64,000 nt of DNA from Thermosynechococcus sp. (GTDB lineage Bacteria; Cyanobacteriota; Cyanobacteriia; Thermosynechococcales; Thermosynechococcaceae), in the NCBI RefSeq assembly GCF_025999095.1, contig NZ_AP024678.1, forward strand, positions 961,527 to 1,025,526, read 5' to 3'. Every line of letters starts with the position of its first letter. Position 1 is the stretch's first letter. The notes below the pieces were generated by a model, which saw nothing but the letters and a program-made list of their open reading frames with translations, was not told where the DNA came from and did not search any database. Positions 1 to 64,000 of this stretch are shown here, in pieces. The translations under genes were made by a program, and so were the position numbers.

Positions 1-1938
1 TAGCACAATTAGGGCATAGAATTGGGCACGGCCATTTTGGAAGTATTTCAGCCCTTCACCGGTGACCATCGTGACAAAACCCGTGAGGTTAACCACACCA
101 TCGACAACGTTGTAGTCCACTTCCAAAACCTGACGCGCCAAGCGCCGACAGCCTTTGATAAAGACTGCTTCATAGAGTTCATCGAAATACCACTTATGCA
201 GTGAGAACTGGTACAGCGGTTGAATGGCTTTGGCGATCGCCTGCGGACGGGGGGTGCCCTTGACGTACATCAGGTAAGCCACAGTGATGCCAATCAGGCC
301 AATCCCCACAGAGCTACCCCCAAGGATGAGGAACTCCGTCAAATCCACCGCGTGCTCCGCCACCCTCTCCTCACCAGGGGCATGAATAAAGGCCTCAAAG
401 AGGTTGTTGAAGGGAGTGCCCACAAAGCCAATCAAAGTCGAGGGAATCGCTAGCACCACCAAAGGCAGCGTCATTGTCCAAGGAGATTCATGGGGTGCAG
501 CAGCGTGGTGATCCTGGTGGGCATCGTGATCATGGTGCTCCTGTAGCTCTGGGGGCGCATTGCGGAACTTGCCCTCAAAGGTCATGAAGTACATGCGGAA
601 CATATAAAAGGCGGTTAAGCCAGCCGTGAACCACGTCAGCAGCCACATTGCCGGGTTGGCATGAAAGACGGCACCTAAAATTTCATCCTTTGACCAAAAG
701 CCGGCAAAGGGAGGCACGCCAGAGATGGCCAAGCACCCCACTAGAAACGTTGCTCCCGTAATGGGCATATACTTGCGCAGACCCCCCATGTAGCGCATAT
801 CTTGAGCTAGGTCTGGGTTATGGCCAACCACCCCTTCCATGCTGTGAATCACTGACCCCGATCCCAGGAAGAGCATCGCTTTGAAGTAGGCATGGGTCAT
901 GAGGTGAAAGAGGCCAGCACTATAGGCCCCCACCCCCATCCCCATCACCATGTAGCCCAGTTGGGAAATCGTTGAGTAGGCCAGACTTTTCTTAATGTCG
1001 TTTTGGGTGATGGCAATGGTCGCCCCCATAAAGGCCGTAAAGGCACCCGTCCAAGCAATGAGGGTCATGACTTGGGGCAGTTGTTCAAAGACGGGGAACA
1101 TGCGTGCAATCAGGAAAACCCCGGCGGCCACCATCGTTGCCGCGTGAATGAGGGCAGAAATGGGTGTAGGGCCCTCCATCGCATCCGGCAGCCAGACGTG
1201 CAGGGGAAACTGGGCAGATTTGGCCACCGGCCCTAGAAAGACCAAAATGGCGAGAATGGCGGCAAGACTCGGAGAGAGTAGACCGCTGTTGACCAGGTCT
1301 GTCAGGCGATCGCCCATGCCGGCAAAGTCGAATGTGCCCGTTGCCCAAAAGAGCCCCACCATCCCCAACAGCAGACCAAAATCCCCAACTCGGTTAGTGA
1401 CAAAGGCCTTTTGTGCCGCTTCTGCGGCGCTTTTGCGGTCATACCAGAAGCCAATCAGCAGGTAGGAACACATCCCCACCAGTTCCCAAAAGATGTAAAC
1501 CTGCACCAAGTTGGGACTGACCACCAACCCCAGCATTGAGGAACCAAATAAGCTCAAGTAAGCAAAGAAGCGCACGTAGCCGGGGTCATGGGCCATATAT
1601 CCATCGCTGTAGAGCATGACTAAAAAGGCCACCGTTGTCACGATGACCAACATCAATGCTGCTAAGGGGTCAATCACGTATCCCATAGCAATGTGGAGAT
1701 TGCCCGCCGCCGCCCATTCAATCATTTGTGTGTAGGGGGCGTGGCCTTGAACTTGGCTCCAGAAAAGGCTCAGGGAATGCACCATGGCGATCGCCATCAA
1801 CGCCATGATGAAAATGGCACTGGGACGCCGTAGTTTCGAGGTGGTCTCTGAGAAGGCAATCAAACCAAAGCCAACAATGAGCGCTCCCAACAGGGGTAAA
1901 ACGGGAATCAGCCAAGCGTACTGATACAGGGGTTCCAT
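1..1938 (-). CDS. ndhF: NAD(P)H-quinone oxidoreductase subunit 5 (NdhF), C-terminus cut by window edge
   Basis: NdhF is the large antiporter-like membrane subunit at the end of the proton-pumping arm of the thylakoid NDH-1 complex, which serves respiration and cyclic electron flow around photosystem I. About 646 codons are visible from ATG at 1938, beginning MEPLYQYAWLIPVLPLLGAL. The frame stays open to base 1, so only the last few residues should be missing if the protein has the usual length of about 650-670. The translation is a continuous run of hydrophobic helices. The N-terminal MEPLYQYAWLIP start is typical of cyanobacterial and plastid NdhF and favours the NDH-1L (F1) type over the CO2-uptake paralogues, but paralogue assignment is by recognition only. 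Its downstream neighbour, often ndhD, lies outside the window. Confidence 0.93.
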   Translation of the reverse strand, partial: MEPLYQYAWLIPVLPLLGALIVGFGLIAFSETTSKLRRPSAIFIMALMAIAMVHSLSLFWSQVQGHAPYTQMIEWAAAGNLHIAMGYVIDPLAALMLVIVTTVAFLVMLYSDGYMAHDPGYVRFFAYLSLFGSSMLGLVVSPNLVQVYIFWELVGMCSYLLIGFWYDRKSAAEAAQKAFVTNRVGDFGLLLGMVGLFWATGTFDFAGMGDRLTDLVNSGLLSPSLAAILAILVFLGPVAKSAQFPLHVWLPDAMEGPTPISALIHAATMVAAGVFLIARMFPVFEQLPQVMTLIAWTGAFTAFMGATIAITQNDIKKSLAYSTISQLGYMVMGMGVGAYSAGLFHLMTHAYFKAMLFLGSGSVIHSMEGVVGHNPDLAQDMRYMGGLRKYMPITGATFLVGCLAISGVPPFAGFWSKDEILGAVFHANPAMWLLTWFTAGLTAFYMFRMYFMTFEGKFRNAPPELQEHHDHDAHQDHHAAAPHESPWTMTLPLVVLAIPSTLIGFVGTPFNNLFEAFIHAPGEERVAEHAVDLTEFLILGGSSVGIGLIGITVAYLMYVKGTPRPQAIAKAIQPLYQFSLHKWYFDELYEAVFIKGCRRLARQVLEVDYNVVDGVVNLTGFVTMVTGEGLKYFQNGRAQFYALIVL

Positions 1939-2296
1939 GCGTGCCACCTAACTTTTCGTGAGAGCTGCCTGCCTAGACAACCAAATAGGTATGAATCGCT
2001 AGTGTAGGCAAAGCCCTTTACATTCTGCCATATCCCTTTTAGTAAGCAACGAGGGGTACCAGTTACAGAAAATTAAAAATATAGATTTTCTTTAGCTTTG
2101 CCGCCAGCCATGCGTACACCCTTCCCTGAAACCCAGGGTATTTAACAGAAATGAGAGGATCTGTTGATGAGCTCTGCCAGTGGCTTTGACAGCGTTGTGG
2201 CTCTTGCCGCCTTGTGAAAAGGGCTGTAGGGATGGAACAGGCAAGAAGGGCTCACCCGTCTAAGAATACATTGAGGTAGCGATGAGGGAGACCGCG
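1939..2296. other. Divergent spacer between ndhF and the SYLF gene
   Basis: This 358-base spacer must hold the promoters of two divergently transcribed genes. It is locally AT-rich around 2065-2100. I found no convincing ORF or RNA gene. It contains one copy of a 19-base sequence (2210-2228) that recurs exactly at 62398-62416. Confidence 0.5.
2210..2228 (+). repeat. Copy 1 of a 19-bp dispersed exact repeat
   Basis: The sequence CCTTGTGAAAAGGGCTGTA is found here and, identically and in the same orientation, at 62398-62416. Both copies are in intergenic DNA. Similarity does not extend clearly beyond the 19 bases. At this site I saw no inverted partner. Confidence 0.5.
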
Positions 2297-3016
2297 ATGG
2301 AATTGCGTTTTGTCATGGGACGCTTGCACTGGCTAGGGTCTGTCATTGGGGGGGCGATCGCCCTGATTTTCATCCCCCATCCTACCCTTGCCCAAAATGC
2401 CCCCGATTCGCGCCTGGTGCAGCGGGTCGAAAACGCCACATTTGTCCTCGGCGAGTTTACATTTAATAGCAGCAATCGCATTCCCCCAACAATTATCCAG
2501 CGTGCCCAGGGAATTGCCATTATTCCCAATGTGGTTCAAGCTGGCTTTATCTTTGGTGGTCGGCGTGGTGCCGGCATTCTGCTTGTGCGCAATGAAAAGA
2601 ACCAATGGAGTAAGCCTGCTTTTATTACAATAACCGGTGGCAGCTTTGGCCTGCAAATCGGCGCCCAAGCCACCGATGTCGTGCTGGCCTTCATGGATAA
2701 ATCCGTCGTCATGCGCAGCTTGGCGCGGTCCTTTCGCTTAGGGGGCAATGTCTCCGTAGCTGCAGGCCCTGTGGGTGGAGAAGTCGTCAGTCCTACCGAC
2801 CCTAGTCCCCAAGTCCTTTCCTACACACGCAGTGCAGGTCTTTTTGCCGGCGTTGCCCTTGAGGGCGCCAACATTAGTTTTGACCCTAGCGCCAGTACCC
2901 GCTTCTATGGCCGCTCCAACCTGACCCCGACGCAAATTTTCGAGAACTCGCCACCCCTCCCTTCCCCTCCTGTCCTCAATGGTCTCTACAATGCCCTTGC
3001 TCGTGGCGCTCGCTAA
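2297..3016 (+). CDS. Exported SYLF (YSC84-type) lipid-binding domain protein
   Basis: This is a 239-residue protein with an N-terminal signal peptide: a hydrophobic stretch at about residues 9-29 and a likely cleavage after the TLA of PHPTLAQ. The rest fits the SYLF/YSC84 domain, with the family pattern of an early helix, IIQRAQGIAIIPNV, the glycine-rich FIFGGRRGAGILLVR and a later SAGLFAGVALEGA segment. Bacterial members are periplasmic or outer-membrane associated, and a lipid-binding role is proposed from eukaryotic SYLF proteins. An upstream in-frame ATG at 2282 exists. I prefer 2297 because GGGAG lies six bases before it and because the signal peptide is then compact. It is followed after 61 bases by ybaB, possibly in one transcript. 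The physiological role is unknown. Confidence 0.8.
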   Translation: MELRFVMGRLHWLGSVIGGAIALIFIPHPTLAQNAPDSRLVQRVENATFVLGEFTFNSSNRIPPTIIQRAQGIAIIPNVVQAGFIFGGRRGAGILLVRNEKNQWSKPAFITITGGSFGLQIGAQATDVVLAFMDKSVVMRSLARSFRLGGNVSVAAGPVGGEVVSPTDPSPQVLSYTRSAGLFAGVALEGANISFDPSASTRFYGRSNLTPTQIFENSPPLPSPPVLNGLYNALARGAR

Positions 3017-3077
3017 TCCCTCATCAAGACAGTGATAAGATAGCAGTCAATAGTCCGTACTGTATAGAGAGAACACT

Positions 3078-3425
3078 ATGGCACAGGGACAGGGTTTTGG
3101 CTTCGGCCTTGGCAAAATGAAGGAGCTGGCCGCCGCTATCCAAAAAGCGCAGCAAGTTCAAGAGGGCGCTAAGAAGCTGCAAGAAGACCTTGAAAGAATG
3201 GACATTGAGGGTCAAGCTGCCGGTGGTGCCGTCAAGGTCATTATGAGTGGTACCCAAGAGCCGCGGCGGGTAGAAATCAGCCCCGATCTGCTGAGTGAAG
3301 GGGCTGAAGTGCTTTCCGATTTGGTGACAGCTGCCATGCGCGATGCCTACCAAAAATCCACCGCCACTATGCGGGAACGGATGGAAGAATTAACCGGCAG
3401 TTTGAATGTTCCAGGTCTTGGTTGA
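3078..3425 (+). CDS. YbaB/EbfC family nucleoid-associated protein
   Basis: This small protein of 115 residues forms a DNA-binding dimer shaped like tweezers in the YbaB/EbfC family and is thought to act as a nucleoid-associated protein. Recognisable are the N-terminal helix rich in K, Q and E ([21 protein letters not shown]), the central strand region [24 protein letters not shown] and the C-terminal helices with [11 protein letters not shown]. Family members are usually about 100-115 residues, so the gene is full length. In many bacteria ybaB lies next to dnaX/recR, but here it stands alone behind the SYLF gene. Confidence 0.92.
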
Positions 3426-3672
3426 TGCCCGTGCCTGCCTACCATAGCATTCGAGTCGCAGCTTCTGATTGTTGAAGATGAGTCAATAGGGAAGCAATTT
3501 GCTGTGGTGGCGGGTAGCAATACCGCTTTGCAACAGCCCCCAGGGGTCACTATGGGCCTTAACCTGCCCTTGCAGAGGTGGCCTGCCTAGGGGCACAAGC
3601 ACCCACGGTGCTCTAGAGAAAGGGTTGAGGTATGATTGAGGGCGATCGCTACCGCCTATGCAGGAGTCACCT

Positions 3673-3807
3673 ATGTTGATTCCCAAATTTGTGTTGATTC
3701 CCAAATTGGCCCAAGGTGATCTTTTTTCTTTGCTTTTTTCGTTGACCCGGCCTCATTTGCAGCCATCTCCAAAGGACCTAGCCCCCAAGCTGCTGAACCT
3801 TGGATAG
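3673..3807 (+). CDS. Possible small ORF, 44 residues, no known family
   Basis: ATG at 3673 is preceded by AGGAG (3662-3666) at a six-base spacing, so it has a better ribosome binding site than many genes here. It encodes MLIPKFVLIPKLAQ followed by a leucine-rich stretch and a proline-rich tail, ending at TAG 3805-3807. The first part is a direct result of an in-frame 18-base duplication (LIPKFV/LIPKLA). I do not recognise the product. It could be a real small protein, a leader peptide for the DUF4330 gene, or chance. Confidence 0.25.
   Translation: MLIPKFVLIPKLAQGDLFSLLFSLTRPHLQPSPKDLAPKLLNLG
3674..3707 (+). repeat. Two-copy tandem duplication, 18-base period
   Basis: TGTTGATTCCCAAATT occurs at 3674-3689 and again at 3692-3707, 18 bases apart. 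If the small ORF at 3673 is real, the duplication adds six codons in frame. Confidence 0.9.
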
Positions 3808-3878
3808 GGCAACTCATTTAAATCATCTAAAAAGTCAAGGCGTGGTAGCATGGTCCTACCGGTTCGATTCAACTGCCA

Positions 3879-3900
3879 ATGAAACTTAAATGAAACTTAA
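3879..3900 (+). repeat. 11-bp tandem duplication across a start codon
   Basis: ATGAAACTTAA is present twice back to back (3879-3889 and 3890-3900). The first ATG opens a frame of only four codons that ends at TGA 3891-3893, overlapping the second ATG, which is the real start of the DUF4330 gene. The arrangement could affect initiation efficiency. Confidence 0.9.
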
Positions 3901-4414
3901 ACTTATTGATCGCTATGGCCGTCTTTTTGGCAAGGTAAGTCTTTTAGACCTTGGGGCAGGAGTCGTTCTTCTTTGTGTTTTGGCAGGATTATTCCTACTT
4001 CCGGGGCGATCGGGCACCTCCTTGGCACAAATGACTGCTGCACAACCCATTGAAGTAGATGTGCTTGTTCTGGGCCTGAGTACCCCCACTCCCCAAGACC
4101 TGATCCCCAAGGGCAGTACCGCCAACTTTATTATTCGTAACCAGCCCTACGGCCAAGTCACTGTGAAAAATGTCCGGGTTCTACCGCGCACGGTTACCGT
4201 TTCCCAGCCCGATGGGTCGGTTAAAGCCCTGCCAGATCCCCGCCCAGAGATGGCCTTTAGTAGCAACCTGCTGTTGACCCTCGAAGGCCGTGGCCAAATT
4301 ACTAACAATGGCCCTGTACTGGGGAATACTGCCATTAAGGTAGGGACGCCCGTAGAACTAGAGGGCAAAGAATATAATTTCCGTGCCTCAGTAACTGCCG
4401 TTAGGCCGTTGTAG
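3890..4414 (+). CDS. DUF4330 family membrane-anchored protein
   Basis: This 174-residue protein has a short basic N-terminus ([15 protein letters not shown]), one membrane segment at about residues 19-37 and a beta-rich soluble remainder. It fits the cyanobacterial DUF4330 family, whose function is unknown. The orientation rule (positive residues before the helix) suggests the soluble part lies outside the cytoplasm. The start is fixed by the [14 protein letters not shown] motif. A duplicated copy of the start region lies just upstream. Its last 14 bases overlap the 3' end of the convergent ridA gene. Confidence 0.8.
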
Positions 4415-4799
4415 GACAGTAGGCAATGCAGTCAATTTCAACCTTGACCCCCTTTGGCAGCCGCGATACCTCCACACAGGCACGGGCAGGCGCCGCTTCA
4501 GCATCCATGTACTGAGCATAGATTTCATTCATGGCTCCGAAGTCATTGAGGTCGGCGAGATATACAGTTGTTTTCACCACCTGTGACCAATCGCTGCCAG
4601 CGGCCTTGAGGACAGCACTGAGGTTCTCCATCACTTGGCGGGTTTGCTCCCTGATATCTTCGCCACCAACAATCTCACCCGTTTTTGGATCAAGGGCAAT
4701 TTGCCCTGCAAGAAAGACCCAGTCCCCTTGCCGCACGCCTTGACTATAGGGACCAACGGGCATAGGCGCATCGGTAGTATAAATAATCACTTTCGTCAT
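4401..4799 (-). CDS. ridA: RidA family reactive intermediate/imine deaminase
   Basis: RidA proteins hydrolyse reactive enamine/imine intermediates made by PLP enzymes such as threonine dehydratase, protecting other enzymes. The 132-residue product is full length for the family of cytosolic trimers. Diagnostic motifs are [11 protein letters not shown] near the N-terminus, [17 protein letters not shown], the helix [31 protein letters not shown] and the C-terminal [20 protein letters not shown], which carries the substrate carboxylate-binding arginine. It converges on the DUF4330 gene with a 14-base overlap of 3' ends and is divergent from psaA. Confidence 0.93.
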
Positions 4800-5154
4800 A
4801 AAACTTAAAACAATTACTAGCGAGGGCGCGATCGCCCCAAATGCTCATTCTACAGGGGATTGAGCCACATCTACCCATGTCAAATCAATGGATATGATAG
4901 CCCATATATTATGCATTTATACCCCCACAATCATGTCAAGAATTCAAGCATCTTAAATAATGTTAATTATCGGCAAAGTCTGTACTCCCCTTCTATAATG
5001 CTGAATTGAGCATTCGCCTCCTGAACGGGCTTGACTGTTCGATTGTGGGTCTTTAGATTCACGATTCTTCACAATCATTGATCTAAAGATCTTTACTATA
5101 TTCTCGAGGTGAATGCCCTCGTTCCTTCCTTGCCTAAGAGAGAGGAGAGACTCG
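4800..5154. other. Divergent promoter region between ridA and psaA
   Basis: This 355-base AT-rich spacer should contain the ridA promoter and the strong regulated promoters of psaAB. Two possible sigma-70-type signals point to psaA: a TATAAT at 4994-4999 without a good -35, and TTGACT-N17-TAGATT at 5031-5059. An AG-rich ribosome binding region (GAGAGGAGAG, about 5140-5149) precedes the psaA ATG. I saw no ORF. Confidence 0.6.
5031..5059 (+). promoter_or_regulatory. Candidate psaA promoter
   Basis: TTGACT (5031-5036) and TAGATT (5054-5059) are separated by 17 bases, matching the sigma-70 pattern at five of six and four of six positions. This would give a psaA leader of roughly 90 bases. A second candidate -10, TATAAT at 4994-4999, would give about 150 bases. 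Multiple psaAB promoters are known in other cyanobacteria. Which one works here cannot be decided by eye. Confidence 0.35.
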
Positions 5155-7422
5155 ATGACCATCAGTCCACCGGAGCGAGAGCCAAAAGTCAGAGTCGTGG
5201 TTGATAATGACCCAGTGCCCACCTCCTTTGAAAAATGGGCAAAACCCGGGCATTTTGACCGCACCTTGGCCAGAGGACCCCAAACCACCACATGGATTTG
5301 GAACCTCCACGCTCTTGCCCACGATTTTGATACACACACGAGCGACCTTGAAGATATTTCCCGCAAAATCTTCAGTGCACACTTCGGCCATCTGGCTGTG
5401 GTGTTCATCTGGCTGAGTGGGATGTACTTCCACGGTGCAAAATTCTCAAACTATGAGGCTTGGCTGGCCGATCCCACCGGTATCAAGCCCAGTGCTCAAG
5501 TGGTCTGGCCCATTGTGGGTCAAGGCATTCTCAATGGTGATGTCGGCGGTGGTTTCCACGGCATCCAAATCACTTCGGGGCTATTCCAACTGTGGCGTGC
5601 CTCTGGGATCACCAATGAGTTCCAGCTTTACTGCACCGCAATCGGTGGCTTGGTCATGGCTGGCTTAATGCTCTTTGCAGGCTGGTTCCACTATCACAAG
5701 CGCGCTCCTAAGCTGGAGTGGTTCCAAAACGTGGAATCCATGCTCAACCACCACCTTGCCGGGTTACTGGGCTTGGGCTCTTTGGCTTGGGCAGGTCACC
5801 AGATCCACGTCTCACTACCCATCAACAAACTCTTGGATGCAGGGGTCGCTGCTAAGGATATTCCCTTGCCCCATGAGTTTATCCTCAACCCCAGCTTGAT
5901 GGCCGAGCTGTATCCCAAAGTGGATTGGGGCTTCTTTAGTGGTGTTATTCCCTTTTTCACCTTTAATTGGGCTGCCTATTCGGATTTCCTTACCTTTAAC
6001 GGTGGCTTGAACCCCGTTACCGGTGGCCTGTGGCTGTCGGATACGGCTCACCATCATCTGGCGATCGCCGTTCTCTTCATCATTGCCGGTCACATGTACC
6101 GCACAAACTGGGGAATCGGCCACAGCCTGAAGGAGATCCTCGAAGCCCACAAAGGCCCCTTCACAGGTGCTGGGCACAAAGGCCTATACGAAGTGCTGAC
6201 CACCTCTTGGCATGCCCAACTGGCCATCAACCTTGCCATGATGGGCTCCCTGAGCATCATTGTGGCGCAGCACATGTATGCAATGCCCCCCTATCCCTAC
6301 TTAGCCACCGACTATCCCACTCAACTGTCTCTGTTTACCCACCACATGTGGATTGGCGGCTTTCTGATTGTTGGGGGTGCTGCCCACGGGGCTATCTTTA
6401 TGGTGCGTGACTACGATCCAGCCATGAATCAAAACAATGTTTTGGATCGAGTCCTGCGCCATCGCGATGCCATCATTTCCCACCTGAACTGGGTGTGCAT
6501 CTTCTTGGGCTTCCACAGCTTCGGCCTGTATGTCCACAACGACACGATGCGCGCCTTTGGTCGTCCCCAGGACATGTTCTCCGATACGGGAATTCAATTG
6601 CAGCCAGTATTCGCCCAATGGGTGCAAAATTTACATACCCTAGCCCCCGGCGGTACGGCTCCCAATGCAGCAGCCACGGCTAGTGTCGCCTTTGGTGGTG
6701 ATCTGGTTGCTGTCGGTGGCAAAGTGGCCATGATGCCCATTGTCTTGGGAACTGCCGACTTCATGGTGCATCATATTCACGCTTTCACCATTCATGTGAC
6801 AGTGCTGATTCTGCTGAAGGGCCTACTCTTTGCCCGCAGCTCTCGCCTGATTCCCGATAAAGCCAACTTGGGCTTCCGCTTCCCCTGCGATGGTCCCGGT
6901 CGTGGCGGCACCTGCCAAGTTTCCGGTTGGGATCACGTCTTCTTGGGTCTGTTCTGGATGTACAACTGCATCTCCGTTGTGATTTTCCACTTTAGTTGGA
7001 AGATGCAGTCAGATGTCTGGGGTACTGTTGCCCCCGATGGTACGGTATCTCACATCACGGGCGGTAACTTTGCCCAAAGTGCCATCACCATCAATGGCTG
7101 GCTACGGGATTTCCTGTGGGCACAAGCTTCTCAGGTGATTGGCTCCTATGGTTCAGCCCTATCCGCCTATGGTTTGTTGTTCTTGGGTGCTCACTTCATT
7201 TGGGCCTTCAGTCTCATGTTCCTCTTCAGTGGCCGCGGCTACTGGCAAGAGCTGATTGAGTCCATTGTTTGGGCCCACAACAAACTGAAAGTTGCACCGG
7301 CCATTCAGCCCCGTGCCCTGAGCATCATTCAAGGCCGTGCCGTCGGTGTAGCCCATTACCTCCTAGGGGGGATTGCCACCACTTGGGCATTCTTCCTAGC
7401 TCGAATTATTTCTGTAGGATAG
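5155..7422 (+). CDS. psaA: Photosystem I P700 chlorophyll a apoprotein A1
   Basis: PsaA is one half of the photosystem I reaction-centre heterodimer in the thylakoid. It binds P700, the first electron acceptors, many antenna chlorophylls and, with PsaB, the F_X iron-sulfur cluster. The 755-residue product is full length. The conserved loop [12 protein letters not shown] supplies two F_X ligands, Cys578 and Cys587. Many transmembrane helices and the histidine-rich chlorophyll-binding motifs ([40 protein letters not shown]) are visible. The open frame begins earlier at 5113, but I place the start at 5155 because [17 protein letters not shown] is the family N-terminus and GAGAGGAGAG lies just before it. 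psaB follows after 23 bases in one operon. Confidence 0.99.
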
Positions 7423-7445
7423 GGGCGAGGAGGAGATAACCAACT

Positions 7446-9671
7446 ATGGCAACTAAATTTCCGAAGTTTAGCCAAGACCTCGCACAGGATCCGACCACAC
7501 GCCGGATTTGGTATGCCATCGCCACGGCTCACGACTTTGAAAGCCACGATGGCATGACGGAGGAGAATCTTTACCAAAAGATTTTTGCCTCCCACTTTGG
7601 ACATCTGGCCATCATCTTCCTGTGGGTGTCTGGTAGCTTATTCCACGTTGCATGGCAGGGGAACTTTGAGCAATGGGTTCAAGACCCTGTTAACACCCGT
7701 CCCATCGCCCATGCGATTTGGGATCCCCAATTTGGTAAAGCCGCAGTGGACGCTTTCACCCAAGCTGGGGCTTCTAACCCTGTGGACATTGCCTACTCTG
7801 GTGTCTACCACTGGTGGTACACCATCGGTATGCGCACCAACGGCGACCTGTATCAAGGAGCCATCTTCCTGCTGATTCTGGCTTCGCTGGCTCTCTTTGC
7901 TGGCTGGCTGCACTTGCAACCCAAATTCCGTCCTAGCCTCTCTTGGTTCAAAAATGCTGAATCGCGGTTGAACCATCACTTGGCAGGTCTATTTGGGGTT
8001 AGCTCCCTAGCTTGGGCAGGCCACCTGATTCACGTAGCCATTCCTGAGTCCCGTGGTCAGCACGTGGGCTGGGATAACTTCCTGAGCACCATGCCCCACC
8101 CCGCTGGTCTAGCCCCCTTCTTTACGGGGAACTGGGGCGTCTATGCCCAAAACCCTGACACAGCTGGCCACGTCTTTGGCACGGCACAGGGTGCTGGAAC
8201 CGCGATTCTCACCTTTTTAGGTGGCTTCCACCCCCAAACCGAGTCCCTTTGGCTCACGGATATCGCACACCACCACCTTGCCATTGCGGTGCTCTTTATT
8301 GTGGCGGGTCACATGTACCGCACCCAATTTGGGATTGGCCACAGTATTAAAGAAATGATGGATGCCAAAGACTTCTTTGGCACTAAGGTGGAAGGTCCCT
8401 TCAATATGCCTCACCAAGGCATCTATGAAACCTACAACAACTCGCTGCACTTCCAGTTGGGTTGGCACTTAGCCTGCTTGGGCGTGATCACCTCCTTAGT
8501 GGCACAACACATGTACTCACTGCCACCCTATGCCTTCATTGCCCAAGATCACACAACAATGGCTGCCCTTTACACCCATCACCAGTACATTGCTGGCTTC
8601 TTGATGGTGGGTGCCTTTGCCCATGGTGCTATCTTCTTGGTGCGTGACTACGATCCAGCCCAAAACAAAGGCAATGTGTTGGATCGGGTGCTGCAACACA
8701 AAGAGGCGATTATTTCCCACCTGAGCTGGGTGTCCCTCTTCTTGGGCTTCCACACCTTGGGTCTCTATGTCCACAACGATGTGGTAGTGGCCTTTGGTAC
8801 CCCTGAGAAGCAGATCTTGATTGAGCCGGTGTTTGCCCAGTTCATTCAAGCAGCTCATGGAAAACTACTCTATGGGTTTGATACCTTGCTGTCGAATCCC
8901 GATAGCATTGCCAGCACTGCTTGGCCGAACTATGGTAACGTCTGGCTACCTGGCTGGCTCGAGGCCATCAACAGTGGTACCAACTCTTTGTTCCTCACCA
9001 TTGGCCCTGGGGACTTCTTGGTGCACCACGCCATTGCCCTCGGTCTGCACACCACCACTTTGATCTTGGTCAAGGGTGCATTGGATGCCCGTGGCTCCAA
9101 ACTAATGCCAGATAAAAAAGACTTTGGCTATGCCTTTCCCTGCGATGGCCCAGGTCGTGGCGGTACCTGCGATATTTCTGCGTGGGATGCCTTCTATCTG
9201 GCGATGTTCTGGATGCTGAACACTATTGGCTGGGTGACTTTCTACTGGCACTGGAAACACCTTGGTGTTTGGGAAGGTAACGTGGCCCAGTTCAATGAAA
9301 ACTCTACCTACCTCATGGGTTGGTTGCGGGACTACCTGTGGTTGAACTCGTCCCAGCTCATCAATGGCTACAATCCCTTCGGCACCAATAACCTGTCGGT
9401 GTGGGCGTGGATGTTCCTGTTTGGCCACTTGGTGTGGGCCACTGGCTTCATGTTCCTGATTAGCTGGCGTGGTTATTGGCAAGAGCTCATTGAGACCTTG
9501 GTGTGGGCCCATGAGCGCACTCCCTTGGCCAATCTTGTGCGTTGGAAAGATAAGCCCGTGGCGCTGTCGATTGTTCAAGCCCGTTTGGTGGGTCTGGCAC
9601 ACTTCAGCGTTGGCTATGTCTTGACCTATGCTGCCTTCTTGATTGCCTCAACCGCAGCCAAGTTCGGCTAA
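7446..9671 (+). CDS. psaB: Photosystem I P700 chlorophyll a apoprotein A2
   Basis: PsaB pairs with PsaA to form the photosystem I core and provides the second half of the F_X site and P700. The 741-residue product is full length and starts [20 protein letters not shown]. The F_X loop [12 protein letters not shown] places the ligand cysteines at residues 566 and 575. The repeated helix-histidine motifs match those in PsaA ([20 protein letters not shown]). GAGGAGA lies ahead of the start in the short psaA-psaB spacer, so the two genes are co-transcribed. A strong intrinsic terminator follows 25 bases after the stop. Confidence 0.99.
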
Positions 9672-9696
9672 TCCACTGGAGTTAACTTCTGTTTAG

Positions 9697-9727
9697 TCCC
9701 CCGCCCCTGTGGTGGGGGATTTTTTTG
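9697..9727 (+). terminator. Intrinsic terminator of psaAB
   Basis: A nine-base-pair stem (9697-9705 with 9711-9719, one G-T pair) closes a five-base loop and is followed by a run of seven or more T. It sits 25 bases after the psaB stop codon. Confidence 0.9.
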
Positions 9728-10098
9728 TCTGCTATGGAGAATGTAACCGAGTGACTGGGGGTCTAGATCTCTGTGGAGCTTTAAGCCAGGGGTAAAAGAC
9801 ACGGTTTAATCAGTTATCAAAGGCCCAATATCAAAGGCCCAAGGCAACTGTTTGGGAGCAATTCAATAGGCCGCCACGTTGGAAATATCAACACGGTTGA
9901 CTGTAGCTGAGTTTTAGTTTTATATCTTTTTGTATCTCCTTTTATAAAAAACAGCCTCACTGCGACAAAGATTAGTAATTTGTAATGGGCTTCCGGCTTC
10001 TAAAAACTGAGAGCCTATTTTCAATACTTCTGCGTCATTGCTATCATGGAACTGAATTTTTCAGTTGGTTTTTGCTGCTCTGGCTGGAGATAGGAGTA
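9728..10098. other. Spacer after psaAB terminator
   Basis: No gene is evident in this 371-base AT-rich stretch. It contains a perfect 14-base tandem duplication at 9815-9842 and presumably the promoter of the following membrane-protein gene. The frame of that gene is open back to 9985, but the ribosome binding site supports a start at 10099. Confidence 0.5.
9815..9842 (+). repeat. Perfect 14-bp tandem duplication
   Basis: TATCAAAGGCCCAA occurs at 9815-9828 and is repeated immediately at 9829-9842. It lies in non-coding DNA. Confidence 0.9.
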
Positions 10099-11760
10099 AT
10101 GCAGGGTAGATTCACATTCTCTATTGTTTCTACATTTCCGTACAAAGACTATGTTGAACGGTTATTGGCACAGGTAAATATCGAAGAACCTTCCCAAATT
10201 GTGGGCGAAAATTCAGCTAGCCTTACCTTGGGCCTCGATAATTTGGCGGCGCTTTTAGTGCAGATAATCATTGCACTTGCGTTGTTATTCATTGGCTGGA
10301 TCGTTGCAACGATTCTGGCAAGGGTAACACGATCGATTTTGAAACGGCTGCGCCTTGATGAATGGTTGAGCCAGTTTTTGGGTGGAAATGAAGCACTACG
10401 AAGCCTATCACCGACAGCAATTTTGTCAGGAGTTGTTTTTTGGATCATCTTTTTGCTGGGAGTGGTGGCCTTCCTGGATGCTCTGCGACTCACAACAGTT
10501 TCCCAGCCCCTCAATGCTTTTCTGAATCAAATTTTTAGTTTCCTGCCAAAATTAGGGGTCGCTATTCTGCTTTTGGATCTGGCCTGGGTTGTGGCGACTA
10601 TATCGAAAATGCTCGTGACTCAGTCTGCCCGTTCTCTCAACTGGGATCGCTCACTGCCGCTAGAGTCGGGAAAAGAGGGCACCCAAGAGGAGACTCCCAC
10701 GATGTCTGTAGCTGAGATGCTGGGAAATACCCTCTACTGGTTTGTGTTTCTCTTCTTTCTGCCCTTGATTTTAGGGGTGCTTAACTTAGAGGGCTCTCTG
10801 CAGCCTGTGCAGAATCTTTTGAACGATATTTTAGGGACACTGCCCTTTATATTTAAGGCGGTAATCATTGCTATTGTTGGCTGGTTTATTGCGCGAATTG
10901 TGCGCAGCTTGGTCATTAACTTAATGACAGCTATGGGGATTCAACGCATTGGCCAGCGTTTGGGCCTAGGGCAGGCTAGTCTGGGTGAATCCCTGGCAAC
11001 GGTCATCGGTACAATCATCTATGTCCTAATTTTGATCCCGACGGCGATCGCCAGCCTGGAGGCGCTGCAAATTCAAGCCATTACAGCACCGGCAACGGCG
11101 ATGCTAAATGAAGTGCTGACGGCCTTGCCAAGAATTTTTACAGCCACAATTATTCTCATTTTGGCCTATGTTATCGGTCGTTTTGTGGCTGAGATTGTGC
11201 AAAACTTCCTGCAAACGATTGGGTTTGATCAGGTTCTTGTCTGGTTGGGCATTGAATCTCTGCCTGCAACGGCTGTAGAACCCGTGGAGCGTCCTGCTCA
11301 TTGGCGCCGGCCCTCTGAAGTGGTTGGCATTGTTACTTTAGTGGGAACAATCCTTTTTGGGGCGATCGCGGCTGTGGAGGTGCTGGATATCCCTGCCCTG
11401 ACTGCCTTTGTGAGTGCTTTGATGGTTATCCTCGGTCGGGTACTGGTGGGTATCCTGATCTTGGCCGTGGGCCTATACTTCGCCAATTTGGCGTTTCGGA
11501 TGCTCACCGCTTCGGGAACCTCCCAGGCCCGTTTTCTAGGCCAAGCAGCTCGGATTGCCATCATGACGTTTGTGGGGGCCATGGCACTCCAACACATGGG
11601 CGTTGCTACCAGTATTGTGAACCTTGCCTTTGGTCTCCTCTTTGGTTCAATTGCGGTAGCAATTGCCCTGGCCTTTGGGTTGGGATGTCGCGGGATTGCC
11701 GCAGCCCAAGTGGAAGAGTGGATTGCCTTACTCAAGGGTAGAAATTCAGATCTAGAGTGA
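10099..11760 (+). CDS. Multi-repeat membrane protein, 'conserved TM helix' / mechanosensitive-channel type
   Basis: This 553-residue inner-membrane protein contains about five copies of a unit: a P..A(F/M)LN.(I/V)L..LP amphipathic segment, a hydrophobic helix rich in I, L and A with a G(W/R).(I/V)A pattern, and a basic tail. Units begin near LTLGLDNLAALLVQ, PLNAFLNQIFSFLP, PVQNLLNDILGTLP, PATAMLNEVLTALP and ALTAFVSALMVILG. The C-terminal ALAFGLGCRGIAAAQVEEW resembles the pore-helix region of MscS-like channels, but no full MscS beta domain follows. The start at 10099 is chosen over 9985 because AGGAG stands three bases before it. A channel or osmotic role is inferred from the family. Confidence 0.65.
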   Translation: MQGRFTFSIVSTFPYKDYVERLLAQVNIEEPSQIVGENSASLTLGLDNLAALLVQIIIALALLFIGWIVATILARVTRSILKRLRLDEWLSQFLGGNEALRSLSPTAILSGVVFWIIFLLGVVAFLDALRLTTVSQPLNAFLNQIFSFLPKLGVAILLLDLAWVVATISKMLVTQSARSLNWDRSLPLESGKEGTQEETPTMSVAEMLGNTLYWFVFLFFLPLILGVLNLEGSLQPVQNLLNDILGTLPFIFKAVIIAIVGWFIARIVRSLVINLMTAMGIQRIGQRLGLGQASLGESLATVIGTIIYVLILIPTAIASLEALQIQAITAPATAMLNEVLTALPRIFTATIILILAYVIGRFVAEIVQNFLQTIGFDQVLVWLGIESLPATAVEPVERPAHWRRPSEVVGIVTLVGTILFGAIAAVEVLDIPALTAFVSALMVILGRVLVGILILAVGLYFANLAFRMLTASGTSQARFLGQAARIAIMTFVGAMALQHMGVATSIVNLAFGLLFGSIAVAIALAFGLGCRGIAAAQVEEWIALLKGRNSDLE

Positions 11761-11810
11761 GACTGGTCCGTGGGTGCTTCCCTGAGGTTAGGTTCAGCCG
11801 CCACAGTCAA

Positions 11811-11839
11811 TAAAAAATCCCCCAGGGTAAACTGGGGGA
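11811..11839 (-). terminator. Intrinsic terminator of ftsH
   Basis: An eight-base-pair stem (11818-11825 with 11832-11839) and a six-base loop are followed, read on the minus strand, by a run of six T (plus-strand A at 11812-11817). It begins about 20 bases after the ftsH stop. On the plus strand the stem has no T-run, so it serves ftsH. Confidence 0.85.
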
Positions 11840-11859
11840 GCAGAGACAGGGACAATGTC

Positions 11860-13755
11860 CTACAGTTGGGGCACAAATTGCTCTTTGTCGGGAACTACGG
11901 TGTACTCAGCAACGATCTGACGGAACTCTTCACCATCAATGGTTTCTTTTTCCACCAGTAGATCCACCAAGCGGTCAATGACAACGCGGTTTTCGCGAAT
12001 GATCTTAATGGCCAGTTCGTAGCTGTGCTGCACCAATTCCCGCACTTGGGCATCAATGCGAGCAGCAATTTCCTCGGAGTATTCTGTGCGAGACACCAAA
12101 TCGCGCCCCAGAAATACTTCGCCGTTTTGGGTTTCCAAAGAGAGTGGCCCTAGATCTGACATGCCAAAGCGGGTCACCATTTGCCGCGCCATTGCCGTTA
12201 CCTGCTGCAGGTCATTGCCGGCGCCGGTGGTAACCTCGGCATCCCCAAAAACCACGTATTCAGCGGCGCGACCGCCCAGGGCGCCAGCCATCCGCGCCAT
12301 GAGTTGCGATCGCGAAATCAGCCCTGAATCCTCTGAGGGCATGAACCAAGTAAGACCACGGGCTTGACCGCGGGGCACCAGGGTTACTTTTTGCACTGGA
12401 TCGTGATCCTTGAGCAGGGTACCGACAATGGCATGGCCCACTTCATGGTAGGCAATGAGGCGTTTGCTCTTGCCATCAATCAGTGGTGTGCCCTCCATAC
12501 CAGCAACAACCCGATCCACGGCATCGTCAATTTCCAGCATCGTGATCGCCGGCTTGCGACGACGGGCTGTGAGAATTGCTGCTTCATTGAGCAGATTGGC
12601 CAAATCGGCCCCGGTAAAGCCGGGCGTACGGCGAGCAATGGCTTCTAAGGACACTTCGGGCGCTAGTTTTTTGTTGCGGGCGTGTACCTTTAGAATTGCC
12701 AAGCGGCCCTTGATATCTGGCGCATCCACAACTACTTGGCGGTCAAAGCGCCCCGGCCGCAGCAGCGCTGCATCAAGGACATCAGGACGGTTTGTGGCGG
12801 CAATAACAATAATGCCCGTGTTGCCCTCAAAGCCATCCATTTCTGTGAGGAGTTGGTTGAGGGTTTGCTCCCGCTCATCGTTGCCACCGCCAATCCCCGC
12901 ACCCCGCTGGCGACCCACGGCATCAATTTCATCAATAAAGATCAAGCAGGGGGCATTTTCTTTCGCTTTGCGGAAGAGATCCCGGACGCGGGAAGCACCG
13001 ACGCCAACAAACATCTCGACAAATTCTGAACCCGAGATGGAGAAGAAGGGAACACCGGCTTCACCCGCGATCGCCTTGGCCAGCATCGTTTTGCCAGTGC
13101 CCGGAGGCCCCACCAGCAGGACCCCTTTGGGAATGCGGGCCCCGACTGCTGTAAATTTCTCCGGCTTCTTCAGGAAGGTGACTACCTCTTGCAGTTCTTC
13201 CTTGGCTTCATCGACGCCAGCGACATCATCAAACATCACGCCGGTTTTGGCCTCCATTTGGAAGCGGGCGCGAGACTTGCCGAAGTTCATCGCTTGGCCC
13301 GGTCCTCCTGGCACATTGCTGGAGCGGCGGAAGAGGAAAAAGAGTCCCCCCAAAAGTAAGATGGGGAAGAGTAAATTACCCAACAGACCCCACAGGGCAC
13401 TATCATTGCGAGCTGGATGCACATCAATTTCTACGTGCTGCTCGCGCAGTTTACTAATGACTTCGGGCGCTGTTCCTGGCATATCTACCCGTACCCGCAG
13501 GGGGCGACCGTTAATCAATTCCGGATCAGAGACATCCACAATGGCGGTGCGGCCATTGTCGAAAATGTCGACTTTACTAATGCGACCCGCATCTAAATAG
13601 CTGAGGAATCGCCCATAGCTCATGCGCGTACTGGCAGTATTCAGGGGAGGCTGACTTTGATTGAGCATAAGGTTGCTCACCCCTTGCCATAGGAGAATCC
13701 CAATGAGCAGTAGGGGTATTGACCAAAGGAGAACAGTTTTCCAAGAGACTTTCAT
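11860..13755 (-). CDS. ftsH: ATP-dependent zinc metalloprotease FtsH
   Basis: FtsH is a membrane-bound hexameric AAA+ protease. In cyanobacterial thylakoids FtsH complexes degrade damaged photosystem II D1 protein. The 631-residue product has two membrane helices (about residues 8-30 and 119-142) around a lumenal or periplasmic domain, then the AAA domain with Walker A GPPGTGKT (216-223), Walker B LIFIDEID (271-278) and the second-region arginine motif RPGRFDR, and the M41 protease domain with HEVGH (437-441). It is full length and closest in style to the photosystem II repair type, but cyanobacteria have several paralogues. It lies 61 bases after recG on the same strand and ends at a clear terminator. 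Confidence 0.97.
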
Positions 13756-13816
13756 TGGCGGCGCTTTTTATCAGGTTCTTAACTAAATTTAACATATCCC
13801 TCCTGAAGGCGGGAGT

Positions 13817-16231
13817 TTAGTTCATCATAGTCTCGAGGAGGCGATCGCGCCGTTGCTGGAGAATTGCTTGCAGCAGGGGATAGTTCCGTAACTCAGGATC
13901 CTGTGCGATCAGTTCAGTCGCCGCCGATCGTGCCGCTTCTAGGCAATCTTGATCCTCAACAAGGCTAGCTAGAGCAAAGTCCGGTAATCCCGATTGCCGC
14001 GTCCCTAACACCTCCCCTGGACCGCGCAGCCGCAGATCCATCTCCGCAATAAAGAATCCATCCTGAGACTGAGCCAGCACATTCAGCCGTTGCTTGGCAG
14101 CATCATTGCGAGCACTATTGAGCAGCAGAAGACAGTAGGACTGTTGGGCACCCCGCCCCACCCGCCCCCGCAGTTGATGGAGTTGTGATAGGCCAAAGCG
14201 TTCAGCATGTTCAATGAGCATCACTGTAGCATTGGGGACATCCACCCCCACCTCAACCACCGTGGTAGCCACAAGAATATCCAGTTTCCCCTGGGCAAAG
14301 GCTTGAATCGTTGCATCCTTCTCACTAGATGCCATGCGACCGTGGAGGAGTCCCACCCGAAAATTGGGAAAAATCTCCGTTTGTAATCGCTTGTGCTCGG
14401 CAATGGCGGATTTCAAATCCAGTTTTTCCGATTCCTCAACCAAAGGCAGGACAATGTAGGCCTGACGCCCTTGGGCGACTTCACGGCGGATTAAATCGTA
14501 GGCACAGGGGCGATCGCCCCGTCCCAAGATGGTTGTTTGAATTGGCTGCCGACCGGGGGGCAATTCATCAATTTGACTAACATCTAAATCTCCATGGAGA
14601 GTCAACGCCAGAGTGCGGGGAATCGGTGTTGCCGTCATGGTCAGCACATGGGGCAGGACTCCCTTGGCTTGTAGCTTTGCCCGTTGCGCTACCCCAAAGC
14701 GGTGCTGTTCATCAATCACCACTAGACCGAGCCGCTGAAACCTCACCCCCTCTTGGATAAGAGCATGGGTACCCACCAGCACCGGCAATTCCCCCGTTGC
14801 CAATTGATCGAGAATCTGGCGTCGCTTGGTCGTGCGTACGGAGCCCGTGAGCAGTTCCACCGGCACATGGAGGGGGGTGAGCCACTCAAAGAGCTTGCGA
14901 TAGTGCTGCTCTGCCAGAACTTCCGTGGGCGCCATCAGTGCCCCTTGGTAGCCGGACTGCACTGCCGCCAATAGGGCAATCACGGCAACAACGGTTTTCC
15001 CTGACCCCACATCCCCTTGGAGAAGGCGATTCATGGGAATCGGCCGCTCTAAATCCGCCAAAATTTCCGCCACCACCCGCTGCTGTGCCCCTGTGAGTTG
15101 AAAGGGCAACCGTTGGTAAAACTGCTCAATGAGTTCCCCTTGGGGCTTGAGGGGGGCACTGGCCTGCTGTTGTTGCTGTCGCCGCCGTTGGAGTAACCCC
15201 AATTGCAGGTAAAAGAATTCATCAAAAATCAGCCGCCGCCGGGCCAGACTCAGTTGGGTTTGATCTGGCGGAAAGTGAATGTGACGCAGCGCCGTGTCTA
15301 GGGGAATGAGTTGGTGACGTTGGCGTAGCCCCTGCGGTAGGGGATCAGGATAGTCTTGCACCAAGGGCAGAACACGAGCGACCGCACGGCGAATCACCTC
15401 GGAAGATACCCCCGCCGTCAGTGGATAGATGGGCACAATCCGGCCAATGGTGAGGGAGTCTATTTCTGCCCTCGCCTGATCCAGCACTTCCAACTCTGGA
15501 TCCTCAAGGGTGAGGCCGTACTTCGTCCGCTTCACGAGGCCAGAGGCGGCCACAAGGGTCTGGGGGGCATAGAGGCGCTTTTGCTGCTCTTGCCATCCCC
15601 GTTGGGCATAGCGGGCACCGGCATAGAAACGACTCAGGCGAATTTGCCCGGTGCGATCTTGAAGCATAATTTCTAGGATGGTCAGCTTGGCATTGCGCGG
15701 ACTGGTAAAGCAGTTGCAGTGGCGGACTTTACCCACAAGGGTGACGGTCTCCCCAGCTTGGAGTTGCCGAATCGGGACTTGGCGGGCATAGTCGATGTGA
15801 TCGCGGGGGAAGTAGTAAATGAGATCCGCAACCGTATAAAGCCCGAGTTTTGCCAATTGTGCCGCAGCGCGATCGCCGACGACGCAGCGGAGCTGTTCGC
15901 CAATCCCATGCCCTGTTTTGAGCGGTTGATCGAGGGGACGGGGTCTCGGGGGTGAACTGGCCAGTTGTTTGTGGACATCGTGGAGCAGTTGGCGGGTTTT
16001 CACCACGAGGTGTTGTCGTTGGCTGGGGGACAGATCGTTGTAGTGGGCATAGGCTGCCGCTGTTTCCTGCCAGCGATCGCGCACCTGAGGAGGCAGTTGT
16101 TGCAGAGGGGCTTGCGTTAACGCTTCGTGTAGATACTCATTGAACCGATAGGTATTGCCCTGAAGGTTACAAAAACCCCGCGCCGTTTCAATGGCAAGGG
16201 CGCGTTGTAGGCGTGGCCAGTCAAGGGACAC
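13817..16231 (-). CDS. recG: ATP-dependent DNA helicase RecG
   Basis: RecG remodels stalled replication forks and branched recombination intermediates. The 804-residue product has an N-terminal extension of about 100 residues common in cyanobacterial and plant forms, a wedge/OB domain (about 110-260), and the helicase core with Walker A GDVGSGKT (406-413), the DEQH box (507-510), the [12 protein letters not shown] motif and the C-terminal LRGRVGRG motif. The start is GTG at 16231, supported by AAGGAGG six bases upstream. It follows the hypothetical gene by 15 bases and so is probably co-transcribed with it. Confidence 0.95.
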
Positions 16232-16246
16232 AGGAGGCCTCCTTAC

Positions 16247-17095
16247 CTAAGGTTCACCATCCATGGCATTGGGAACACGCGCGGTCGCATCTGCGGCGTC
16301 ATTGGCTTTCCACGTTTGCCACCATGCGCGACTGGCCTTGAGAACCAAATATTGCCGCTGTTTTTTATGGAGTTGTTTTTGCAGGGTGGCCAGACGCGCT
16401 TCCAGTTGGCGAATTTGACTGCGCTGATTGGCGAGGGGGGGGTGCTGAAACTCCAGTTCCTCAAGTTGCAGGTAAATAGCTGCTATGGGGTGATGGTTCG
16501 AGGATTCCCTGGGGGACTCACTTGCCTCTTGCTTCGCTTCACCCTCCTCTTGCGGCTTCTGCTCATCCAGCATCATGGTCAACAGATGGGGAATCCGCCC
16601 TAGGGGACGATTTTCTGCCTGACTGGCAATCTCTAAAATCACCGCGATTGGGGCAGGCGGTAAGATGGCTGCCCGCTGCAGCAGATGGTTAATCTTGAGC
16701 GAACTTTGATAAAGGACTTGGCTCAATTGCTGCGGTAGGGAGGTAGGGTCCTGTGAGCTTGTTGAGTCTTCCTCCCCATTCGTCGCCTCTTGGGCTGGAG
16801 TTTGGTCTTCTTGGCCGCGGGGCTGTAGGCCTAAAATAGTACTCTCCAAGGCGATCGCCAGTTCAGCAATCTGACGCTGCAGTTCCTGCCGCTCGGCATC
16901 CTCAAGGCTCAAAAATTGCTCTGGAAAGACTTGGGTGCACACCTGATAACTCACGGTGATCAACTGCTGACGGGCAATGGGGGCGAGCATCTCCAAATAA
17001 ACATCATAAAGCTGACGCATTTCCGCCAACGCGGTCAATAGCATCCCCTGCAACCCTAAAATTTCCTGCTCAACGGCTTCTAAGTTACCGGACAT
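16247..17095 (-). CDS. Hypothetical cyanobacterial protein upstream of recG
   Basis: I do not recognise the family of this 282-residue protein. It is hydrophilic and mostly helical. The N-terminal part (about 1-90) is rich in L, E and Q. The middle is an acidic, Q/S/T-rich linker. The C-terminal part has coiled-coil character (RQLEARLATLQKQLHKKQRQYLVLK) followed by a tryptophan-containing tail (ASRAWWQTWKAND). There is no signal peptide or membrane helix. It is transcribed toward recG with a 15-base gap and ftsH farther on, so the three may form an operon. No function can be assigned from sequence. Confidence 0.7.
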   Translation of the reverse strand: MSGNLEAVEQEILGLQGMLLTALAEMRQLYDVYLEMLAPIARQQLITVSYQVCTQVFPEQFLSLEDAERQELQRQIAELAIALESTILGLQPRGQEDQTPAQEATNGEEDSTSSQDPTSLPQQLSQVLYQSSLKINHLLQRAAILPPAPIAVILEIASQAENRPLGRIPHLLTMMLDEQKPQEEGEAKQEASESPRESSNHHPIAAIYLQLEELEFQHPPLANQRSQIRQLEARLATLQKQLHKKQRQYLVLKASRAWWQTWKANDAADATARVPNAMDGEP

Positions 17096-17238
17096 ACAGG
17101 CCTAAACTGGCATAACGGCAAAACAGTGCTGCTGCGTTTAAGAAGACTGTTTCTACAATCTATTACAAAATCTTGGCGACCATAGCCTATTCACCGACTC
17201 ATGGCAAGATAGTGGGGTTGCAAAGGTGAGGCAGAAAC

Positions 17239-18060
17239 GTGGATATTATTCTTTGTCTACAAGCAGTTATCCTCGGCTTGGTGCAAGGCATTACAGAGTT
17301 TTTACCCATTAGCAGTACCGCTCACCTGATTCTCTTTAGTGATCTGTTGGGGTGGAAAAGTGTCTGGCACAAAACGGCCCTAGATGCGATGCAGTTTGGA
17401 AGTGTGATCGCTGTTTTTCGGTACTTTTGGCAGGATATTCGTCAAATTGTCCAAGGGGCTTGGCAGGCATGGCAGCGGCGGGATTGGCAGCGAGAGGAAT
17501 GGAAATTATTGGTTGGTATTGCGGTAGGCACTATCCCTGCATTAGCGGCAGGACTGCTTCTGAAATTGGCCAAAGTGGAGTTGGATAGGCCTCAGATCAT
17601 TGCCACGATGGCGATCGCCATGGCGATTCTTTTAGGACTTGCAGAAAAATGGGGTTCCCGTAAACGCACGTATCAGGACATTGGCATTTTGGATGGCTTT
17701 CTGGTAGGGGGCGGCCAGATGATTGCCCTGTTACCGGGGGCTTCACGTTCAGGCTCCACGTTAACTGCAGCTTTAGCCTTGGGACTAGAGCGGCAGATAG
17801 CGGCGCGCTTTTCCTTTCTGTTGGGCATTCCCACTCTGACGATCGCCACACTGGTGCAAGCCAAAGATGTTTTTGATCAAGGCACCCTCTTCATTCCCCT
17901 TGTGATTGCTATGCTATCGAGTATGGTGTTTTCCTATCTGGCGATCGCTTGGCTGCTACGGTTCCTGCAACGCCATTCCACTTGGATCTTTATCTGGTAT
18001 CGGATTGGCTTGGGAGCTGCGTTGTGGGGCGCGATCGCCCTCGGTAGTCTGCCAGCCTAA
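17239..18060 (+). CDS. uppP: Undecaprenyl-diphosphatase (UppP/BacA)
   Basis: UppP is an integral membrane enzyme that dephosphorylates undecaprenyl pyrophosphate so that the lipid carrier can be reused in peptidoglycan and polysaccharide synthesis. The 273-residue product is the normal length. The two signature regions are present: VQGITEFLPISSTAH near the N-terminus with the (E/Q)xxxE-type catalytic residues, and LPGASRSGSTLTAAL around residue 165. It has about eight hydrophobic helices. The start is GTG at 17239 with a weak GAGG upstream. It stands between the divergent hypothetical-recG-ftsH group and the sigF-type gene. Confidence 0.95.
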   Translation: MDIILCLQAVILGLVQGITEFLPISSTAHLILFSDLLGWKSVWHKTALDAMQFGSVIAVFRYFWQDIRQIVQGAWQAWQRRDWQREEWKLLVGIAVGTIPALAAGLLLKLAKVELDRPQIIATMAIAMAILLGLAEKWGSRKRTYQDIGILDGFLVGGGQMIALLPGASRSGSTLTAALALGLERQIAARFSFLLGIPTLTIATLVQAKDVFDQGTLFIPLVIAMLSSMVFSYLAIAWLLRFLQRHSTWIFIWYRIGLGAALWGAIALGSLPA

Positions 18061-18265
18061 GGAACAAATTTAGCAAAATTTAACTTTATCTGTGGTTGAG
18101 ATCACAGGGAAATGAGGGATATCTGAGCATACTAGATGTGGGATAGTGAAATCAAGGAAGCTGTACAGGGGCGCGATTGCTATCCAACCCAATCAAGCCA
18201 GGAAGGCACACCTGGATCTGCTTATTTTGTTTTGACCACAGTAGGGAAACCCAAGCGCGTGTTCT

Positions 18266-19051
18266 ATGTTCAGCACGACAGGCAACACGGACCTAAAGCA
18301 TTCCACCCTTTCGCTGTTGCAGGCCTACCAAGATAACCCTGCACCGGAATTGCGGAATCGCCTTGTTGAGTTGAACATAGGATTGGTGCGCAAGGAAGCC
18401 CATCGCTGGGTACAGTGCACCCAAGAAAGCTTTGACGATCTCATGCAAGTGGGCACCCTTGGTCTTATTCACGCCATTGAACGCTTTGACCCAACTAAGG
18501 GGGTGGCCTTTAGTTCCTTCGCGATTCCCTATATTCGCGGTGAAATTCAACACTACCTGCGGGACAAAAGTCCCCAAATTCGCGTACCCCGACGTTGGCA
18601 AACATTGCAAAGCCAAGGAAAGCGAGTCATGCGGGAATTACGCCAACAGCTGGAGCGCCCCCCCACCGATAGCGAAATTGCCCAGGCCCTCGATGTCCCC
18701 CTTGAGGAATGGCAAGCGGCAAAATTTGCCAGCTACTACACCACCCCTGTTAGCCTCGATGCCCCTACCTTTGAGGGTGAGGAAGAGGCCGTTGCCCTCG
18801 GTGACGTCGTGCCCGATCAACGGTACCAAAGTTTTCAACTGGCCGAGGAAGATCGCATTCGTTTGCAGCAGTGTCTGCGCAAACTGGAAGCCCGTACCTG
18901 TCAAATTCTGGAATTTGTCTTTTTGCATGATTTGAGTCAAAAAGAAACCGCTGAACTTTTGGGCCTCAGTGCGGTCACAGTCTCTCGGCAGATTAAAAAA
19001 GGCCTCCAAGCCCTACAACAGATGATGCGTCACGACGACGCTGAATCTTGA
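18266..19051 (+). CDS. sigF: Group 3 RNA polymerase sigma factor, SigF type
   Basis: This alternative sigma factor has 261 residues. Region 2 is clear: LVRKEAHRWVQ, then the core-binding and -10 recognition part FDDLMQVGTLGLIHAIERFDPTKGVAFSSFAIPYIRGEI. Region 3 follows (RRWQTLQSQGKRVMREL). Region 4 has the helix-turn-helix LSQKETAELLGLSAVTVSRQIKKGLQAL. Lack of region 1 and the overall form match cyanobacterial SigF, which in Synechocystis controls pilus and motility genes. That would fit the chemosensory cluster 3 kb away, but linkage is inference. It lies 19 bases before ldpA and may be co-transcribed with it. Confidence 0.85.
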   Translation: MFSTTGNTDLKHSTLSLLQAYQDNPAPELRNRLVELNIGLVRKEAHRWVQCTQESFDDLMQVGTLGLIHAIERFDPTKGVAFSSFAIPYIRGEIQHYLRDKSPQIRVPRRWQTLQSQGKRVMRELRQQLERPPTDSEIAQALDVPLEEWQAAKFASYYTTPVSLDAPTFEGEEEAVALGDVVPDQRYQSFQLAEEDRIRLQQCLRKLEARTCQILEFVFLHDLSQKETAELLGLSAVTVSRQIKKGLQALQQMMRHDDAES

Positions 19052-19070
19052 AAAGGCATAAAATATATTC

Positions 19071-20091
19071 ATGGTTGATTTTGCTGCCCCCCTAGCGGCT
19101 TTAGCGGCGCATCGTTGGTTCAAACTCATTAACGGTGCCAGTTTCCAAGATGTTGCCCAAATTTATAACCTGACGTTGGCCTATGCACTTGCAGGGGCTG
19201 ATTGTATTGATGTGGCCGCCGACCCTGCCGTGATTTACGCAGCCAATGAGGCCTTGGCCGTTGCCGCCAGCCTTGGTGCAACCCGCCCCCTACTGATGGT
19301 GAGTATTAACGATGGGACTGACCCCCATTTTCGAAAGGCCACATTTGATCCAAGTCGCTGTCCGCCAGGGTGCGATCGCCCCTGTGAACGCATTTGTCCT
19401 GCCGAGGCGATTCGTTTTAATGAACAGGTGCAAGGGGTGGTGCGCGATCGCTGCTATGGATGTGGTCGCTGTTTACCCCTGTGCCCGTTGGGCCTAATTA
19501 CCACCGATGAGCAGCCCGCAGTCTTTGAGGACATCACGTCCCTGATTAGGGCTGGCACAATCCAAGCCCTCGAAATCCACACCCAACCCCAACGTTACAG
19601 TGCCTTTAGCGAGCTTTGGCAGCAAGTGCGCCCATGGGTACGGTATGTGCAGGTGCTGGCCATCAGTTGTCCCCAAGGGGAGGGGATAATTGACTATTTG
19701 CGTTGGATCAATAGGCAGATTCAACCTTTGGAGTGTGCTCTCATTTGGCAAGCAGATGGCCGCCCTATGAGTGGCGATATTGGCGATGGCGCAACGCGAG
19801 CCACCATTCAATTGGGTCAGGCGATTTTAGGGGCAAATTTACCCGGATTTGTGCAGTTGGCGGGCGGCACAAATGGCCATACGGTTGCTAAACTCAGGGC
19901 AATGGGACTATTAGCCCCAGGGGGAATTGCTGGTGTGGCCTATGGTAGTTATGCCCGCAAACGCCTAGCCCCTTTCCACGCGATCGCCGACCAACCCTGG
20001 CAAACGGTTCCTGACGTCCTTGCAGCGGCTGTTGCTGAAGCAGCCACCCTTGTCTCTCCGTTGAAATCTGTCCCGTCACCCTCTGTACCCT

Positions 20092-20099
<8 letters not shown>
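19071..20099 (+). CDS. ldpA: LdpA, redox-sensing iron-sulfur protein of circadian input
   Basis: LdpA (light-dependent period) is an iron-sulfur protein that, in Synechococcus elongatus, adjusts clock period with light through cellular redox state. The 342-residue product carries two ferredoxin-like cysteine clusters, CPPGCDRPCERICP and CYGCGRCLPLCP, at about residues 98-145. These sit between an N-terminal segment (FKLINGASFQDVAQIYNLTLAYALAGADCIDVAADP) and a C-terminal TIM-barrel-like part ending GGTNGHTVAKLRAMGLL and GIAGVAYGSYARK. Length and motif order match LdpA. It overlaps the downstream Ycf45-type gene by 8 bases, so the two are translationally coupled. Confidence 0.88.
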
Positions 20100-21765
<1,666 letters not shown>

Positions 21766-21795
<30 letters not shown>

Positions 21796-22830
21796 TTTGG
21801 GATTGACCAGCGCTTGTAAAAAGGTGCCTATGCGGTCAATGGGCAAAACATGCTGCACACTCCCAAGGGCAATAGCCTCCTTGGGCATGCCAAAAATCAC
21901 ACTGGTGGCTTCATCTTGGGCAATGGTGATTCCGCCAACCTTGGCGATCGCTTGCATCCCTGCTGCGCCATCATCTCCCATTCCCGTGAGCAATACCCCC
22001 ACGACGGCATTGCCATAGTAGGCTGCTAGGGAGCGAAACATCGCATTGACCGAGGGACAATATCGTTCATGGGCAGCGGCGGGTATCAGACAAAACTTAC
22101 CTCGGCGATCAATTTCTAGATTTAAATGATCTGGTGCAAAATAGACGGCTCCAGGTTGGGGCGTCTCACCCGCGGTTGCCACAGTAACCCGCAGTTTGGT
22201 TTCTTGGGATAGCCAACCTATCAGACCGCCGAGAAAGCCGGAACTAATATGCTGGGTACAGACAATGGGTAAAGGGAAGGTTGCAGGCAACGACTGCAAG
22301 ACTTTGGCAATAGCTTGAGGGCCACCGGTGGAAGCGCCAATGCCAACAATAGCTAGGTTTGATGAGGAGTGTTTCTTTGGGAGGTGTGGCGCTGCAACAC
22401 TTGTGGAACTAGGGGCAGGACGTAGGGGACGGGTAAACACTTTCACCCCCGCGAGCACTCGAATCTTACTAAGCAGTTGGGCGCGATCGTAATCGGCTAG
22501 CAGACCGCTACTCGGCTTGGGAAACACATCAATTGCACCTGCTTGCAGCAGCTCAAAGGCTGTTTGGCCTTCTGCCGCAGCGACACTGATCACTAGAACA
22601 GGACATGGGTAACGCGCCATAAGTTGACGGGTTAGCTCCAACCCATCTATTTCCTTCATGTACAGATCCGTACAGACAACATCCGGTTGGCAGGATGGAA
22701 TTGCAATGAGGGCCTCTTTGCCGTTGGTCGCTACCCCAACAACCTGAATGTCCGATGCAGATTGCAATAGTTGCTTGAGGATGTTCAGGGCAATTGGCGA
22801 GTCTTCAACTAGAAACACCCGAATAGTCAT
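21766..22830 (-). CDS. cheB: CheB: receiver plus protein-glutamate methylesterase
   Basis: CheB removes methyl groups from chemoreceptors when phosphorylated by CheA, giving sensory adaptation. The 354-residue product has an intact receiver (acidic pair E9/D10, phospho-acceptor Asp55 in CTDLYM, lysine in DVFPKP), a linker from about 130 to 158, and the methylesterase domain with the catalytic serine in GIGASTGGP (Ser167), the histidine in CTQHISSGF (His194) and the aspartate in TGMGDDGAAGM. All catalytic residues are therefore present. It is the last gene of the chemosensory cluster and is separated from the lone receiver gene by 490 bases. Its 3' end overlaps the Ycf45-type gene by 30 bases. 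Confidence 0.95.
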
Positions 22831-23320
22831 TGAGGTAGACTTTACACATTACTCATGGGATCAAAATCTTGGGAGCTTTGCTGCCGGTGAGCATCTGAGT
22901 CTCTCCAGTCTAGGAAGAAATCCAGAACAGTTGGAGAACTGCTAACACCGATCGTAAGAATTGGGTGGGAAAACCACTATTGGATTATTGGATGGCCTCA
23001 ATTTAAAGCCCTGTCTTCCTGTCATTCCTAAATCCACAAAAGTGATATTGGGTTGACTTCGCCCAATTTGAAGACAATAGGAGAGTTCTCACTAGGAAGA
23101 ACAGTGGCTCTAGCCATTCCACGGTACCCTACTTTTGAGCGAGTCATCCTCACCCTTCTGGCGGTAATCAAGAAATAATGGGAAGGCAAGGCTATGCAGT
23201 AGGTCTTTTAATCTGGTTTGCGTGTCTATTGTTAGCTCCACTACTTCTGAACAACTAAGTCAGACTTAATTTTAACACAGTTTAATAGCTAGCATGGCTA
23301 CTCTTAAAACTCCTCTTGGA
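22831..23320. other. 490-base gene-free gap inside the che cluster
   Basis: The other genes of this cluster are closely packed or overlapping, so this gap stands out. I searched both strands for remains of a CheB methylesterase domain (GASTGG, GMGxDG) and saw none. A short minus-strand frame beginning MTRSKVGYRGMARATVLPSE (39 codons) is the longest recognisable piece and matches nothing I know. The gap may hold a separate promoter for cheB. Confidence 0.5.
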
Positions 23321-23734
23321 TTAGCCTACTTTTTTGCTGGCGAGAACCCGAATCTTGGTAATTAAAGTACTCTTGAGGCGCTCATAATCTGCTGCTGAAC
23401 CAGCAGTGGGCTTGGGAAAGAAATCAAGGGCACCGGCCTGCATCAGGTTATAGATATTATCCACATCCGTGGGTTGTACGGCGTTACTAATCACTAGTAC
23501 GGGACGGGGAAATCGCTTCATGACTTCCTTGGTAAATTCTAAGCCGTCCATGCCCGGCATTTGCAGATCAGTACAGATGACATCGGGCTGGGTACGCTGG
23601 ATAACTTGGAGGCCTGAAGCGCCATCCATCGCAGTTCCCACGACCTCCACTTCCTCCGAGGAGTTAATGAGTCGTTGCAAAATCTCGAGGGCAACTGCCG
23701 AGTCTTCAATCAGAACTACTTTAATTTTGCTCAT
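23321..23734 (-). CDS. Stand-alone CheB-type receiver domain
   Basis: This 137-residue protein is a single response-regulator receiver domain: acidic pair E10/D11, phospho-acceptor Asp56 (CTDLQMPGMDG), the switch region PVLVIS and the lysine in DFFPKP. Its sequence is much closer to the receiver of the neighbouring CheB than to CheY, including the CheB-specific tail ADYERLKSTLITKIRVLASKKV. It stops just where CheB continues into its linker. It may be a duplicated CheB receiver that lost the enzyme domain and now acts as a CheY-like output or phosphate sink. ATG at 23734 has GGAG seven bases upstream and overlaps the end of cheA by 14 bases. Confidence 0.88.
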   Translation of the reverse strand: MSKIKVVLIEDSAVALEILQRLINSSEEVEVVGTAMDGASGLQVIQRTQPDVICTDLQMPGMDGLEFTKEVMKRFPRPVLVISNAVQPTDVDNIYNLMQAGALDFFPKPTAGSAADYERLKSTLITKIRVLASKKVG

Positions 23735-26006
23735 GAATCAGCTCCTTAAGGGTATCAAGTAGTAGAGTTTGGTCAAAGTTACCTTTGGTCAGGTAAGCAT
23801 TGGCACCAGCGGCAAGGGCGCGCTGACGATCGCTCGCTCCTGCTAAGGTGGTAACAAGGATAATCGGCAGGGTTTTATACTCAGGGAGTTGGCGAATTCG
23901 CCGGGTCATTTCAATACCGTTTTGCTGCGGCATTTCCACATCTGAGACCACTGCCTGAAAGTGACCTGTGCGCAATTGTTGGAAACCATCGGCACCATCA
24001 ACAGCGGTGGTGACCTCATAGCCCGCCCGCTCCAAAATGCGCCGCAGTTGGGTACGAATGGGCAAGGAGTCTTCAACCAAGAGGATGCGAGGCTTGGCAA
24101 CCGGCTGGAAAACCCGACTCATCTGGGCATCATCGAGGGTGCGCATCAAGGCACTGGGGCGCAATAGGTGACACGGTTCACCGTTATCAAGAAGGGTGAC
24201 GCCCAAGAGGTAGGGGAGCTGTTGCAGCAGAGGATGGGGGGGTTTAAGCTGCACATTTTGAAAATCCACAATTTCGTCAACAATGAGGCCACGATAGCGA
24301 TTGCCCTGCCGCAAAATCACACAGGGATAGGGGGGAGGTTGGGGTGGTGTCTGTTGTCCCAAGAGAACTGCTAACCAAGCAATGGGCACAGGATGGTTGT
24401 TCCACAGCAGGGTAGGCTCACTGACCTCTAAGAGGAACTCCTCCTGTCGTAAGAGTAAGCTGGTGGCGATCGCGTCAATAGGCAAGCCATAGAAATACTC
24501 CTGCAACCGCACCACCAGGATGGCCATTGTCCCCCGATTGGCTTGCAGTGTTATTTGGAAACGGCAACCTTGTCCCGGTGTCGATTGAACTTGAAGACTC
24601 CCATTGAGTTCCTCCACATTGGTGCGCACTACATCTAAACCGACCCCACGTCCCGACAGAGTGCTAACCTGCTGGCGGGTGGAAAAGCCCGGAGTAAAAA
24701 TCAGTGCCTCAATCTCACTGGGGCCCATAGCTGCCAATTCTGCTTCCGTATAAAGTCCCCGTTTTAGCACTGCCTCCCGAATAGCCGATCGATCAAGGCC
24801 ACGACCATCATCAATAACTTCAATGACCACTTCATTGCCCTGGCTACGGCCACGAACTGTTAGGGTTCCTTCGGCAGGCTTCCCCTGTTGCTGCCGTTCG
24901 GCGGGAGACTCAATTCCGTGATCAAGAGCATTGCGCACCAAGTGGATCAAGGGGTCTTTCACCCCCTCAAGAATCCGCCGATCTACCGTGACTTCGGCAC
25001 CCTCAATAATTAACCGCACCTGCTTGTTTTGTTCCTTGGCAATATCCCGCACAGCACGGGGCAGTAGGTTAAAAATTGTGGCCAAGGGCAAAAATTGGAG
25101 GTTTTGAATCTCATGTTTGAGGCCACCCACCACAGCAGTGAGGTAAGCCTCATCAACGCTAGCACGGGCCTGCAATTGTTGCAGAGATCTGCCTAGGGTA
25201 TCTAGTTGTTGCCGCAAGTGATCGTAATGCTGCCGCAAGGCAAAGAGCTCGGGATAGGGCTGCAGCAGGCGTTGACTGGCAAGGGTATGTGCTTGAAGCT
25301 GCTCCCAGTAATTGAGGGTTTCAGTAATGAGTTCCTGTTGGCGAGCAAGCCGCTGCTGGGTGAGACTCAAGTCGCCAATAGTCGTCATTAGGGCATCTAG
25401 CTTGTGACTGGCTACCCGCACGCTTTCAATCTGATAGCGATCGTCAGGGGTAGCAAGAGTTTTGGGGTCAACAGCTTCTTCCTCGAAAGTAGGAGGAGCT
25501 GGAATCTCCTGGAACGTTTCATGGGGGGCAATCAGGGAATCGAGACCGAGATCAAGATCGTCGTCAGTTGCCGAGGGGGTTACTGAGGAAGCACTGGGAT
25601 TTGGGGGCACCTGGGTAGTGCCACTATGTAAAACTTGTATTAGCTCAGCCGCAATATGAAAAGTACTGATGTTGGCTGGTTCTCCAGTTACTGCTTCATG
25701 GACAATTTTTTTGACTGCATCCAGACCACGGTAGAGAACTTCAAACAGATCTGGGCTAGGTTCTAAATTGCCCTGCCGCCACTGGCTAAAAATCTCCTCT
25801 AGGTGGTGAACCAGAGTTTCGGCGTCGGTTACCCCTAGCATCCGTGAGTCACCCTTGAGGGAGTGGGCTTCCCGCATGAGGGTTTCAAGGGGAGAGCGAT
25901 CGTAGGGATGGGTTTCAAGGGCAAGAAGTCCAGATTCAATGGCTTGCAGATGCTCGGCACTAGCGATCTGGTAGAGCGATCGCAACTCACCATCTTCAAT
26001 GTACAT
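23721..26006 (-). CDS. cheA: Hybrid CheA histidine kinase with C-terminal receiver
   Basis: This is the central kinase of the cluster, 761 residues from ATG 26006. A TTG at 26018 is possible but unnecessary. Domains in order: HPt with the phosphorylated histidine in EAHSLKGDSRMLG (about residue 48); an acidic linker; a dimerisation region; the ATP-binding domain (LVRNALDHGIES, VIEVIDDGRGLD, LSGRGVGLDVV); a CheW-like coupling domain; and a receiver (LLVEDSLPIRTQL, acceptor Asp in VVSDVEMPQQNGIE, lysine in YLTKGN). CheA-receiver hybrids are typical of cyanobacterial Pil/Pix-type phototaxis systems. It starts 15 bases after the MCP gene and overlaps the lone receiver gene. Confidence 0.95.
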   Translation of the reverse strand: MYIEDGELRSLYQIASAEHLQAIESGLLALETHPYDRSPLETLMREAHSLKGDSRMLGVTDAETLVHHLEEIFSQWRQGNLEPSPDLFEVLYRGLDAVKKIVHEAVTGEPANISTFHIAAELIQVLHSGTTQVPPNPSASSVTPSATDDDLDLGLDSLIAPHETFQEIPAPPTFEEEAVDPKTLATPDDRYQIESVRVASHKLDALMTTIGDLSLTQQRLARQQELITETLNYWEQLQAHTLASQRLLQPYPELFALRQHYDHLRQQLDTLGRSLQQLQARASVDEAYLTAVVGGLKHEIQNLQFLPLATIFNLLPRAVRDIAKEQNKQVRLIIEGAEVTVDRRILEGVKDPLIHLVRNALDHGIESPAERQQQGKPAEGTLTVRGRSQGNEVVIEVIDDGRGLDRSAIREAVLKRGLYTEAELAAMGPSEIEALIFTPGFSTRQQVSTLSGRGVGLDVVRTNVEELNGSLQVQSTPGQGCRFQITLQANRGTMAILVVRLQEYFYGLPIDAIATSLLLRQEEFLLEVSEPTLLWNNHPVPIAWLAVLLGQQTPPQPPPYPCVILRQGNRYRGLIVDEIVDFQNVQLKPPHPLLQQLPYLLGVTLLDNGEPCHLLRPSALMRTLDDAQMSRVFQPVAKPRILLVEDSLPIRTQLRRILERAGYEVTTAVDGADGFQQLRTGHFQAVVSDVEMPQQNGIEMTRRIRQLPEYKTLPIILVTTLAGASDRQRALAAGANAYLTKGNFDQTLLLDTLKELIHEQN

Positions 26007-26021
26007 GGATGCACACAACCC

Positions 26022-27371
26022 CTAGACCGAGTTTTGCAAAGTTTCTGCAGCTTCCAACAGTTGCTGGGTTGCTGTCCTAATTTGGGAAATGCTTGCAGAG
26101 GTTTCCTGGGCACTTAGATTGATGGCGTTCATCGCTGAAATCACCTGTTGCACTCCCACAGCCTGCTGTTTGGAACTGAGGGCAATTTGTTGAGTGTTCA
26201 AGTGCACTGCCTCAACGGCACTGGTAATTGTCGTGAAGGTTTCCGAAGTGCTCTGTGCCAATTTAGCACACTCATTACTGGCTTTCATGCCTTCATCAGT
26301 GACCATGACCGTACCGTTCATGGCTGCTTGCACCTCACGAATCAGGTTGGTAATTTTCTCGGCTGATTTTTTACTTTGATCCGCCAGTTTGCGAACTTCC
26401 TGAGCTACCACAGAAAACCCCTTGCCCTGTTCACCCGCTCGTGCTGCTTCCACTGCTGCATTCAAAGCCAGAATATTAGTCTGGTTGGCAAGGTCGCCAA
26501 CCAATTCAGAAATGGCAGTGACTTGAGTCATCTGCTCGCTCAATTGCATGATCTTCTCGGCGATCATCATGACATTATCCCTAAGAGTATTGATCCCATT
26601 GACTGTTTGTTGAACCGTTTCTTTACCATAGTTAGCCAGCTCCATTGCCTGCTTGGCGCCTGCTGCTGAGGCCTGAGCTTGCTCTGCCGATTGACGGGAG
26701 GAAGCGCCCAACTCTTCCATCGTGGTGGTAGTCTGATTCACCGAGGCAGCCTGTTGGGCAATTACCTTTTCCTGTTCTTCAACTGCCGTAGCAGTCTCAT
26801 TGGCAGAGGTCGCGATTTGGGTGGATATCCGTGAAAGCAGAGCAAGGGTACCCTTGACAGTGAAAATAACAATAACAACCAACAGAATTTGCACAATAAA
26901 AAAAATGATTTCAACAACTTGAACGAAATCACTTGATCTTTTAGCGGCAATTTCAGCAGCCTTAACAGTGTCATCGCTCAGCTTAAAGAAATCCTCACTG
27001 TCTTGAACTAAGCGAGCAACATTCACTTTGGACTGCTGGAGCTGCTCTTTGAGCTTTTGCCACTGCGATTGCAATTGTAGCATTAAGGTGCGGAATTCTT
27101 GATCCTTGGCAGGGGGAATTCCCATTTCCACATCACCATTGATCAGAGCATTAATTCGGCGATTGTTGGAAGCAATAAGTTCGTCGATATTACCCCCTCC
27201 AAGGCGCAGTTTCACAATTCGCTGAGTACCACCACGTACGCGACCTACCTCGTTAATAACCAAGAAATCATCCTTAGCCTGGTTAAAGGTAGAGACATAG
27301 AGGCCCAAGGAGGATAAGCTCAACAGGGAAATGCCACCAATCAGAAAATAGAACCGATAGCGAATACGCAT
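26022..27371 (-). CDS. Methyl-accepting chemotaxis protein
   Basis: This 449-residue transmembrane chemoreceptor has one membrane helix at about residues 9-28, a sensor region of about 130 residues, a second helix (VVEIIFFIVQILLVVIVIFTV, near 155) and a cytoplasmic signalling domain. The hairpin tip is intact (ISELVGDLANQTNILALNAA then VEAARAGEQGKGFSVVAQEVRKLADQS). Q/E-rich methylation helices flank it. I see no clear HAMP domain, no photoreceptor GAF domain and no C-terminal CheR/CheB-tethering pentapeptide (it ends AAETLQNSV). The sensor region has helical, PilJ-like character, so the signal may be mechanical, pilus-related or chemical rather than direct light sensing. The last point is inference. 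Confidence 0.93.
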   Translation of the reverse strand: MRIRYRFYFLIGGISLLSLSSLGLYVSTFNQAKDDFLVINEVGRVRGGTQRIVKLRLGGGNIDELIASNNRRINALINGDVEMGIPPAKDQEFRTLMLQLQSQWQKLKEQLQQSKVNVARLVQDSEDFFKLSDDTVKAAEIAAKRSSDFVQVVEIIFFIVQILLVVIVIFTVKGTLALLSRISTQIATSANETATAVEEQEKVIAQQAASVNQTTTTMEELGASSRQSAEQAQASAAGAKQAMELANYGKETVQQTVNGINTLRDNVMMIAEKIMQLSEQMTQVTAISELVGDLANQTNILALNAAVEAARAGEQGKGFSVVAQEVRKLADQSKKSAEKITNLIREVQAAMNGTVMVTDEGMKASNECAKLAQSTSETFTTITSAVEAVHLNTQQIALSSKQQAVGVQQVISAMNAINLSAQETSASISQIRTATQQLLEAAETLQNSV

Positions 27372-27426
27372 GATTAATCCTCACAAAAACTAGGAAAGAA
27401 ATATAACTGTAGGCTCATTTTACCTC

Positions 27427-28452
27427 CTAAGCAGCCCTAGTTGGGACAATTAATTTGTTTACTAACTGATTGATGTTGAGCAATTTGATAACTCGCCCTT
27501 CTTCAATGATAGAACCAACATAACCGCTGTCATGAACTGCCAAAAAAGAGCTTAACTTCAGCTTGTCAGAGCGATAGGTGATGATTCCCCGTACATCATT
27601 AATTAAAATCCCTAGTAACATGGAATCCACTTTGAGAACCACTGCCTTCTTGAGGGGGGCGGGTGATTGGGGTAGGTGCAGTACTTCTCGTAGATCGAGT
27701 AGGGAGATAACTTCGTTCTGGAGAGAGGCATGGCCGGCAATGAGACTTGGTGCTTTTGGGGCCGGAACAAGACGGTTAACTTGAATAAATTGCTGAATTT
27801 CCCTCAGTGGAATGGCAAACTCTTCTCCCTCTAGGTCAAAGGCTACCGCTGTGAGTGTTCCCTCTAAAGGGTCTTGGGTTGCTGTCTGGTGACATAGAGC
27901 TTGTTGCCGTTCCCGCAGGAGTGCTCGCTGAGCTAAGGTTGCCGTTGGCCAATAGCGGTCGTAGAAGTCGTAGCTGGGATAGTGCTCTAGTTCTGCTGAA
28001 ATTCCTTCGGATGTGAGTCTTGCTACCTCCGCTGGTGCGCGAATGAGGGTGTCAACATTGATTAAAATCAGCATCTCCTGAGCCACTTGAGCGAGGCCTG
28101 CCACAAACGCAGTATTGAGGGGACTAGGATGACCGTACTCGGGCTCTTTGCGCAGTTCAACAGTGCTCCCCAGAATTACATCTTCCACTTGATTGACGAC
28201 CACCCCCACGCGCAAGCCCGTTGCTTTCAGCACAATTACAACGTCAGTCTCTCGACACTGAGGCGGCGTGATCCCTAGGCGACAGCTTAGATGCATGATG
28301 GGAATGAGATTCCCCCGCAGGTTGAGGACTCCAAGAATATCGTTAGGTGCCTCTGGGAGAACTGTAAGTTCTGGGAGACTAAAAATCTCCTCAACTGTGG
28401 ATAAGGGGAGCAGGCACTTTAACCCAGCAGTTGTCAGTTGCAAATAGTCCAT
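27427..28452 (-). CDS. cheW: Double CheW-domain coupling protein
   Basis: This protein of about 341 residues contains two CheW-like domains in tandem. The first (about 1-130) has LPLSTVEEIFSLPELTVLPEAPNDILGVLNLRGNLIPI-type strand order ending NVDTLI. The second (about 190-335) has IPLREIQQFIQVNRLVPAPKAPSLIAGHASLQNEVISLLDLRE-type order. CheW links receptors to CheA. A two-domain form could bridge two partners in the receptor array. The open frame starts at a TTG (28479), but the first ATG, at 28452, leaves a sensible 10-base gap to the upstream regulator's stop. The MCP gene follows after 55 bases. Confidence 0.85.
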   Translation of the reverse strand: MDYLQLTTAGLKCLLPLSTVEEIFSLPELTVLPEAPNDILGVLNLRGNLIPIMHLSCRLGITPPQCRETDVVIVLKATGLRVGVVVNQVEDVILGSTVELRKEPEYGHPSPLNTAFVAGLAQVAQEMLILINVDTLIRAPAEVARLTSEGISAELEHYPSYDFYDRYWPTATLAQRALLRERQQALCHQTATQDPLEGTLTAVAFDLEGEEFAIPLREIQQFIQVNRLVPAPKAPSLIAGHASLQNEVISLLDLREVLHLPQSPAPLKKAVVLKVDSMLLGILINDVRGIITYRSDKLKLSSFLAVHDSGYVGSIIEEGRVIKLLNINQLVNKLIVPTRAA

Positions 28453-28462
28453 GGCATGGTAG

Positions 28463-29599
28463 CTAGATAAGTTTCTCAATTGTATTGAGGAGCAACTCGC
28501 GATCTACAGGCTTCGTGAGATAGGCATTGGTACCGGCCATGTGCCCCCTGGCGCGGTCAACAAGCCCATCTTTAGCTGTAAGCATGACTACTGGAATGTT
28601 CTTAAACTTCTCAATTTTGCGAATCGTGCGGCAAAAATCAAAGCCATCCATTTCTGGCATGGTCACATCTAAGATAATCAGGGAAACATTGCAATCATTT
28701 AACAAAGCCAGAGCATCTATCGCGCTTGTTGCACTGACAACCTCATAGCGATCGCCAAGGGCACGGCGAATCATGGCCTGTACAATCGGACTGTCATCCA
28801 CTGTCAAAACAACGGGCAACTTGACGCAAGTGGCCGTCGTGGTCATAAATCCTAGCAGACCATCCTTAGCCCATTGCCCATAGAGGGATGCCAAAGCTAA
28901 AGAGTCTTTGTAGGTTCCCTCGGCAATGTCAGCAATGGTTCTGTCGCCGGTGACCCAAGTTTTGAGATGGTGCAGGGTAACTTCGTCGCGGATTGTCTGT
29001 AGGGCGCCTGCATGGAGGCGAGGAATAGCTTCCAGGGAGGGGACAGTTGGATAAAACCGCTGCCAAAGAGATTTACGGTTCTTAATCCGCTGTAGAATGA
29101 CCTCTGGGTCAATCCCATGACCATCGTCGCCGTAGCATAGATCACAACTGGCGTCCGCCTGCAATTTGACAAAACAACTGTAGGGAAACAGGCGTTCTAA
29201 AAGCACCGTTGAGCGTTCAATCATGACTTTTTTAATAGTCTCCCAACTCAGTGCTCGTATGCTGACGACTGCTTCTAAATGAGAGCGATGGGAGGTATCC
29301 TTTGCGTGACTACGCGCATACTCAATTAGCGTATCTATGAAGCCCACCTTGAGCATTTTCCCCAACAGGTGCAGGAGGTCGTCAGGGCTAGGAAGATGAG
29401 CCTCCACAAAGGTCAATCCGCCTTGATAGCAGCCGAGATAATAGACTAATTGACGTTGTATTTCTGGGATCGTTGCTCCTACCTTCAAAATACCAGTAAA
29501 TTCCTGGAATTTAATTTTTTCCAGCAGCTTTGGTAACGGTAGGACGGCCTCTAAAGACTCACTAGGCCGGTAGATAGTCATATTTTCAAAAGCCTGCAT
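28463..29599 (-). CDS. PatA/PixG-like response regulator with C-terminal receiver
   Basis: This 378-residue protein has an N-terminal PATAN/DUF4388-type region (FQEFTGILKVGA near residue 35, then YYLGCYQGGLTFVEAH) and a C-terminal receiver with the DD pair in LTVDDSPIVQ, acceptor Asp in LIILDVTMPEMDG and lysine in YLTKPVD. PatA, PixG and PilG-type proteins of this architecture head cyanobacterial Che-like clusters and act on type IV pilus motors or development. It is the best candidate for the output regulator here, since no CheY is present. The start at 29599 is fixed by AAGGAGG five bases upstream; an earlier TTG (29620) is less likely. Confidence 0.85.
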   Translation of the reverse strand: MQAFENMTIYRPSESLEAVLPLPKLLEKIKFQEFTGILKVGATIPEIQRQLVYYLGCYQGGLTFVEAHLPSPDDLLHLLGKMLKVGFIDTLIEYARSHAKDTSHRSHLEAVVSIRALSWETIKKVMIERSTVLLERLFPYSCFVKLQADASCDLCYGDDGHGIDPEVILQRIKNRKSLWQRFYPTVPSLEAIPRLHAGALQTIRDEVTLHHLKTWVTGDRTIADIAEGTYKDSLALASLYGQWAKDGLLGFMTTTATCVKLPVVLTVDDSPIVQAMIRRALGDRYEVVSATSAIDALALLNDCNVSLIILDVTMPEMDGFDFCRTIRKIEKFKNIPVVMLTAKDGLVDRARGHMAGTNAYLTKPVDRELLLNTIEKLI

Positions 29600-29834
29600 C
29601 GCCCCTCCTTGTGAGGACAATAGATAGTTGTCAGAAGTAAAAATTTACCCCCCTGCTCAGAATAGCTAATTAGCAGGTTGACTGAGCTAGGTTAATCTTA
29701 AGGGAAGTATTCGTTAGGTCAGTGTATTGAAAGTTACATTCATCATCACTCTGTACTTCTTTTCTTTACTGAATTTTTCTGACCTCCACTTTTGAGATTA
29801 AAACTAGGTTAATGCGAGGAATTTTACCCCACTC

Positions 29835-31232
29835 CTAGACTCCTGGGATAGATAGGGCGGCAACTTGCCTCAGGTAATGACGCAGCAGTGCTACCGTAGC
29901 CCCTTGGCGAAAAGGAACGATCTGATCCTCTGGCTGCTTCTGAAGCAGCATTTCTGCTGTTGCTAGGAGAGGGGCAACAAGATCAAACTCTTGCTCAGCA
30001 AGGTGGAGTTCAATGAGTTCAACATAGGCCTCTACTGTATTGGGGCTCAGAAAGATAATCCGCCGTAGATACTCTTTGGCGGCTGTTTTATCCTGTTGCT
30101 CCTGGGCAATGTGGGCAAGGAGAAAGAGAGCAGCAATGTTTTGGGGGTTGAGGCAGAGGAGCTGTTGCCCAAGGGCGATCGCCTTGGTGTAACGGCCTTG
30201 ATCGGCGTGGATTTGCGCCATCAATAACAGACACTCTTCATTGTTGGGCTGAGACTGCTGCCACTGTTGTGCCAAAATCAGAGCACGGTTGTAGTCGCCT
30301 TCCCTGAGGGCAATCTTTGTTTGCTCCTCAAGGGATAGGACGGGAATAGGGGGTGGCATGGATGGAGTGTTAGGGTGACCCAGTGGATGCTGACTTAATT
30401 GATGGCGACTTAACTGATAAACGACTGACTCTGGAAAACTCAGGACTTGCAGCGGGCCGATGTCCTGTCCTTGCAGTTCCGTGTGTCCGGTGAGCAAATA
30501 GCCACCAGCGCGCAATAGTGAGACAAAAGCCCCTAGGGTCTGCTGAATGGCAGCACTGTCAAAGTAGATAAAGACATTACGGCAGACAATCAGATCCACG
30601 CTGGCAGGGGGTAGCTCATACTCTGCAACATTCAGCAGATTAAGGCAGCGAAAGCGTACCCATTGACGTAGGGAGGGTATCACTTCCCACCCTCGACCAG
30701 TCTCCCGAAAGTACCGAGCTTGTAGGCTCGGATCTATTCCCCGAAAAGACCAATGACCATAGATGCCTGCCTGCGCTTTGGAGATTGCCGCTTGACTGAG
30801 GTCATATCCGACAATGCTTAATTGCCAGTCAGTGGGATTTGGCAGCAGCTCCTTAAGCAAAATAGCTAAGGAATAAACCTCCTCCCCTGTGGAACAGCCA
30901 GCACTGACAAGCCGCAATGTCCGATCCTGCCGATGACGGGCAATTAGATCGGGCAGTAAACGTTCCCGCAAGAGTTTGATCTGACCTTGATCTCGAAAAA
31001 AATAGCTCTCACCGGTGGTAATGAGATCTGCTAATTGTTTCCATTCCTGTTGACTATGGGTGAACTGGGGCTTGGCTAAGAGGGCGAGATACTCGCTGGG
31101 ATGCTGATAATTGAGAGCACGACAGCGATTCAGGAGCTTGCGGCTTAGGTAGGGTTTGTCTTGAGGGCGAATACTGATGCCAGTTTGGCAACGAATCAGC
31201 TCTACAAACTGTTCAAGTAATTGATCGTTCAT
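29835..31232 (-). CDS. cheR: CheR methyltransferase with C-terminal TPR repeats
   Basis: CheR methylates glutamates on chemoreceptors using S-adenosylmethionine. The 465-residue product has the CheR N-terminal helical domain (LIRCQTGISIRPQDKPYLSRKL), the SAM-binding core (RLVSAGCSTGEEVYSLAILL) and the CheR-specific VDLIVCRNVFIYFD. About 170 further residues carry tetratricopeptide repeats (NEECLLLMAQIHADQGRYTKAIALGQQLL, NIAALFLLAHIAQEQQDKTAAKEYLRRI). CheR-TPR fusions occur in Mcp systems coupled to surface motility. It is the first gene of the cluster. A 235-base spacer before the PatA-like gene leaves room for an internal promoter. Confidence 0.95.
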   Translation of the reverse strand: MNDQLLEQFVELIRCQTGISIRPQDKPYLSRKLLNRCRALNYQHPSEYLALLAKPQFTHSQQEWKQLADLITTGESYFFRDQGQIKLLRERLLPDLIARHRQDRTLRLVSAGCSTGEEVYSLAILLKELLPNPTDWQLSIVGYDLSQAAISKAQAGIYGHWSFRGIDPSLQARYFRETGRGWEVIPSLRQWVRFRCLNLLNVAEYELPPASVDLIVCRNVFIYFDSAAIQQTLGAFVSLLRAGGYLLTGHTELQGQDIGPLQVLSFPESVVYQLSRHQLSQHPLGHPNTPSMPPPIPVLSLEEQTKIALREGDYNRALILAQQWQQSQPNNEECLLLMAQIHADQGRYTKAIALGQQLLCLNPQNIAALFLLAHIAQEQQDKTAAKEYLRRIIFLSPNTVEAYVELIELHLAEQEFDLVAPLLATAEMLLQKQPEDQIVPFRQGATVALLRHYLRQVAALSIPGV

Positions 31233-31396
31233 AGGGTCAATTTAACACCAAGGGGCTAACACTGGTGTGCGATCGCCCCCTAGGGTATGATTGTAGGGTT
31301 GAACTCTGTAAATCGCAGGCAACACCTGAGTGCAATGGAACTTGCTAGCGGCTCTTGCAGAGTCATGGAAAATCATTGGAATTACACATTTCTAGG

Positions 31397-32428
31397 ATGA
31401 CCACCCCTTTACTTCTACGTGCTGCCCGTGGTGAAAGCGTTGAGCGTCCCCCCATTTGGTTGATGCGGCAAGCTGGGCGCTACATGAAGGTCTATCGTGA
31501 CCTGCGCGATCGCTATCCCTCGTTTCGCGAGCGATCGGAAATTCCGGAGCTCGCCGTTGAGATATCGCTCCAGCCTTTCCGCGCCTTTGCCCCTGATGGG
31601 GTGATCCTCTTTTCCGACATTCTCACGCCCTTACCCGGCATCGGCATTCCCTTTGACATTGTTGAAAGTAAAGGGCCAATCATTGATCCGCCCATCCGCA
31701 CCCTAGAGCAGGTGCAACAACTCTATCCCTTGGAGCCGGAGGTGGCCTGTCCTTTTATTCGGCCAATTCTAGCCACACTGCGCCAAGAAGTCGGCGATCG
31801 CGCCGCAGTACTGGGGTTTGCTGGTGCCCCCTGGACCCTTGCGGCCTATGCCATTGAGGGCAAAAGCTCCAAGGACTACATCCAAATTAAAGCCATGGCC
31901 TACCACGAGCCAGACCTGCTCCACAAATTCCTGAACCATTTGGCCACGGCCATTGCGGACTACCTCTGCTATCAAATTGACTGCGGCGCCCAAGTGGTGC
32001 AACTTTTTGATTCCTGGGCAGGTCAACTCAGCCGTCAGGACTACGACACCTTTGCGTTTCCCTACCAAAAGCAGGTGATCCAGCAGGTCAAAGCGGTCTA
32101 TCCCGATGTGCCCATCATCCTCTACATCAATGGCAGTGCCGCAATTGTGGATCGCATGGCAGCAACGGGAGTAGACATTGTCAGCCTCGACTGGACTGTT
32201 GATATTGGCACCATTCGTCAGCAGTTCCCCGCCGCTGTTGGCCTGCAGGGAAATTTAGACCCAGTGATCCTCTTTGCTCCGCCGCCAGTACTTAAAGAGC
32301 GGTCTTTGGCCATTATTGAGGCGGGTCGCAAGGGGAAATATATCTTTAACCTTGGTCACGGTGTTCTTCAAGGTACCCCTGAGGAAAATGTGGCCTTTCT
32401 CTTTGACTTGGTGAAGTCCCTTGCCTAA
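31397..32428 (+). CDS. hemE: Uroporphyrinogen decarboxylase
   Basis: HemE converts uroporphyrinogen III to coproporphyrinogen III, the branch step that commits tetrapyrroles to haem and chlorophyll. The start [13 protein letters not shown] at 31397 gives 343 residues, the usual length. The active-site loop [17 protein letters not shown] with the substrate-binding arginines is present, as are [10 protein letters not shown] and [16 protein letters not shown] near the C-terminus. A TTG-initiated extension to 31355 is rejected because the family starts at MTTP. The stop overlaps the next gene's ATG (TAATG), so the two are coupled. Confidence 0.97.
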
Positions 32429-33387
32429 TGCGAATTCTAATCACAGGTGCCAATGGCTGCATTGGTCAATACATTTCTGAGGCCCTGATCCAAGAGACAG
32501 ATCATGAATTGTTTTTGCTGGTGCGGGATCCTTCACGCCTACATCTTGATCCTTACCAGCGATCGGGGGTGAATGTGGTTCAGGCAGATCTGATGGATCT
32601 AACGCCATTGGAACCGCTGCTACCCACCTTTGATGTGGCCATCCTGACGGCAACCGCCTGGGGGGGAAGCAATGTCTTTGCCATTAACTACGAGCAAACC
32701 TGCCAGCTCCTCAGGCAACTGGATCCACAGCGCTGCCAGCGGGTATTTTATTTTTCAACAGCCAGTATTCTCAATCAGCAGATGCAACCGCTGCCGGAGG
32801 CAGGTACCCTAGGAACGGATTATATTCGCTCAAAGTATGAGTGTCTCCACGCCATTGAGCAGTTACCGGTGGCCGATCGCCTGATTGAACTTTTTCCAAC
32901 GATGGTTTTTGGCGGTGGCCCCGATGGCAAGCGTCCTTCCTTTATCACCGCAGGCATGGGGGAAGTCCTCAAGTGGTTGTGGTTGGCCCGCTTCTTCCGC
33001 GCCGAGGCCAGTTTTCACTTTATCCATGCCCGCGATATTGCTCAGGTGGTGCTCTACCTGTTGCAGCACCCAGAGTATCCGGTACCGCGCCGCGTGGCTT
33101 TGGGTAACCCGCCAATGACCGTCAACGAGATGTTGGCACAATTGTGTGCTGCTGCCAAGCTGCACATCTACGGCCAGATTCCCTTGACCTTGCCGCTGGT
33201 CAATTTCCTTGTGCGAGTATTTCGGGTGCAGATGTCCCCTTGGGATTATTTTTGCCTACAGTATCGCAACTTTACCTACGAGACGGTGCTCAACCCCCAA
33301 GCCTTGGGGCTAACCCCCTACTGTGGGACGGTGGCGGATTTGCTACGCTGTAGTTTGGGCACCGCAGACCCCTCAACCAACAGTTAG
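32428..33387 (+). CDS. NAD(P)-dependent epimerase/dehydratase family protein
   Basis: This is a 319-residue extended short-chain dehydrogenase-like protein. The N-terminal Rossmann motif GANGCIGQYISEAL binds NAD(P). VVQADLMDL and the catalytic-type pattern FYFSTASILN ... YIRSKYECLHAIE (YxxxK) follow, then substrate-domain features (HFIHARDIAQVVLYLLQHP). The substrate is not evident; a sugar nucleotide or lipid-linked substrate is possible. It begins at the last base of the hemE stop, so it is co-translated with hemE, and it is followed 10 bases later by the EVE-domain gene. Confidence 0.8.
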   Translation: MRILITGANGCIGQYISEALIQETDHELFLLVRDPSRLHLDPYQRSGVNVVQADLMDLTPLEPLLPTFDVAILTATAWGGSNVFAINYEQTCQLLRQLDPQRCQRVFYFSTASILNQQMQPLPEAGTLGTDYIRSKYECLHAIEQLPVADRLIELFPTMVFGGGPDGKRPSFITAGMGEVLKWLWLARFFRAEASFHFIHARDIAQVVLYLLQHPEYPVPRRVALGNPPMTVNEMLAQLCAAAKLHIYGQIPLTLPLVNFLVRVFRVQMSPWDYFCLQYRNFTYETVLNPQALGLTPYCGTVADLLRCSLGTADPSTNS

Positions 33388-33397
33388 AGACGCTTTG

Positions 33398-33865
33398 ATG
33401 GCAGGGATTTGGTTACTGAAGTCGGAAGCAAGCGTTTTTTCTTGGCAGGATTTGAAGGCCGCTCCCCAGCAAACCACTTGTTGGGAAGGGGTACGCAACT
33501 ACCAAGCCCGCAATTTGATGCGCGATCGTATGCAAGTGGGCGATCGCGTGCTTTTCTACCACAGTAATGCCAACCCACCGGCAATCATGGGCATTGCTGA
33601 AGTTGTCAGGCCCGCCTATCCGGATCACTTTGCTTGGAACCCTGAGAGTCGCTACTTTGACCCCAAAAGCACCCCTGACAATCCCCGCTGGGTTATGGTG
33701 GATATCCAGTATCGCCGTGACTTTTTGCCCCCAATTACGCTGCCGGAACTGCGGCAAACCCGTGGCCTGGAGGGGATGCTGCTGCTGCAAAAGGGTTGCC
33801 GTCTTTCGGTCCAACCGGTAACTGAATCGGAGTGGCAGATCATTCTTAGCTTGCGATCGCCCTAG
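33398..33865 (+). CDS. EVE domain protein
   Basis: This 155-residue single-domain protein begins MAGIWLLKSEASVFSWQDL and contains WEGVRNYQARNLMRDRMQVGDRVLFYHSN, the typical EVE/PUA-like fold signature also seen in human THYN1. EVE domains are readers of modified bases in DNA or RNA, often attached to restriction or RNA-modification systems, but stand-alone forms like this are common housekeeping proteins of unclear function. The start at 33398 is chosen over an upstream frame extension (33323) because the family starts at this tryptophan-containing strand. It ends four bases inside the convergent zinc-ribbon gene. Confidence 0.85.
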   Translation: MAGIWLLKSEASVFSWQDLKAAPQQTTCWEGVRNYQARNLMRDRMQVGDRVLFYHSNANPPAIMGIAEVVRPAYPDHFAWNPESRYFDPKSTPDNPRWVMVDIQYRRDFLPPITLPELRQTRGLEGMLLLQKGCRLSVQPVTESEWQIILSLRSP

Positions 33866-34404
33866 GGTTGACGAGACAGAGGGCGTAGATAGGGTAAATT
33901 TTTGACGTGGCGATCGCTAGCGTACTCAAAACCAAAATCGGCGTATTCTGCCGTATTCACCAGGCGCCGAAAGGCCGATAAACCAATCCGGCGTTTGCCA
34001 TCAAGGGTGCTGACCTTTGAATAGGGATTCTCAGGATCTCCCCCCAACAGTTGAAAGGCTTCTTCGGGAGTCAGCCACTCGTGGCTGGGGTCAGCGGTGG
34101 GAATTTTCTCCTCTAGGTGTTTGAGCTTTGCTGCCAACTGCTCCCAGATATTGCGGCGGTGCGGGTTGACCCGTAGATGGGACTTCAGCGATCGCCACAA
34201 TAGCTGCAGTTGCACCCCCAAATACTGGAAAAAACGCTTGATCAACCGCCCAATCTGATTCAACAGCAGCGGTAATCCCGTTGGCGGTGGTGGCGACGAT
34301 CGCTCAAGAACAACCATACTCCAGCCGCAGGCACTACACACTTGGCGGCCAGAGGACAAGGGTTTCCCTAAGCGGGCGCCACAGCGTGGGCAAGTTTCGA
34401 GCAT
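33862..34404 (-). CDS. Hypothetical protein with N-terminal zinc ribbon
   Basis: This protein of 180 residues has an N-terminal four-cysteine zinc ribbon (CPRCGARLG ... CSACGW). An amphipathic or weakly hydrophobic basic stretch (LLLNQIGRLIKRFFQYLGVQLQLLWRSLK) follows. The C-terminal part (from about 105) reads EWLTPEEAFQLLGGDPENPYSKVSTLDGKRRIGLSAFRRLV and looks like a small globular domain. I do not recognise a named family or function. It lies 35 bases downstream of gcvT on the same strand. The 3' end overlaps the EVE gene by four bases. Confidence 0.7.
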   Translation of the reverse strand: MLETCPRCGARLGKPLSSGRQVCSACGWSMVVLERSSPPPPTGLPLLLNQIGRLIKRFFQYLGVQLQLLWRSLKSHLRVNPHRRNIWEQLAAKLKHLEEKIPTADPSHEWLTPEEAFQLLGGDPENPYSKVSTLDGKRRIGLSAFRRLVNTAEYADFGFEYASDRHVKNLPYLRPLSRQP

Positions 34405-34439
34405 GATTCCAGTATGAATGACGTTTCATCAGGGATAGA

Positions 34440-35531
34440 TCAAATTTTAGCTGTTGACCGCGGCCGGCGATAAAAGGGGCGAGGCACCACCACCGCTGGC
34501 ACCCAGCGATCGCGCACCTGCACCGCCAGTTCACGACCTATATGGGCAAACTCTGGAAAGACATAGCCAAGGGCGATCGCCTTCCCCAATGTGGGAGATA
34601 GGGTGCCACTGGTAATTTCCCCCACAGCCTGGGCTCCGGCATAGATTGGGTAGCCGTGGCGAGCAATGCCTTTGCCCCGTAGTTCTAACCCCACCAATTG
34701 CCGCTCAATGCCCTGCTGCTTTTGCGCTAAAAGGGCAGCACGACCCACAAAATCGGGCTTTTGCCAATCAATTAAGCCATTGAGCCCCGCCTCTAGGGGG
34801 GTGGTTTGCTCATCCATATCCTGGCCGTAGAGGAGCATGGCTGCCTCCAGCCGCAGCGTATCCCGTGCCCCCAACCCACAGGGAGTAACACCTGCCGCCA
34901 ACAGGGTTTGCCACAACTGTTGCCCCACTTCGGCGGGGACAAGAATTTCCCAACCATCTTCGCCCGTGTAGCCGGTGCGTGCTATCCAAGCGGGCTGTCC
35001 CAGTAGGTTGACTTGAGTATGGCGATAGGCTTTGATCACCCCTAGGGGGAGATCGCACAGGGGAGACAGCGTTGCCGTCGCCGCCGGCCCTTGAAGAGCA
35101 ATCAGCACCTGGGTCGCTGACTCATCGATGCGCTCAATACTGGCCGGTAAATGCGTTTGAAACCAATCCCAATCCTTAGAGGTTGTGGCGGCATTGACAA
35201 TACAGCGCACTTGGCCCTCGTCAATGTAGAGAATGAGATCATCCACAATCCCCCCGGCGGCATTGAGAAGAACCGTATACTTGGCTTGACCGGGCTGGAG
35301 CTGGCTCAGATTTGTGGGCACCAAGTTTTGCAGCGCAGCTACCACCCCATCGCCCCGCAACACAAACTTGCCCATGTGGGAAATATCAAACATCCCCACC
35401 TGCTGCCGTACAGCTTGGTGTTCCTGCAAAATACTACTGTACTGCAGGGGCATTTCCCAGTTGCCAAAGGTGGTAAACCGTGCGCCCTGATGCAGGGGAT
35501 AGAGCGGGGTGTGTCGTAAGGATTCACTCAT
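34440..35531 (-). CDS. gcvT: Glycine cleavage system T protein (aminomethyltransferase)
   Basis: GcvT transfers the methylene group from the aminomethyl-lipoyl H protein to tetrahydrofolate and releases ammonia. The pathway handles photorespiratory glycine in cyanobacteria. The 363-residue product is full length, with the N-terminal TPLYPLHQGARFTTFGNWEMPLQY, MFDISHMGKFVLRG, the folate-binding aspartate region around KYTVLLNAAGGIVDDL and ARTGYTGEDGWEI. The other glycine cleavage genes are not nearby. It overlaps the stop of the upstream DUF255 gene by eight bases, so it is translationally coupled. No glycine riboswitch can fit at this junction. Confidence 0.96.
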   Translation of the reverse strand: MSESLRHTPLYPLHQGARFTTFGNWEMPLQYSSILQEHQAVRQQVGMFDISHMGKFVLRGDGVVAALQNLVPTNLSQLQPGQAKYTVLLNAAGGIVDDLILYIDEGQVRCIVNAATTSKDWDWFQTHLPASIERIDESATQVLIALQGPAATATLSPLCDLPLGVIKAYRHTQVNLLGQPAWIARTGYTGEDGWEILVPAEVGQQLWQTLLAAGVTPCGLGARDTLRLEAAMLLYGQDMDEQTTPLEAGLNGLIDWQKPDFVGRAALLAQKQQGIERQLVGLELRGKGIARHGYPIYAGAQAVGEITSGTLSPTLGKAIALGYVFPEFAHIGRELAVQVRDRWVPAVVVPRPFYRRPRSTAKI

Positions 35532-37575
35532 CAGTGACCACCGGAAATAGACTCTCTAGTTGTTGTTCGAGTTGAGCAGCAGTCAGGGCCGGTTCACGGC
35601 AGCGCCGGCCTTCACAGACCAAGGCCAGAGGCTCTAGATCATCGCGGACCTTGAGCACAGCGGTTGGTAGGTAGCGATCCAAGAGGGAGGCTGCCTGATC
35701 AGGACGAAGTTGGACACAGACAGGGTGAAGATACCACTGCAATGCTGCCAATAAGCTGGGACAGCTTTGGGGGGCCTCGCGGATGAAGTGGCTAAAAAAG
35801 CGCAGTCCCTTTTCTGCCTGTGCGAGGTAGGTGGGATGTTCTGTGAGCAAAAAGAGTTGAACCAAGTTGGCGATCGCCACCCCATTGGCAGCAGGAGTGG
35901 CATTATCTAGACCTTCCCGCTGGCGCAGGATCAAGTCGGGTCGCTCTGGGGCATTGTAGTAGCCGCCATCCTTTGCCCCCAATTCCTGATCAAACAGGGT
36001 TTGATATTGGGTCGCCAACGCCAACCACGGCTGCGCCGCCTCCCCCACGGCTAAACTGGCTTGATGCAGGGCAAGGAGAGCTTGGATCCAGTAGGCATAA
36101 TCCTCGGCCTGAGCGACCTCCGCCACGGTGCCCCCATAATTGAGGCGGTAGAGTTTGCCCTGCTGATATTGGTGCTCATGGAGCCACTGAGCCGCTTTAG
36201 CGGCTCGCTGCCAGTAGGTGTGCTCTCTCCAGACTTGGGCTGCCGTTGCCAAACCGGTGATCATTAGGCTATTCCAAGCCAAAATCATTTTTGTATCGGT
36301 GACCGGCGGAATCCGGCCTGGCCAAGCCCGCCCTTTGGCAGTTGCACTATCGGTGGCCACGGCAAAGGGCTGATCCATGGGCGTATCGGCACCATAGCGG
36401 CGGGCAAAGAGCTTGCGCAGAATCGGCACCAGCGCCTGAGGATCCTCTGGAGGGCGCACCTGCTTGAGGACAATTTTGCCTTCAAAATTGCCACTGGCAG
36501 AGATGTCAAAGTGGGCTTGCAGTTGTGTCAATTCCGTTGGGGTGAGGGTCTGCTCTAGCTCCGCGTACCGCCAGCAATAAAAGGCACCCTCCTCGGGTTC
36601 GGGGTCATTGGCACTGACAAAGCTATCGGCATCCTGAGCCGCATAGAAGTACCCCTCAGGGGCGGTCATTTCGCGATCGAGCCATTGAATTGTTTGGGCA
36701 ATTGCAGCGGGAATCTGGGGAGAGCGATCGCCCTGCTGCCACAGCCGCGCTAAATAGGTCACAATCTGGCCATTGTCGTAGAGCATTTTTTCAAAGTGGG
36801 GTACTGTCCACCGGGAATCCACGGTGTAGCGATGCCAGCCGCCCCCGACATGGTCATAGATGCCCCCCCGCAAGAGGTTGTCTCCCCGCCGCCGACACAG
36901 GTGCAGCAGTTCTGCAGGATTGGGACTGAAAGCCAGCCCCTGCAGGAGCATTTGGGCATAGGGCATCATAGGGAAGCAGCTGCCCTGGGGGCGATCGCCC
37001 AAAATCGGTGTCACTTGGCGAATTCCTGCCCTTAGGAGTTCTTCCGTCAGGGGGAGGGTCTCCCCCCTCTCAACGGGGGGTGCCAGATATTGCCAGAGGG
37101 TGGCCTGCTGGGCAGTGAGCTTCTCTTTTTCTTGGTCATAGAAGCGACGCACCGCCTGTAACACCTGCAAAAACCCCGGCCGGCCATAGCGCGGCTGCAC
37201 TGGAAAGTAGGTTCCCCCATAAAAGGGACGGCGATCCTGAGGGGTAAGAAAGATATTCAGCGGCCAGCCCCCTTCACCGGTCATCAGTTGCAACGCCTGC
37301 ATATAGATGCTGTCAATATCGGGTCGCTCTTCGCGATCCACCTTAATCGGCAGGAAATAGGCATTGAGATAGGCGGCAATCTCCAGATCCGAGAAGGCTT
37401 CCCCCTCCATCACGGTGCACCAGTGGCAACTGGAATAGCCAATCGAGAGAAAAATCACCCGATCCTCTGCCGCGGCTTTGGCCAGGGCTTCATCACACCA
37501 CGGCCACCAGTCAATGGGGTTTTCGGCGTGCTTGCGCAGATAGAGGCTTTGGCACTGGCTAAGGCGATTCGGCAT
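35524..37575 (-). CDS. DUF255 thioredoxin-like domain protein (YyaL/SSP411 type)
   Basis: This large cytosolic protein of about 683 residues belongs to the YyaL/spermatogenesis-associated protein 20 family. It has an N-terminal thioredoxin-like domain (SQCQSLYLRKHAENPIDWWPW, then SIGYSSCHWCTVMEGEAF with a CxxC-type pair), WPLNIFLTPQDRRPFYGGTYFP, and a long alpha/alpha-barrel-like remainder (GGIYDHVGGGWHRYTVD, VPHFEKMLYDNGQ). The biochemical role is unknown. I start it at 37575 (MPNRLSQ), the family N-terminus, although the frame continues to 37596. It overlaps the end of folB by 17 bases and gcvT by 8. Confidence 0.9.
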   Translation of the reverse strand: MPNRLSQCQSLYLRKHAENPIDWWPWCDEALAKAAAEDRVIFLSIGYSSCHWCTVMEGEAFSDLEIAAYLNAYFLPIKVDREERPDIDSIYMQALQLMTGEGGWPLNIFLTPQDRRPFYGGTYFPVQPRYGRPGFLQVLQAVRRFYDQEKEKLTAQQATLWQYLAPPVERGETLPLTEELLRAGIRQVTPILGDRPQGSCFPMMPYAQMLLQGLAFSPNPAELLHLCRRRGDNLLRGGIYDHVGGGWHRYTVDSRWTVPHFEKMLYDNGQIVTYLARLWQQGDRSPQIPAAIAQTIQWLDREMTAPEGYFYAAQDADSFVSANDPEPEEGAFYCWRYAELEQTLTPTELTQLQAHFDISASGNFEGKIVLKQVRPPEDPQALVPILRKLFARRYGADTPMDQPFAVATDSATAKGRAWPGRIPPVTDTKMILAWNSLMITGLATAAQVWREHTYWQRAAKAAQWLHEHQYQQGKLYRLNYGGTVAEVAQAEDYAYWIQALLALHQASLAVGEAAQPWLALATQYQTLFDQELGAKDGGYYNAPERPDLILRQREGLDNATPAANGVAIANLVQLFLLTEHPTYLAQAEKGLRFFSHFIREAPQSCPSLLAALQWYLHPVCVQLRPDQAASLLDRYLPTAVLKVRDDLEPLALVCEGRRCREPALTAAQLEQQLESLFPVVTDE

Positions 37576-37948
37576 GGGGGCGTACCATTTCGACACTAAT
37601 TTGACCTGTAAAGTTGGGCACAGGCGGCGCGAGTTTTGTTACACGCACAGCAGCCCGCTGCACTTGGGGCGGTGTAAGGCAAAGGTTGATAATGGCCGCC
37701 GCTAGGGTCTCGATTAACTGAAAGCGCTGCTGCTGCATTAACTGCTCAATGGCTTGTAAAAGAGGGCGATAGTCAAGGGTGTCCGCCAAGCGATCGCTGG
37801 CGGCAGCGGGTGTCATATCAAACCAGAGTCTAATATCAATCTCAAACCACTGGCCAAGAACTTGTTCCTCTGGGAGAGCACCCGTATAGCCGTAGTAACG
37901 CATTCCCGAGAGGTGCAGACAGTCAGTTGTGGACTCGCTCAAGGACAT
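37559..37948 (-). CDS. folB: Dihydroneopterin aldolase
   Basis: FolB makes 6-hydroxymethyl-dihydropterin from dihydroneopterin in folate synthesis. The 129-residue product is the usual length for this homo-octameric enzyme. Family motifs are visible: LHLSGMRYYGYTGALPEEQVLGQ with the active-site region, LADTLDYRPLLQAIEQ, and FQLIETLAAAIINLCL with the catalytic glutamate. It is followed in an overlapping arrangement by the DUF255 gene and gcvT. gcvT uses folate, so the pairing is functionally reasonable. Confidence 0.93.
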   Translation of the reverse strand: MSLSESTTDCLHLSGMRYYGYTGALPEEQVLGQWFEIDIRLWFDMTPAAASDRLADTLDYRPLLQAIEQLMQQQRFQLIETLAAAIINLCLTPPQVQRAAVRVTKLAPPVPNFTGQISVEMVRPHAESP

Positions 37949-38015
37949 GCATCCATAACCAGGCAGGAAAACGTCTTCTGGGTGGATTGATTTTTTGGCC
38001 CTTACCCTTTTTCAC
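37923..38015 (-). CDS. Doubtful short basic ORF between tRNA-Leu and folB
   Basis: Read from a GTG at 38015, this frame encodes 30 residues, MKKGKGQKINPPRRRFPAWL and a short tail. The open frame extends upstream to the tRNA with plausible protein-like content (HSGGKVPEGKTRHQQHFGDTV) but has no ATG, GTG or TTG there, only an ATT. It overlaps the first 26 bases of folB. It could be a small basic protein with an unusual start, a decayed gene or chance. Confidence 0.2.
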   Translation of the reverse strand: MKKGKGQKINPPRRRFPAWLWMHVLERVHN

Positions 38016-38140
38016 TGTATCGCCAAAATGCTGCTGATGGCGAGTTTTCCCCTCAGGGACCTTGCCCCCACTGTGGCTTGGATTGGCAAGGCCACGGGGG
38101 CGATCGCTCCCTCCTAAATGCTCTTCTGGCGAAAACCCAA

Positions 38141-38221
38141 TGCGGATGGCGAGACTCGAACTCGCAAGGCAAAGCCACACGCCCCTCAAACGTGCGCGTA
38201 TACCAATTCCGCCACATCCGC
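38141..38221 (-). tRNA. tRNA-Leu (anticodon GAG)
   Basis: Read on the minus strand, the gene starts GCGGATG at 38221, pairs with CATCCGC near the 3' end and has discriminator base A at 38141. The anticodon stem CACGT/GCGTG (with one G-C mirror pair and a T-G end pair) closes a seven-base loop TTGAGGG, so the anticodon is GAG, reading CUC and CUU. A long variable arm typical of leucine tRNAs and a T-arm with GTTCGAGTC follow. The length is 81 bases and CCA is not encoded. Confidence 0.95.
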
Positions 38222-38232
38222 GTAGCTTTGTC

Positions 38233-38261
38233 ATTATAGCGCAGATTCCTAAATTTCTGAA
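38233..38261 (-). promoter_or_regulatory. Promoter of tRNA-Leu
   Basis: On the minus strand a perfect TATAAT (38238 to 38233) lies 17 bases after TTCAGA (38261 to 38256; four of six consensus). Transcription would begin near 38226, only about five bases before the mature tRNA 5' end. Confidence 0.6.
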
Positions 38262-38351
38262 AGTAGTCTCTGGTCTCTCGAGCGCAGAAATATTGAGGGG
38301 AGAAGCTCCTCCTCTCTAAAGTCTCTGACTCGCTGATTTTGGCAGCACTGC

Positions 38352-38696
38352 CATGAATACAGCAGCAGCCTCCCCGTCCAGAGGATTTGCTCCTATAAGG
38401 AGTATGAGCTGTTGCCGTGGGCCGAACCCGTGGCGACTATCGTCTCTTTGCTCGCCGGAGCTTTATCAAACTGCCCAGTCCCTTGGTCTTACTCTGAGGG
38501 AGATCAAAGCCGTTGAAGTATACGATCGCGGTGAGATTCCCTGTGATCCCCTCAAGGAAAAGTTAGAGGAGAAATCGGCTACCAGTTACAGATTCTTCAA
38601 CAGGAATTACAAGGCCTCCTATCCGACTGGCGATCGCCCCCCCAACCCCTAAAGGGCACGATCTATCCCCTTCCCCAGCCACTGATGCGCTCCTAA
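38352..38696 (+). pseudogene. Remains of a MerR-family regulator, at least three frameshifts
   Basis: Pieces of one MerR-type protein are found in consecutive reading frames. 38358-38417 encodes SLPVQRICSYKEYELLP, matching the second half of the MerR helix-turn-helix and the ...YYE.LGLLP segment. 38420-38470 encodes GRTRGDYRLFARRSFIK, matching R..GYRLY.....FI. 38470-38573 encodes TAQSLGLTLREIKAVEVYD and RGEIPCDPLKEKLEEK, the dimerisation helix with the cysteine typical of metal-sensing members. 38574-38696 encodes IGYQLQILQQELQGLLSDW to a TAA stop. The order and spacing fit an intact heavy-metal-type MerR. The frame changes and missing N-terminus show that it is dead in this sequence, unless there are sequencing errors. 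Confidence 0.75.
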
Positions 38697-40082
38697 CTAC
38701 TCGTTCATATTCTTGTAGGTGGCCACTGCCGAAGGGGAAATCTGGTTGAGATAACGGAAAATCCAATACTTAAACACTGTATCCAGCATCACTGGAAAGG
38801 TGGCGATGAACATATTGATAAAGTCCTCATTGCGAGGAAAGCCAAAGTGCTCGAGGGTATTATTCACCAGCACCTCCCAGCCGTGGGGGGAGTGGAAGCC
38901 AACAAAGACATCCGTAAATAGAATAATCATAAAGGCCTTGGCACTGTCACTGAGACCATAGACCACCTCATCTAAAAAGGCCTTGACAATGGCCAGTTGC
39001 CGTTGACCCGTAAACACCAGCCCCAAAAAGACCGCAAAACCCAAGGCATCGGAGAGGATGTTTTTTAGGGGTTCAATCAGTTCCTTTTGGTATTCTGTGG
39101 AGAGCTCGATCGCCTTTTCGCGGATGCGGTTTTGGATCTCCTCAGGGGAAAGCGGCACATTACTCACAAGGCTTTCAAAGCGAATTTTGTTCTCAAAGCG
39201 GGCCAGTTCATCAAGGATGTTGTCCTCTAGTTGGGAGTTAATGATCCGCTCAATTTGCCCCACCGCCTTAAAGTGGTTAACAAGGGGGCTGACGATGAGC
39301 GCCTTGGAAATCTGCTGAGTCAACAGGGGCAAAATCACTAGCAACAGCATAAAACGAACCGCCAGGCGGGTACGCAGCTTTGAGGTGCGAAAATCACGAA
39401 CGACCTCAGCTTCAGTGGCTTCATCGGAATTGAGTTCACGGCGAAAGCGATCGGCGGTGCGCAAAATCGAGCGGGGAATAAAGCTGCTGCTATCCAGCTT
39501 GGAATCACTGGTGAGATCATCACTGATATATTCCGAGAGATAAAGAGAATCCTCCTCAATTTTGTCGAGGGCGGCGGCCTGCTGGCGTTGTTGGGGGTCT
39601 TGGCGACTGAGGCTGGGACGGGCTAGGGCATTGAGCTCCTTTTCCCGCTGCCGTTTATAGCGATTGAGGGTGGCGTCAATAACCCGCAGCTTTTCATAAA
39701 TGCTGGGTTCCGCCGTCGTGCCACTGATGGTAGCCGTCACCGTATAGGTTTCCGTTGCACCATTGACGCTATCGTTGACAGGTGAGGGGGGGCTTTGGGG
39801 GGGAGCAAGGGGCAAAATTTGACGGCTCGCCCGAAACTCTGTCATCCGCATACGAATGGTTTTCAGCAGTTGTTTGAGCTCTGTCTCGAAATAGCTAGAG
39901 ACTTCTCCGACGGGCAGATTGAGGGGACTAATGGGTTGACCGTCAAAGTGTTCCAGTTCAATGGCGCGAATTTTCAGAGCGGCTTCATAGGCTTCCTGTA
40001 GGGCGCGGTTAGGAGTTGTGAGGTACCACTGTTGTGCCTGCTTGATCCAGTTTCTAAAGCGACTAAAGGGATTGCTGGACAT
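38697..40082 (-). CDS. pcxA: Proton extrusion protein PcxA (CemA/CotA family)
   Basis: PcxA is a membrane protein needed for light-induced proton extrusion and inorganic carbon uptake. Its plastid relative is CemA/Ycf10. From ATG 40082 it has about 461 residues. The N-terminal 230 residues are hydrophilic. Four hydrophobic segments follow: FMLLLVILPLLTQQISKALI, ILSDALGFAVFLGLVFTG, AKAFMIILFTDVFVGFHSPHGWEVL and FINMFIATFPVMLDTVFKYWIFRYLN. The last two are the conserved CemA core. The frame opens at a TTG (40097) but MSSNPFSRFRNW is the family-like start. The MerR pseudogene lies immediately downstream on the other strand. Confidence 0.93.
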   Translation of the reverse strand: MSSNPFSRFRNWIKQAQQWYLTTPNRALQEAYEAALKIRAIELEHFDGQPISPLNLPVGEVSSYFETELKQLLKTIRMRMTEFRASRQILPLAPPQSPPSPVNDSVNGATETYTVTATISGTTAEPSIYEKLRVIDATLNRYKRQREKELNALARPSLSRQDPQQRQQAAALDKIEEDSLYLSEYISDDLTSDSKLDSSSFIPRSILRTADRFRRELNSDEATEAEVVRDFRTSKLRTRLAVRFMLLLVILPLLTQQISKALIVSPLVNHFKAVGQIERIINSQLEDNILDELARFENKIRFESLVSNVPLSPEEIQNRIREKAIELSTEYQKELIEPLKNILSDALGFAVFLGLVFTGQRQLAIVKAFLDEVVYGLSDSAKAFMIILFTDVFVGFHSPHGWEVLVNNTLEHFGFPRNEDFINMFIATFPVMLDTVFKYWIFRYLNQISPSAVATYKNMNE

Positions 40083-40153
40083 TCCTGTTCTTCTCAATGG
40101 CCACCGCGAAAGCAGTAAATCGATAGGATAGATAAAATCGTAGCAAATTAACT

Positions 40154-42181
40154 TTGCAGGCTTTGTTGACAGTGTTGCAGTGGATCAGTGGCGGTAGTCG
40201 CAGCGGCAAAACCTATGCCCTGGTGAGGGAATTTGCCCAGTGGGTTCAACAGGACAGCTCAGTGATTCCCCGCGAGCGATCGCTCCTCTTTTTGACAGAT
40301 ACAATGGAAGGCCGCCAAGCCATCCAAAGGGAAATTCAGTCGCAGTTGGGCAGTGGCTATAGGCCCTATATCGCCACGCCAATGGGCTTCATGCAGCAGG
40401 AGGTGGAACTTTTTTGGCCGCTGCTGGTCGAGGCCAATGCCGTTGCTCCGCCGCTCCCGTTACATCTCAAACCAGAAACAGAGCTGATGTGGGCACAGCG
40501 GCTGTGGCAGCCTTGGCTGGCGAAGGACACCTTTGCTGTCCTGAGCGACAATCGTGAACAGCGCCGCTGCGCCGATCGCGCCACTCGCCACCTTCTTGAT
40601 ATTTTTCAACTGTGTGCCTTTGCCCGCCTCAGCCTGGATGATCTGCCCCAACTCATTTGGGATCATCAGCTTGAGATTCCTGCGGAAACCGGGGGGGCGA
40701 TCGTCACCGCCCTAAAAGAGTGGCAAAGGTGGTGTACTGCCCACAGCCTGCTCACCTATGGCATTACCACCGATTTATTTGGCCGCGTTCTCCTTGACCA
40801 CCCCGACTACCAAGCCTCCTTGGGGCAGCGGTTTCAGTGTCTCCTTGCCGACAACACCCATAACTATCCCGCGGTGATGGCAGATTTGATCACCCTCTTA
40901 AACCAACAGGGGATCAAGATTGTCCTTAGCCACCAACCCATTAGCGCTGTCCGTCTTGGTCTTGGCGCCGATCCTGATGCCTTGCTGCCGCTGCAAAACC
41001 AAGCCACGGTGACGGAGTTAAGCCACCGTCCAGAAACGATTTTCGGTAAAACTGATTTACGAGTCGCCATTCAAGAACGCCTGAGCACTCCCCAATTCAC
41101 GCTGCCGGAAAACATTACTGCGATTCAAACCATCTCGCGGATGCAATTGTTACAGGAAGTTGTGGAGACGATTGCCACTGCCGTGCAGCAGGGGGCAGTG
41201 CAGCCAACAGAGATTGCCATTCTTGCCCCCGGCTTAGATAGTATTGCCCGCTATGTTCTCAGTAGTGAACTGGAAAAACGGCGGGTGCCCCTTGTCATCC
41301 TGAATGAGCAACGCCCCTTGATTCAATCCCCCCACGTGCGTGCCCTGTTGACGCTGTTGTTGTTCGTTTATCCACGAACAGGAATAATCCCAGAGGCAAC
41401 GGCGGTGGCGGAGATGCTAACGGTTTTGCTGCCGCGAGAGATTGACGCCGTGCGGGCAGGCCTGCTCTCTTGCTATTGTTTGCAGCCGGGGCTGGAGCAA
41501 GCTGAACTGCTGCCGTACACCCACTATAGCCGCTGGGATCGCTTTGGCTATCGTGCCACGGAAGCCTATGAGCAGTTGCGGCATTGGCTGAGTACCCTAG
41601 ATTCTAGCCAGCTGCCGGTGTATCTCCTAGAGGCGGCAATTCAACGCTATCTCTCGCCGCAAAACCTAACAGCCAGTGAATTGGCCCCCCTGCGATCGCT
41701 CCTTGAGGGTACAGCTGCCTACTGGCAAATTTATGATCATCTCCCAGAGCAGCGAGCTACACCAACAGCTGAGCGGCTGCGGGAATGGATTTACCTGCTG
41801 CGGCGGGGAACTCTGACCGCAGATCCTGTCCCTCCCCTGCGGCAGCCCCAAGGGGTCTTACTGGCAACGACGTTTCAATATCGCAGCGCTCAACTTGCCC
41901 ATCGCTGGCATTTTTGGTTAGACGCTGGTAGTCCACGTTGGCAGGATGGCGGCTTGCAATGTCTCTGGCAGGCACCAATGTTTCTGCGGCAGGGGGCGGC
42001 GAGTCCCAGTGCGCGGGTGTGGCAATTGGAGTCAGAACGTTTGGAGCATTTACTGGTGGATTTGTGTGCGCGGGTGAGCGATCGCCTTTTCCTTTGCCAC
42101 AGTGACTTGACAGCCAATGGCAGGGAGCAGGAGGGCCCCCTGAGTCCCTGGGTGGATCTGGCGGTGGGCGATCGCCCGTAA
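40154..42181 (+). CDS. AddB/UvrD-like P-loop protein, probably DNA-repair related
   Basis: This 675-residue protein has an N-terminal Walker A (SGGSRSGKTYALVREF) and an overall pattern like inactive-helicase subunits such as AddB/RecC or degenerate UvrD proteins: LLFLTDTMEGRQAIQ, a middle region with VLSHQPISAVRLG, then EIAILAPGLDSIARYVLSSELEKRRVPLVILNEQRPL, which resembles helicase motif regions in family 1A. The usual DExx box and a C-terminal nuclease with its cysteine cluster are not evident. The start is uncertain: TTG at 40154, or GTG at 40172. It is divergent from pcxA and lies 64 bases before metG. A recombination or repair role is inference only. Confidence 0.5.
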   Translation: MQALLTVLQWISGGSRSGKTYALVREFAQWVQQDSSVIPRERSLLFLTDTMEGRQAIQREIQSQLGSGYRPYIATPMGFMQQEVELFWPLLVEANAVAPPLPLHLKPETELMWAQRLWQPWLAKDTFAVLSDNREQRRCADRATRHLLDIFQLCAFARLSLDDLPQLIWDHQLEIPAETGGAIVTALKEWQRWCTAHSLLTYGITTDLFGRVLLDHPDYQASLGQRFQCLLADNTHNYPAVMADLITLLNQQGIKIVLSHQPISAVRLGLGADPDALLPLQNQATVTELSHRPETIFGKTDLRVAIQERLSTPQFTLPENITAIQTISRMQLLQEVVETIATAVQQGAVQPTEIAILAPGLDSIARYVLSSELEKRRVPLVILNEQRPLIQSPHVRALLTLLLFVYPRTGIIPEATAVAEMLTVLLPREIDAVRAGLLSCYCLQPGLEQAELLPYTHYSRWDRFGYRATEAYEQLRHWLSTLDSSQLPVYLLEAAIQRYLSPQNLTASELAPLRSLLEGTAAYWQIYDHLPEQRATPTAERLREWIYLLRRGTLTADPVPPLRQPQGVLLATTFQYRSAQLAHRWHFWLDAGSPRWQDGGLQCLWQAPMFLRQGAASPSARVWQLESERLEHLLVDLCARVSDRLFLCHSDLTANGREQEGPLSPWVDLAVGDRP

Positions 42182-42245
42182 GCTGTTACTAATGGCACTA
42201 TGATAAATAACGCAATTTGCTCGACTGCCTAGGGAGAAACACTGC

Positions 42246-43835
42246 TTGTCACCGCACTTTTCACTGACTACCCCCCTGTACTACGTCAATGCCCTTCCCC
42301 ACATTGGCAGTGCCTACACAACTATTGCTGCCGATGTTCTCGCTCGCTTTTATCGTTTGCAGGGCTATCGGGTGCGGTTCATTACCGGTACCGATGAGCA
42401 TGGCCAGAAAATTGAGCGCACAGCACACCAGCGGGGTCTGAGTCCCCAAGCCCACTGCGATGAGATTGCCGCTGGCTTTCAAGCCCTCTGGCAACAACTG
42501 AATATCCACTACGATCGCTTTAGCCGCACCACCAGTCCTCGCCACCATGCCATTGTCAAAGAGTTTTTTCAGCGGGTTTGGGACAACGGCGACATTTATC
42601 TCGGTCAGCAGCAGGGTTGGTACTGTGTCGAGTGTGAAGAATTCAAGGAAGAACGCGAATTGCTTGAGGGTCGGCGCTGCCCGATCCATGTGAATCGGAC
42701 GGTGGAATGGCGAGATGAGCGCAACTATTTTTTCCGCCTCTCGAAATATCAGCAGGCGCTGCTGGACTATTATGCCGACCATCCCGACTTTGTGCAGCCC
42801 CCCAGCCGTCGCAATGAGGTGCTGAGTTTTATTGAGCGGGGGCTGCAGGACTTTTCCATTTCGCGGGTGAACCTGGCTTGGGGGTTTCCCGTGCCTACGG
42901 ATCCAGAGCAGACCCTCTACGTCTGGTTTGATGCCCTCTTGGGCTATGTCACCGCCCTCTTGGAACCAGAAGATGAGCCGACCTTGGCCAATGCCCTCAA
43001 AACCTGGTGGCCAATTAACCTGCACATTATTGGTAAGGATATTCTCCGCTTCCATGCCATCTCTTGGCCAGCAATGTTGATGTCGGCGGGCTTGCCACTA
43101 CCAGAGCAAATTTTTGTCCATGGCTTCCTGACCAAAGATGGTCAAAAAATGGGCAAAAGTCTGGGGAATACCCTGGATCCCTTTGCCTTGGTGGCGCAAT
43201 ACGGGGCCGATGCCGTGCGCTACTACTTCATGAAAGAAGTGGAGTTTGGCCGTGATGGTGACTTTAGTGAAACCCGCTTTGTGAATATCCTCAATGCGGA
43301 TCTGGCCAATGATCTGGGGAATTTGCTCAATCGCACGCTAAAAATGGCTTGGAAATATACCGATGGGAAGGTGCCCAATGTCCAAGGAGCAGCAATTCCG
43401 CGGGAGCATCCCCTGCGGCAACTGGCAGAGGACCTCAGCCAAACCTATGGCCAAGGGTATCGGCAATTAGCCTTCCATGAGGTTTGCCAACAGGCCCTGA
43501 TCCTCGCACGAGCGGGGAATAAGTTCCTTGATGAAGAGGCACCGTGGAAACGCTATCGGGCAGGAGAAACGGCAGCGGTGGCGGAGATTCTGTACTGTGT
43601 ATTGGAGTCAGTGCGCCTTGTGGCCTATGTGCTTGCCCCGATTATCCCCCAACTGAGTGAGGCCATCTACGGGCAGTTGGGCTATAGTATTAAATTTAAT
43701 GGATCAGTTGCCCCAGACCTTTTGGGCGATCGCCAAGCCCAGTGGGGTGTTTTACCTGCATCACAACCTCTGGCCAATCCAGAGCCAATTTTCCAAAAAC
43801 TGTTGCTGCCGGCAACTGTCGCCGATTCCCCCTGA
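42246..43835 (+). CDS. metG: Methionyl-tRNA synthetase
   Basis: MetG charges tRNA-Met. The 529-residue product begins at TTG 42246 (MSPHFSLTTPLYYVNALPHIGSAYT), preceded by GGGAGAAA. The class I signatures are HIGS near residue 19 and KMGKS near residue 301, the latter being a form common in this lineage. The metal-binding insertion is short (CVECEEFKEERELLEGRRCPIH). The C-terminal tRNA-binding EMAPII-like domain of longer enzymes is absent, which is normal for cyanobacterial MetG. No Met T-box or leader is seen. Confidence 0.96.
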   Translation: MSPHFSLTTPLYYVNALPHIGSAYTTIAADVLARFYRLQGYRVRFITGTDEHGQKIERTAHQRGLSPQAHCDEIAAGFQALWQQLNIHYDRFSRTTSPRHHAIVKEFFQRVWDNGDIYLGQQQGWYCVECEEFKEERELLEGRRCPIHVNRTVEWRDERNYFFRLSKYQQALLDYYADHPDFVQPPSRRNEVLSFIERGLQDFSISRVNLAWGFPVPTDPEQTLYVWFDALLGYVTALLEPEDEPTLANALKTWWPINLHIIGKDILRFHAISWPAMLMSAGLPLPEQIFVHGFLTKDGQKMGKSLGNTLDPFALVAQYGADAVRYYFMKEVEFGRDGDFSETRFVNILNADLANDLGNLLNRTLKMAWKYTDGKVPNVQGAAIPREHPLRQLAEDLSQTYGQGYRQLAFHEVCQQALILARAGNKFLDEEAPWKRYRAGETAAVAEILYCVLESVRLVAYVLAPIIPQLSEAIYGQLGYSIKFNGSVAPDLLGDRQAQWGVLPASQPLANPEPIFQKLLLPATVADSP

Positions 43836-43900
43836 TGCGCGATACCCTAGAGGTATGACTTCATATTTCGATAACACACTTTTTTTGAGATGATTTCTGC

Positions 43901-44596
43901 ATGGTTACATCTTCGTCTTCAGTTATTTACACGCCAGAACAGGTGTTACAAAACCGTGGGCGCGTTGCCATCTTTATTGATGGCTCCAACCTATTCTATG
44001 CAGCGCTGCAACTGGGCATCGAAATTGATTATTCAAAACTCCTCTGCCACTTGACCCAAGGCTCCCGTCTCTTTCGCTCCTTCTTCTACACGGGGGTTGA
44101 CCCCACCAATGAAAAGCAGCAGGGGTTTCTGCTGTGGATGCGCCGCAATGGCTATCGTGTCGTCTCCAAGGAACTCGTCCAACTGCCGGACGGCTCTAAA
44201 AAGGCAAACCTTGACGTCGAAATTGCCGTGGATATGATGGCACTGGTGGGTTGCTATGACACTGCCATCTTGGTCAGCGGTGATGGCGATTTGGCCTATG
44301 CCGTGGATGCGGTGAGTTACCGAGGGGCAAGGGTCGAGGTGGTGAGCCTGCGATCGATGACCAGCGATAGCCTAATTAACGTTGCCGATCGCTACATTGA
44401 TCTTGAAAGCATTCGCGAAGAAATCCAAAAGGCGCCCCGGCAAAGTTACACCTACCGTCCTATAACTGGTAACCTGACGCACCCCCCCATTGTTAACCCC
44501 CATTGGGAGCAAGATACCGCCGCAGGGAAAGATAAAGCTGCTGGCAATGAGTCATCCGAGACCCTAGAGAACTTAGACAACAATGCTTCTGCCTAG
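43901..44596 (+). CDS. NYN domain protein, LabA type
   Basis: This protein of 231 residues is built around an NYN (PIN-like) RNase fold. Acidic residues are in place in VAIFIDGSNLFYAA (Asp27), ANLDVEIAVDMM and LVSGDGDLAYAVDAV, where the D-x-D pattern holds metal. LabA in Synechococcus elongatus is needed for negative feedback in circadian gene expression, and LabA-type proteins are common in cyanobacteria. The C-terminal 50 residues are polar and probably disordered. An RNase activity is inferred from the family. The gene overlaps the lptC-like gene by 14 bases. Confidence 0.85.
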   Translation: MVTSSSSVIYTPEQVLQNRGRVAIFIDGSNLFYAALQLGIEIDYSKLLCHLTQGSRLFRSFFYTGVDPTNEKQQGFLLWMRRNGYRVVSKELVQLPDGSKKANLDVEIAVDMMALVGCYDTAILVSGDGDLAYAVDAVSYRGARVEVVSLRSMTSDSLINVADRYIDLESIREEIQKAPRQSYTYRPITGNLTHPPIVNPHWEQDTAAGKDKAAGNESSETLENLDNNASA

Positions 44597-45809
44597 ACCG
44601 CTGCTGCTGTGCCTTGTCCTCGCCTTGACAGGCTGTGGCTGGGTGGATCAATGGGTGGGCGAGGAGCCATCCCCAGAACCAGAAATCACGGGTGATGTCA
44701 AGCTGCAAAATCTGACCCTGCGGCAAACCAACGCCAAAGGTGAACTCCTCTGGGTATTGCAGGCGGCGCGCGCGCGCTACCGCGATGACGATCGCCAGCA
44801 ATTGGAGATTCAAAATCTAACGGGGGAATTAAAGGCAGAGGGTAAAACCACTTACAAGGTGCAGGCCAAGGCAGTCAATGTGCGGCAGCGGGATGGTCAA
44901 CTTTGGGTTGAAGGTCGCACCACACTCACCGATCTCCAACAAAAGGGGACGATTATTGCCGATCAATTGGTTTGGCAGGGCGATCGCGGGGTACTCATTG
45001 CCCAGAAAAATCTGCAGGCCCGCTATCCTCAAGTGACAGTGACGGCTAAGCACCTCGAAGCCGATAGCCAACGCCAACAACTGCGTGCCCTCAATGCCGT
45101 TCAGGTGACCTCGGTCGCCAAGGACGCCAAGGATGTACGGCTCAATACGGAGAGTCTAGTGTGGCAGCAGGAGCCCAATCAGCTGTTGGCAGGGGTCATC
45201 GGTCAAGGGGGGGTCACAGTCGTCGGTGTGGCGGGCGATCGCCAAGGGCAGCGGCTGCAAGCCCAGAGGGCAATCTGGTCAATTAGCGATCAACGGGTTA
45301 CCCTTGAGGGGGATGTCCGAGTGCAGCTTCCCAACCCTGCTCTCCGCGTTGAAGGAGAAACGGTGCGCTGGTTAATTCCCCAACAGCAATTGGTGAGCGA
45401 TCGCCCCCTGCGGGTCAGCTATCCCAGCCAAGGCATTGAAGGGCAGGCCAATCGCGGTGTCTTCCTGATTGCTGAAAACCGCGCCATCTTTGAGAACGTC
45501 CAAATTAGTAGCCAACCTCAACAGGTGCAACTGCGTGCCCAGCGCCTCAATTGGTGGATTTCCCAAGGGCGGCTAGAAGCTAGCGCTCAGGTGGAAATCC
45601 AGCGCCCCAGGGCCCAACTACGCACAGCTCAACTAATTTGGCGGATTCCCCAGCAGGAAGTTGAAGCCCAAGGGGGAATCTTTTACCGCCAGAGCAATCC
45701 CCGCATTCAAGTTCAGGGCCAGCGGGCCAAAGGGTGGCTCGATCGCCAAGAGGTGATTGTCAGCGGCAATGTTCAGAGCCAAGTGCCGTTGCTAGTGCGC
45801 CTTCCCTAG
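44583..45809 (+). CDS. LptC-like lipopolysaccharide export protein (LptC/OstA domain), lipoprotein
   Basis: LptC forms the periplasmic bridge in lipopolysaccharide transport. This 408-residue protein begins with a lipoprotein signal (LLLCLVLALTGCGW, lipobox LTGC) and continues as a repeated beta-strand pattern such as LLWVLQAARARYRDDDRQQLEIQNLTGELKAEGKTTYKVQAKAV, with the 'RAxYRxDxxxL' signature of the LptC fold. It is about twice as long as the roughly 190 residues of proteobacterial LptC, consistent with two or more OstA-like units in tandem. Long LptC forms are known in cyanobacteria. The start overlaps the end of the LabA-type gene. Confidence 0.75.
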   Translation: MLLPRPLLLCLVLALTGCGWVDQWVGEEPSPEPEITGDVKLQNLTLRQTNAKGELLWVLQAARARYRDDDRQQLEIQNLTGELKAEGKTTYKVQAKAVNVRQRDGQLWVEGRTTLTDLQQKGTIIADQLVWQGDRGVLIAQKNLQARYPQVTVTAKHLEADSQRQQLRALNAVQVTSVAKDAKDVRLNTESLVWQQEPNQLLAGVIGQGGVTVVGVAGDRQGQRLQAQRAIWSISDQRVTLEGDVRVQLPNPALRVEGETVRWLIPQQQLVSDRPLRVSYPSQGIEGQANRGVFLIAENRAIFENVQISSQPQQVQLRAQRLNWWISQGRLEASAQVEIQRPRAQLRTAQLIWRIPQQEVEAQGGIFYRQSNPRIQVQGQRAKGWLDRQEVIVSGNVQSQVPLLVRLP

Positions 45810-45836
45810 ACTGAATCATAGAAACAATCAGTCCCG

Positions 45837-46430
45837 ATGAGTACCGCACCACTACAAATTCTTGACTTGGGGGGTGAAATTCTCCTTTTCCAGCGTTTGA
45901 TTCCGGTTCACCAGTGTCAGCAGGTGATTGCTACAGCTGAAAAGGTGGGGTTTGAGGATGCGCAAATTCTCATGGGGACAGTCGATCGCTCCGTGCGCGG
46001 CGGCAGTTTGCTCCGCTTTGATCCCCAAGACCCGCAACAGGCGATGATGCGGCAGATTCTTCTCCAGGCCACGCAAACAATTCAAATCGTCCTCTACCAG
46101 CACTATGGGATTCGCTTCCCTGAAATTGAAAATTTCTCAATCCTGCGCTATCGGGTGGGCGAGGGCTATCGCCGCCATGTAGACAACCTATTGCTGGCCA
46201 GTCGGCAAATGGAACTGGCGCAAGGTATCCCGACGCGGGATGTCAGTCTAGTGGGCTATCTCAATGAGGACTTTCAGGGGGGAGAAACCTATTTCGATCG
46301 CCAAGGGGTAAAGGTTACCCCACGGACGGGAGATATTGTCGTCTTTCCCGCCTACTACACCCATCCCCATGCCGCCTTGCCCGTGGTCCAGGGCACTAAA
46401 TATGCCTTTGCCACTTGGTTATTCTATTGA
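45837..46430 (+). CDS. 2-oxoglutarate/Fe(II)-dependent oxygenase, prolyl-4-hydroxylase type
   Basis: This 197-residue protein has the double-stranded beta-helix signature of the 2OG-Fe(II) oxygenase family: the HxD motif in YRRHVDN (His114, Asp116), GYLNEDFQGGETYF, the distal histidine in AYYTHPHAALPV and the 2-oxoglutarate-binding lysine in GTKYAFATW. Substrates in this subfamily include proline residues and small molecules, and the specific one cannot be read from sequence. It starts 27 bases after the lptC-like gene, probably in one transcript. An 11-base tandem duplication begins directly after its stop codon. Confidence 0.88.
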   Translation: MSTAPLQILDLGGEILLFQRLIPVHQCQQVIATAEKVGFEDAQILMGTVDRSVRGGSLLRFDPQDPQQAMMRQILLQATQTIQIVLYQHYGIRFPEIENFSILRYRVGEGYRRHVDNLLLASRQMELAQGIPTRDVSLVGYLNEDFQGGETYFDRQGVKVTPRTGDIVVFPAYYTHPHAALPVVQGTKYAFATWLFY

Positions 46431-46452
46431 TGAATGATGATTGAATGATGAT
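46431..46452 (+). repeat. Perfect 11-bp tandem duplication after a stop codon
   Basis: TGAATGATGAT occurs at 46431-46441 and immediately again at 46442-46452. It follows the oxygenase stop codon. Confidence 0.9.
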
Positions 46453-46466
46453 GAACCCCTGAGGCA

Positions 46467-47003
46467 ATGCCAATGACTGAACCCCTGCGCTTCCAAACCT
46501 CGCCCCTGGTTTCTGGAACACTCCTTGCCCTCTACGGCGCACTCACACTGCCCCTCCCCTTTTTGGCGGTACAGACGGCGGCTCCCATTTCGCCCCTGCT
46601 CCTTTGGGGGGCGATCGCCCTCGGGGGTGTGTTCCTCTGGGGGGCGCTGAGTCAACGGGTAGAATTGGATGCTGTGGGCATCCGCCTCACCTATCCCCAT
46701 TGGGTTCCCCCCTTCCTGCGGCAGCAGTGGCAACTGATTTGGTCGGATATTCAGGGGCTTCAGCCCCGTAGTACCAGCCAAGGGGGCGTGGTCTATTATC
46801 TGGTGACTACCACAGGTCAAGGGTATCTTCTGCCGATGCGAGTGGCAGGTTTTGCCCAAATGATGCGTGCCATTGAAGCCCAGACGGGATTGGCCACAGA
46901 CGTGATTAAGCCCCTCGCTCAACCTTGGATGTACGGTATTTTGGCTCTCTTTACACTGCTATTGGGAGCTGTTGATCTGTGGATTTTGACCACTGTGGGA
47001 TAA
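46467..47003 (+). CDS. Membrane protein of unknown function
   Basis: This 178-residue protein is a cyanobacterial hypothetical. Three hydrophobic helices are visible: about 15-36 (VSGTLLALYGALTLPLPFLAV), about 42-62 (LLLWGAIALGGVFLWGAL) and a C-terminal one (MYGILALFTLLLGAVDLWIL). Between the second and third lies a soluble region (VELDAVGIRLTYPHW ... WSDIQGLQP ... YLLPMRVAGFAQM) reminiscent of a small PH-like beta domain, as in YdbT/DUF-type membrane proteins. Two in-frame ATGs (46467, 46473) are possible starts. It lies in the metG-ftn2 run of plus-strand genes. No function is assigned. Confidence 0.7.
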   Translation: MPMTEPLRFQTSPLVSGTLLALYGALTLPLPFLAVQTAAPISPLLLWGAIALGGVFLWGALSQRVELDAVGIRLTYPHWVPPFLRQQWQLIWSDIQGLQPRSTSQGGVVYYLVTTTGQGYLLPMRVAGFAQMMRAIEAQTGLATDVIKPLAQPWMYGILALFTLLLGAVDLWILTTVG

Positions 47004-47029
47004 TGGGGACGTAATTTGGGTGCTGAGCG

Positions 47030-47488
47030 ATGACCATGGGTGCAAATCGGTTTTGGGGATATCTGCGTCGCGGAGTGGTGTGCCTGCTCCTGAGTGTCCT
47101 GTGTTGGTCAAGTATCGCCCCGCTGCCGGCGATCGCTGCTATTCCAGTGCGGCTCTTTGACCTAAATTACCGCGAATGTCCGCCAGAAATAGGGGAAGGT
47201 TCAGTCACGCCGGGGGGGACGACACTGAAAGCCAATTGCTACCTGATTACTGGCAAAGCAGAGAATAAATCCGGCAAAACGGTGGTAGATGCCGATGTCT
47301 TTGGCCGCATCTACGACGCCAATGGTAATCCAGTGTTGCAAAACCGCACCCGGGTCGGTGCAATTGATGTGATTCCACCCGGCATCAGCGAGTTTGAAAT
47401 TCGCATTAGCGTGCCCTACAACCAACCAGCGCCTTTGCAGTTAGAGCAATTTAAGGCCTCTGGCTTTACAGCAAAAGTGCGCGGTTAA
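47030..47488 (+). CDS. Exported hypothetical protein with a FxLYD/beta-sandwich-like domain
   Basis: This protein of 152 residues has a typical signal peptide (RRGVVCLLLSVLCWSSIAPLPAIAA, cleavage after IAA near residue 36). The mature part reads RLFDLNYRECP ... TLKANCYLITGKAENKSGKTVVDADVFGRIYDANGNP ... IDVIPPGISEFEIRISVPYN, which looks like an immunoglobulin-like beta sandwich of the FxLYD kind often found in exported bacterial proteins. Two cysteines could form a disulfide. It follows the membrane protein by 26 bases. The function is unknown. Confidence 0.7.
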   Translation: MTMGANRFWGYLRRGVVCLLLSVLCWSSIAPLPAIAAIPVRLFDLNYRECPPEIGEGSVTPGGTTLKANCYLITGKAENKSGKTVVDADVFGRIYDANGNPVLQNRTRVGAIDVIPPGISEFEIRISVPYNQPAPLQLEQFKASGFTAKVRG

Positions 47489-47530
47489 GCCACCACACCT
47501 CTGCGCGGACTTGCCCTCAGGGACAAAAAC

Positions 47531-47552
47531 TGTATAGCTAATGTATAGCTAA
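47531..47552 (+). repeat. Perfect 11-bp tandem duplication
   Basis: TGTATAGCTAA is present at 47531-47541 and again at 47542-47552, in the spacer before the ftn2/arc6-type gene. Confidence 0.9.
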
Positions 47553-47720
47553 ATTGTGATACCTTAAAACGCTTGATGCTCCCTTTTTGGGGGAACACTA
47601 TACTGTGTCATGTCTAAACGTTGAGCAACTACCAGCCAAGTCTCTGTGCTGCTGTTGAGTGCACATGAGTGTGCTGTCATTGTTGATAGACGGGTTCATC
47701 CTGTAGAGGTTTGGGTTTAG

Positions 47721-49736
47721 GTGCGCATTCCCCTCGACTATTACCAAGTATTGGGTGTGCCTATTCAGGCAACACCGGAACAAATTGAGCAGGCCTTTCA
47801 GGATCGCCTGTTGCAACTGCCTACCTATCAGCACTCCCCCACCACCGTTGCCACCCGTCGTGAACTGATTGAGCAGGCCTATGCAGTTTTGCGAGAACCG
47901 GAGCAGCGCCATGCCTACGATCGCCACTGCCGTGCGGTTGATCCCGATGATTTGATTGCCCAGTTGAATCCCGATGCCACCGCTCCCCACATTGAAATTA
48001 GTGATGAGCAATTCTCGGGGGCACTCCTACTGCTCTATGAACTGGGAAATTATGCCCAAGTTGTCAAGCTGGGAAAAGCATTTCTCAAAAAGGATGTTCT
48101 TGATCTCAATCGCCCCTACGCTTCCTCTGCCGTTGTTGCCGACATTACCCTCACTGTGGCTTTGGCCTATCTGGAATTGGGACGCGAGGAATGGCAGCGG
48201 CAGTCCTACCAAGCAGCCGCCTCTCAGCTAGAAGCCGGTCTAGAGGTACTTCAGCGGGCAAACTTGTTTCCCGAACTCCAGGAGCAGTTTCAGACGGAAC
48301 TGCATCGGCTGCGTCCCTACCTCATTCTGGAGTTACTGGCACTGCCTTTGTCCGATAGTGTGAATCGGCAGCGGGGTATTTTATTGCTGCGGCAAATGCT
48401 GAGTGAGCGCGGGGGCATTGAGGGCCGCTGTGACGATCGCTCGGGACTTGCAGTTGAGGATTTTCTGAAATTTATTTTGCAACTGCGCAGCCATCTTACC
48501 GTGGCAGAGCAACAGGAACTCTTTGAACGGGAATCGCGGCGTCCCTCAGCGGTGGCCACCTACCTTGCGGTACATGCCTTGGTAGCACGGGGAGTGCATG
48601 AACTTCAGCCGAGCGCTATTCGTCGGGCCAAGGATTTATTGGAGCAGCTGCTCCCCAATCAAGACGTCTATCTTGAACTCGCCAGTTGCTTGCTGCTTTT
48701 GGGACAGCCCACTGAGGCATTGGCAGCTCTTGACAACAGCCAAGATCAACCGACTCTGGACTTTATCCGCCGCCATGCCGGTGAGGCTGGCGATCTACTG
48801 CCGGGGCTTTATTACTACACCACACAATGGCTCAGAGAAGAAATTTATCCTGCATTTCGGGACTTAGGGGAAACCCCCGTGGCCTTGGATGCCTACTTTG
48901 CTGATCCCAATGTCCAAACCTACCTAGAGGCTCTCAGTGACGACTCCATTACCTCTGAACCGCCGGCGACCACTGCCTCTGCGCTCCCTGAAGTGATTAG
49001 GCCAACGGTGGCCGCGCCCCCGCCGGTCTCCTGCACCGCGGAAACGTTACCTTTGCAGGATCAGACTGGGCTGGGCCAGGGCTTTTCGGCATCGGCTTCT
49101 ACCACTTCTTCAACTGCAACGGGGACAGCCACGCCCCAACCATCCACTCGCAAGCGGCGCAGCCGTCGAAACAGTTGCTCCCAAAAACGTCAAACTTGGT
49201 TTTGGATGGGTGCAGGAGTTGTGCTTGTGGGTTTAGGAGCTTTGGCAAAGGTCTATTGGCCAGCCAAAACGGTTGAAGCCCCGATCCCGCCAGGAACACC
49301 GACCCCTGTGGCAACGCCGACCCCGCCGCCACAACCGACGACCTTAGCCATCCCTTTAACGCCAGAGATGGCGCGCGATCGCCTCCACAGTTGGCAGCGA
49401 ATTAAAGCCCAAGCCCTTGGGCCAGCATTTGAGATGGACAAACTAGCAACGATTTTGGCGGAGCCAGAACTGAGCCGCTGGCGATCGCGGGCGCAGAGCT
49501 TAAAGTCCGAGGGCAGCCATTGGGTTTATACCCTAAAGAAGTTGGAGGTGAAGGAAGTCCGTCCCCAAAGGCGCGATCGCGTGGATGTGTTGGCGGAAGT
49601 CAATGAGGAGGCCCGCTTTTATGAACGGGGAACCCTGCGCAATGATATTTCCTATGACGATCCCTACCGCGTTCTCTACACCTTGATCCGTCGTGGCGAT
49701 CGCTGGTTGATTCAAGGCATGCAGGTGCTTAGTTAA
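47721..49736 (+). CDS. Cell division protein Ftn2/ZipN (ARC6 type)
   Basis: Ftn2/ZipN is the cyanobacterial ancestor of chloroplast ARC6 and anchors FtsZ to the inner membrane. The 671-residue product starts at GTG 47721. It has an N-terminal J-like domain (YYQVLGVPIQATPEQIEQAFQDRL ... AYAVLREPEQRHAYD) in which the HPD tripeptide of true DnaJ proteins is missing. A long helical region follows, then a proline/threonine-rich linker, one membrane helix at about 495-516 (FWMGAGVVLVGLGALAKVYW) and a C-terminal periplasmic IMS/ARC6-type domain (MARDRLHSWQRIKAQALGPAF to the end). Architecture and length match ZipN. It ends convergent with an ABC permease, overlapping by 8 bases. Confidence 0.88.
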   Translation: MRIPLDYYQVLGVPIQATPEQIEQAFQDRLLQLPTYQHSPTTVATRRELIEQAYAVLREPEQRHAYDRHCRAVDPDDLIAQLNPDATAPHIEISDEQFSGALLLLYELGNYAQVVKLGKAFLKKDVLDLNRPYASSAVVADITLTVALAYLELGREEWQRQSYQAAASQLEAGLEVLQRANLFPELQEQFQTELHRLRPYLILELLALPLSDSVNRQRGILLLRQMLSERGGIEGRCDDRSGLAVEDFLKFILQLRSHLTVAEQQELFERESRRPSAVATYLAVHALVARGVHELQPSAIRRAKDLLEQLLPNQDVYLELASCLLLLGQPTEALAALDNSQDQPTLDFIRRHAGEAGDLLPGLYYYTTQWLREEIYPAFRDLGETPVALDAYFADPNVQTYLEALSDDSITSEPPATTASALPEVIRPTVAAPPPVSCTAETLPLQDQTGLGQGFSASASTTSSTATGTATPQPSTRKRRSRRNSCSQKRQTWFWMGAGVVLVGLGALAKVYWPAKTVEAPIPPGTPTPVATPTPPPQPTTLAIPLTPEMARDRLHSWQRIKAQALGPAFEMDKLATILAEPELSRWRSRAQSLKSEGSHWVYTLKKLEVKEVRPQRRDRVDVLAEVNEEARFYERGTLRNDISYDDPYRVLYTLIRRGDRWLIQGMQVLS

Positions 49737-50607
49737 GGGGCATTTCCACCTGGCGGCCCAACTTGAGATTTAAGAGGGACAAAGACAGGATAAACAGGAA
49801 TAAAATCAGTCCCATCGTACAGGCGTAGTTAATCTCTAAGCGCTGAAAGGCATTCTCGTAGATGTAGTAAACAATGGTCTTGGAGCTATTGAGGGGACCC
49901 CCTTGGGTCATGATATAGACTTCTTCAAAGACCTTGGTGGCAGAAATTGCTGAGATAATGCTTACCAAAAGAATATAGGGGCGCATCAGTGGCAACGTAA
50001 TATCCCAATGCTGTTGCCAGCCGTCACTGCCATCGATCGCCGCCGCTTCATACAGTTCACCGCTAATCCCCTGAAGTCCCGCCAGATAGATCACCATGTA
50101 GTAGCCCAAGCCTTTCCAGATGGTAACGGCCATGACACTAAAGAGGGCGAGTTGGGGACTGGTCAGCCAAGGAATGGGAGTGTCGCGCAGATGCAGACCC
50201 TGTAGCAGTTGATTTAAGAGGCCATTGGGGGCATAGAGCCAGCGCCAAGCAATCCCCGCCACCACCATGGAGATAATCACGGGACTGTAGTAGGCAGCAC
50301 GAAACCAGTGGATGCCCCGCAGGGGTTGGTTGACGAGAATCGCCAGCAGCAGGGGCGCGATCGCCAGAATTGGCACCACCACCACCAAGTACAAGAAAGT
50401 ATTGCCCAAGGTTTTCCAGAAGACGCCATCGCCCCACAACTGTGCAAAGTTGGCCCACCCTACCCAAACAGGGGGGCTCAGGAGATCGGTTTCATAGCGG
50501 GTGAAGCTGAGGAAAAAGGCCTGTAGGGCTGGCCAAAAAACCGTCAGTGTTAGCAACCCTAAGGCAGGGGCAAGAAAGAGGTAGGGGGTGAGGGATTGCC
50601 CTTTCAT
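49729..50607 (-). CDS. Orphan ABC transporter permease, sugar type (MalF/UgpA family)
   Basis: This 292-residue inner-membrane permease has six hydrophobic helices and the MalF-type EAA loop ([24 protein letters not shown]) that contacts the ATPase. The N-terminal [30 protein letters not shown] is typical for carbohydrate permeases of the UgpA/LacF group. No binding protein, partner permease or ATPase gene is next to it. It begins with ATGA overlapping the stop of carA (four bases), so it is translated with carA, an unexpected partner. Its 3' end overlaps ftn2. Substrate unknown; sugars or polyols are likely. Confidence 0.85.
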
Positions 50608-51752
50608 TGGCGGCGGGGATGTTGTTGACGATAGGCACGCATTTGCGCTACAAACTCGCCAAAGAGATAATCGGCATCGTGGGGGCCAGGGCTGGCCTCC
50701 GGGTGGTACTGCACTGAGAAAATTGGCAATGTTTGGTGCTTCAAACCCGCAACGGTTTTGTCATTGAGGTTAAAGTGAGTAATCTCTACGGGAGTTTGGG
50801 CAAGGGATTCCTCGGTGATCGCAAAGCCGTGGTTTTGGCTGGTAATTTCCACTTCCTGTGTCAGGCCAGCGGGCTGGTTCAACCCCCGGTGACCGAACTT
50901 CAGCTTGAAGGTTTCTGCCCCCAAGGAGAGGCCCAACAACTGATGTCCCAGACAAATGCCAAACATGGGACGCTGCGCCCCTAGTAATTTGCGCGTGGTT
51001 TCAATGCCTTCCTGAACCGCCGCCGGGTCACCCGGGCCATTAGAGAGGAAAATGCCATCGGGGTCATAGCTGAGAATCGTTTCCGCTGGCGTATCCGCCG
51101 GCACGACAATCACACGGCAGCCATAACTGGCCAAGCGGCGGAGAATATTGCGCTTCACGCCAAAATCAATGGCCACAACCGTCAAGGGTGGTTCTGCGGT
51201 AGCGGTTTGGGGACGAAATTCCCAAGCGGGGGGCGTTGGCTCTGTCCATTCATAGGGGGTGCGGGTGGTCACCACTTTGGCTAGATTTTGTCCCTGCATC
51301 CTGGGAGCGGCAAGAACTTTTTGCAGCAGTTCAACGGGGTCCAGGATTTCTGTGGAGATGCCGCCGTTCATGGCACCGACGGTCCGAATTTTGCGGGTGA
51401 GGGCGCGGGTGTCAATCCCATAAATCGCCGGAATTCGATGGGCTTTGAGGTAATCGGGCAAGGATTGGTGCGATCGCCAGCTACTGGGAATGTCACAGAT
51501 ATGGCGAGCGACAGCACCGCGCACTTGGGGGCGATCGGATTCCTCATCTTCGGGAGTGGTTCCCGTATTGCCCAACTCAGGGTAGGTGAATGTCACGATT
51601 TGACCATAATAACTAGGGTCGGTGAGCACCTCTTGATAACCCGTCATGCCTGTATTAAAGACCACCTCCCCAATGGCTGTCCCTGGTGCCCCAAAGGAAA
51701 AACCGCGAAACACTGAACCATCGGCAAGAACCAGCAAGGCGGGTGTAGGCAT
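50604..51752 (-). CDS. carA: Carbamoyl-phosphate synthase small (glutaminase) chain
   Basis: CarA hydrolyses glutamine and feeds ammonia to CarB for carbamoyl phosphate, the precursor of pyrimidines and arginine. The 382-residue product has the N-terminal [15 protein letters not shown] and [20 protein letters not shown], and the C-terminal class I amidotransferase with the nucleophile in [11 protein letters not shown] (Cys267) and the His/Glu pair in YHPEASPGP near residue 350. It is full length. carB is not in the window. The ABC permease follows with a four-base overlap. It lies about 270 bases from hrcA on the same strand. Confidence 0.97.
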
Positions 51753-52009
51753 TTCAATTTCTCCAAGTGTCCCTAGGAAAAGCCAATAACCTAATTGTGC
51801 CCGATCAAGCCAATGGTTGACCCCACAGGGTTTGCCCTTGTGGAATGTCCATCCTTTTTAGGGCATGGGATGGCAGCGGCGGGCTTCCCTCCGCGGTTGA
51901 GGAATTTGGCTTTAACTAGTATAGGGCTACCTGTTTTTTTGCGACTGGGCTGGCGTCTTTAGCCTATCTCATCCCCCAAAGCCCATCCCCTTGAGGGGCT
52001 CAGGAGCAC

Positions 52010-52029
52010 TTACCTATAGTTACCTATAG
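52010..52029 (+). repeat. Perfect 10-bp tandem duplication at the hrcA stop codon
   Basis: TTACCTATAG occurs at 52010-52019 and immediately again at 52020-52029. The second copy contains the hrcA stop codon (52020-52022, minus strand) and its last two sense codons. Confidence 0.9.
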
Positions 52030-53078
52030 CGACTGACTTGCTCTGTCAAATAATCTGCCGCTGTGGCCACTAAGGGAATAATCCGGGCATAGGGCATCCG
52101 CGTCGGCCCTAGAATGCCAATACTGCCTACGGGCGAGTTGCCATAGCAATAGCAGGCATAGACCAATGTACAGGACTGCATCGGCGCGAGGGTATTTTCG
52201 CTGCCAATGCGGATTTGCACTTGGGAGGAGGCTTGGGTATTGACACTGATCAGGGGAGCCAGTTGATCCTGTTGATCCTCAAGAAGATGCAGCAGCATTT
52301 GGACCTGCTCCACCTGGGAAAACTCTGGCTGCTGCAGCACATCGGCAAGGCCACTGATGATAAAGGAGGCCCCTTGGTGGCTGTAGCGATCGCTCAATTG
52401 CTGAAGTAGGATCTGCAGCTGCTGGCTGTAGGTTTGAAACTCGCGGTCAAGCTTTTGCCAGTCAATGGCATTGAGTTCCGCCAGCGATCGCCCCTGCAAT
52501 TGATGATTGAGAAAATTTGTGAGCACCTGTAGCGTGCGCTGCTGCAGTTCAGGATCGGCCTCCCCTTGATCAAACTCAATGAGGGCGGATTGGGTCTCAT
52601 AGGTATCTAGAACAAGGATGACCATGACGTGGCGCGGCTCCAATGAGACCAGTTGAATGACGCGAATTTGCCGCTCCAAGCGGTTGGGCAAGCTAATTAG
52701 TGTAATGTAGCCACTGAGATCCGAAAGCAACTGTGCTGCTTGGCGTAGGATGACCTCCAAACGCTCCTGCCCCCAGACAAAGCGCTCACTCAAAAGGCTC
52801 TCGGCTTTACGGGCCACATCGGGGATGGGCTCAATTAGTTCATCCACATAGACCCGATAGCCAGAATCGGAGGGCACCCGCCCTGCGGAGGTGTGGGGCT
52901 GGTAAAGCAGGCCGCTTTTCTCGAGGAGCAGCATCGTATTGCGCACGGTGGCTGGGCTGACGTTGAGGTTGTATTCGGTGGCGATCGCCTTTGAGCCGAC
53001 AGGTTCGGCCGTAGCAATGTAATGGTTAATCGTAGCGCCCAGAATTTGCTTTTGGCGATCGCTGAGTTCAATCGTCAT
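52020..53078 (-). CDS. hrcA: Heat-inducible transcription repressor HrcA
   Basis: HrcA represses chaperone operons by binding CIRCE operators and is itself folded by GroEL. The 352-residue product has an N-terminal winged helix (LSDRQKQILGATINHYIATAEPVGSKAIATEYNL, SPATVRNTMLLLEKSGLL), the QPHTSAGRVPSDSGYRVYVDEL hinge and a GAF-like core ending GSIGILGPTRMPYARIIPLV. I searched for the CIRCE half-sites TTAGCACTC/GAGTGCTAA and saw none in the window, so its targets (groESL) lie elsewhere. A 10-base duplication covers its stop codon. Confidence 0.95.
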   Translation of the reverse strand: MTIELSDRQKQILGATINHYIATAEPVGSKAIATEYNLNVSPATVRNTMLLLEKSGLLYQPHTSAGRVPSDSGYRVYVDELIEPIPDVARKAESLLSERFVWGQERLEVILRQAAQLLSDLSGYITLISLPNRLERQIRVIQLVSLEPRHVMVILVLDTYETQSALIEFDQGEADPELQQRTLQVLTNFLNHQLQGRSLAELNAIDWQKLDREFQTYSQQLQILLQQLSDRYSHQGASFIISGLADVLQQPEFSQVEQVQMLLHLLEDQQDQLAPLISVNTQASSQVQIRIGSENTLAPMQSCTLVYACYCYGNSPVGSIGILGPTRMPYARIIPLVATAADYLTEQVSRYR

Positions 53079-53214
53079 AACCCCTTACACCTGCGATTTC
53101 TTATTGATGTTTTTTATTTATCTATAAACCAGCCTTCCCATTTCAGCAATGATCACCGGCAACAACGGTGGGGGGCGATCCAACCTTTGTCACACCAAAA
53201 GGCCTGAGCAATGG

Positions 53215-54507
53215 CTAAGGCGGGGATTCCCAAATAAATTGTAGGTGAATAGACCAAGGCTGGCGGGGGCGACTGCGGACCTGTATGGCCTGTAAAAACT
53301 CCCGTAGATAAAAGCGTTGCTCTGCGGCTGAGAGTTGGTACCAAAATTGAGGCTGACCCAGGGTAACCGCTAGTTGCAAGAGATTGCTAGGGGGCAGTTG
53401 TGCCTGCTGTGCCTCGATTCGTGCCCGCTCCCCGGCCAGTTTATAACGGCGCAGTTGAGCTGTTTCCGCATCTAAGAGACCTTGGCTTTCTAGTTCAGTG
53501 AGTTGTTGCAGTTGCTTGTCAATGACTTCGACTTCAATTGCGGCGGTGAGGGTTGACGACGGTAGGCAAAGTTGAGCGATCGCCGGCGGCAGACGTTCGG
53601 CAGTTTGAGCAATTACAGCGGCCAGGGCAGCGTTGTAGGGAATGCTGCGACACTTCGGCGCAAGCGGACAGTGGAGGGGACGCAAATAGGCATATTGACC
53701 GGGGTGGCGATAGGGCTGCACCTGAGTTCGGCCAAAGCGTTGCTGACATTCGCGGCAAATCACCAATCCTGCCAGAGGATGGGGAGCACTGGCACTGCGA
53801 CGGGGTAGAGAGCGTTGGCGCCGCAACAGCCGATCCACCTGAGCCGCTTCATCGGGCGCAATCAGGGGGGTATGGGTCTGGGGAATCACGGTTTTTCCTT
53901 GGTAGTAAAGATGGCCGCGATAGACGGGGTGGGTCAGCCAGCGCCGACCTGTGGCTATGCTAATTCGCTTGTGGTGAGTGTGGGCAATAAAGCGCACCGC
54001 TGCACTGAGGGAGCCATAGAGGAGAAAATGCTCAACAAAATCCTTGACGACAACGGCTGCCGCTCGATCAATCACATAGTGCTCTTTGCCGCGGCGATAG
54101 CCATAGGGGGCACGACCCGGCGGAGGACGGTGCTTGAGACGATTACGAGCGTGGTTGTGGCAGAGGGTTTGCTGGTGGAGTTGCTGCTTAACCTGATCCC
54201 AGAGGGACAAGAGTTGATCGCCACTGGCGGGGCGATCGCTCACGTAGCCTTCAGCGAGGGCAATCACGGTAATCCCTGCTGTCTCCAGTTGCCGCAGGCG
54301 ATCGCTCACTTCCATCACCGTTTGGCCAAGGGCACTTAATTGCTGCAAGAGCCAATACCCAGGCACTAGCCGCTGCAACCAGTACCGCAACTGCGGCCGG
54401 GCAGCCTCCACATCCAGTACCCAGTGGTCAATCTCCTGTCCCCACCCTTGGGGATTGGGTAGGGGCTGCCAGAGGGGGTCAATGTACTCGTAGGCAATAA
54501 TGACCAC
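53215..54507 (-). CDS. Degenerate serine recombinase-family protein
   Basis: This 430-residue protein keeps the architecture of a large serine recombinase: a resolvase-like N-terminal domain (about 1-100), the recombinase domain (HARNRLKHRPPPGRAPYGYRRGKEHYVIDRAAAVVVKDF, RISIATGRRWLTHPVYRG), a zinc ribbon (CRECQQRFGRT, then CPLAPKC) and a C-terminal coiled coil. The catalytic serine that should follow the first strand is replaced (AYEYIDPLWQ), and the LDRLGRS arginines read LSALGQT. It therefore should not cleave DNA. Similar proteins occur in many cyanobacteria, suggesting a domesticated role. It starts at GTG 54507 and lies between hrcA and glgA. No att sites or mobile genes are near. Confidence 0.8.
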   Translation of the reverse strand: MVIIAYEYIDPLWQPLPNPQGWGQEIDHWVLDVEAARPQLRYWLQRLVPGYWLLQQLSALGQTVMEVSDRLRQLETAGITVIALAEGYVSDRPASGDQLLSLWDQVKQQLHQQTLCHNHARNRLKHRPPPGRAPYGYRRGKEHYVIDRAAAVVVKDFVEHFLLYGSLSAAVRFIAHTHHKRISIATGRRWLTHPVYRGHLYYQGKTVIPQTHTPLIAPDEAAQVDRLLRRQRSLPRRSASAPHPLAGLVICRECQQRFGRTQVQPYRHPGQYAYLRPLHCPLAPKCRSIPYNAALAAVIAQTAERLPPAIAQLCLPSSTLTAAIEVEVIDKQLQQLTELESQGLLDAETAQLRRYKLAGERARIEAQQAQLPPSNLLQLAVTLGQPQFWYQLSAAEQRFYLREFLQAIQVRSRPRQPWSIHLQFIWESPP

Positions 54508-54544
54508 AGGTTACATAGCCACGATATAGCCACCCTGATAATGA

Positions 54545-55969
54545 CTAGGTCATTGCCGGTACCAGCGTTGGACTGGGATTGGGCATGGTCTCCGGGGGCA
54601 ATCCATAAATGGAATTATAGAGAGCATTGTAGGCGAGTGCCGATTTTGTCCAGCTGAAGTCCTCGCCCATACCCCGCTGCTGGAGGGCGTGCCACGCCCC
54701 TTTGTAGCGATACCCTTCCCATGCCCGCACTAGACAGGTGTAAAAGTCAAGGGGTTCATAGCGGTCAAAGCAGTAGCCCGTTCCGGTTTGCTGCTCAGGG
54801 TTGTGATGGGAGACGGTATCCACAAGGCCACCGGTGCGGCGGACAATTGGCACACAGCCATAGCGCAGCGCAATCATCTGGGAAATACCGCAGGGTTCAA
54901 AGCGACTCGGCATAATGAAGGCATCGGCACCGCCATAGATGCGCCGCGACAGGACATCACTGTAGAGTAACTGCACACTACAGCGCCCCGGGAACCGTGA
55001 GGCAATTTGCCACATCTGGGTTTCGTAGTAGCGATCGCCCGTCCCTAAGAGCACAAACTGGCTATCGGTATAGGCAAGAAAGCGATCTAAAATTTGAATC
55101 AATAGATCCAGCCCCTTTTGCTCCACCAGCCGGCTAACCATCCCCACCAAGAAAGCACCGGAGTTCACCTCTAGTCCTAGTTCCTCCTGGAGGGCAATTT
55201 TGTTAGCCTTACGCCGCTCTAGGGTATCTGCGGTGTAGTTTTGGGCAAGGGCGCGATCGGTACTGGGATCAAAAAGCTCAGTATCAATACCATTGAGAAT
55301 ACCAGAGAGCTTGCCGCTAATAAACGATAGCAACCCCTCCAATTTTTCGCCATATTCGGGGGTTTTAATTTGCTCGGCGTAGGTGGGGGAAACGGTATTG
55401 ACGCGATCGGCATACTGCAGTGCTGCTGCCATCGTGTTGTGCCCCTGCATGTACCACGGACACCACGTAATTTGCTCTAGCCGCCACCGCCAAGGTCCTT
55501 GATAGGCCAAGTTATGGATCGTAAACACCGTGGTAATGTCGGGATCCTGATGCATCCAGACGGGGATCATGCCCGTGTGCCAATCGTGGCAATGGATAAT
55601 CTGGGGCTTCCAGTAGTTCCAAGCAAATTCTGCTGCCCCATTAGCAAAGAAGGTGAACCGCCAGTCCTCATCCTCACCGTAGTAGATGCGGCGCGGATTA
55701 AAGCAGGGATGGCCAAAAAGGTAAACGGGCACATCCGACCCCGGCAACACGGTTTCATAGACATGGAACGTCTGGAACATGGCATGGCCAATCCAGATGG
55801 GATCCTTGGGAATCTCCACCTTATCGGGCAAGAAGCCATAGTAGGGCATAAAAATGCGCACATCATGTCCCATGCGGCGTAACACCTTGGGCAGAGAGCC
55901 AACCACATCTCCCATGCCCCCCACTTTCGCCAGCGGTGCTGCCTCAGCAGCCACAAATAGAATTCGCAT
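54545..55969 (-). CDS. glgA: Glycogen synthase (ADP-glucose type)
   Basis: GlgA transfers glucose from ADP-glucose to growing alpha-1,4-glucan, the main carbon store of cyanobacteria. From ATG 55969 the product has 474 residues and begins [21 protein letters not shown] with the KxGG substrate-binding motif. Also clear are [26 protein letters not shown] and the C-terminal [30 protein letters not shown]-type GT5 motif. An AGGAGG just upstream decides the start; a 25-residue extension (56044) is rejected. It is divergent from proA. Confidence 0.97.
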
Positions 55970-56103
55970 GATCCTCCTGAACCTGTTTTTTGGCCAATTC
56001 TCGGGCAACGCAATTGCCGTTAACCTACCACAAGTGCGGGACAATTTGGCGTACGATCGCCCTTATCTCTCTACCTAATGTGTCTTTGGAATTGACAACT
56101 CCT

Positions 56104-57399
56104 ATGACTGATTCTCCCCTGGTGCAACGGGTCAAAGCAGTTCATGAGCAGGCGCGCCGGTTGGCCACGCTGGATGCCGCTGCCCGCAATGATGCCCTTG
56201 AACAGGTGGCCTGTGCCCTTGAGGCGGCGCGGGAGGAGATTCTGGCGGCCAATGCTGCCGATTGTGAGCAGGCCAAGGCCAATCAGCTCAATTCCTCTCT
56301 CTACGCTCGCTTGGAACTGAGTCCCAGTAAACTAGCGGCGGCGATCGCCGGCGTGCGTCAGGTCGCCGCCCTGGGCGATCCCCTGGGTCAGCGCCAACTC
56401 CATCGGGAATTGGATACTGGGCTAGTGCTGAGTCGCGTCACCTGCCCCATAGGGGTGTTGGGGGTGATTTTTGAGGCGCGTCCTGATGCAGTAGTGCAGA
56501 TAGCTGCCTTGGCGATTAAATCGGGGAATGGTGCCATTCTCAAGGGCGGACAGGAGGCCAGTCGTTCTTGCCAAACGATTATGCAGGCTATTCATAGGGG
56601 GCTAGAGAAGTCGGCAGTGCCCGCGGGGGCGATCGCCCTTCTTACCCAGCGGTCAGAAATCAGCGAACTGCTGCAACTGGAGCAATGGGTTGATCTCATC
56701 ATTCCGCGAGGTTCCAATGAATTTGTGCGCTATATCCAGAACAACACGCGCATTCCCGTGCTGGGTCACGCCGATGGTCTCTGTCACCTCTATGTGGATC
56801 GCGCAGCGGATCTTGAGAAGGCGATCGCCATTACCCTCGATGCTAAAACCCAGTATCCTGCTGCCTGTAACGCCATTGAGACGCTCCTTGTTCACTGCGA
56901 TATTGCCGAGGCCTTTTTACCGCAAGTGGCTGCGGCCCTTGAGAAAGCAGGGGTAGAATTGCGGGGGGATGCGATCGCCTGCAACCTCGTGCCCATGACC
57001 CCTGCCACCGAAGCCGACTGGGCCACAGAATACTGCGATTTGATCCTCTCCATCAAAGTCGTGCCCGATCTCGATGCCGCCCTGGATCACATTGCCACCT
57101 ACGGCTCAGGGCACACCGAAGCCATTGTGACTGAGGATGCTGCCACCGCCGCCCGTTTTCTCCAAGAAGTGGATGCTGCTGGTGTCTTTCACAATTGTTC
57201 CACCCGCTTTGCCGATGGCTTCCGCTACGGCTTTGGTGCCGAAGTCGGTATCAGTACCCACAAATTGCCGCCGCGAGGACCTGTGGGGCTAGAGGGATTA
57301 GTGACCTACAAATATCAACTAGTGGGGAATGGCCACATTGTGGCCACCTATAGCGGCGCCAATGCCAAGCCCTTTACCCATCGCGATTTGGACTCCTAA
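56104..57399 (+). CDS. proA: Gamma-glutamyl phosphate reductase
   Basis: ProA reduces gamma-glutamyl phosphate to glutamate semialdehyde in proline synthesis. From ATG 56104 ([19 protein letters not shown]) it has 431 residues, the normal length. The active-site cysteine is in [14 protein letters not shown] (Cys255). The NADPH-binding [23 protein letters not shown] and the C-terminal [24 protein letters not shown] are diagnostic. The open frame extends upstream to 55990, but that stretch is not family-like. No proB is adjacent. Confidence 0.96.
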
Positions 57400-57748
57400 C
57401 GAATTTAAGGCATTGTTAAGCCACAGACAAAGCCAATTTTTCTGTTTCAGAATAGAGGTATAGGGCAATAGTGATTTAACTACCGTGTAGATGACAACCT
57501 CTGCAAATGTTGTCTATCAAGTCACTGTTAGCTATGTATTGCCTACTTTACTGAGTGTCTGAGCAGTCTCTCTTTGTCAAGGGATGATTAGAACTTGGGA
57601 ATGGCGTACCGTTAGGTAATTGACAGATTCACGATAGCAAAGGGAGCCAAAAAACCTCAAAACTTTAATGGCTCAAGCACTGCCGTTGCATCGCCAGAGG
57701 CACAGCAAACGGCAAAATCAATAAAACTTAATCTTTAGGAGCGTAACA
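57400..57748. other. Spacer before ppsA
   Basis: This 349-base AT-rich stretch contains no recognised gene. It holds a TTGACA at 57620-57625 without a good -10 and a possible 18-codon leader ORF starting ATGGCTCAAGCACTGCC at about 57669 and ending at the TAA near 57723. A TAGGAG ribosome binding site precedes ppsA. I saw no clear riboswitch fold or terminator. Confidence 0.5.
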
Positions 57749-60187
57749 ATGACTCAATCTATTCCTAGACCAACCAGTGAAATAACAAATCGGGAAACAG
57801 CATTTGTTTTAGAACTGAATTCCTTGAGCTGCAAAGACCTGCCACTGGTGGGGGGCAAAAACTCTTCCTTGGGGGAAATGCTCCAACAACTCACCCCCAA
57901 GGGGATTAATGTCCCCGATGGTTTTGCCACAACCGCCTATGCCTATCGTTACTTTATTCAAGCAGGAAATCTTGAGACGCAACTGCGGCGGCTCCTCGAA
58001 GGTCTGGATGTCGAGGATGTCACAGAACTCCACCGCGTGGGTCAGGCGATCCGCGCGCTGATTTTGCATACCCCATTTCCCCCAGAATTGACGGATGCGA
58101 TTGCTGCTGCCTACCAAAAAATGTGCGATCGCTATGGTCCCAACACGGACGTAGCGGTTCGCTCCAGTGCCACTGCTGAAGATTTGCCCGATGCCAGCTT
58201 TGCCGGCCAGCAGGAAACCTATCTCAACGTCCATGGTCTCAAGGGCGTGCTCGATGCTTGTCATCGCTGCTTTGCGTCACTCTTTACCGATCGGGCGATT
58301 TCCTACCGCCAGATCAAAGGCTTTGACCACTTCAATGTGGCCTTGTCGGTGGGAGTGCAAAAAATGGTGCGCTCCGATTTGGCCTGCTCTGGGGTAATGT
58401 TCTCCATTGATACGGAAACCGGCTTCAAGGACACAGCCCTAATCACGGCCGCCTATGGCCTGGGTGAAAATGTTGTTCAGGGGGCCGTCAACCCCGATGA
58501 ATACCTTGTCTTTAAGCCAACGTTGAAGGCGGGCTATAAACCCATCTTGAAAAAAGCCCTCGGCAGCAAAGAAATCCGCATGGTCTATGACCTTGGGGGC
58601 ACGAAGCTGACCCGCAATGAACCGGTGCCTGAGACATTGCGCAAACAATTTGCCCTAACCGATGAGGAAATCCTCACCCTAGGTCGCTGGGCCTGCCTCA
58701 TTGAGGAGCACTACTCTGCCCTGCGGGGTACTTATACACCCATGGACATTGAGTGGGCAAAAGATGGCATTACGGGTGAACTCTTTATTGTCCAAGCCCG
58801 CCCCGAAACCGTCCAATCCCAAAAAGCCAGAAACATCCTGCGCACCTATCATCTCGAACAAAAAGGGACGCTCCTCGCCACAGGTCGGGCGATTGGTGAA
58901 ATGATTGGCCAAGGTCGGGCCCGCGTCATTTTGAACGTCAGGAATATCGATCAGTTCCAGGCGGGGGAAGTGCTGGTGACCCACCGCACGGATCCTGACT
59001 GGGAGCCAATTATGAAAAAAGCCAGTGCCATTGTCACCGATCAGGGGGGACGCACTTGCCATGCGGCAATCATTGCCCGCGAGCTGGGGATTCCTGCCAT
59101 TGTTGGTTGTGGTGATGCCACAGAAACAATCCCCAATGGTGCAGAAGTGACGGTCTCCTGTGCAGAAGGGGAAGAGGGGCATGTCTATCAGGGATTGCTG
59201 CCCTTCCACGTGCAGGAAGTGGCTCTCGAAAATCTGCCGCGTACCCGCACCCAAATCCTGATGAACGTGGGCAATCCTGAGGAGGCCTTTAGTTTGGCGG
59301 CGATTCCCAATGATGGCGTTGGCCTGGCACGCATGGAGTTTATTATTGCCAACCACATTCAGGCCCATCCTTTGGCGCTGCTGCACTACGATGAACTGCA
59401 GGATGAGGCAGTAAAGCGGCAAATTGCTGAGCTAACCCAAAACTACAGCGATAAGGCGGAATACTTCGTTGATAAGTTAGCCCAGGGCATTGGGGCGATT
59501 GCCGCCGCCTTTTACCCCAAGCCCGTCGTGGTGCGCATGTCCGACTTCAAGAGTAATGAGTATGCCAACCTCTTGGGGGGTCGCCAGTTTGAACCCCATG
59601 AAGAAAACCCAATGATTGGTTGGCGGGGGGCTTCCCGTTACTACGACCCCAACTATGCCGAAGGCTTTGCCCTGGAATGCCGCGCCATGAAGAAAGTCCG
59701 CGCTGAAATGGGTCTGACGAACGTCATCCTGATGATTCCCTTCTGTCGCACCCCAGATGAAGGGCGGCGGGTGCTGGCAGAGATGGCTAAGCATGGGCTG
59801 AAGCAGGGGGAAAATGGTCTGCAAGTCTATGTGATGTGTGAACTCCCCAGTAACGTGGTGTTGGCAGATGCCTTTGCTGAGGTCTTTGATGGCTTCTCCA
59901 TTGGCTCAAATGACCTCACTCAACTCACCCTTGGCTTGGATCGCGATTCGGCCTTGGTGGCGCACTTGTTTGATGAACGCAATGAGGCGGTCAAACGCAT
60001 GGTGGCGCAAGCCATTCAAACTGCGAAGGCCAAGGGACGCAAAATTGGCATCTGCGGTCAAGCCCCCAGTGACTATCCTGAGTTCGCCCGATTCTTGGTG
60101 GCGCAAGGGATTGACTCCATTAGCCTCAACCCTGACTCCGTCCTGAAGACCATGTTGCAAATTGCGGAGGCTGAAAAGGAAGCCTAG
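57749..60187 (+). CDS. ppsA: Phosphoenolpyruvate synthase (pyruvate, water dikinase)
   Basis: PpsA makes phosphoenolpyruvate from pyruvate and ATP for gluconeogenesis. The 812-residue product shows the three expected parts: the N-terminal ATP-grasp domain (LVGGKNSSLGEML, AVRSSATAEDLPDASFAGQQETYLNV), the swivelling phosphohistidine domain with GGRTCHAAIIARELGIPAIVG (catalytic His438), and the C-terminal PEP-binding TIM barrel (SIGSNDLTQLTLGLDRD, GICGQAPSDYPEFA with Cys769). It is full length. A hairpin terminator follows about 30 bases after the stop. Confidence 0.97.
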   Translation: MTQSIPRPTSEITNRETAFVLELNSLSCKDLPLVGGKNSSLGEMLQQLTPKGINVPDGFATTAYAYRYFIQAGNLETQLRRLLEGLDVEDVTELHRVGQAIRALILHTPFPPELTDAIAAAYQKMCDRYGPNTDVAVRSSATAEDLPDASFAGQQETYLNVHGLKGVLDACHRCFASLFTDRAISYRQIKGFDHFNVALSVGVQKMVRSDLACSGVMFSIDTETGFKDTALITAAYGLGENVVQGAVNPDEYLVFKPTLKAGYKPILKKALGSKEIRMVYDLGGTKLTRNEPVPETLRKQFALTDEEILTLGRWACLIEEHYSALRGTYTPMDIEWAKDGITGELFIVQARPETVQSQKARNILRTYHLEQKGTLLATGRAIGEMIGQGRARVILNVRNIDQFQAGEVLVTHRTDPDWEPIMKKASAIVTDQGGRTCHAAIIARELGIPAIVGCGDATETIPNGAEVTVSCAEGEEGHVYQGLLPFHVQEVALENLPRTRTQILMNVGNPEEAFSLAAIPNDGVGLARMEFIIANHIQAHPLALLHYDELQDEAVKRQIAELTQNYSDKAEYFVDKLAQGIGAIAAAFYPKPVVVRMSDFKSNEYANLLGGRQFEPHEENPMIGWRGASRYYDPNYAEGFALECRAMKKVRAEMGLTNVILMIPFCRTPDEGRRVLAEMAKHGLKQGENGLQVYVMCELPSNVVLADAFAEVFDGFSIGSNDLTQLTLGLDRDSALVAHLFDERNEAVKRMVAQAIQTAKAKGRKIGICGQAPSDYPEFARFLVAQGIDSISLNPDSVLKTMLQIAEAEKEA

Positions 60188-60219
60188 AACGCACAACCCA
60201 GTAGCAACTCCTTAGTTGA

Positions 60220-60256
60220 GGGCAGGGAATCGCAGCCGCGATCGCTCTGCCCTTTT
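60220..60256 (+). terminator. Probable terminator after ppsA
   Basis: GGGCAG (60220-60225) pairs with CTGCCC (60247-60252), an inner ATCGC/GCGAT pair extends the stem and four T follow (60253-60256). It sits 30 bases past the ppsA stop. The U-run is short, so termination may be partial. Confidence 0.55.
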
Positions 60257-60290
60257 CTGCGGGTAAGCGAGTAGGATAATAAGGAATTGG

Positions 60291-60971
60291 GTGGAGAATC
60301 TCGGCGTGGACACAGGGGCAATTCACGAACTCATTACCTCAGCGGATGTGGGCGATCGCCTGCGGGGCATCAATCAACTGCGCAGCCTTGATCCCCATGA
60401 TGCCTTTAGGCTGATTCAACCCCTCAGCCAAGATGAAAATTCCCGTGTCCGTTATGCTGCGGTCAGTCAACTTGCCAGCCTCGGGCACGTCAACCTCAAT
60501 CAAGCCCATGACCTGTTGCGCGATCGCCTGCTCCATGACAGCGAAACCGATGTCCGTGCTGCCGCCGCAGATGCCATGGCCGCCTTGCAAGTTCCCTTTG
60601 CCCTCGAAGATTTAGAAACGGCCTACCACAGTACCCAGGATTGGCTGTTGCAGTTTAGTATCATTGCTGCCTTGGGTGCCCTAGGGAACCCTGCCGCCGT
60701 TGGGCTGCTCACGGAAGCCCTCAATAATCCTCAAGAATTGGTGAAATTGGCAGCGATTGGTTCGTTGGGGGAACTCAGACAACCAGAAAGCATTGAGCAC
60801 TTGCGGCCATTTGTGGCGTATCCCGACTGGCAGGTCCGCCATCGGCTGGCGATCGCCCTGGGCCAGATTGGCACTCTAGCGGCTCGCCCCCTTCTTGAAC
60901 AACTGGCCACTGACTCTGCGGCAGCGGTTGCCGAGGCGGCGCGCACCAGTTTGGCTCAGTTAGCTCCTTAG
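60291..60971 (+). CDS. HEAT-repeat protein, NblB-like
   Basis: This 226-residue protein is almost entirely HEAT-like helical repeats of about 30 residues (SADVGDRLRGINQLRSLDP, DENSRVRYAAVSQLASLG, DSETDVRAAAADAMAAL, WLLQFSIIAALGALGNP, ELVKLAAIGSLGEL, DWQVRHRLAIALGQIG). The length and the GDRLRGINQLR...VRYAAVSQL pattern are close to NblB, which is required for phycobilisome breakdown under nutrient stress and resembles phycobilin lyases of the CpcE family. An alternative is another HEAT-type bilin lyase partner. The start is GTG (60291, or 60306). cbiD follows after five bases in the same transcript. Confidence 0.7.
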   Translation: MENLGVDTGAIHELITSADVGDRLRGINQLRSLDPHDAFRLIQPLSQDENSRVRYAAVSQLASLGHVNLNQAHDLLRDRLLHDSETDVRAAAADAMAALQVPFALEDLETAYHSTQDWLLQFSIIAALGALGNPAAVGLLTEALNNPQELVKLAAIGSLGELRQPESIEHLRPFVAYPDWQVRHRLAIALGQIGTLAARPLLEQLATDSAAAVAEAARTSLAQLAP

Positions 60972-60976
60972 CACCA

Positions 60977-62077
60977 ATGGGTTATACGCTACCGGTTTTT
61001 GCGGCGGCGGCGGCTGTTGCTGCATTGCGTTGTCTGACGGAAGGCACCTGTCCTCAGGAAGTCACCCTTGCCCTGCTACGCCCTAATCGCTGTGAAACGC
61101 TACCCATTGCCCAAGGGGCACCCTTAGATAACCAGCAGGCCCTAGCAATAACCTACAGTCAACCCGCCGATGCCCTCGATCTCACGCGCCATACTCCCAT
61201 CTGGGCTTGGGTGCGCTGGCAAGACCCTGCCACTTCTCCCAAAATTCAGATTGGGGGGGGCTTTGGGGTTGGGCGCGATCGCGCCACAGGCGAGGCAGCA
61301 ATCTATCGTTATGCCCGTCTGTTGTTGACTACGAATTTGTTACTCTACTGTCCAAAAGAGCGGGCGATCGCTGTCACTATTATCCTACCCCAAGGACGGG
61401 ACTTGGCAGAGCGCACCTCGAATGCTGCTTTTGGAATTGTTGAGGGCCTTTCCCTCCTAGGGACAACTGCCTTGGCGCAACCCCTCACCGCCCCGGAGCA
61501 ACTGGAGCGCTATCGCGAGGACTTAGCCGAGAAAGCCGCTCAATCGTCCACCCTTGTTTTTTGCATTGGTGAGAATGGCCTGCAAGTGGCGCAACACCTC
61601 CAGATTCCCCCTTCCCTTTGCGTAAAAACTGCCAATTGGCTCGGTCCAATGCTGGTGGCAGCGGCGCAGCACGAGGTTCAACAGTTGCTGCTCTTGGGTT
61701 ACCACGGCAAATTAATTAAACTGGCGGCGGGTATTTTCCATACCCACCATCACTTGGCGGACGCTCGCCAAGAAATTCTCACTGCTTTTTGTGCCCTTGC
61801 AGGCCTCGATCCCGAGATTCTGCATCAGGTGTGGCAAGCGCCAACGGTGGAGGCCGCCCTTAAATTTTTGGCCAGAACGTCTCCCCAAGTCTTGCCTGAG
61901 ATTCTGAGCCACATTGCCCACCGCATTGATCAACGTGCCATTGCCTATATTCATGCCCATTGTGCCGCTCCCCTCGGACGGTCACTGCAAGTAGGCTGTG
62001 TCCTGTTTGGGCGCGATCGCCAGATTGTCGCCACCAGTGAGACAGGAAACATCATTTTGAGGGGAATCAGCATCTAG
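60977..62077 (+). CDS. cbiD: Cobalt-precorrin-5B C1-methyltransferase
   Basis: CbiD methylates cobalt-precorrin-5B at C1 in the anaerobic (cobalt-early) cobalamin pathway. The 366-residue product starts MGYTLPVFAAAAAVAALRCL and contains the conserved GGGFGVGRDRATGEAAIYRYAR-type loop, AFGIVEGLSLLGTTALAQPL, VFCIGENGLQVAQ and LGYHGKLIKLAAGIFHTHHH. It is full length. The upstream NblB-like gene ends five bases before it, so both are in one operon. No cobalamin riboswitch was seen upstream. Confidence 0.93.
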   Translation: MGYTLPVFAAAAAVAALRCLTEGTCPQEVTLALLRPNRCETLPIAQGAPLDNQQALAITYSQPADALDLTRHTPIWAWVRWQDPATSPKIQIGGGFGVGRDRATGEAAIYRYARLLLTTNLLLYCPKERAIAVTIILPQGRDLAERTSNAAFGIVEGLSLLGTTALAQPLTAPEQLERYREDLAEKAAQSSTLVFCIGENGLQVAQHLQIPPSLCVKTANWLGPMLVAAAQHEVQQLLLLGYHGKLIKLAAGIFHTHHHLADARQEILTAFCALAGLDPEILHQVWQAPTVEAALKFLARTSPQVLPEILSHIAHRIDQRAIAYIHAHCAAPLGRSLQVGCVLFGRDRQIVATSETGNIILRGISI

Positions 62078-62157
62078 ATAGAGCCAGTAGGTTCTTTAGA
62101 TTAGAGGCAAAGGAGAATACTTTTCTATGCAATAGGATTGCCAATACCACCTCTTAC

Positions 62158-62177
62158 ATTAAGCAATATTAAGCAAT
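62158..62177 (+). repeat. Perfect 10-bp tandem duplication
   Basis: ATTAAGCAAT occurs twice without a gap, at 62158-62167 and 62168-62177. Confidence 0.9.
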
Positions 62178-62316
62178 AGGAAATTAGGTCTTAAACGAGG
62201 GGATTGGCTATCCTAAAGCTAAAGTCATCTCAGCAGGCGACCTTCATGGCTTGCCCACTCCTCCTCACAATTACAGAAAGCTCTAAGGAACTGCAACACT
62301 ATCTACTGCCATTTTC

Positions 62317-62344
62317 TATTTAGGTCAATATATTTAGGTCAATG
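62317..62344 (+). repeat. 14-bp tandem duplication, 13 of 14 identical
   Basis: TATTTAGGTCAATA (62317-62330) is followed directly by TATTTAGGTCAATG (62331-62344). Confidence 0.9.
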
Positions 62345-62397
62345 TATTGATGCGACGTGACCCTGTAGCATCGCCAAACTACTATTGTGCGCATCCT

Positions 62398-62621
62398 CCT
62401 TGTGAAAAGGGCTGTACAGCACAAAACCAATGTCCGACAGTAGCAACCCCTGCCGATGCTCTACTGGCTCCAGTAAGCACTTGTCTACACCCCGCCATCG
62501 CCACAAGTCCCCCATCACTTGCTAGCTGGACACCTATCGCCAAAAAGGACTCAAGCAGTGATTGGCACTCAAGACACCCCCTGGGACTGCATGAATCAGC
62601 CCTCCAGCCCCTTTGACAATA
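62398..62621. repeat. Possible MITE-like element with imperfect terminal inverted repeats
   Basis: The 19-base sequence at 62398-62416 is identical to 2210-2228. At 62603-62621 lies a sequence whose reverse complement matches it at 14 of 19 positions, so the two could be ends of a 224-base non-coding element. No target duplication or transposase is seen and the distant copy at 2210 has no inverted partner, so this is a suggestion. Confidence 0.25.
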
Positions 62622-62752
62622 CAGAAGCATTCCCTTGCAGAGCCTACCCCCCGTGAACAACTGCCGTCAGTGCCAACCCTGTGGTGGCCAGGTCACTCTT
62701 ACTGCCTGTGATTCTATCTGCAGCGATCGCCCGTACTCAGTGCGGGCAACCT

Positions 62753-64000
62753 CTAGGGACTTGGGACTAACTGGGGATTCTCACGATTGAAATTCTTGGC
62801 TGCTGCCGCCAGCAAGCCATAAAACAGAGGATGGGGCGCATTGGGACGGGAGCGAAACTCAGGATGAAACTGCACTGCAATAAAGAAGGGGTGAGCTGAA
62901 TACTCAATAATCTCTACTAAGCGGCCATCGGGAGAGGTACCCGTAACTTGATAGCCCGTTTCCAAAAAGAGGCTGCGATAGGCATTGTTAAACTCGTAGC
63001 GATGGCGGTGTCGCTCATAGATGACTGTTTCGCCGTAGAGTTCTGCCGCCAAGGAATTGGGGGCTAAGCGACAGGCATACAGCCCCAAGCGCATCGTTCC
63101 GCCCAAGTCCACAATGTCCTGCTGTTCTGGCAACAGGTGAATGACAGGATGGGGGGTATTGGGATCAAATTCGGCACTGTTGGCATTTTCTAAACCCGCA
63201 ATATGGCGTGCCCACTCAATGACAGCACACTGCATTCCCAAGCACAGACCCAAAAAGGGGATTCCCTGCTCACGGGCATATTGAATGGCAGCAATTTTCC
63301 CCTCTACCCCCCGAATGCCAAAGCCCCCGGGCACTACGATGGCTGCAACGTTGCTGAGGGCATGTTCCACACCATTTTCAACGATTTCTTCGGAGTTGAC
63401 CCAGCGGATGCGCAGTTCGTGGTCCAGGGCAATCGCTGAATGGCGCAGGGCTTCGACCACCGAAAGATAGGCATCACTCAGGCGCACGTATTTACCGACA
63501 ATTGCCACTTCTAGCGGGCTACGGGAACGGTAAAGTCGCTCCACCAGTGCCTGCCATTGACTGAGATCTGGCTGCCGTTGTTCCAGGTTCAGGAGGTTGA
63601 GGACTTGGGTGGCCAGGCCTTCGCGCTCCAATAGCAGCGGCACTTCATAGATACTGTTGGCATCCGGGGAAGGAATCACACACTCCACCGGCACATCGCA
63701 AAACTGGGAGAGTTTTTCCTTGATGCCGGGGACAAGGGGGCGATCGCACCGGCAAATGAGAATATCCGGCTGAATACCAATGGAGCGCAACTCCTTCACC
63801 GAGTGCTGGGTGGGTTTTGTTTTCATTTCCCCTGCCGAGGGAATCCAAGGCACCAAAGTCACGTGCATAAACAGCACATGGTGCCGCCCCACCTCCGTGC
63901 GAAACTGACGAATCGCCTCCAGAAAGGGCAGCGACTCAATATCGCCAACGGTGCCGCCAATTTCAATAATCACCACGTCGGGGTTTTTGTCCTTGGCAAC
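62753..64000 (-). CDS. pyrG: CTP synthase, N-terminus cut by window edge
   Basis: PyrG makes CTP from UTP, ATP and glutamine. About 415 codons are visible; the frame is open to base 64000 and the first part of the synthetase domain is missing. Visible motifs: [48 protein letters not shown], then the C-terminal amidotransferase domain with [17 protein letters not shown] (nucleophile cysteine) and [11 protein letters not shown] (His/Glu). The complete protein usually has about 545 residues, so about 130 are missing. The stop lies next to the 62.1-62.7 kb spacer. Confidence 0.97.

Follow-up and report, generated by a model that had tools for sequence, protein, structure and literature searches.

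A decayed merR gene in Thermosynechococcus and its predicted distant target, the copZA promoter

Regulators of the MerR family bind a dyad within the 19-20-bp spacer of their target promoters and realign the promoter when metal is bound; two cysteines lie at the ends of their C-terminal metal loop, and a cysteine in place of Ser77 of CueR has been tied to divalent ions (PMC9909328, in the passages drawn on here). Like CueR, which acts at copA in Escherichia coli (PMC9909328, same passages), the protein considered here is a MerR regulator whose predicted effect is to activate a copper-type P-type ATPase gene through a long-spacer promoter. Heavy-metal MerR subfamilies ("HMRTR") with predicted 22-bp binding sites already include cyanobacterial members, so the type as such is known; the likeness to the present case lies in their being cyanobacterial metal-type MerR proteins, and the available passages of that study mention neither Thermosynechococcus nor loss (PMC5045206). 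No described cyanobacterial MerR acting on copA was recognized in the literature searched, as judged by titles and the beginnings of abstracts. What is new here is a merR pseudogene, its joint loss with copZA, and an unlinked operator in Thermosynechococcus.

The sequence analyzed (the window) is a 64-kb stretch of the chromosome. Searched by tblastn with an intact orthologue as query, it contains at 38353-38696 a pseudogene of a 138-aa MerR-family metal regulator: the orthologue of genome G004 gave three linked matches across the whole window (E 6.8e-23), and the best single match scored 58.2 bits, the highest score after 200 dinucleotide shuffles of this region being 20.0 bits. The pseudogene, its surviving pieces and its neighbours are as follows.

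37955 to 38114, plus strand: fossil of cax (Ca2+/H+ antiporter), first part of the gene; tblastn 33.1 bits (highest of 200 shuffles, 20.8), 74% identity to G004 in DNA alignment
38141 to 38221, minus strand: tRNA-Leu (GAG), intact, divergent from merR
38353 to 38696, plus strand: merR pseudogene from surviving ATG to surviving TAA, by three-frame translation, tblastn and alignment to G004
38353 to 38364, plus strand, frame 0: the ATG and MNTA
38358 to 38414, plus strand, frame 2: YSSSLPVQRICSYKEYELL, N-terminal helix-turn-helix remnant, residues 13-31; the corresponding piece of G002 is matched by tblastn
38417 to 38473, plus strand, frame 1: VGRTRGDYRLFARRSFIKL, last part of the DNA-binding domain with the GDYRLF segment, residues 34-56, across a 15-bp deletion
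38473 to 38580, plus strand, frame 0: AQSLGLTLREIKAVEVYDRGEIPCDPLKEKLEEKSA, beginning of the dimerisation helix, including the conserved cysteine (residues 58-94); tblastn, and PF09278 at 20 bits
38583 to 38696, plus strand, frame 2: QLQILQQELQGLLSDWRSPPQPLKGTIYPLPQPLMRS followed by the stop, C-terminal helix and metal loop, residues 102-138, with the conserved cysteine replaced by tyrosine; tblastn
38697 to 40097, minus strand: intact right-hand neighbour of 466 aa, at the same place in relatives; we take it to be pxcA (pcxA in the preliminary description)

Alignment to G004 shows deletions of 31, 4, 15, 1, 3, and 19 bp in the window copy, four of which shift the frame. The preliminary description, which had recognized a metal-type MerR pseudogene in ordered pieces of different frames between 38352 and 38696 and had called for at least three frame changes, is thus borne out by the translated searches, the E value above, and the four shifts counted. 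Its view that the N-terminus is missing does not hold: the ATG and residues 13-31 are both still there, and what the N-terminus shows is damage, the 31-bp deletion having taken out the stretch between them. As for the conserved cysteines, the one in the long helix is retained (GEIPC), while that near the C-terminus has been lost to tyrosine (TIYPLP). We also weighed the 99-aa open frame at 38353-38652 as a truncated but functional protein and dismissed it, since it joins mismatched frames and no such frame is listed at this place in G002 or G005; its match to the MerR-DNA-bind family (PF09278) reaches 20 bits, below the cut-off of 25.4.

Eleven genomes of the genus were compared (G000-G010), G000 being the window genome with a chromosome of 2,497,893 bp; G004 is taken as strain CL-1, G005 as T. 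elongatus BP-1, G002 as NK55, and G003 as Synechococcus lividus PCC 6715. The comparison with other strains to which the preliminary description had looked for an intact copy finds one, of 136-139 aa, in 8 of the 11 genomes, the gene being broken in the remaining three (G000, NK55, and BP-1). The CL-1 copy (G004:C1:2480795-2481208) lies between tRNA-Leu and the right-hand neighbour; intact merR occupies this place in six genomes and lies elsewhere in two, G003 and G010. In both of the latter it is convergent to a ferritin-like (Dps-like) gene, the G003 copy of which matches Pfam Ferritin. The CL-1 orthologue is 81% and 68% identical in protein to the two longest surviving pieces of the window copy; it is open and constrained, in contrast to the window copy with its six deletions.

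Identical 31-, 15-, and 19-bp deletions are common to G000, NK55, and BP-1; G000 and NK55 share two further deletions and BP-1 has its own. A tree built from four neighbouring proteins, with two of the four lacking for G003 and G010, unites the three in a single clade (support 1.0). By codon position (1/2/3), the intact copies of G004 and G007 differ at 4/6/27 sites, against 15/8/10 for the broken copies of G000 and G002 (p 0.0007). That the frames might be broken merely through errors of sequencing or assembly had been raised by the preliminary description, yet the same three deletions recur in three separate genomes, which excludes sequencing error as their source, and divergence has relaxed across codon positions; we regard the chance of such an artifact as negligible. 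The disrupted frame is shared by descent and codon constraint is relaxed: merR here is a dead gene, an ordinary pseudogene.

A scan of genome contigs provided relatives from outside the genus, and among the best 80 of 510 relatives 77 loci are of this kind, mostly from Nostocales and with some genomes represented several times. In 51 of these 77 loci merR is preceded, on the same strand, by a heavy-metal ATPase (CopA) gene, and it was this arrangement that led to the prediction of copA as the target in Thermosynechococcus. Of the 77 loci (again among the best 80 of 510), 61 have the operator described below for copZA, with at most 4 mismatches in 20 positions, in the 150 bp preceding merR, with no match for the reversed control; in the other 16 no operator was found upstream of merR. 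The same operator (at most 4/20 mismatches) precedes copA in five of the eight loci that hold enough sequence. At least one match was present in 72 of 94 loci, and block shuffles of the 77 loci gave none.

In Thermosynechococcus itself, a TTGACT box followed by a dyad stands before copA or copZ, reading TTGACTCTCTAGTTGACTGGAGACTT in CL-1, and is kept in all eight merR-intact genomes, including the distant G003 and G010. With about 20 bp from the box to a weak -10-like hexamer in each of the eight, the arrangement has the form predicted for a MerR target promoter. A genome-wide pattern scan allowing at most three mismatches found one place in each of the eight merR-intact genomes (read on both strands in G003 and G007, the operator being a palindrome) and none in the three merR-broken genomes, and the reversed pattern matched none of the 11. 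Outside the genus, a scan at no more than two mismatches found a site in 19 of 28 genomes, 14 of the 19 having an inspected locus that encodes copA; there were 35 site rows, 13 of them without surrounding locus, and the reversed control gave one match in 39 genomes. Sites were present in 13 of 15 genomes with a close orthologue against 6 of 13 without one (p 0.04, with the cut for a close orthologue, at least 47% identity, picked after the data were seen). Outside the genus, the link between orthologue and operator is of no more than moderate strength; since the site is present in 6 of the 13 genomes that have no close orthologue and missing from 2 of the 15 that do, the operator may be common to other MerR proteins.

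The gene downstream of this promoter is unlinked to merR in Thermosynechococcus, lying some 361 kb from it in CL-1. A CopA orthologue (67-100% identity) is encoded in 8 of 8 merR-intact genomes and in none of the three merR-broken ones, where the best CopA matches are other ATPases at 39-40%; in G009 it is present as two overlapping pieces with one stop. The presence of merR and of copA thus agrees in 11 of 11 genomes; the corresponding table, 8:0 against 0:3, gives p 0.006, a value that overstates independence because the joint loss is a single event in one clade. A small CopZ-like frame (copZ) precedes copA in five of the eight genomes. The ATPase passes the copper-translocating family TIGR01511 (652.8 bits, cut-off 397) and also the cadmium family TIGR01512 (420.8 bits, cut-off 313.5). 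In the three genomes with a broken merR, the site where copA would be expected lies next to a gene that is presumably ccs1/ResB, and no trace of copA, copZ, or the operator was detected there above background. In the position held by copZA in CL-1, 3' of this ccs1-like gene, related frames of about 200 aa occur in all three merR-broken genomes; we take them to be pilin-like. A copA-copZ operon has been reported from CL-1 (FFX45_10400, FFX45_10405), SCTE542, and S. lividus (PMC7005997, in the part drawn on here), a distribution in keeping with the lack of the operon in the genomes taken here as BP-1 and NK55. "MerR" is absent from the main text of that paper, and regulator, operator, and pseudogene are not linked there (PMC7005997).

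The immediate neighbourhood offers a second candidate. In G001, G004, G007, and G008 a 356-aa cax stands just left of the tRNA, across it from merR, and the CL-1 protein scores 340 bits against the calcium/proton exchanger family (cut-off 211); in the window only the fossil remains, its start ATG changed to ATA and the remainder deleted up to the tRNA. Had merR controlled this adjacent gene, its decay could have followed the loss of cax, as the juxtaposition in those four genomes and the breakage of both genes in the window genome, NK55, and BP-1 would suggest. Against this, G006 and G009 are without cax, yet their merR is intact and its differences by codon position (10/9/34) show constraint; merR and cax are far apart in G003 and G010; and between the start of cax and the divergent gene to its left there are only some tens of bases, which leaves little room for a promoter. 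No operator-like site was found at merR or cax in the three Thermosynechococcus genomes tested, the best candidates having 7-9 mismatches of 20 (7-8 near cax). We consider control of cax improbable, and with no operator found and merR outliving cax in two genomes, it was set aside as the regulated partner; the divergent tRNA-Leu was also considered as a target and no support for it was found. These results, together with the position of merR elsewhere in G003 and G010, give no support to the role at the pxcA/tRNA-Leu locus that the preliminary description had suggested for the regulator. Its proposal of a lost partner was right in substance: the best-supported partner is the distant copZ-copA pair, while the gene lost from beside merR is cax. 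All five genomes that have lost cax (G000, G002, G005, G006, and G009) carry ATA for its ATG; as these do not form one clade in the tree, the common change may reflect chance, recombination, or a wrong tree.

Taken with the decay of merR, the distribution of copA and its operator makes it probable, and we are fairly confident, that the predicted target of the dead regulator was the distant copZA promoter and that regulator and target have both been lost in the lineage of G000, NK55, and BP-1. From what is known of the family, an intact MerR dimer would sit on the long-spacer promoter and activate it when metal binds; in Thermosynechococcus it would do so at a single promoter elsewhere in the chromosome, which would drive copA and, in the five of eight genomes that have it, copZ. 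Both copZA with its operator and an open merR have disappeared from the lineage of the window genome, NK55, and BP-1, merR through deletions that were first shared and later lineage-specific. The comparisons show the homology, the lesions, the relaxed codon constraint, the co-occurrence of merR and copA, and the conserved operator-like promoter; they leave to inference the binding and activation, the metal to which the protein responds, and whether target or regulator went first. Several observations point the other way: in the three Thermosynechococcus genomes tested merR itself is without the operator, unlike most of the homologous loci; the cysteine pattern of the protein does not match known Cu(I) sensors; and where copZA would be expected, a search of the three broken genomes detected no remnant of it or of the operator.

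It is also conceivable that merR had several or other targets, for instance metal genes reached through weaker sites, and that the joint absence of copZA is coincidental. A scan that finds one strong site per merR-intact genome of the genus at three mismatches or fewer would miss weaker ones, and many Nostocales loci hold several sites; set against this are the exact match between merR and copA presence across the 11 genomes and the conservation of the copZA site wherever merR is intact, and we give this account little credence. On the reading that copZA was the target, BP-1, a strain in wide laboratory use, and its closest relatives are predicted to be without the metal-inducible copper-export operon present in CL-1. 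The case also illustrates how a pseudogene can point to a lost regulon: its relatives lead to an operator, the operator leads to a single target in each genome, and that target and the regulator prove to be absent together.

Which metal the intact protein would respond to is less readily read from its residues. The G004 and G003 copies score above cut-off for PF13411, PF00376, and PF09278, and the intact orthologue falls below the cut-offs of all NCBIfam families matched: MerR, the best, at 92.2 bits (150.85 required), the Zn(II) regulator at 90.9 (143), CueR at 83 (147), and CadR-PbrR likewise. Its closest solved structure is 4ua1 (E 1.5e-18), which we take to be Bacillus MerR. An alignment of 85 sequences shows just two conserved cysteines, Cys82 and Cys129, each present in 84 of them with one gap; no column with six or more cysteines was found at the position of the first metal-loop cysteine, so the loop is not of the two-cysteine form. 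E. coli CueR is marked by Ser77, Cys112, and Cys120; in the orthologue Cys82 stands where CueR has Ser77, and Cys112 has no equivalent. In having a cysteine at the Cys79 position it resembles the divalent-metal regulators of the ZntR/PbrR type, and we presume the whole copZA dyad to be close to the zntA operator. The -35 box TTGACT of PpbrA and PzntA is exactly that of copZA (PMC3431237, in the passage drawn on here). It differs from the ZntR/PbrR type in that its apparent target is a copper-type ATPase, its first loop cysteine is absent, and its scores lie below the ZntR and CadR-PbrR cut-offs.

Judged from residues and genome context, then, a sensor with a divalent-metal-type cysteine and without the first loop cysteine appears to act on a Cu(I)-type pump. 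Given the copper-type target, control of copper efflux by intact merR is likely, while, with the non-CueR cysteine pattern, the metal sensed may or may not be Cu(I). It is possible, though we hold the idea only tentatively and somewhat short of even odds, that the pseudogene comes from a cyanobacterial MerR subfamily whose only conserved cysteines are Cys82 and Cys129, the usual first one of the loop being absent, and whose members nonetheless regulate a Cu(I)-type ATPase by way of a ZntR-like operator, in many cases at a distance. Sensing of Cu(I) by that subfamily would run counter to the reported rule by which the residue at position 77/79 decides between monovalent and divalent selectivity; the case also raises a testable question of metal selectivity for cyanobacterial MerR proteins.

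Elsewhere in the window genome (G000:C1:2327656-2327766), a MerR-DNA-bind trace of 24 bits, just below the cut-off, lies in a 69-aa open frame and is possibly another MerR remnant; it showed no match to the second MerR of BP-1. In Nostoc, several copies of the operator occur within one 6.4-kb locus (three loci), suggesting a larger metal regulon.
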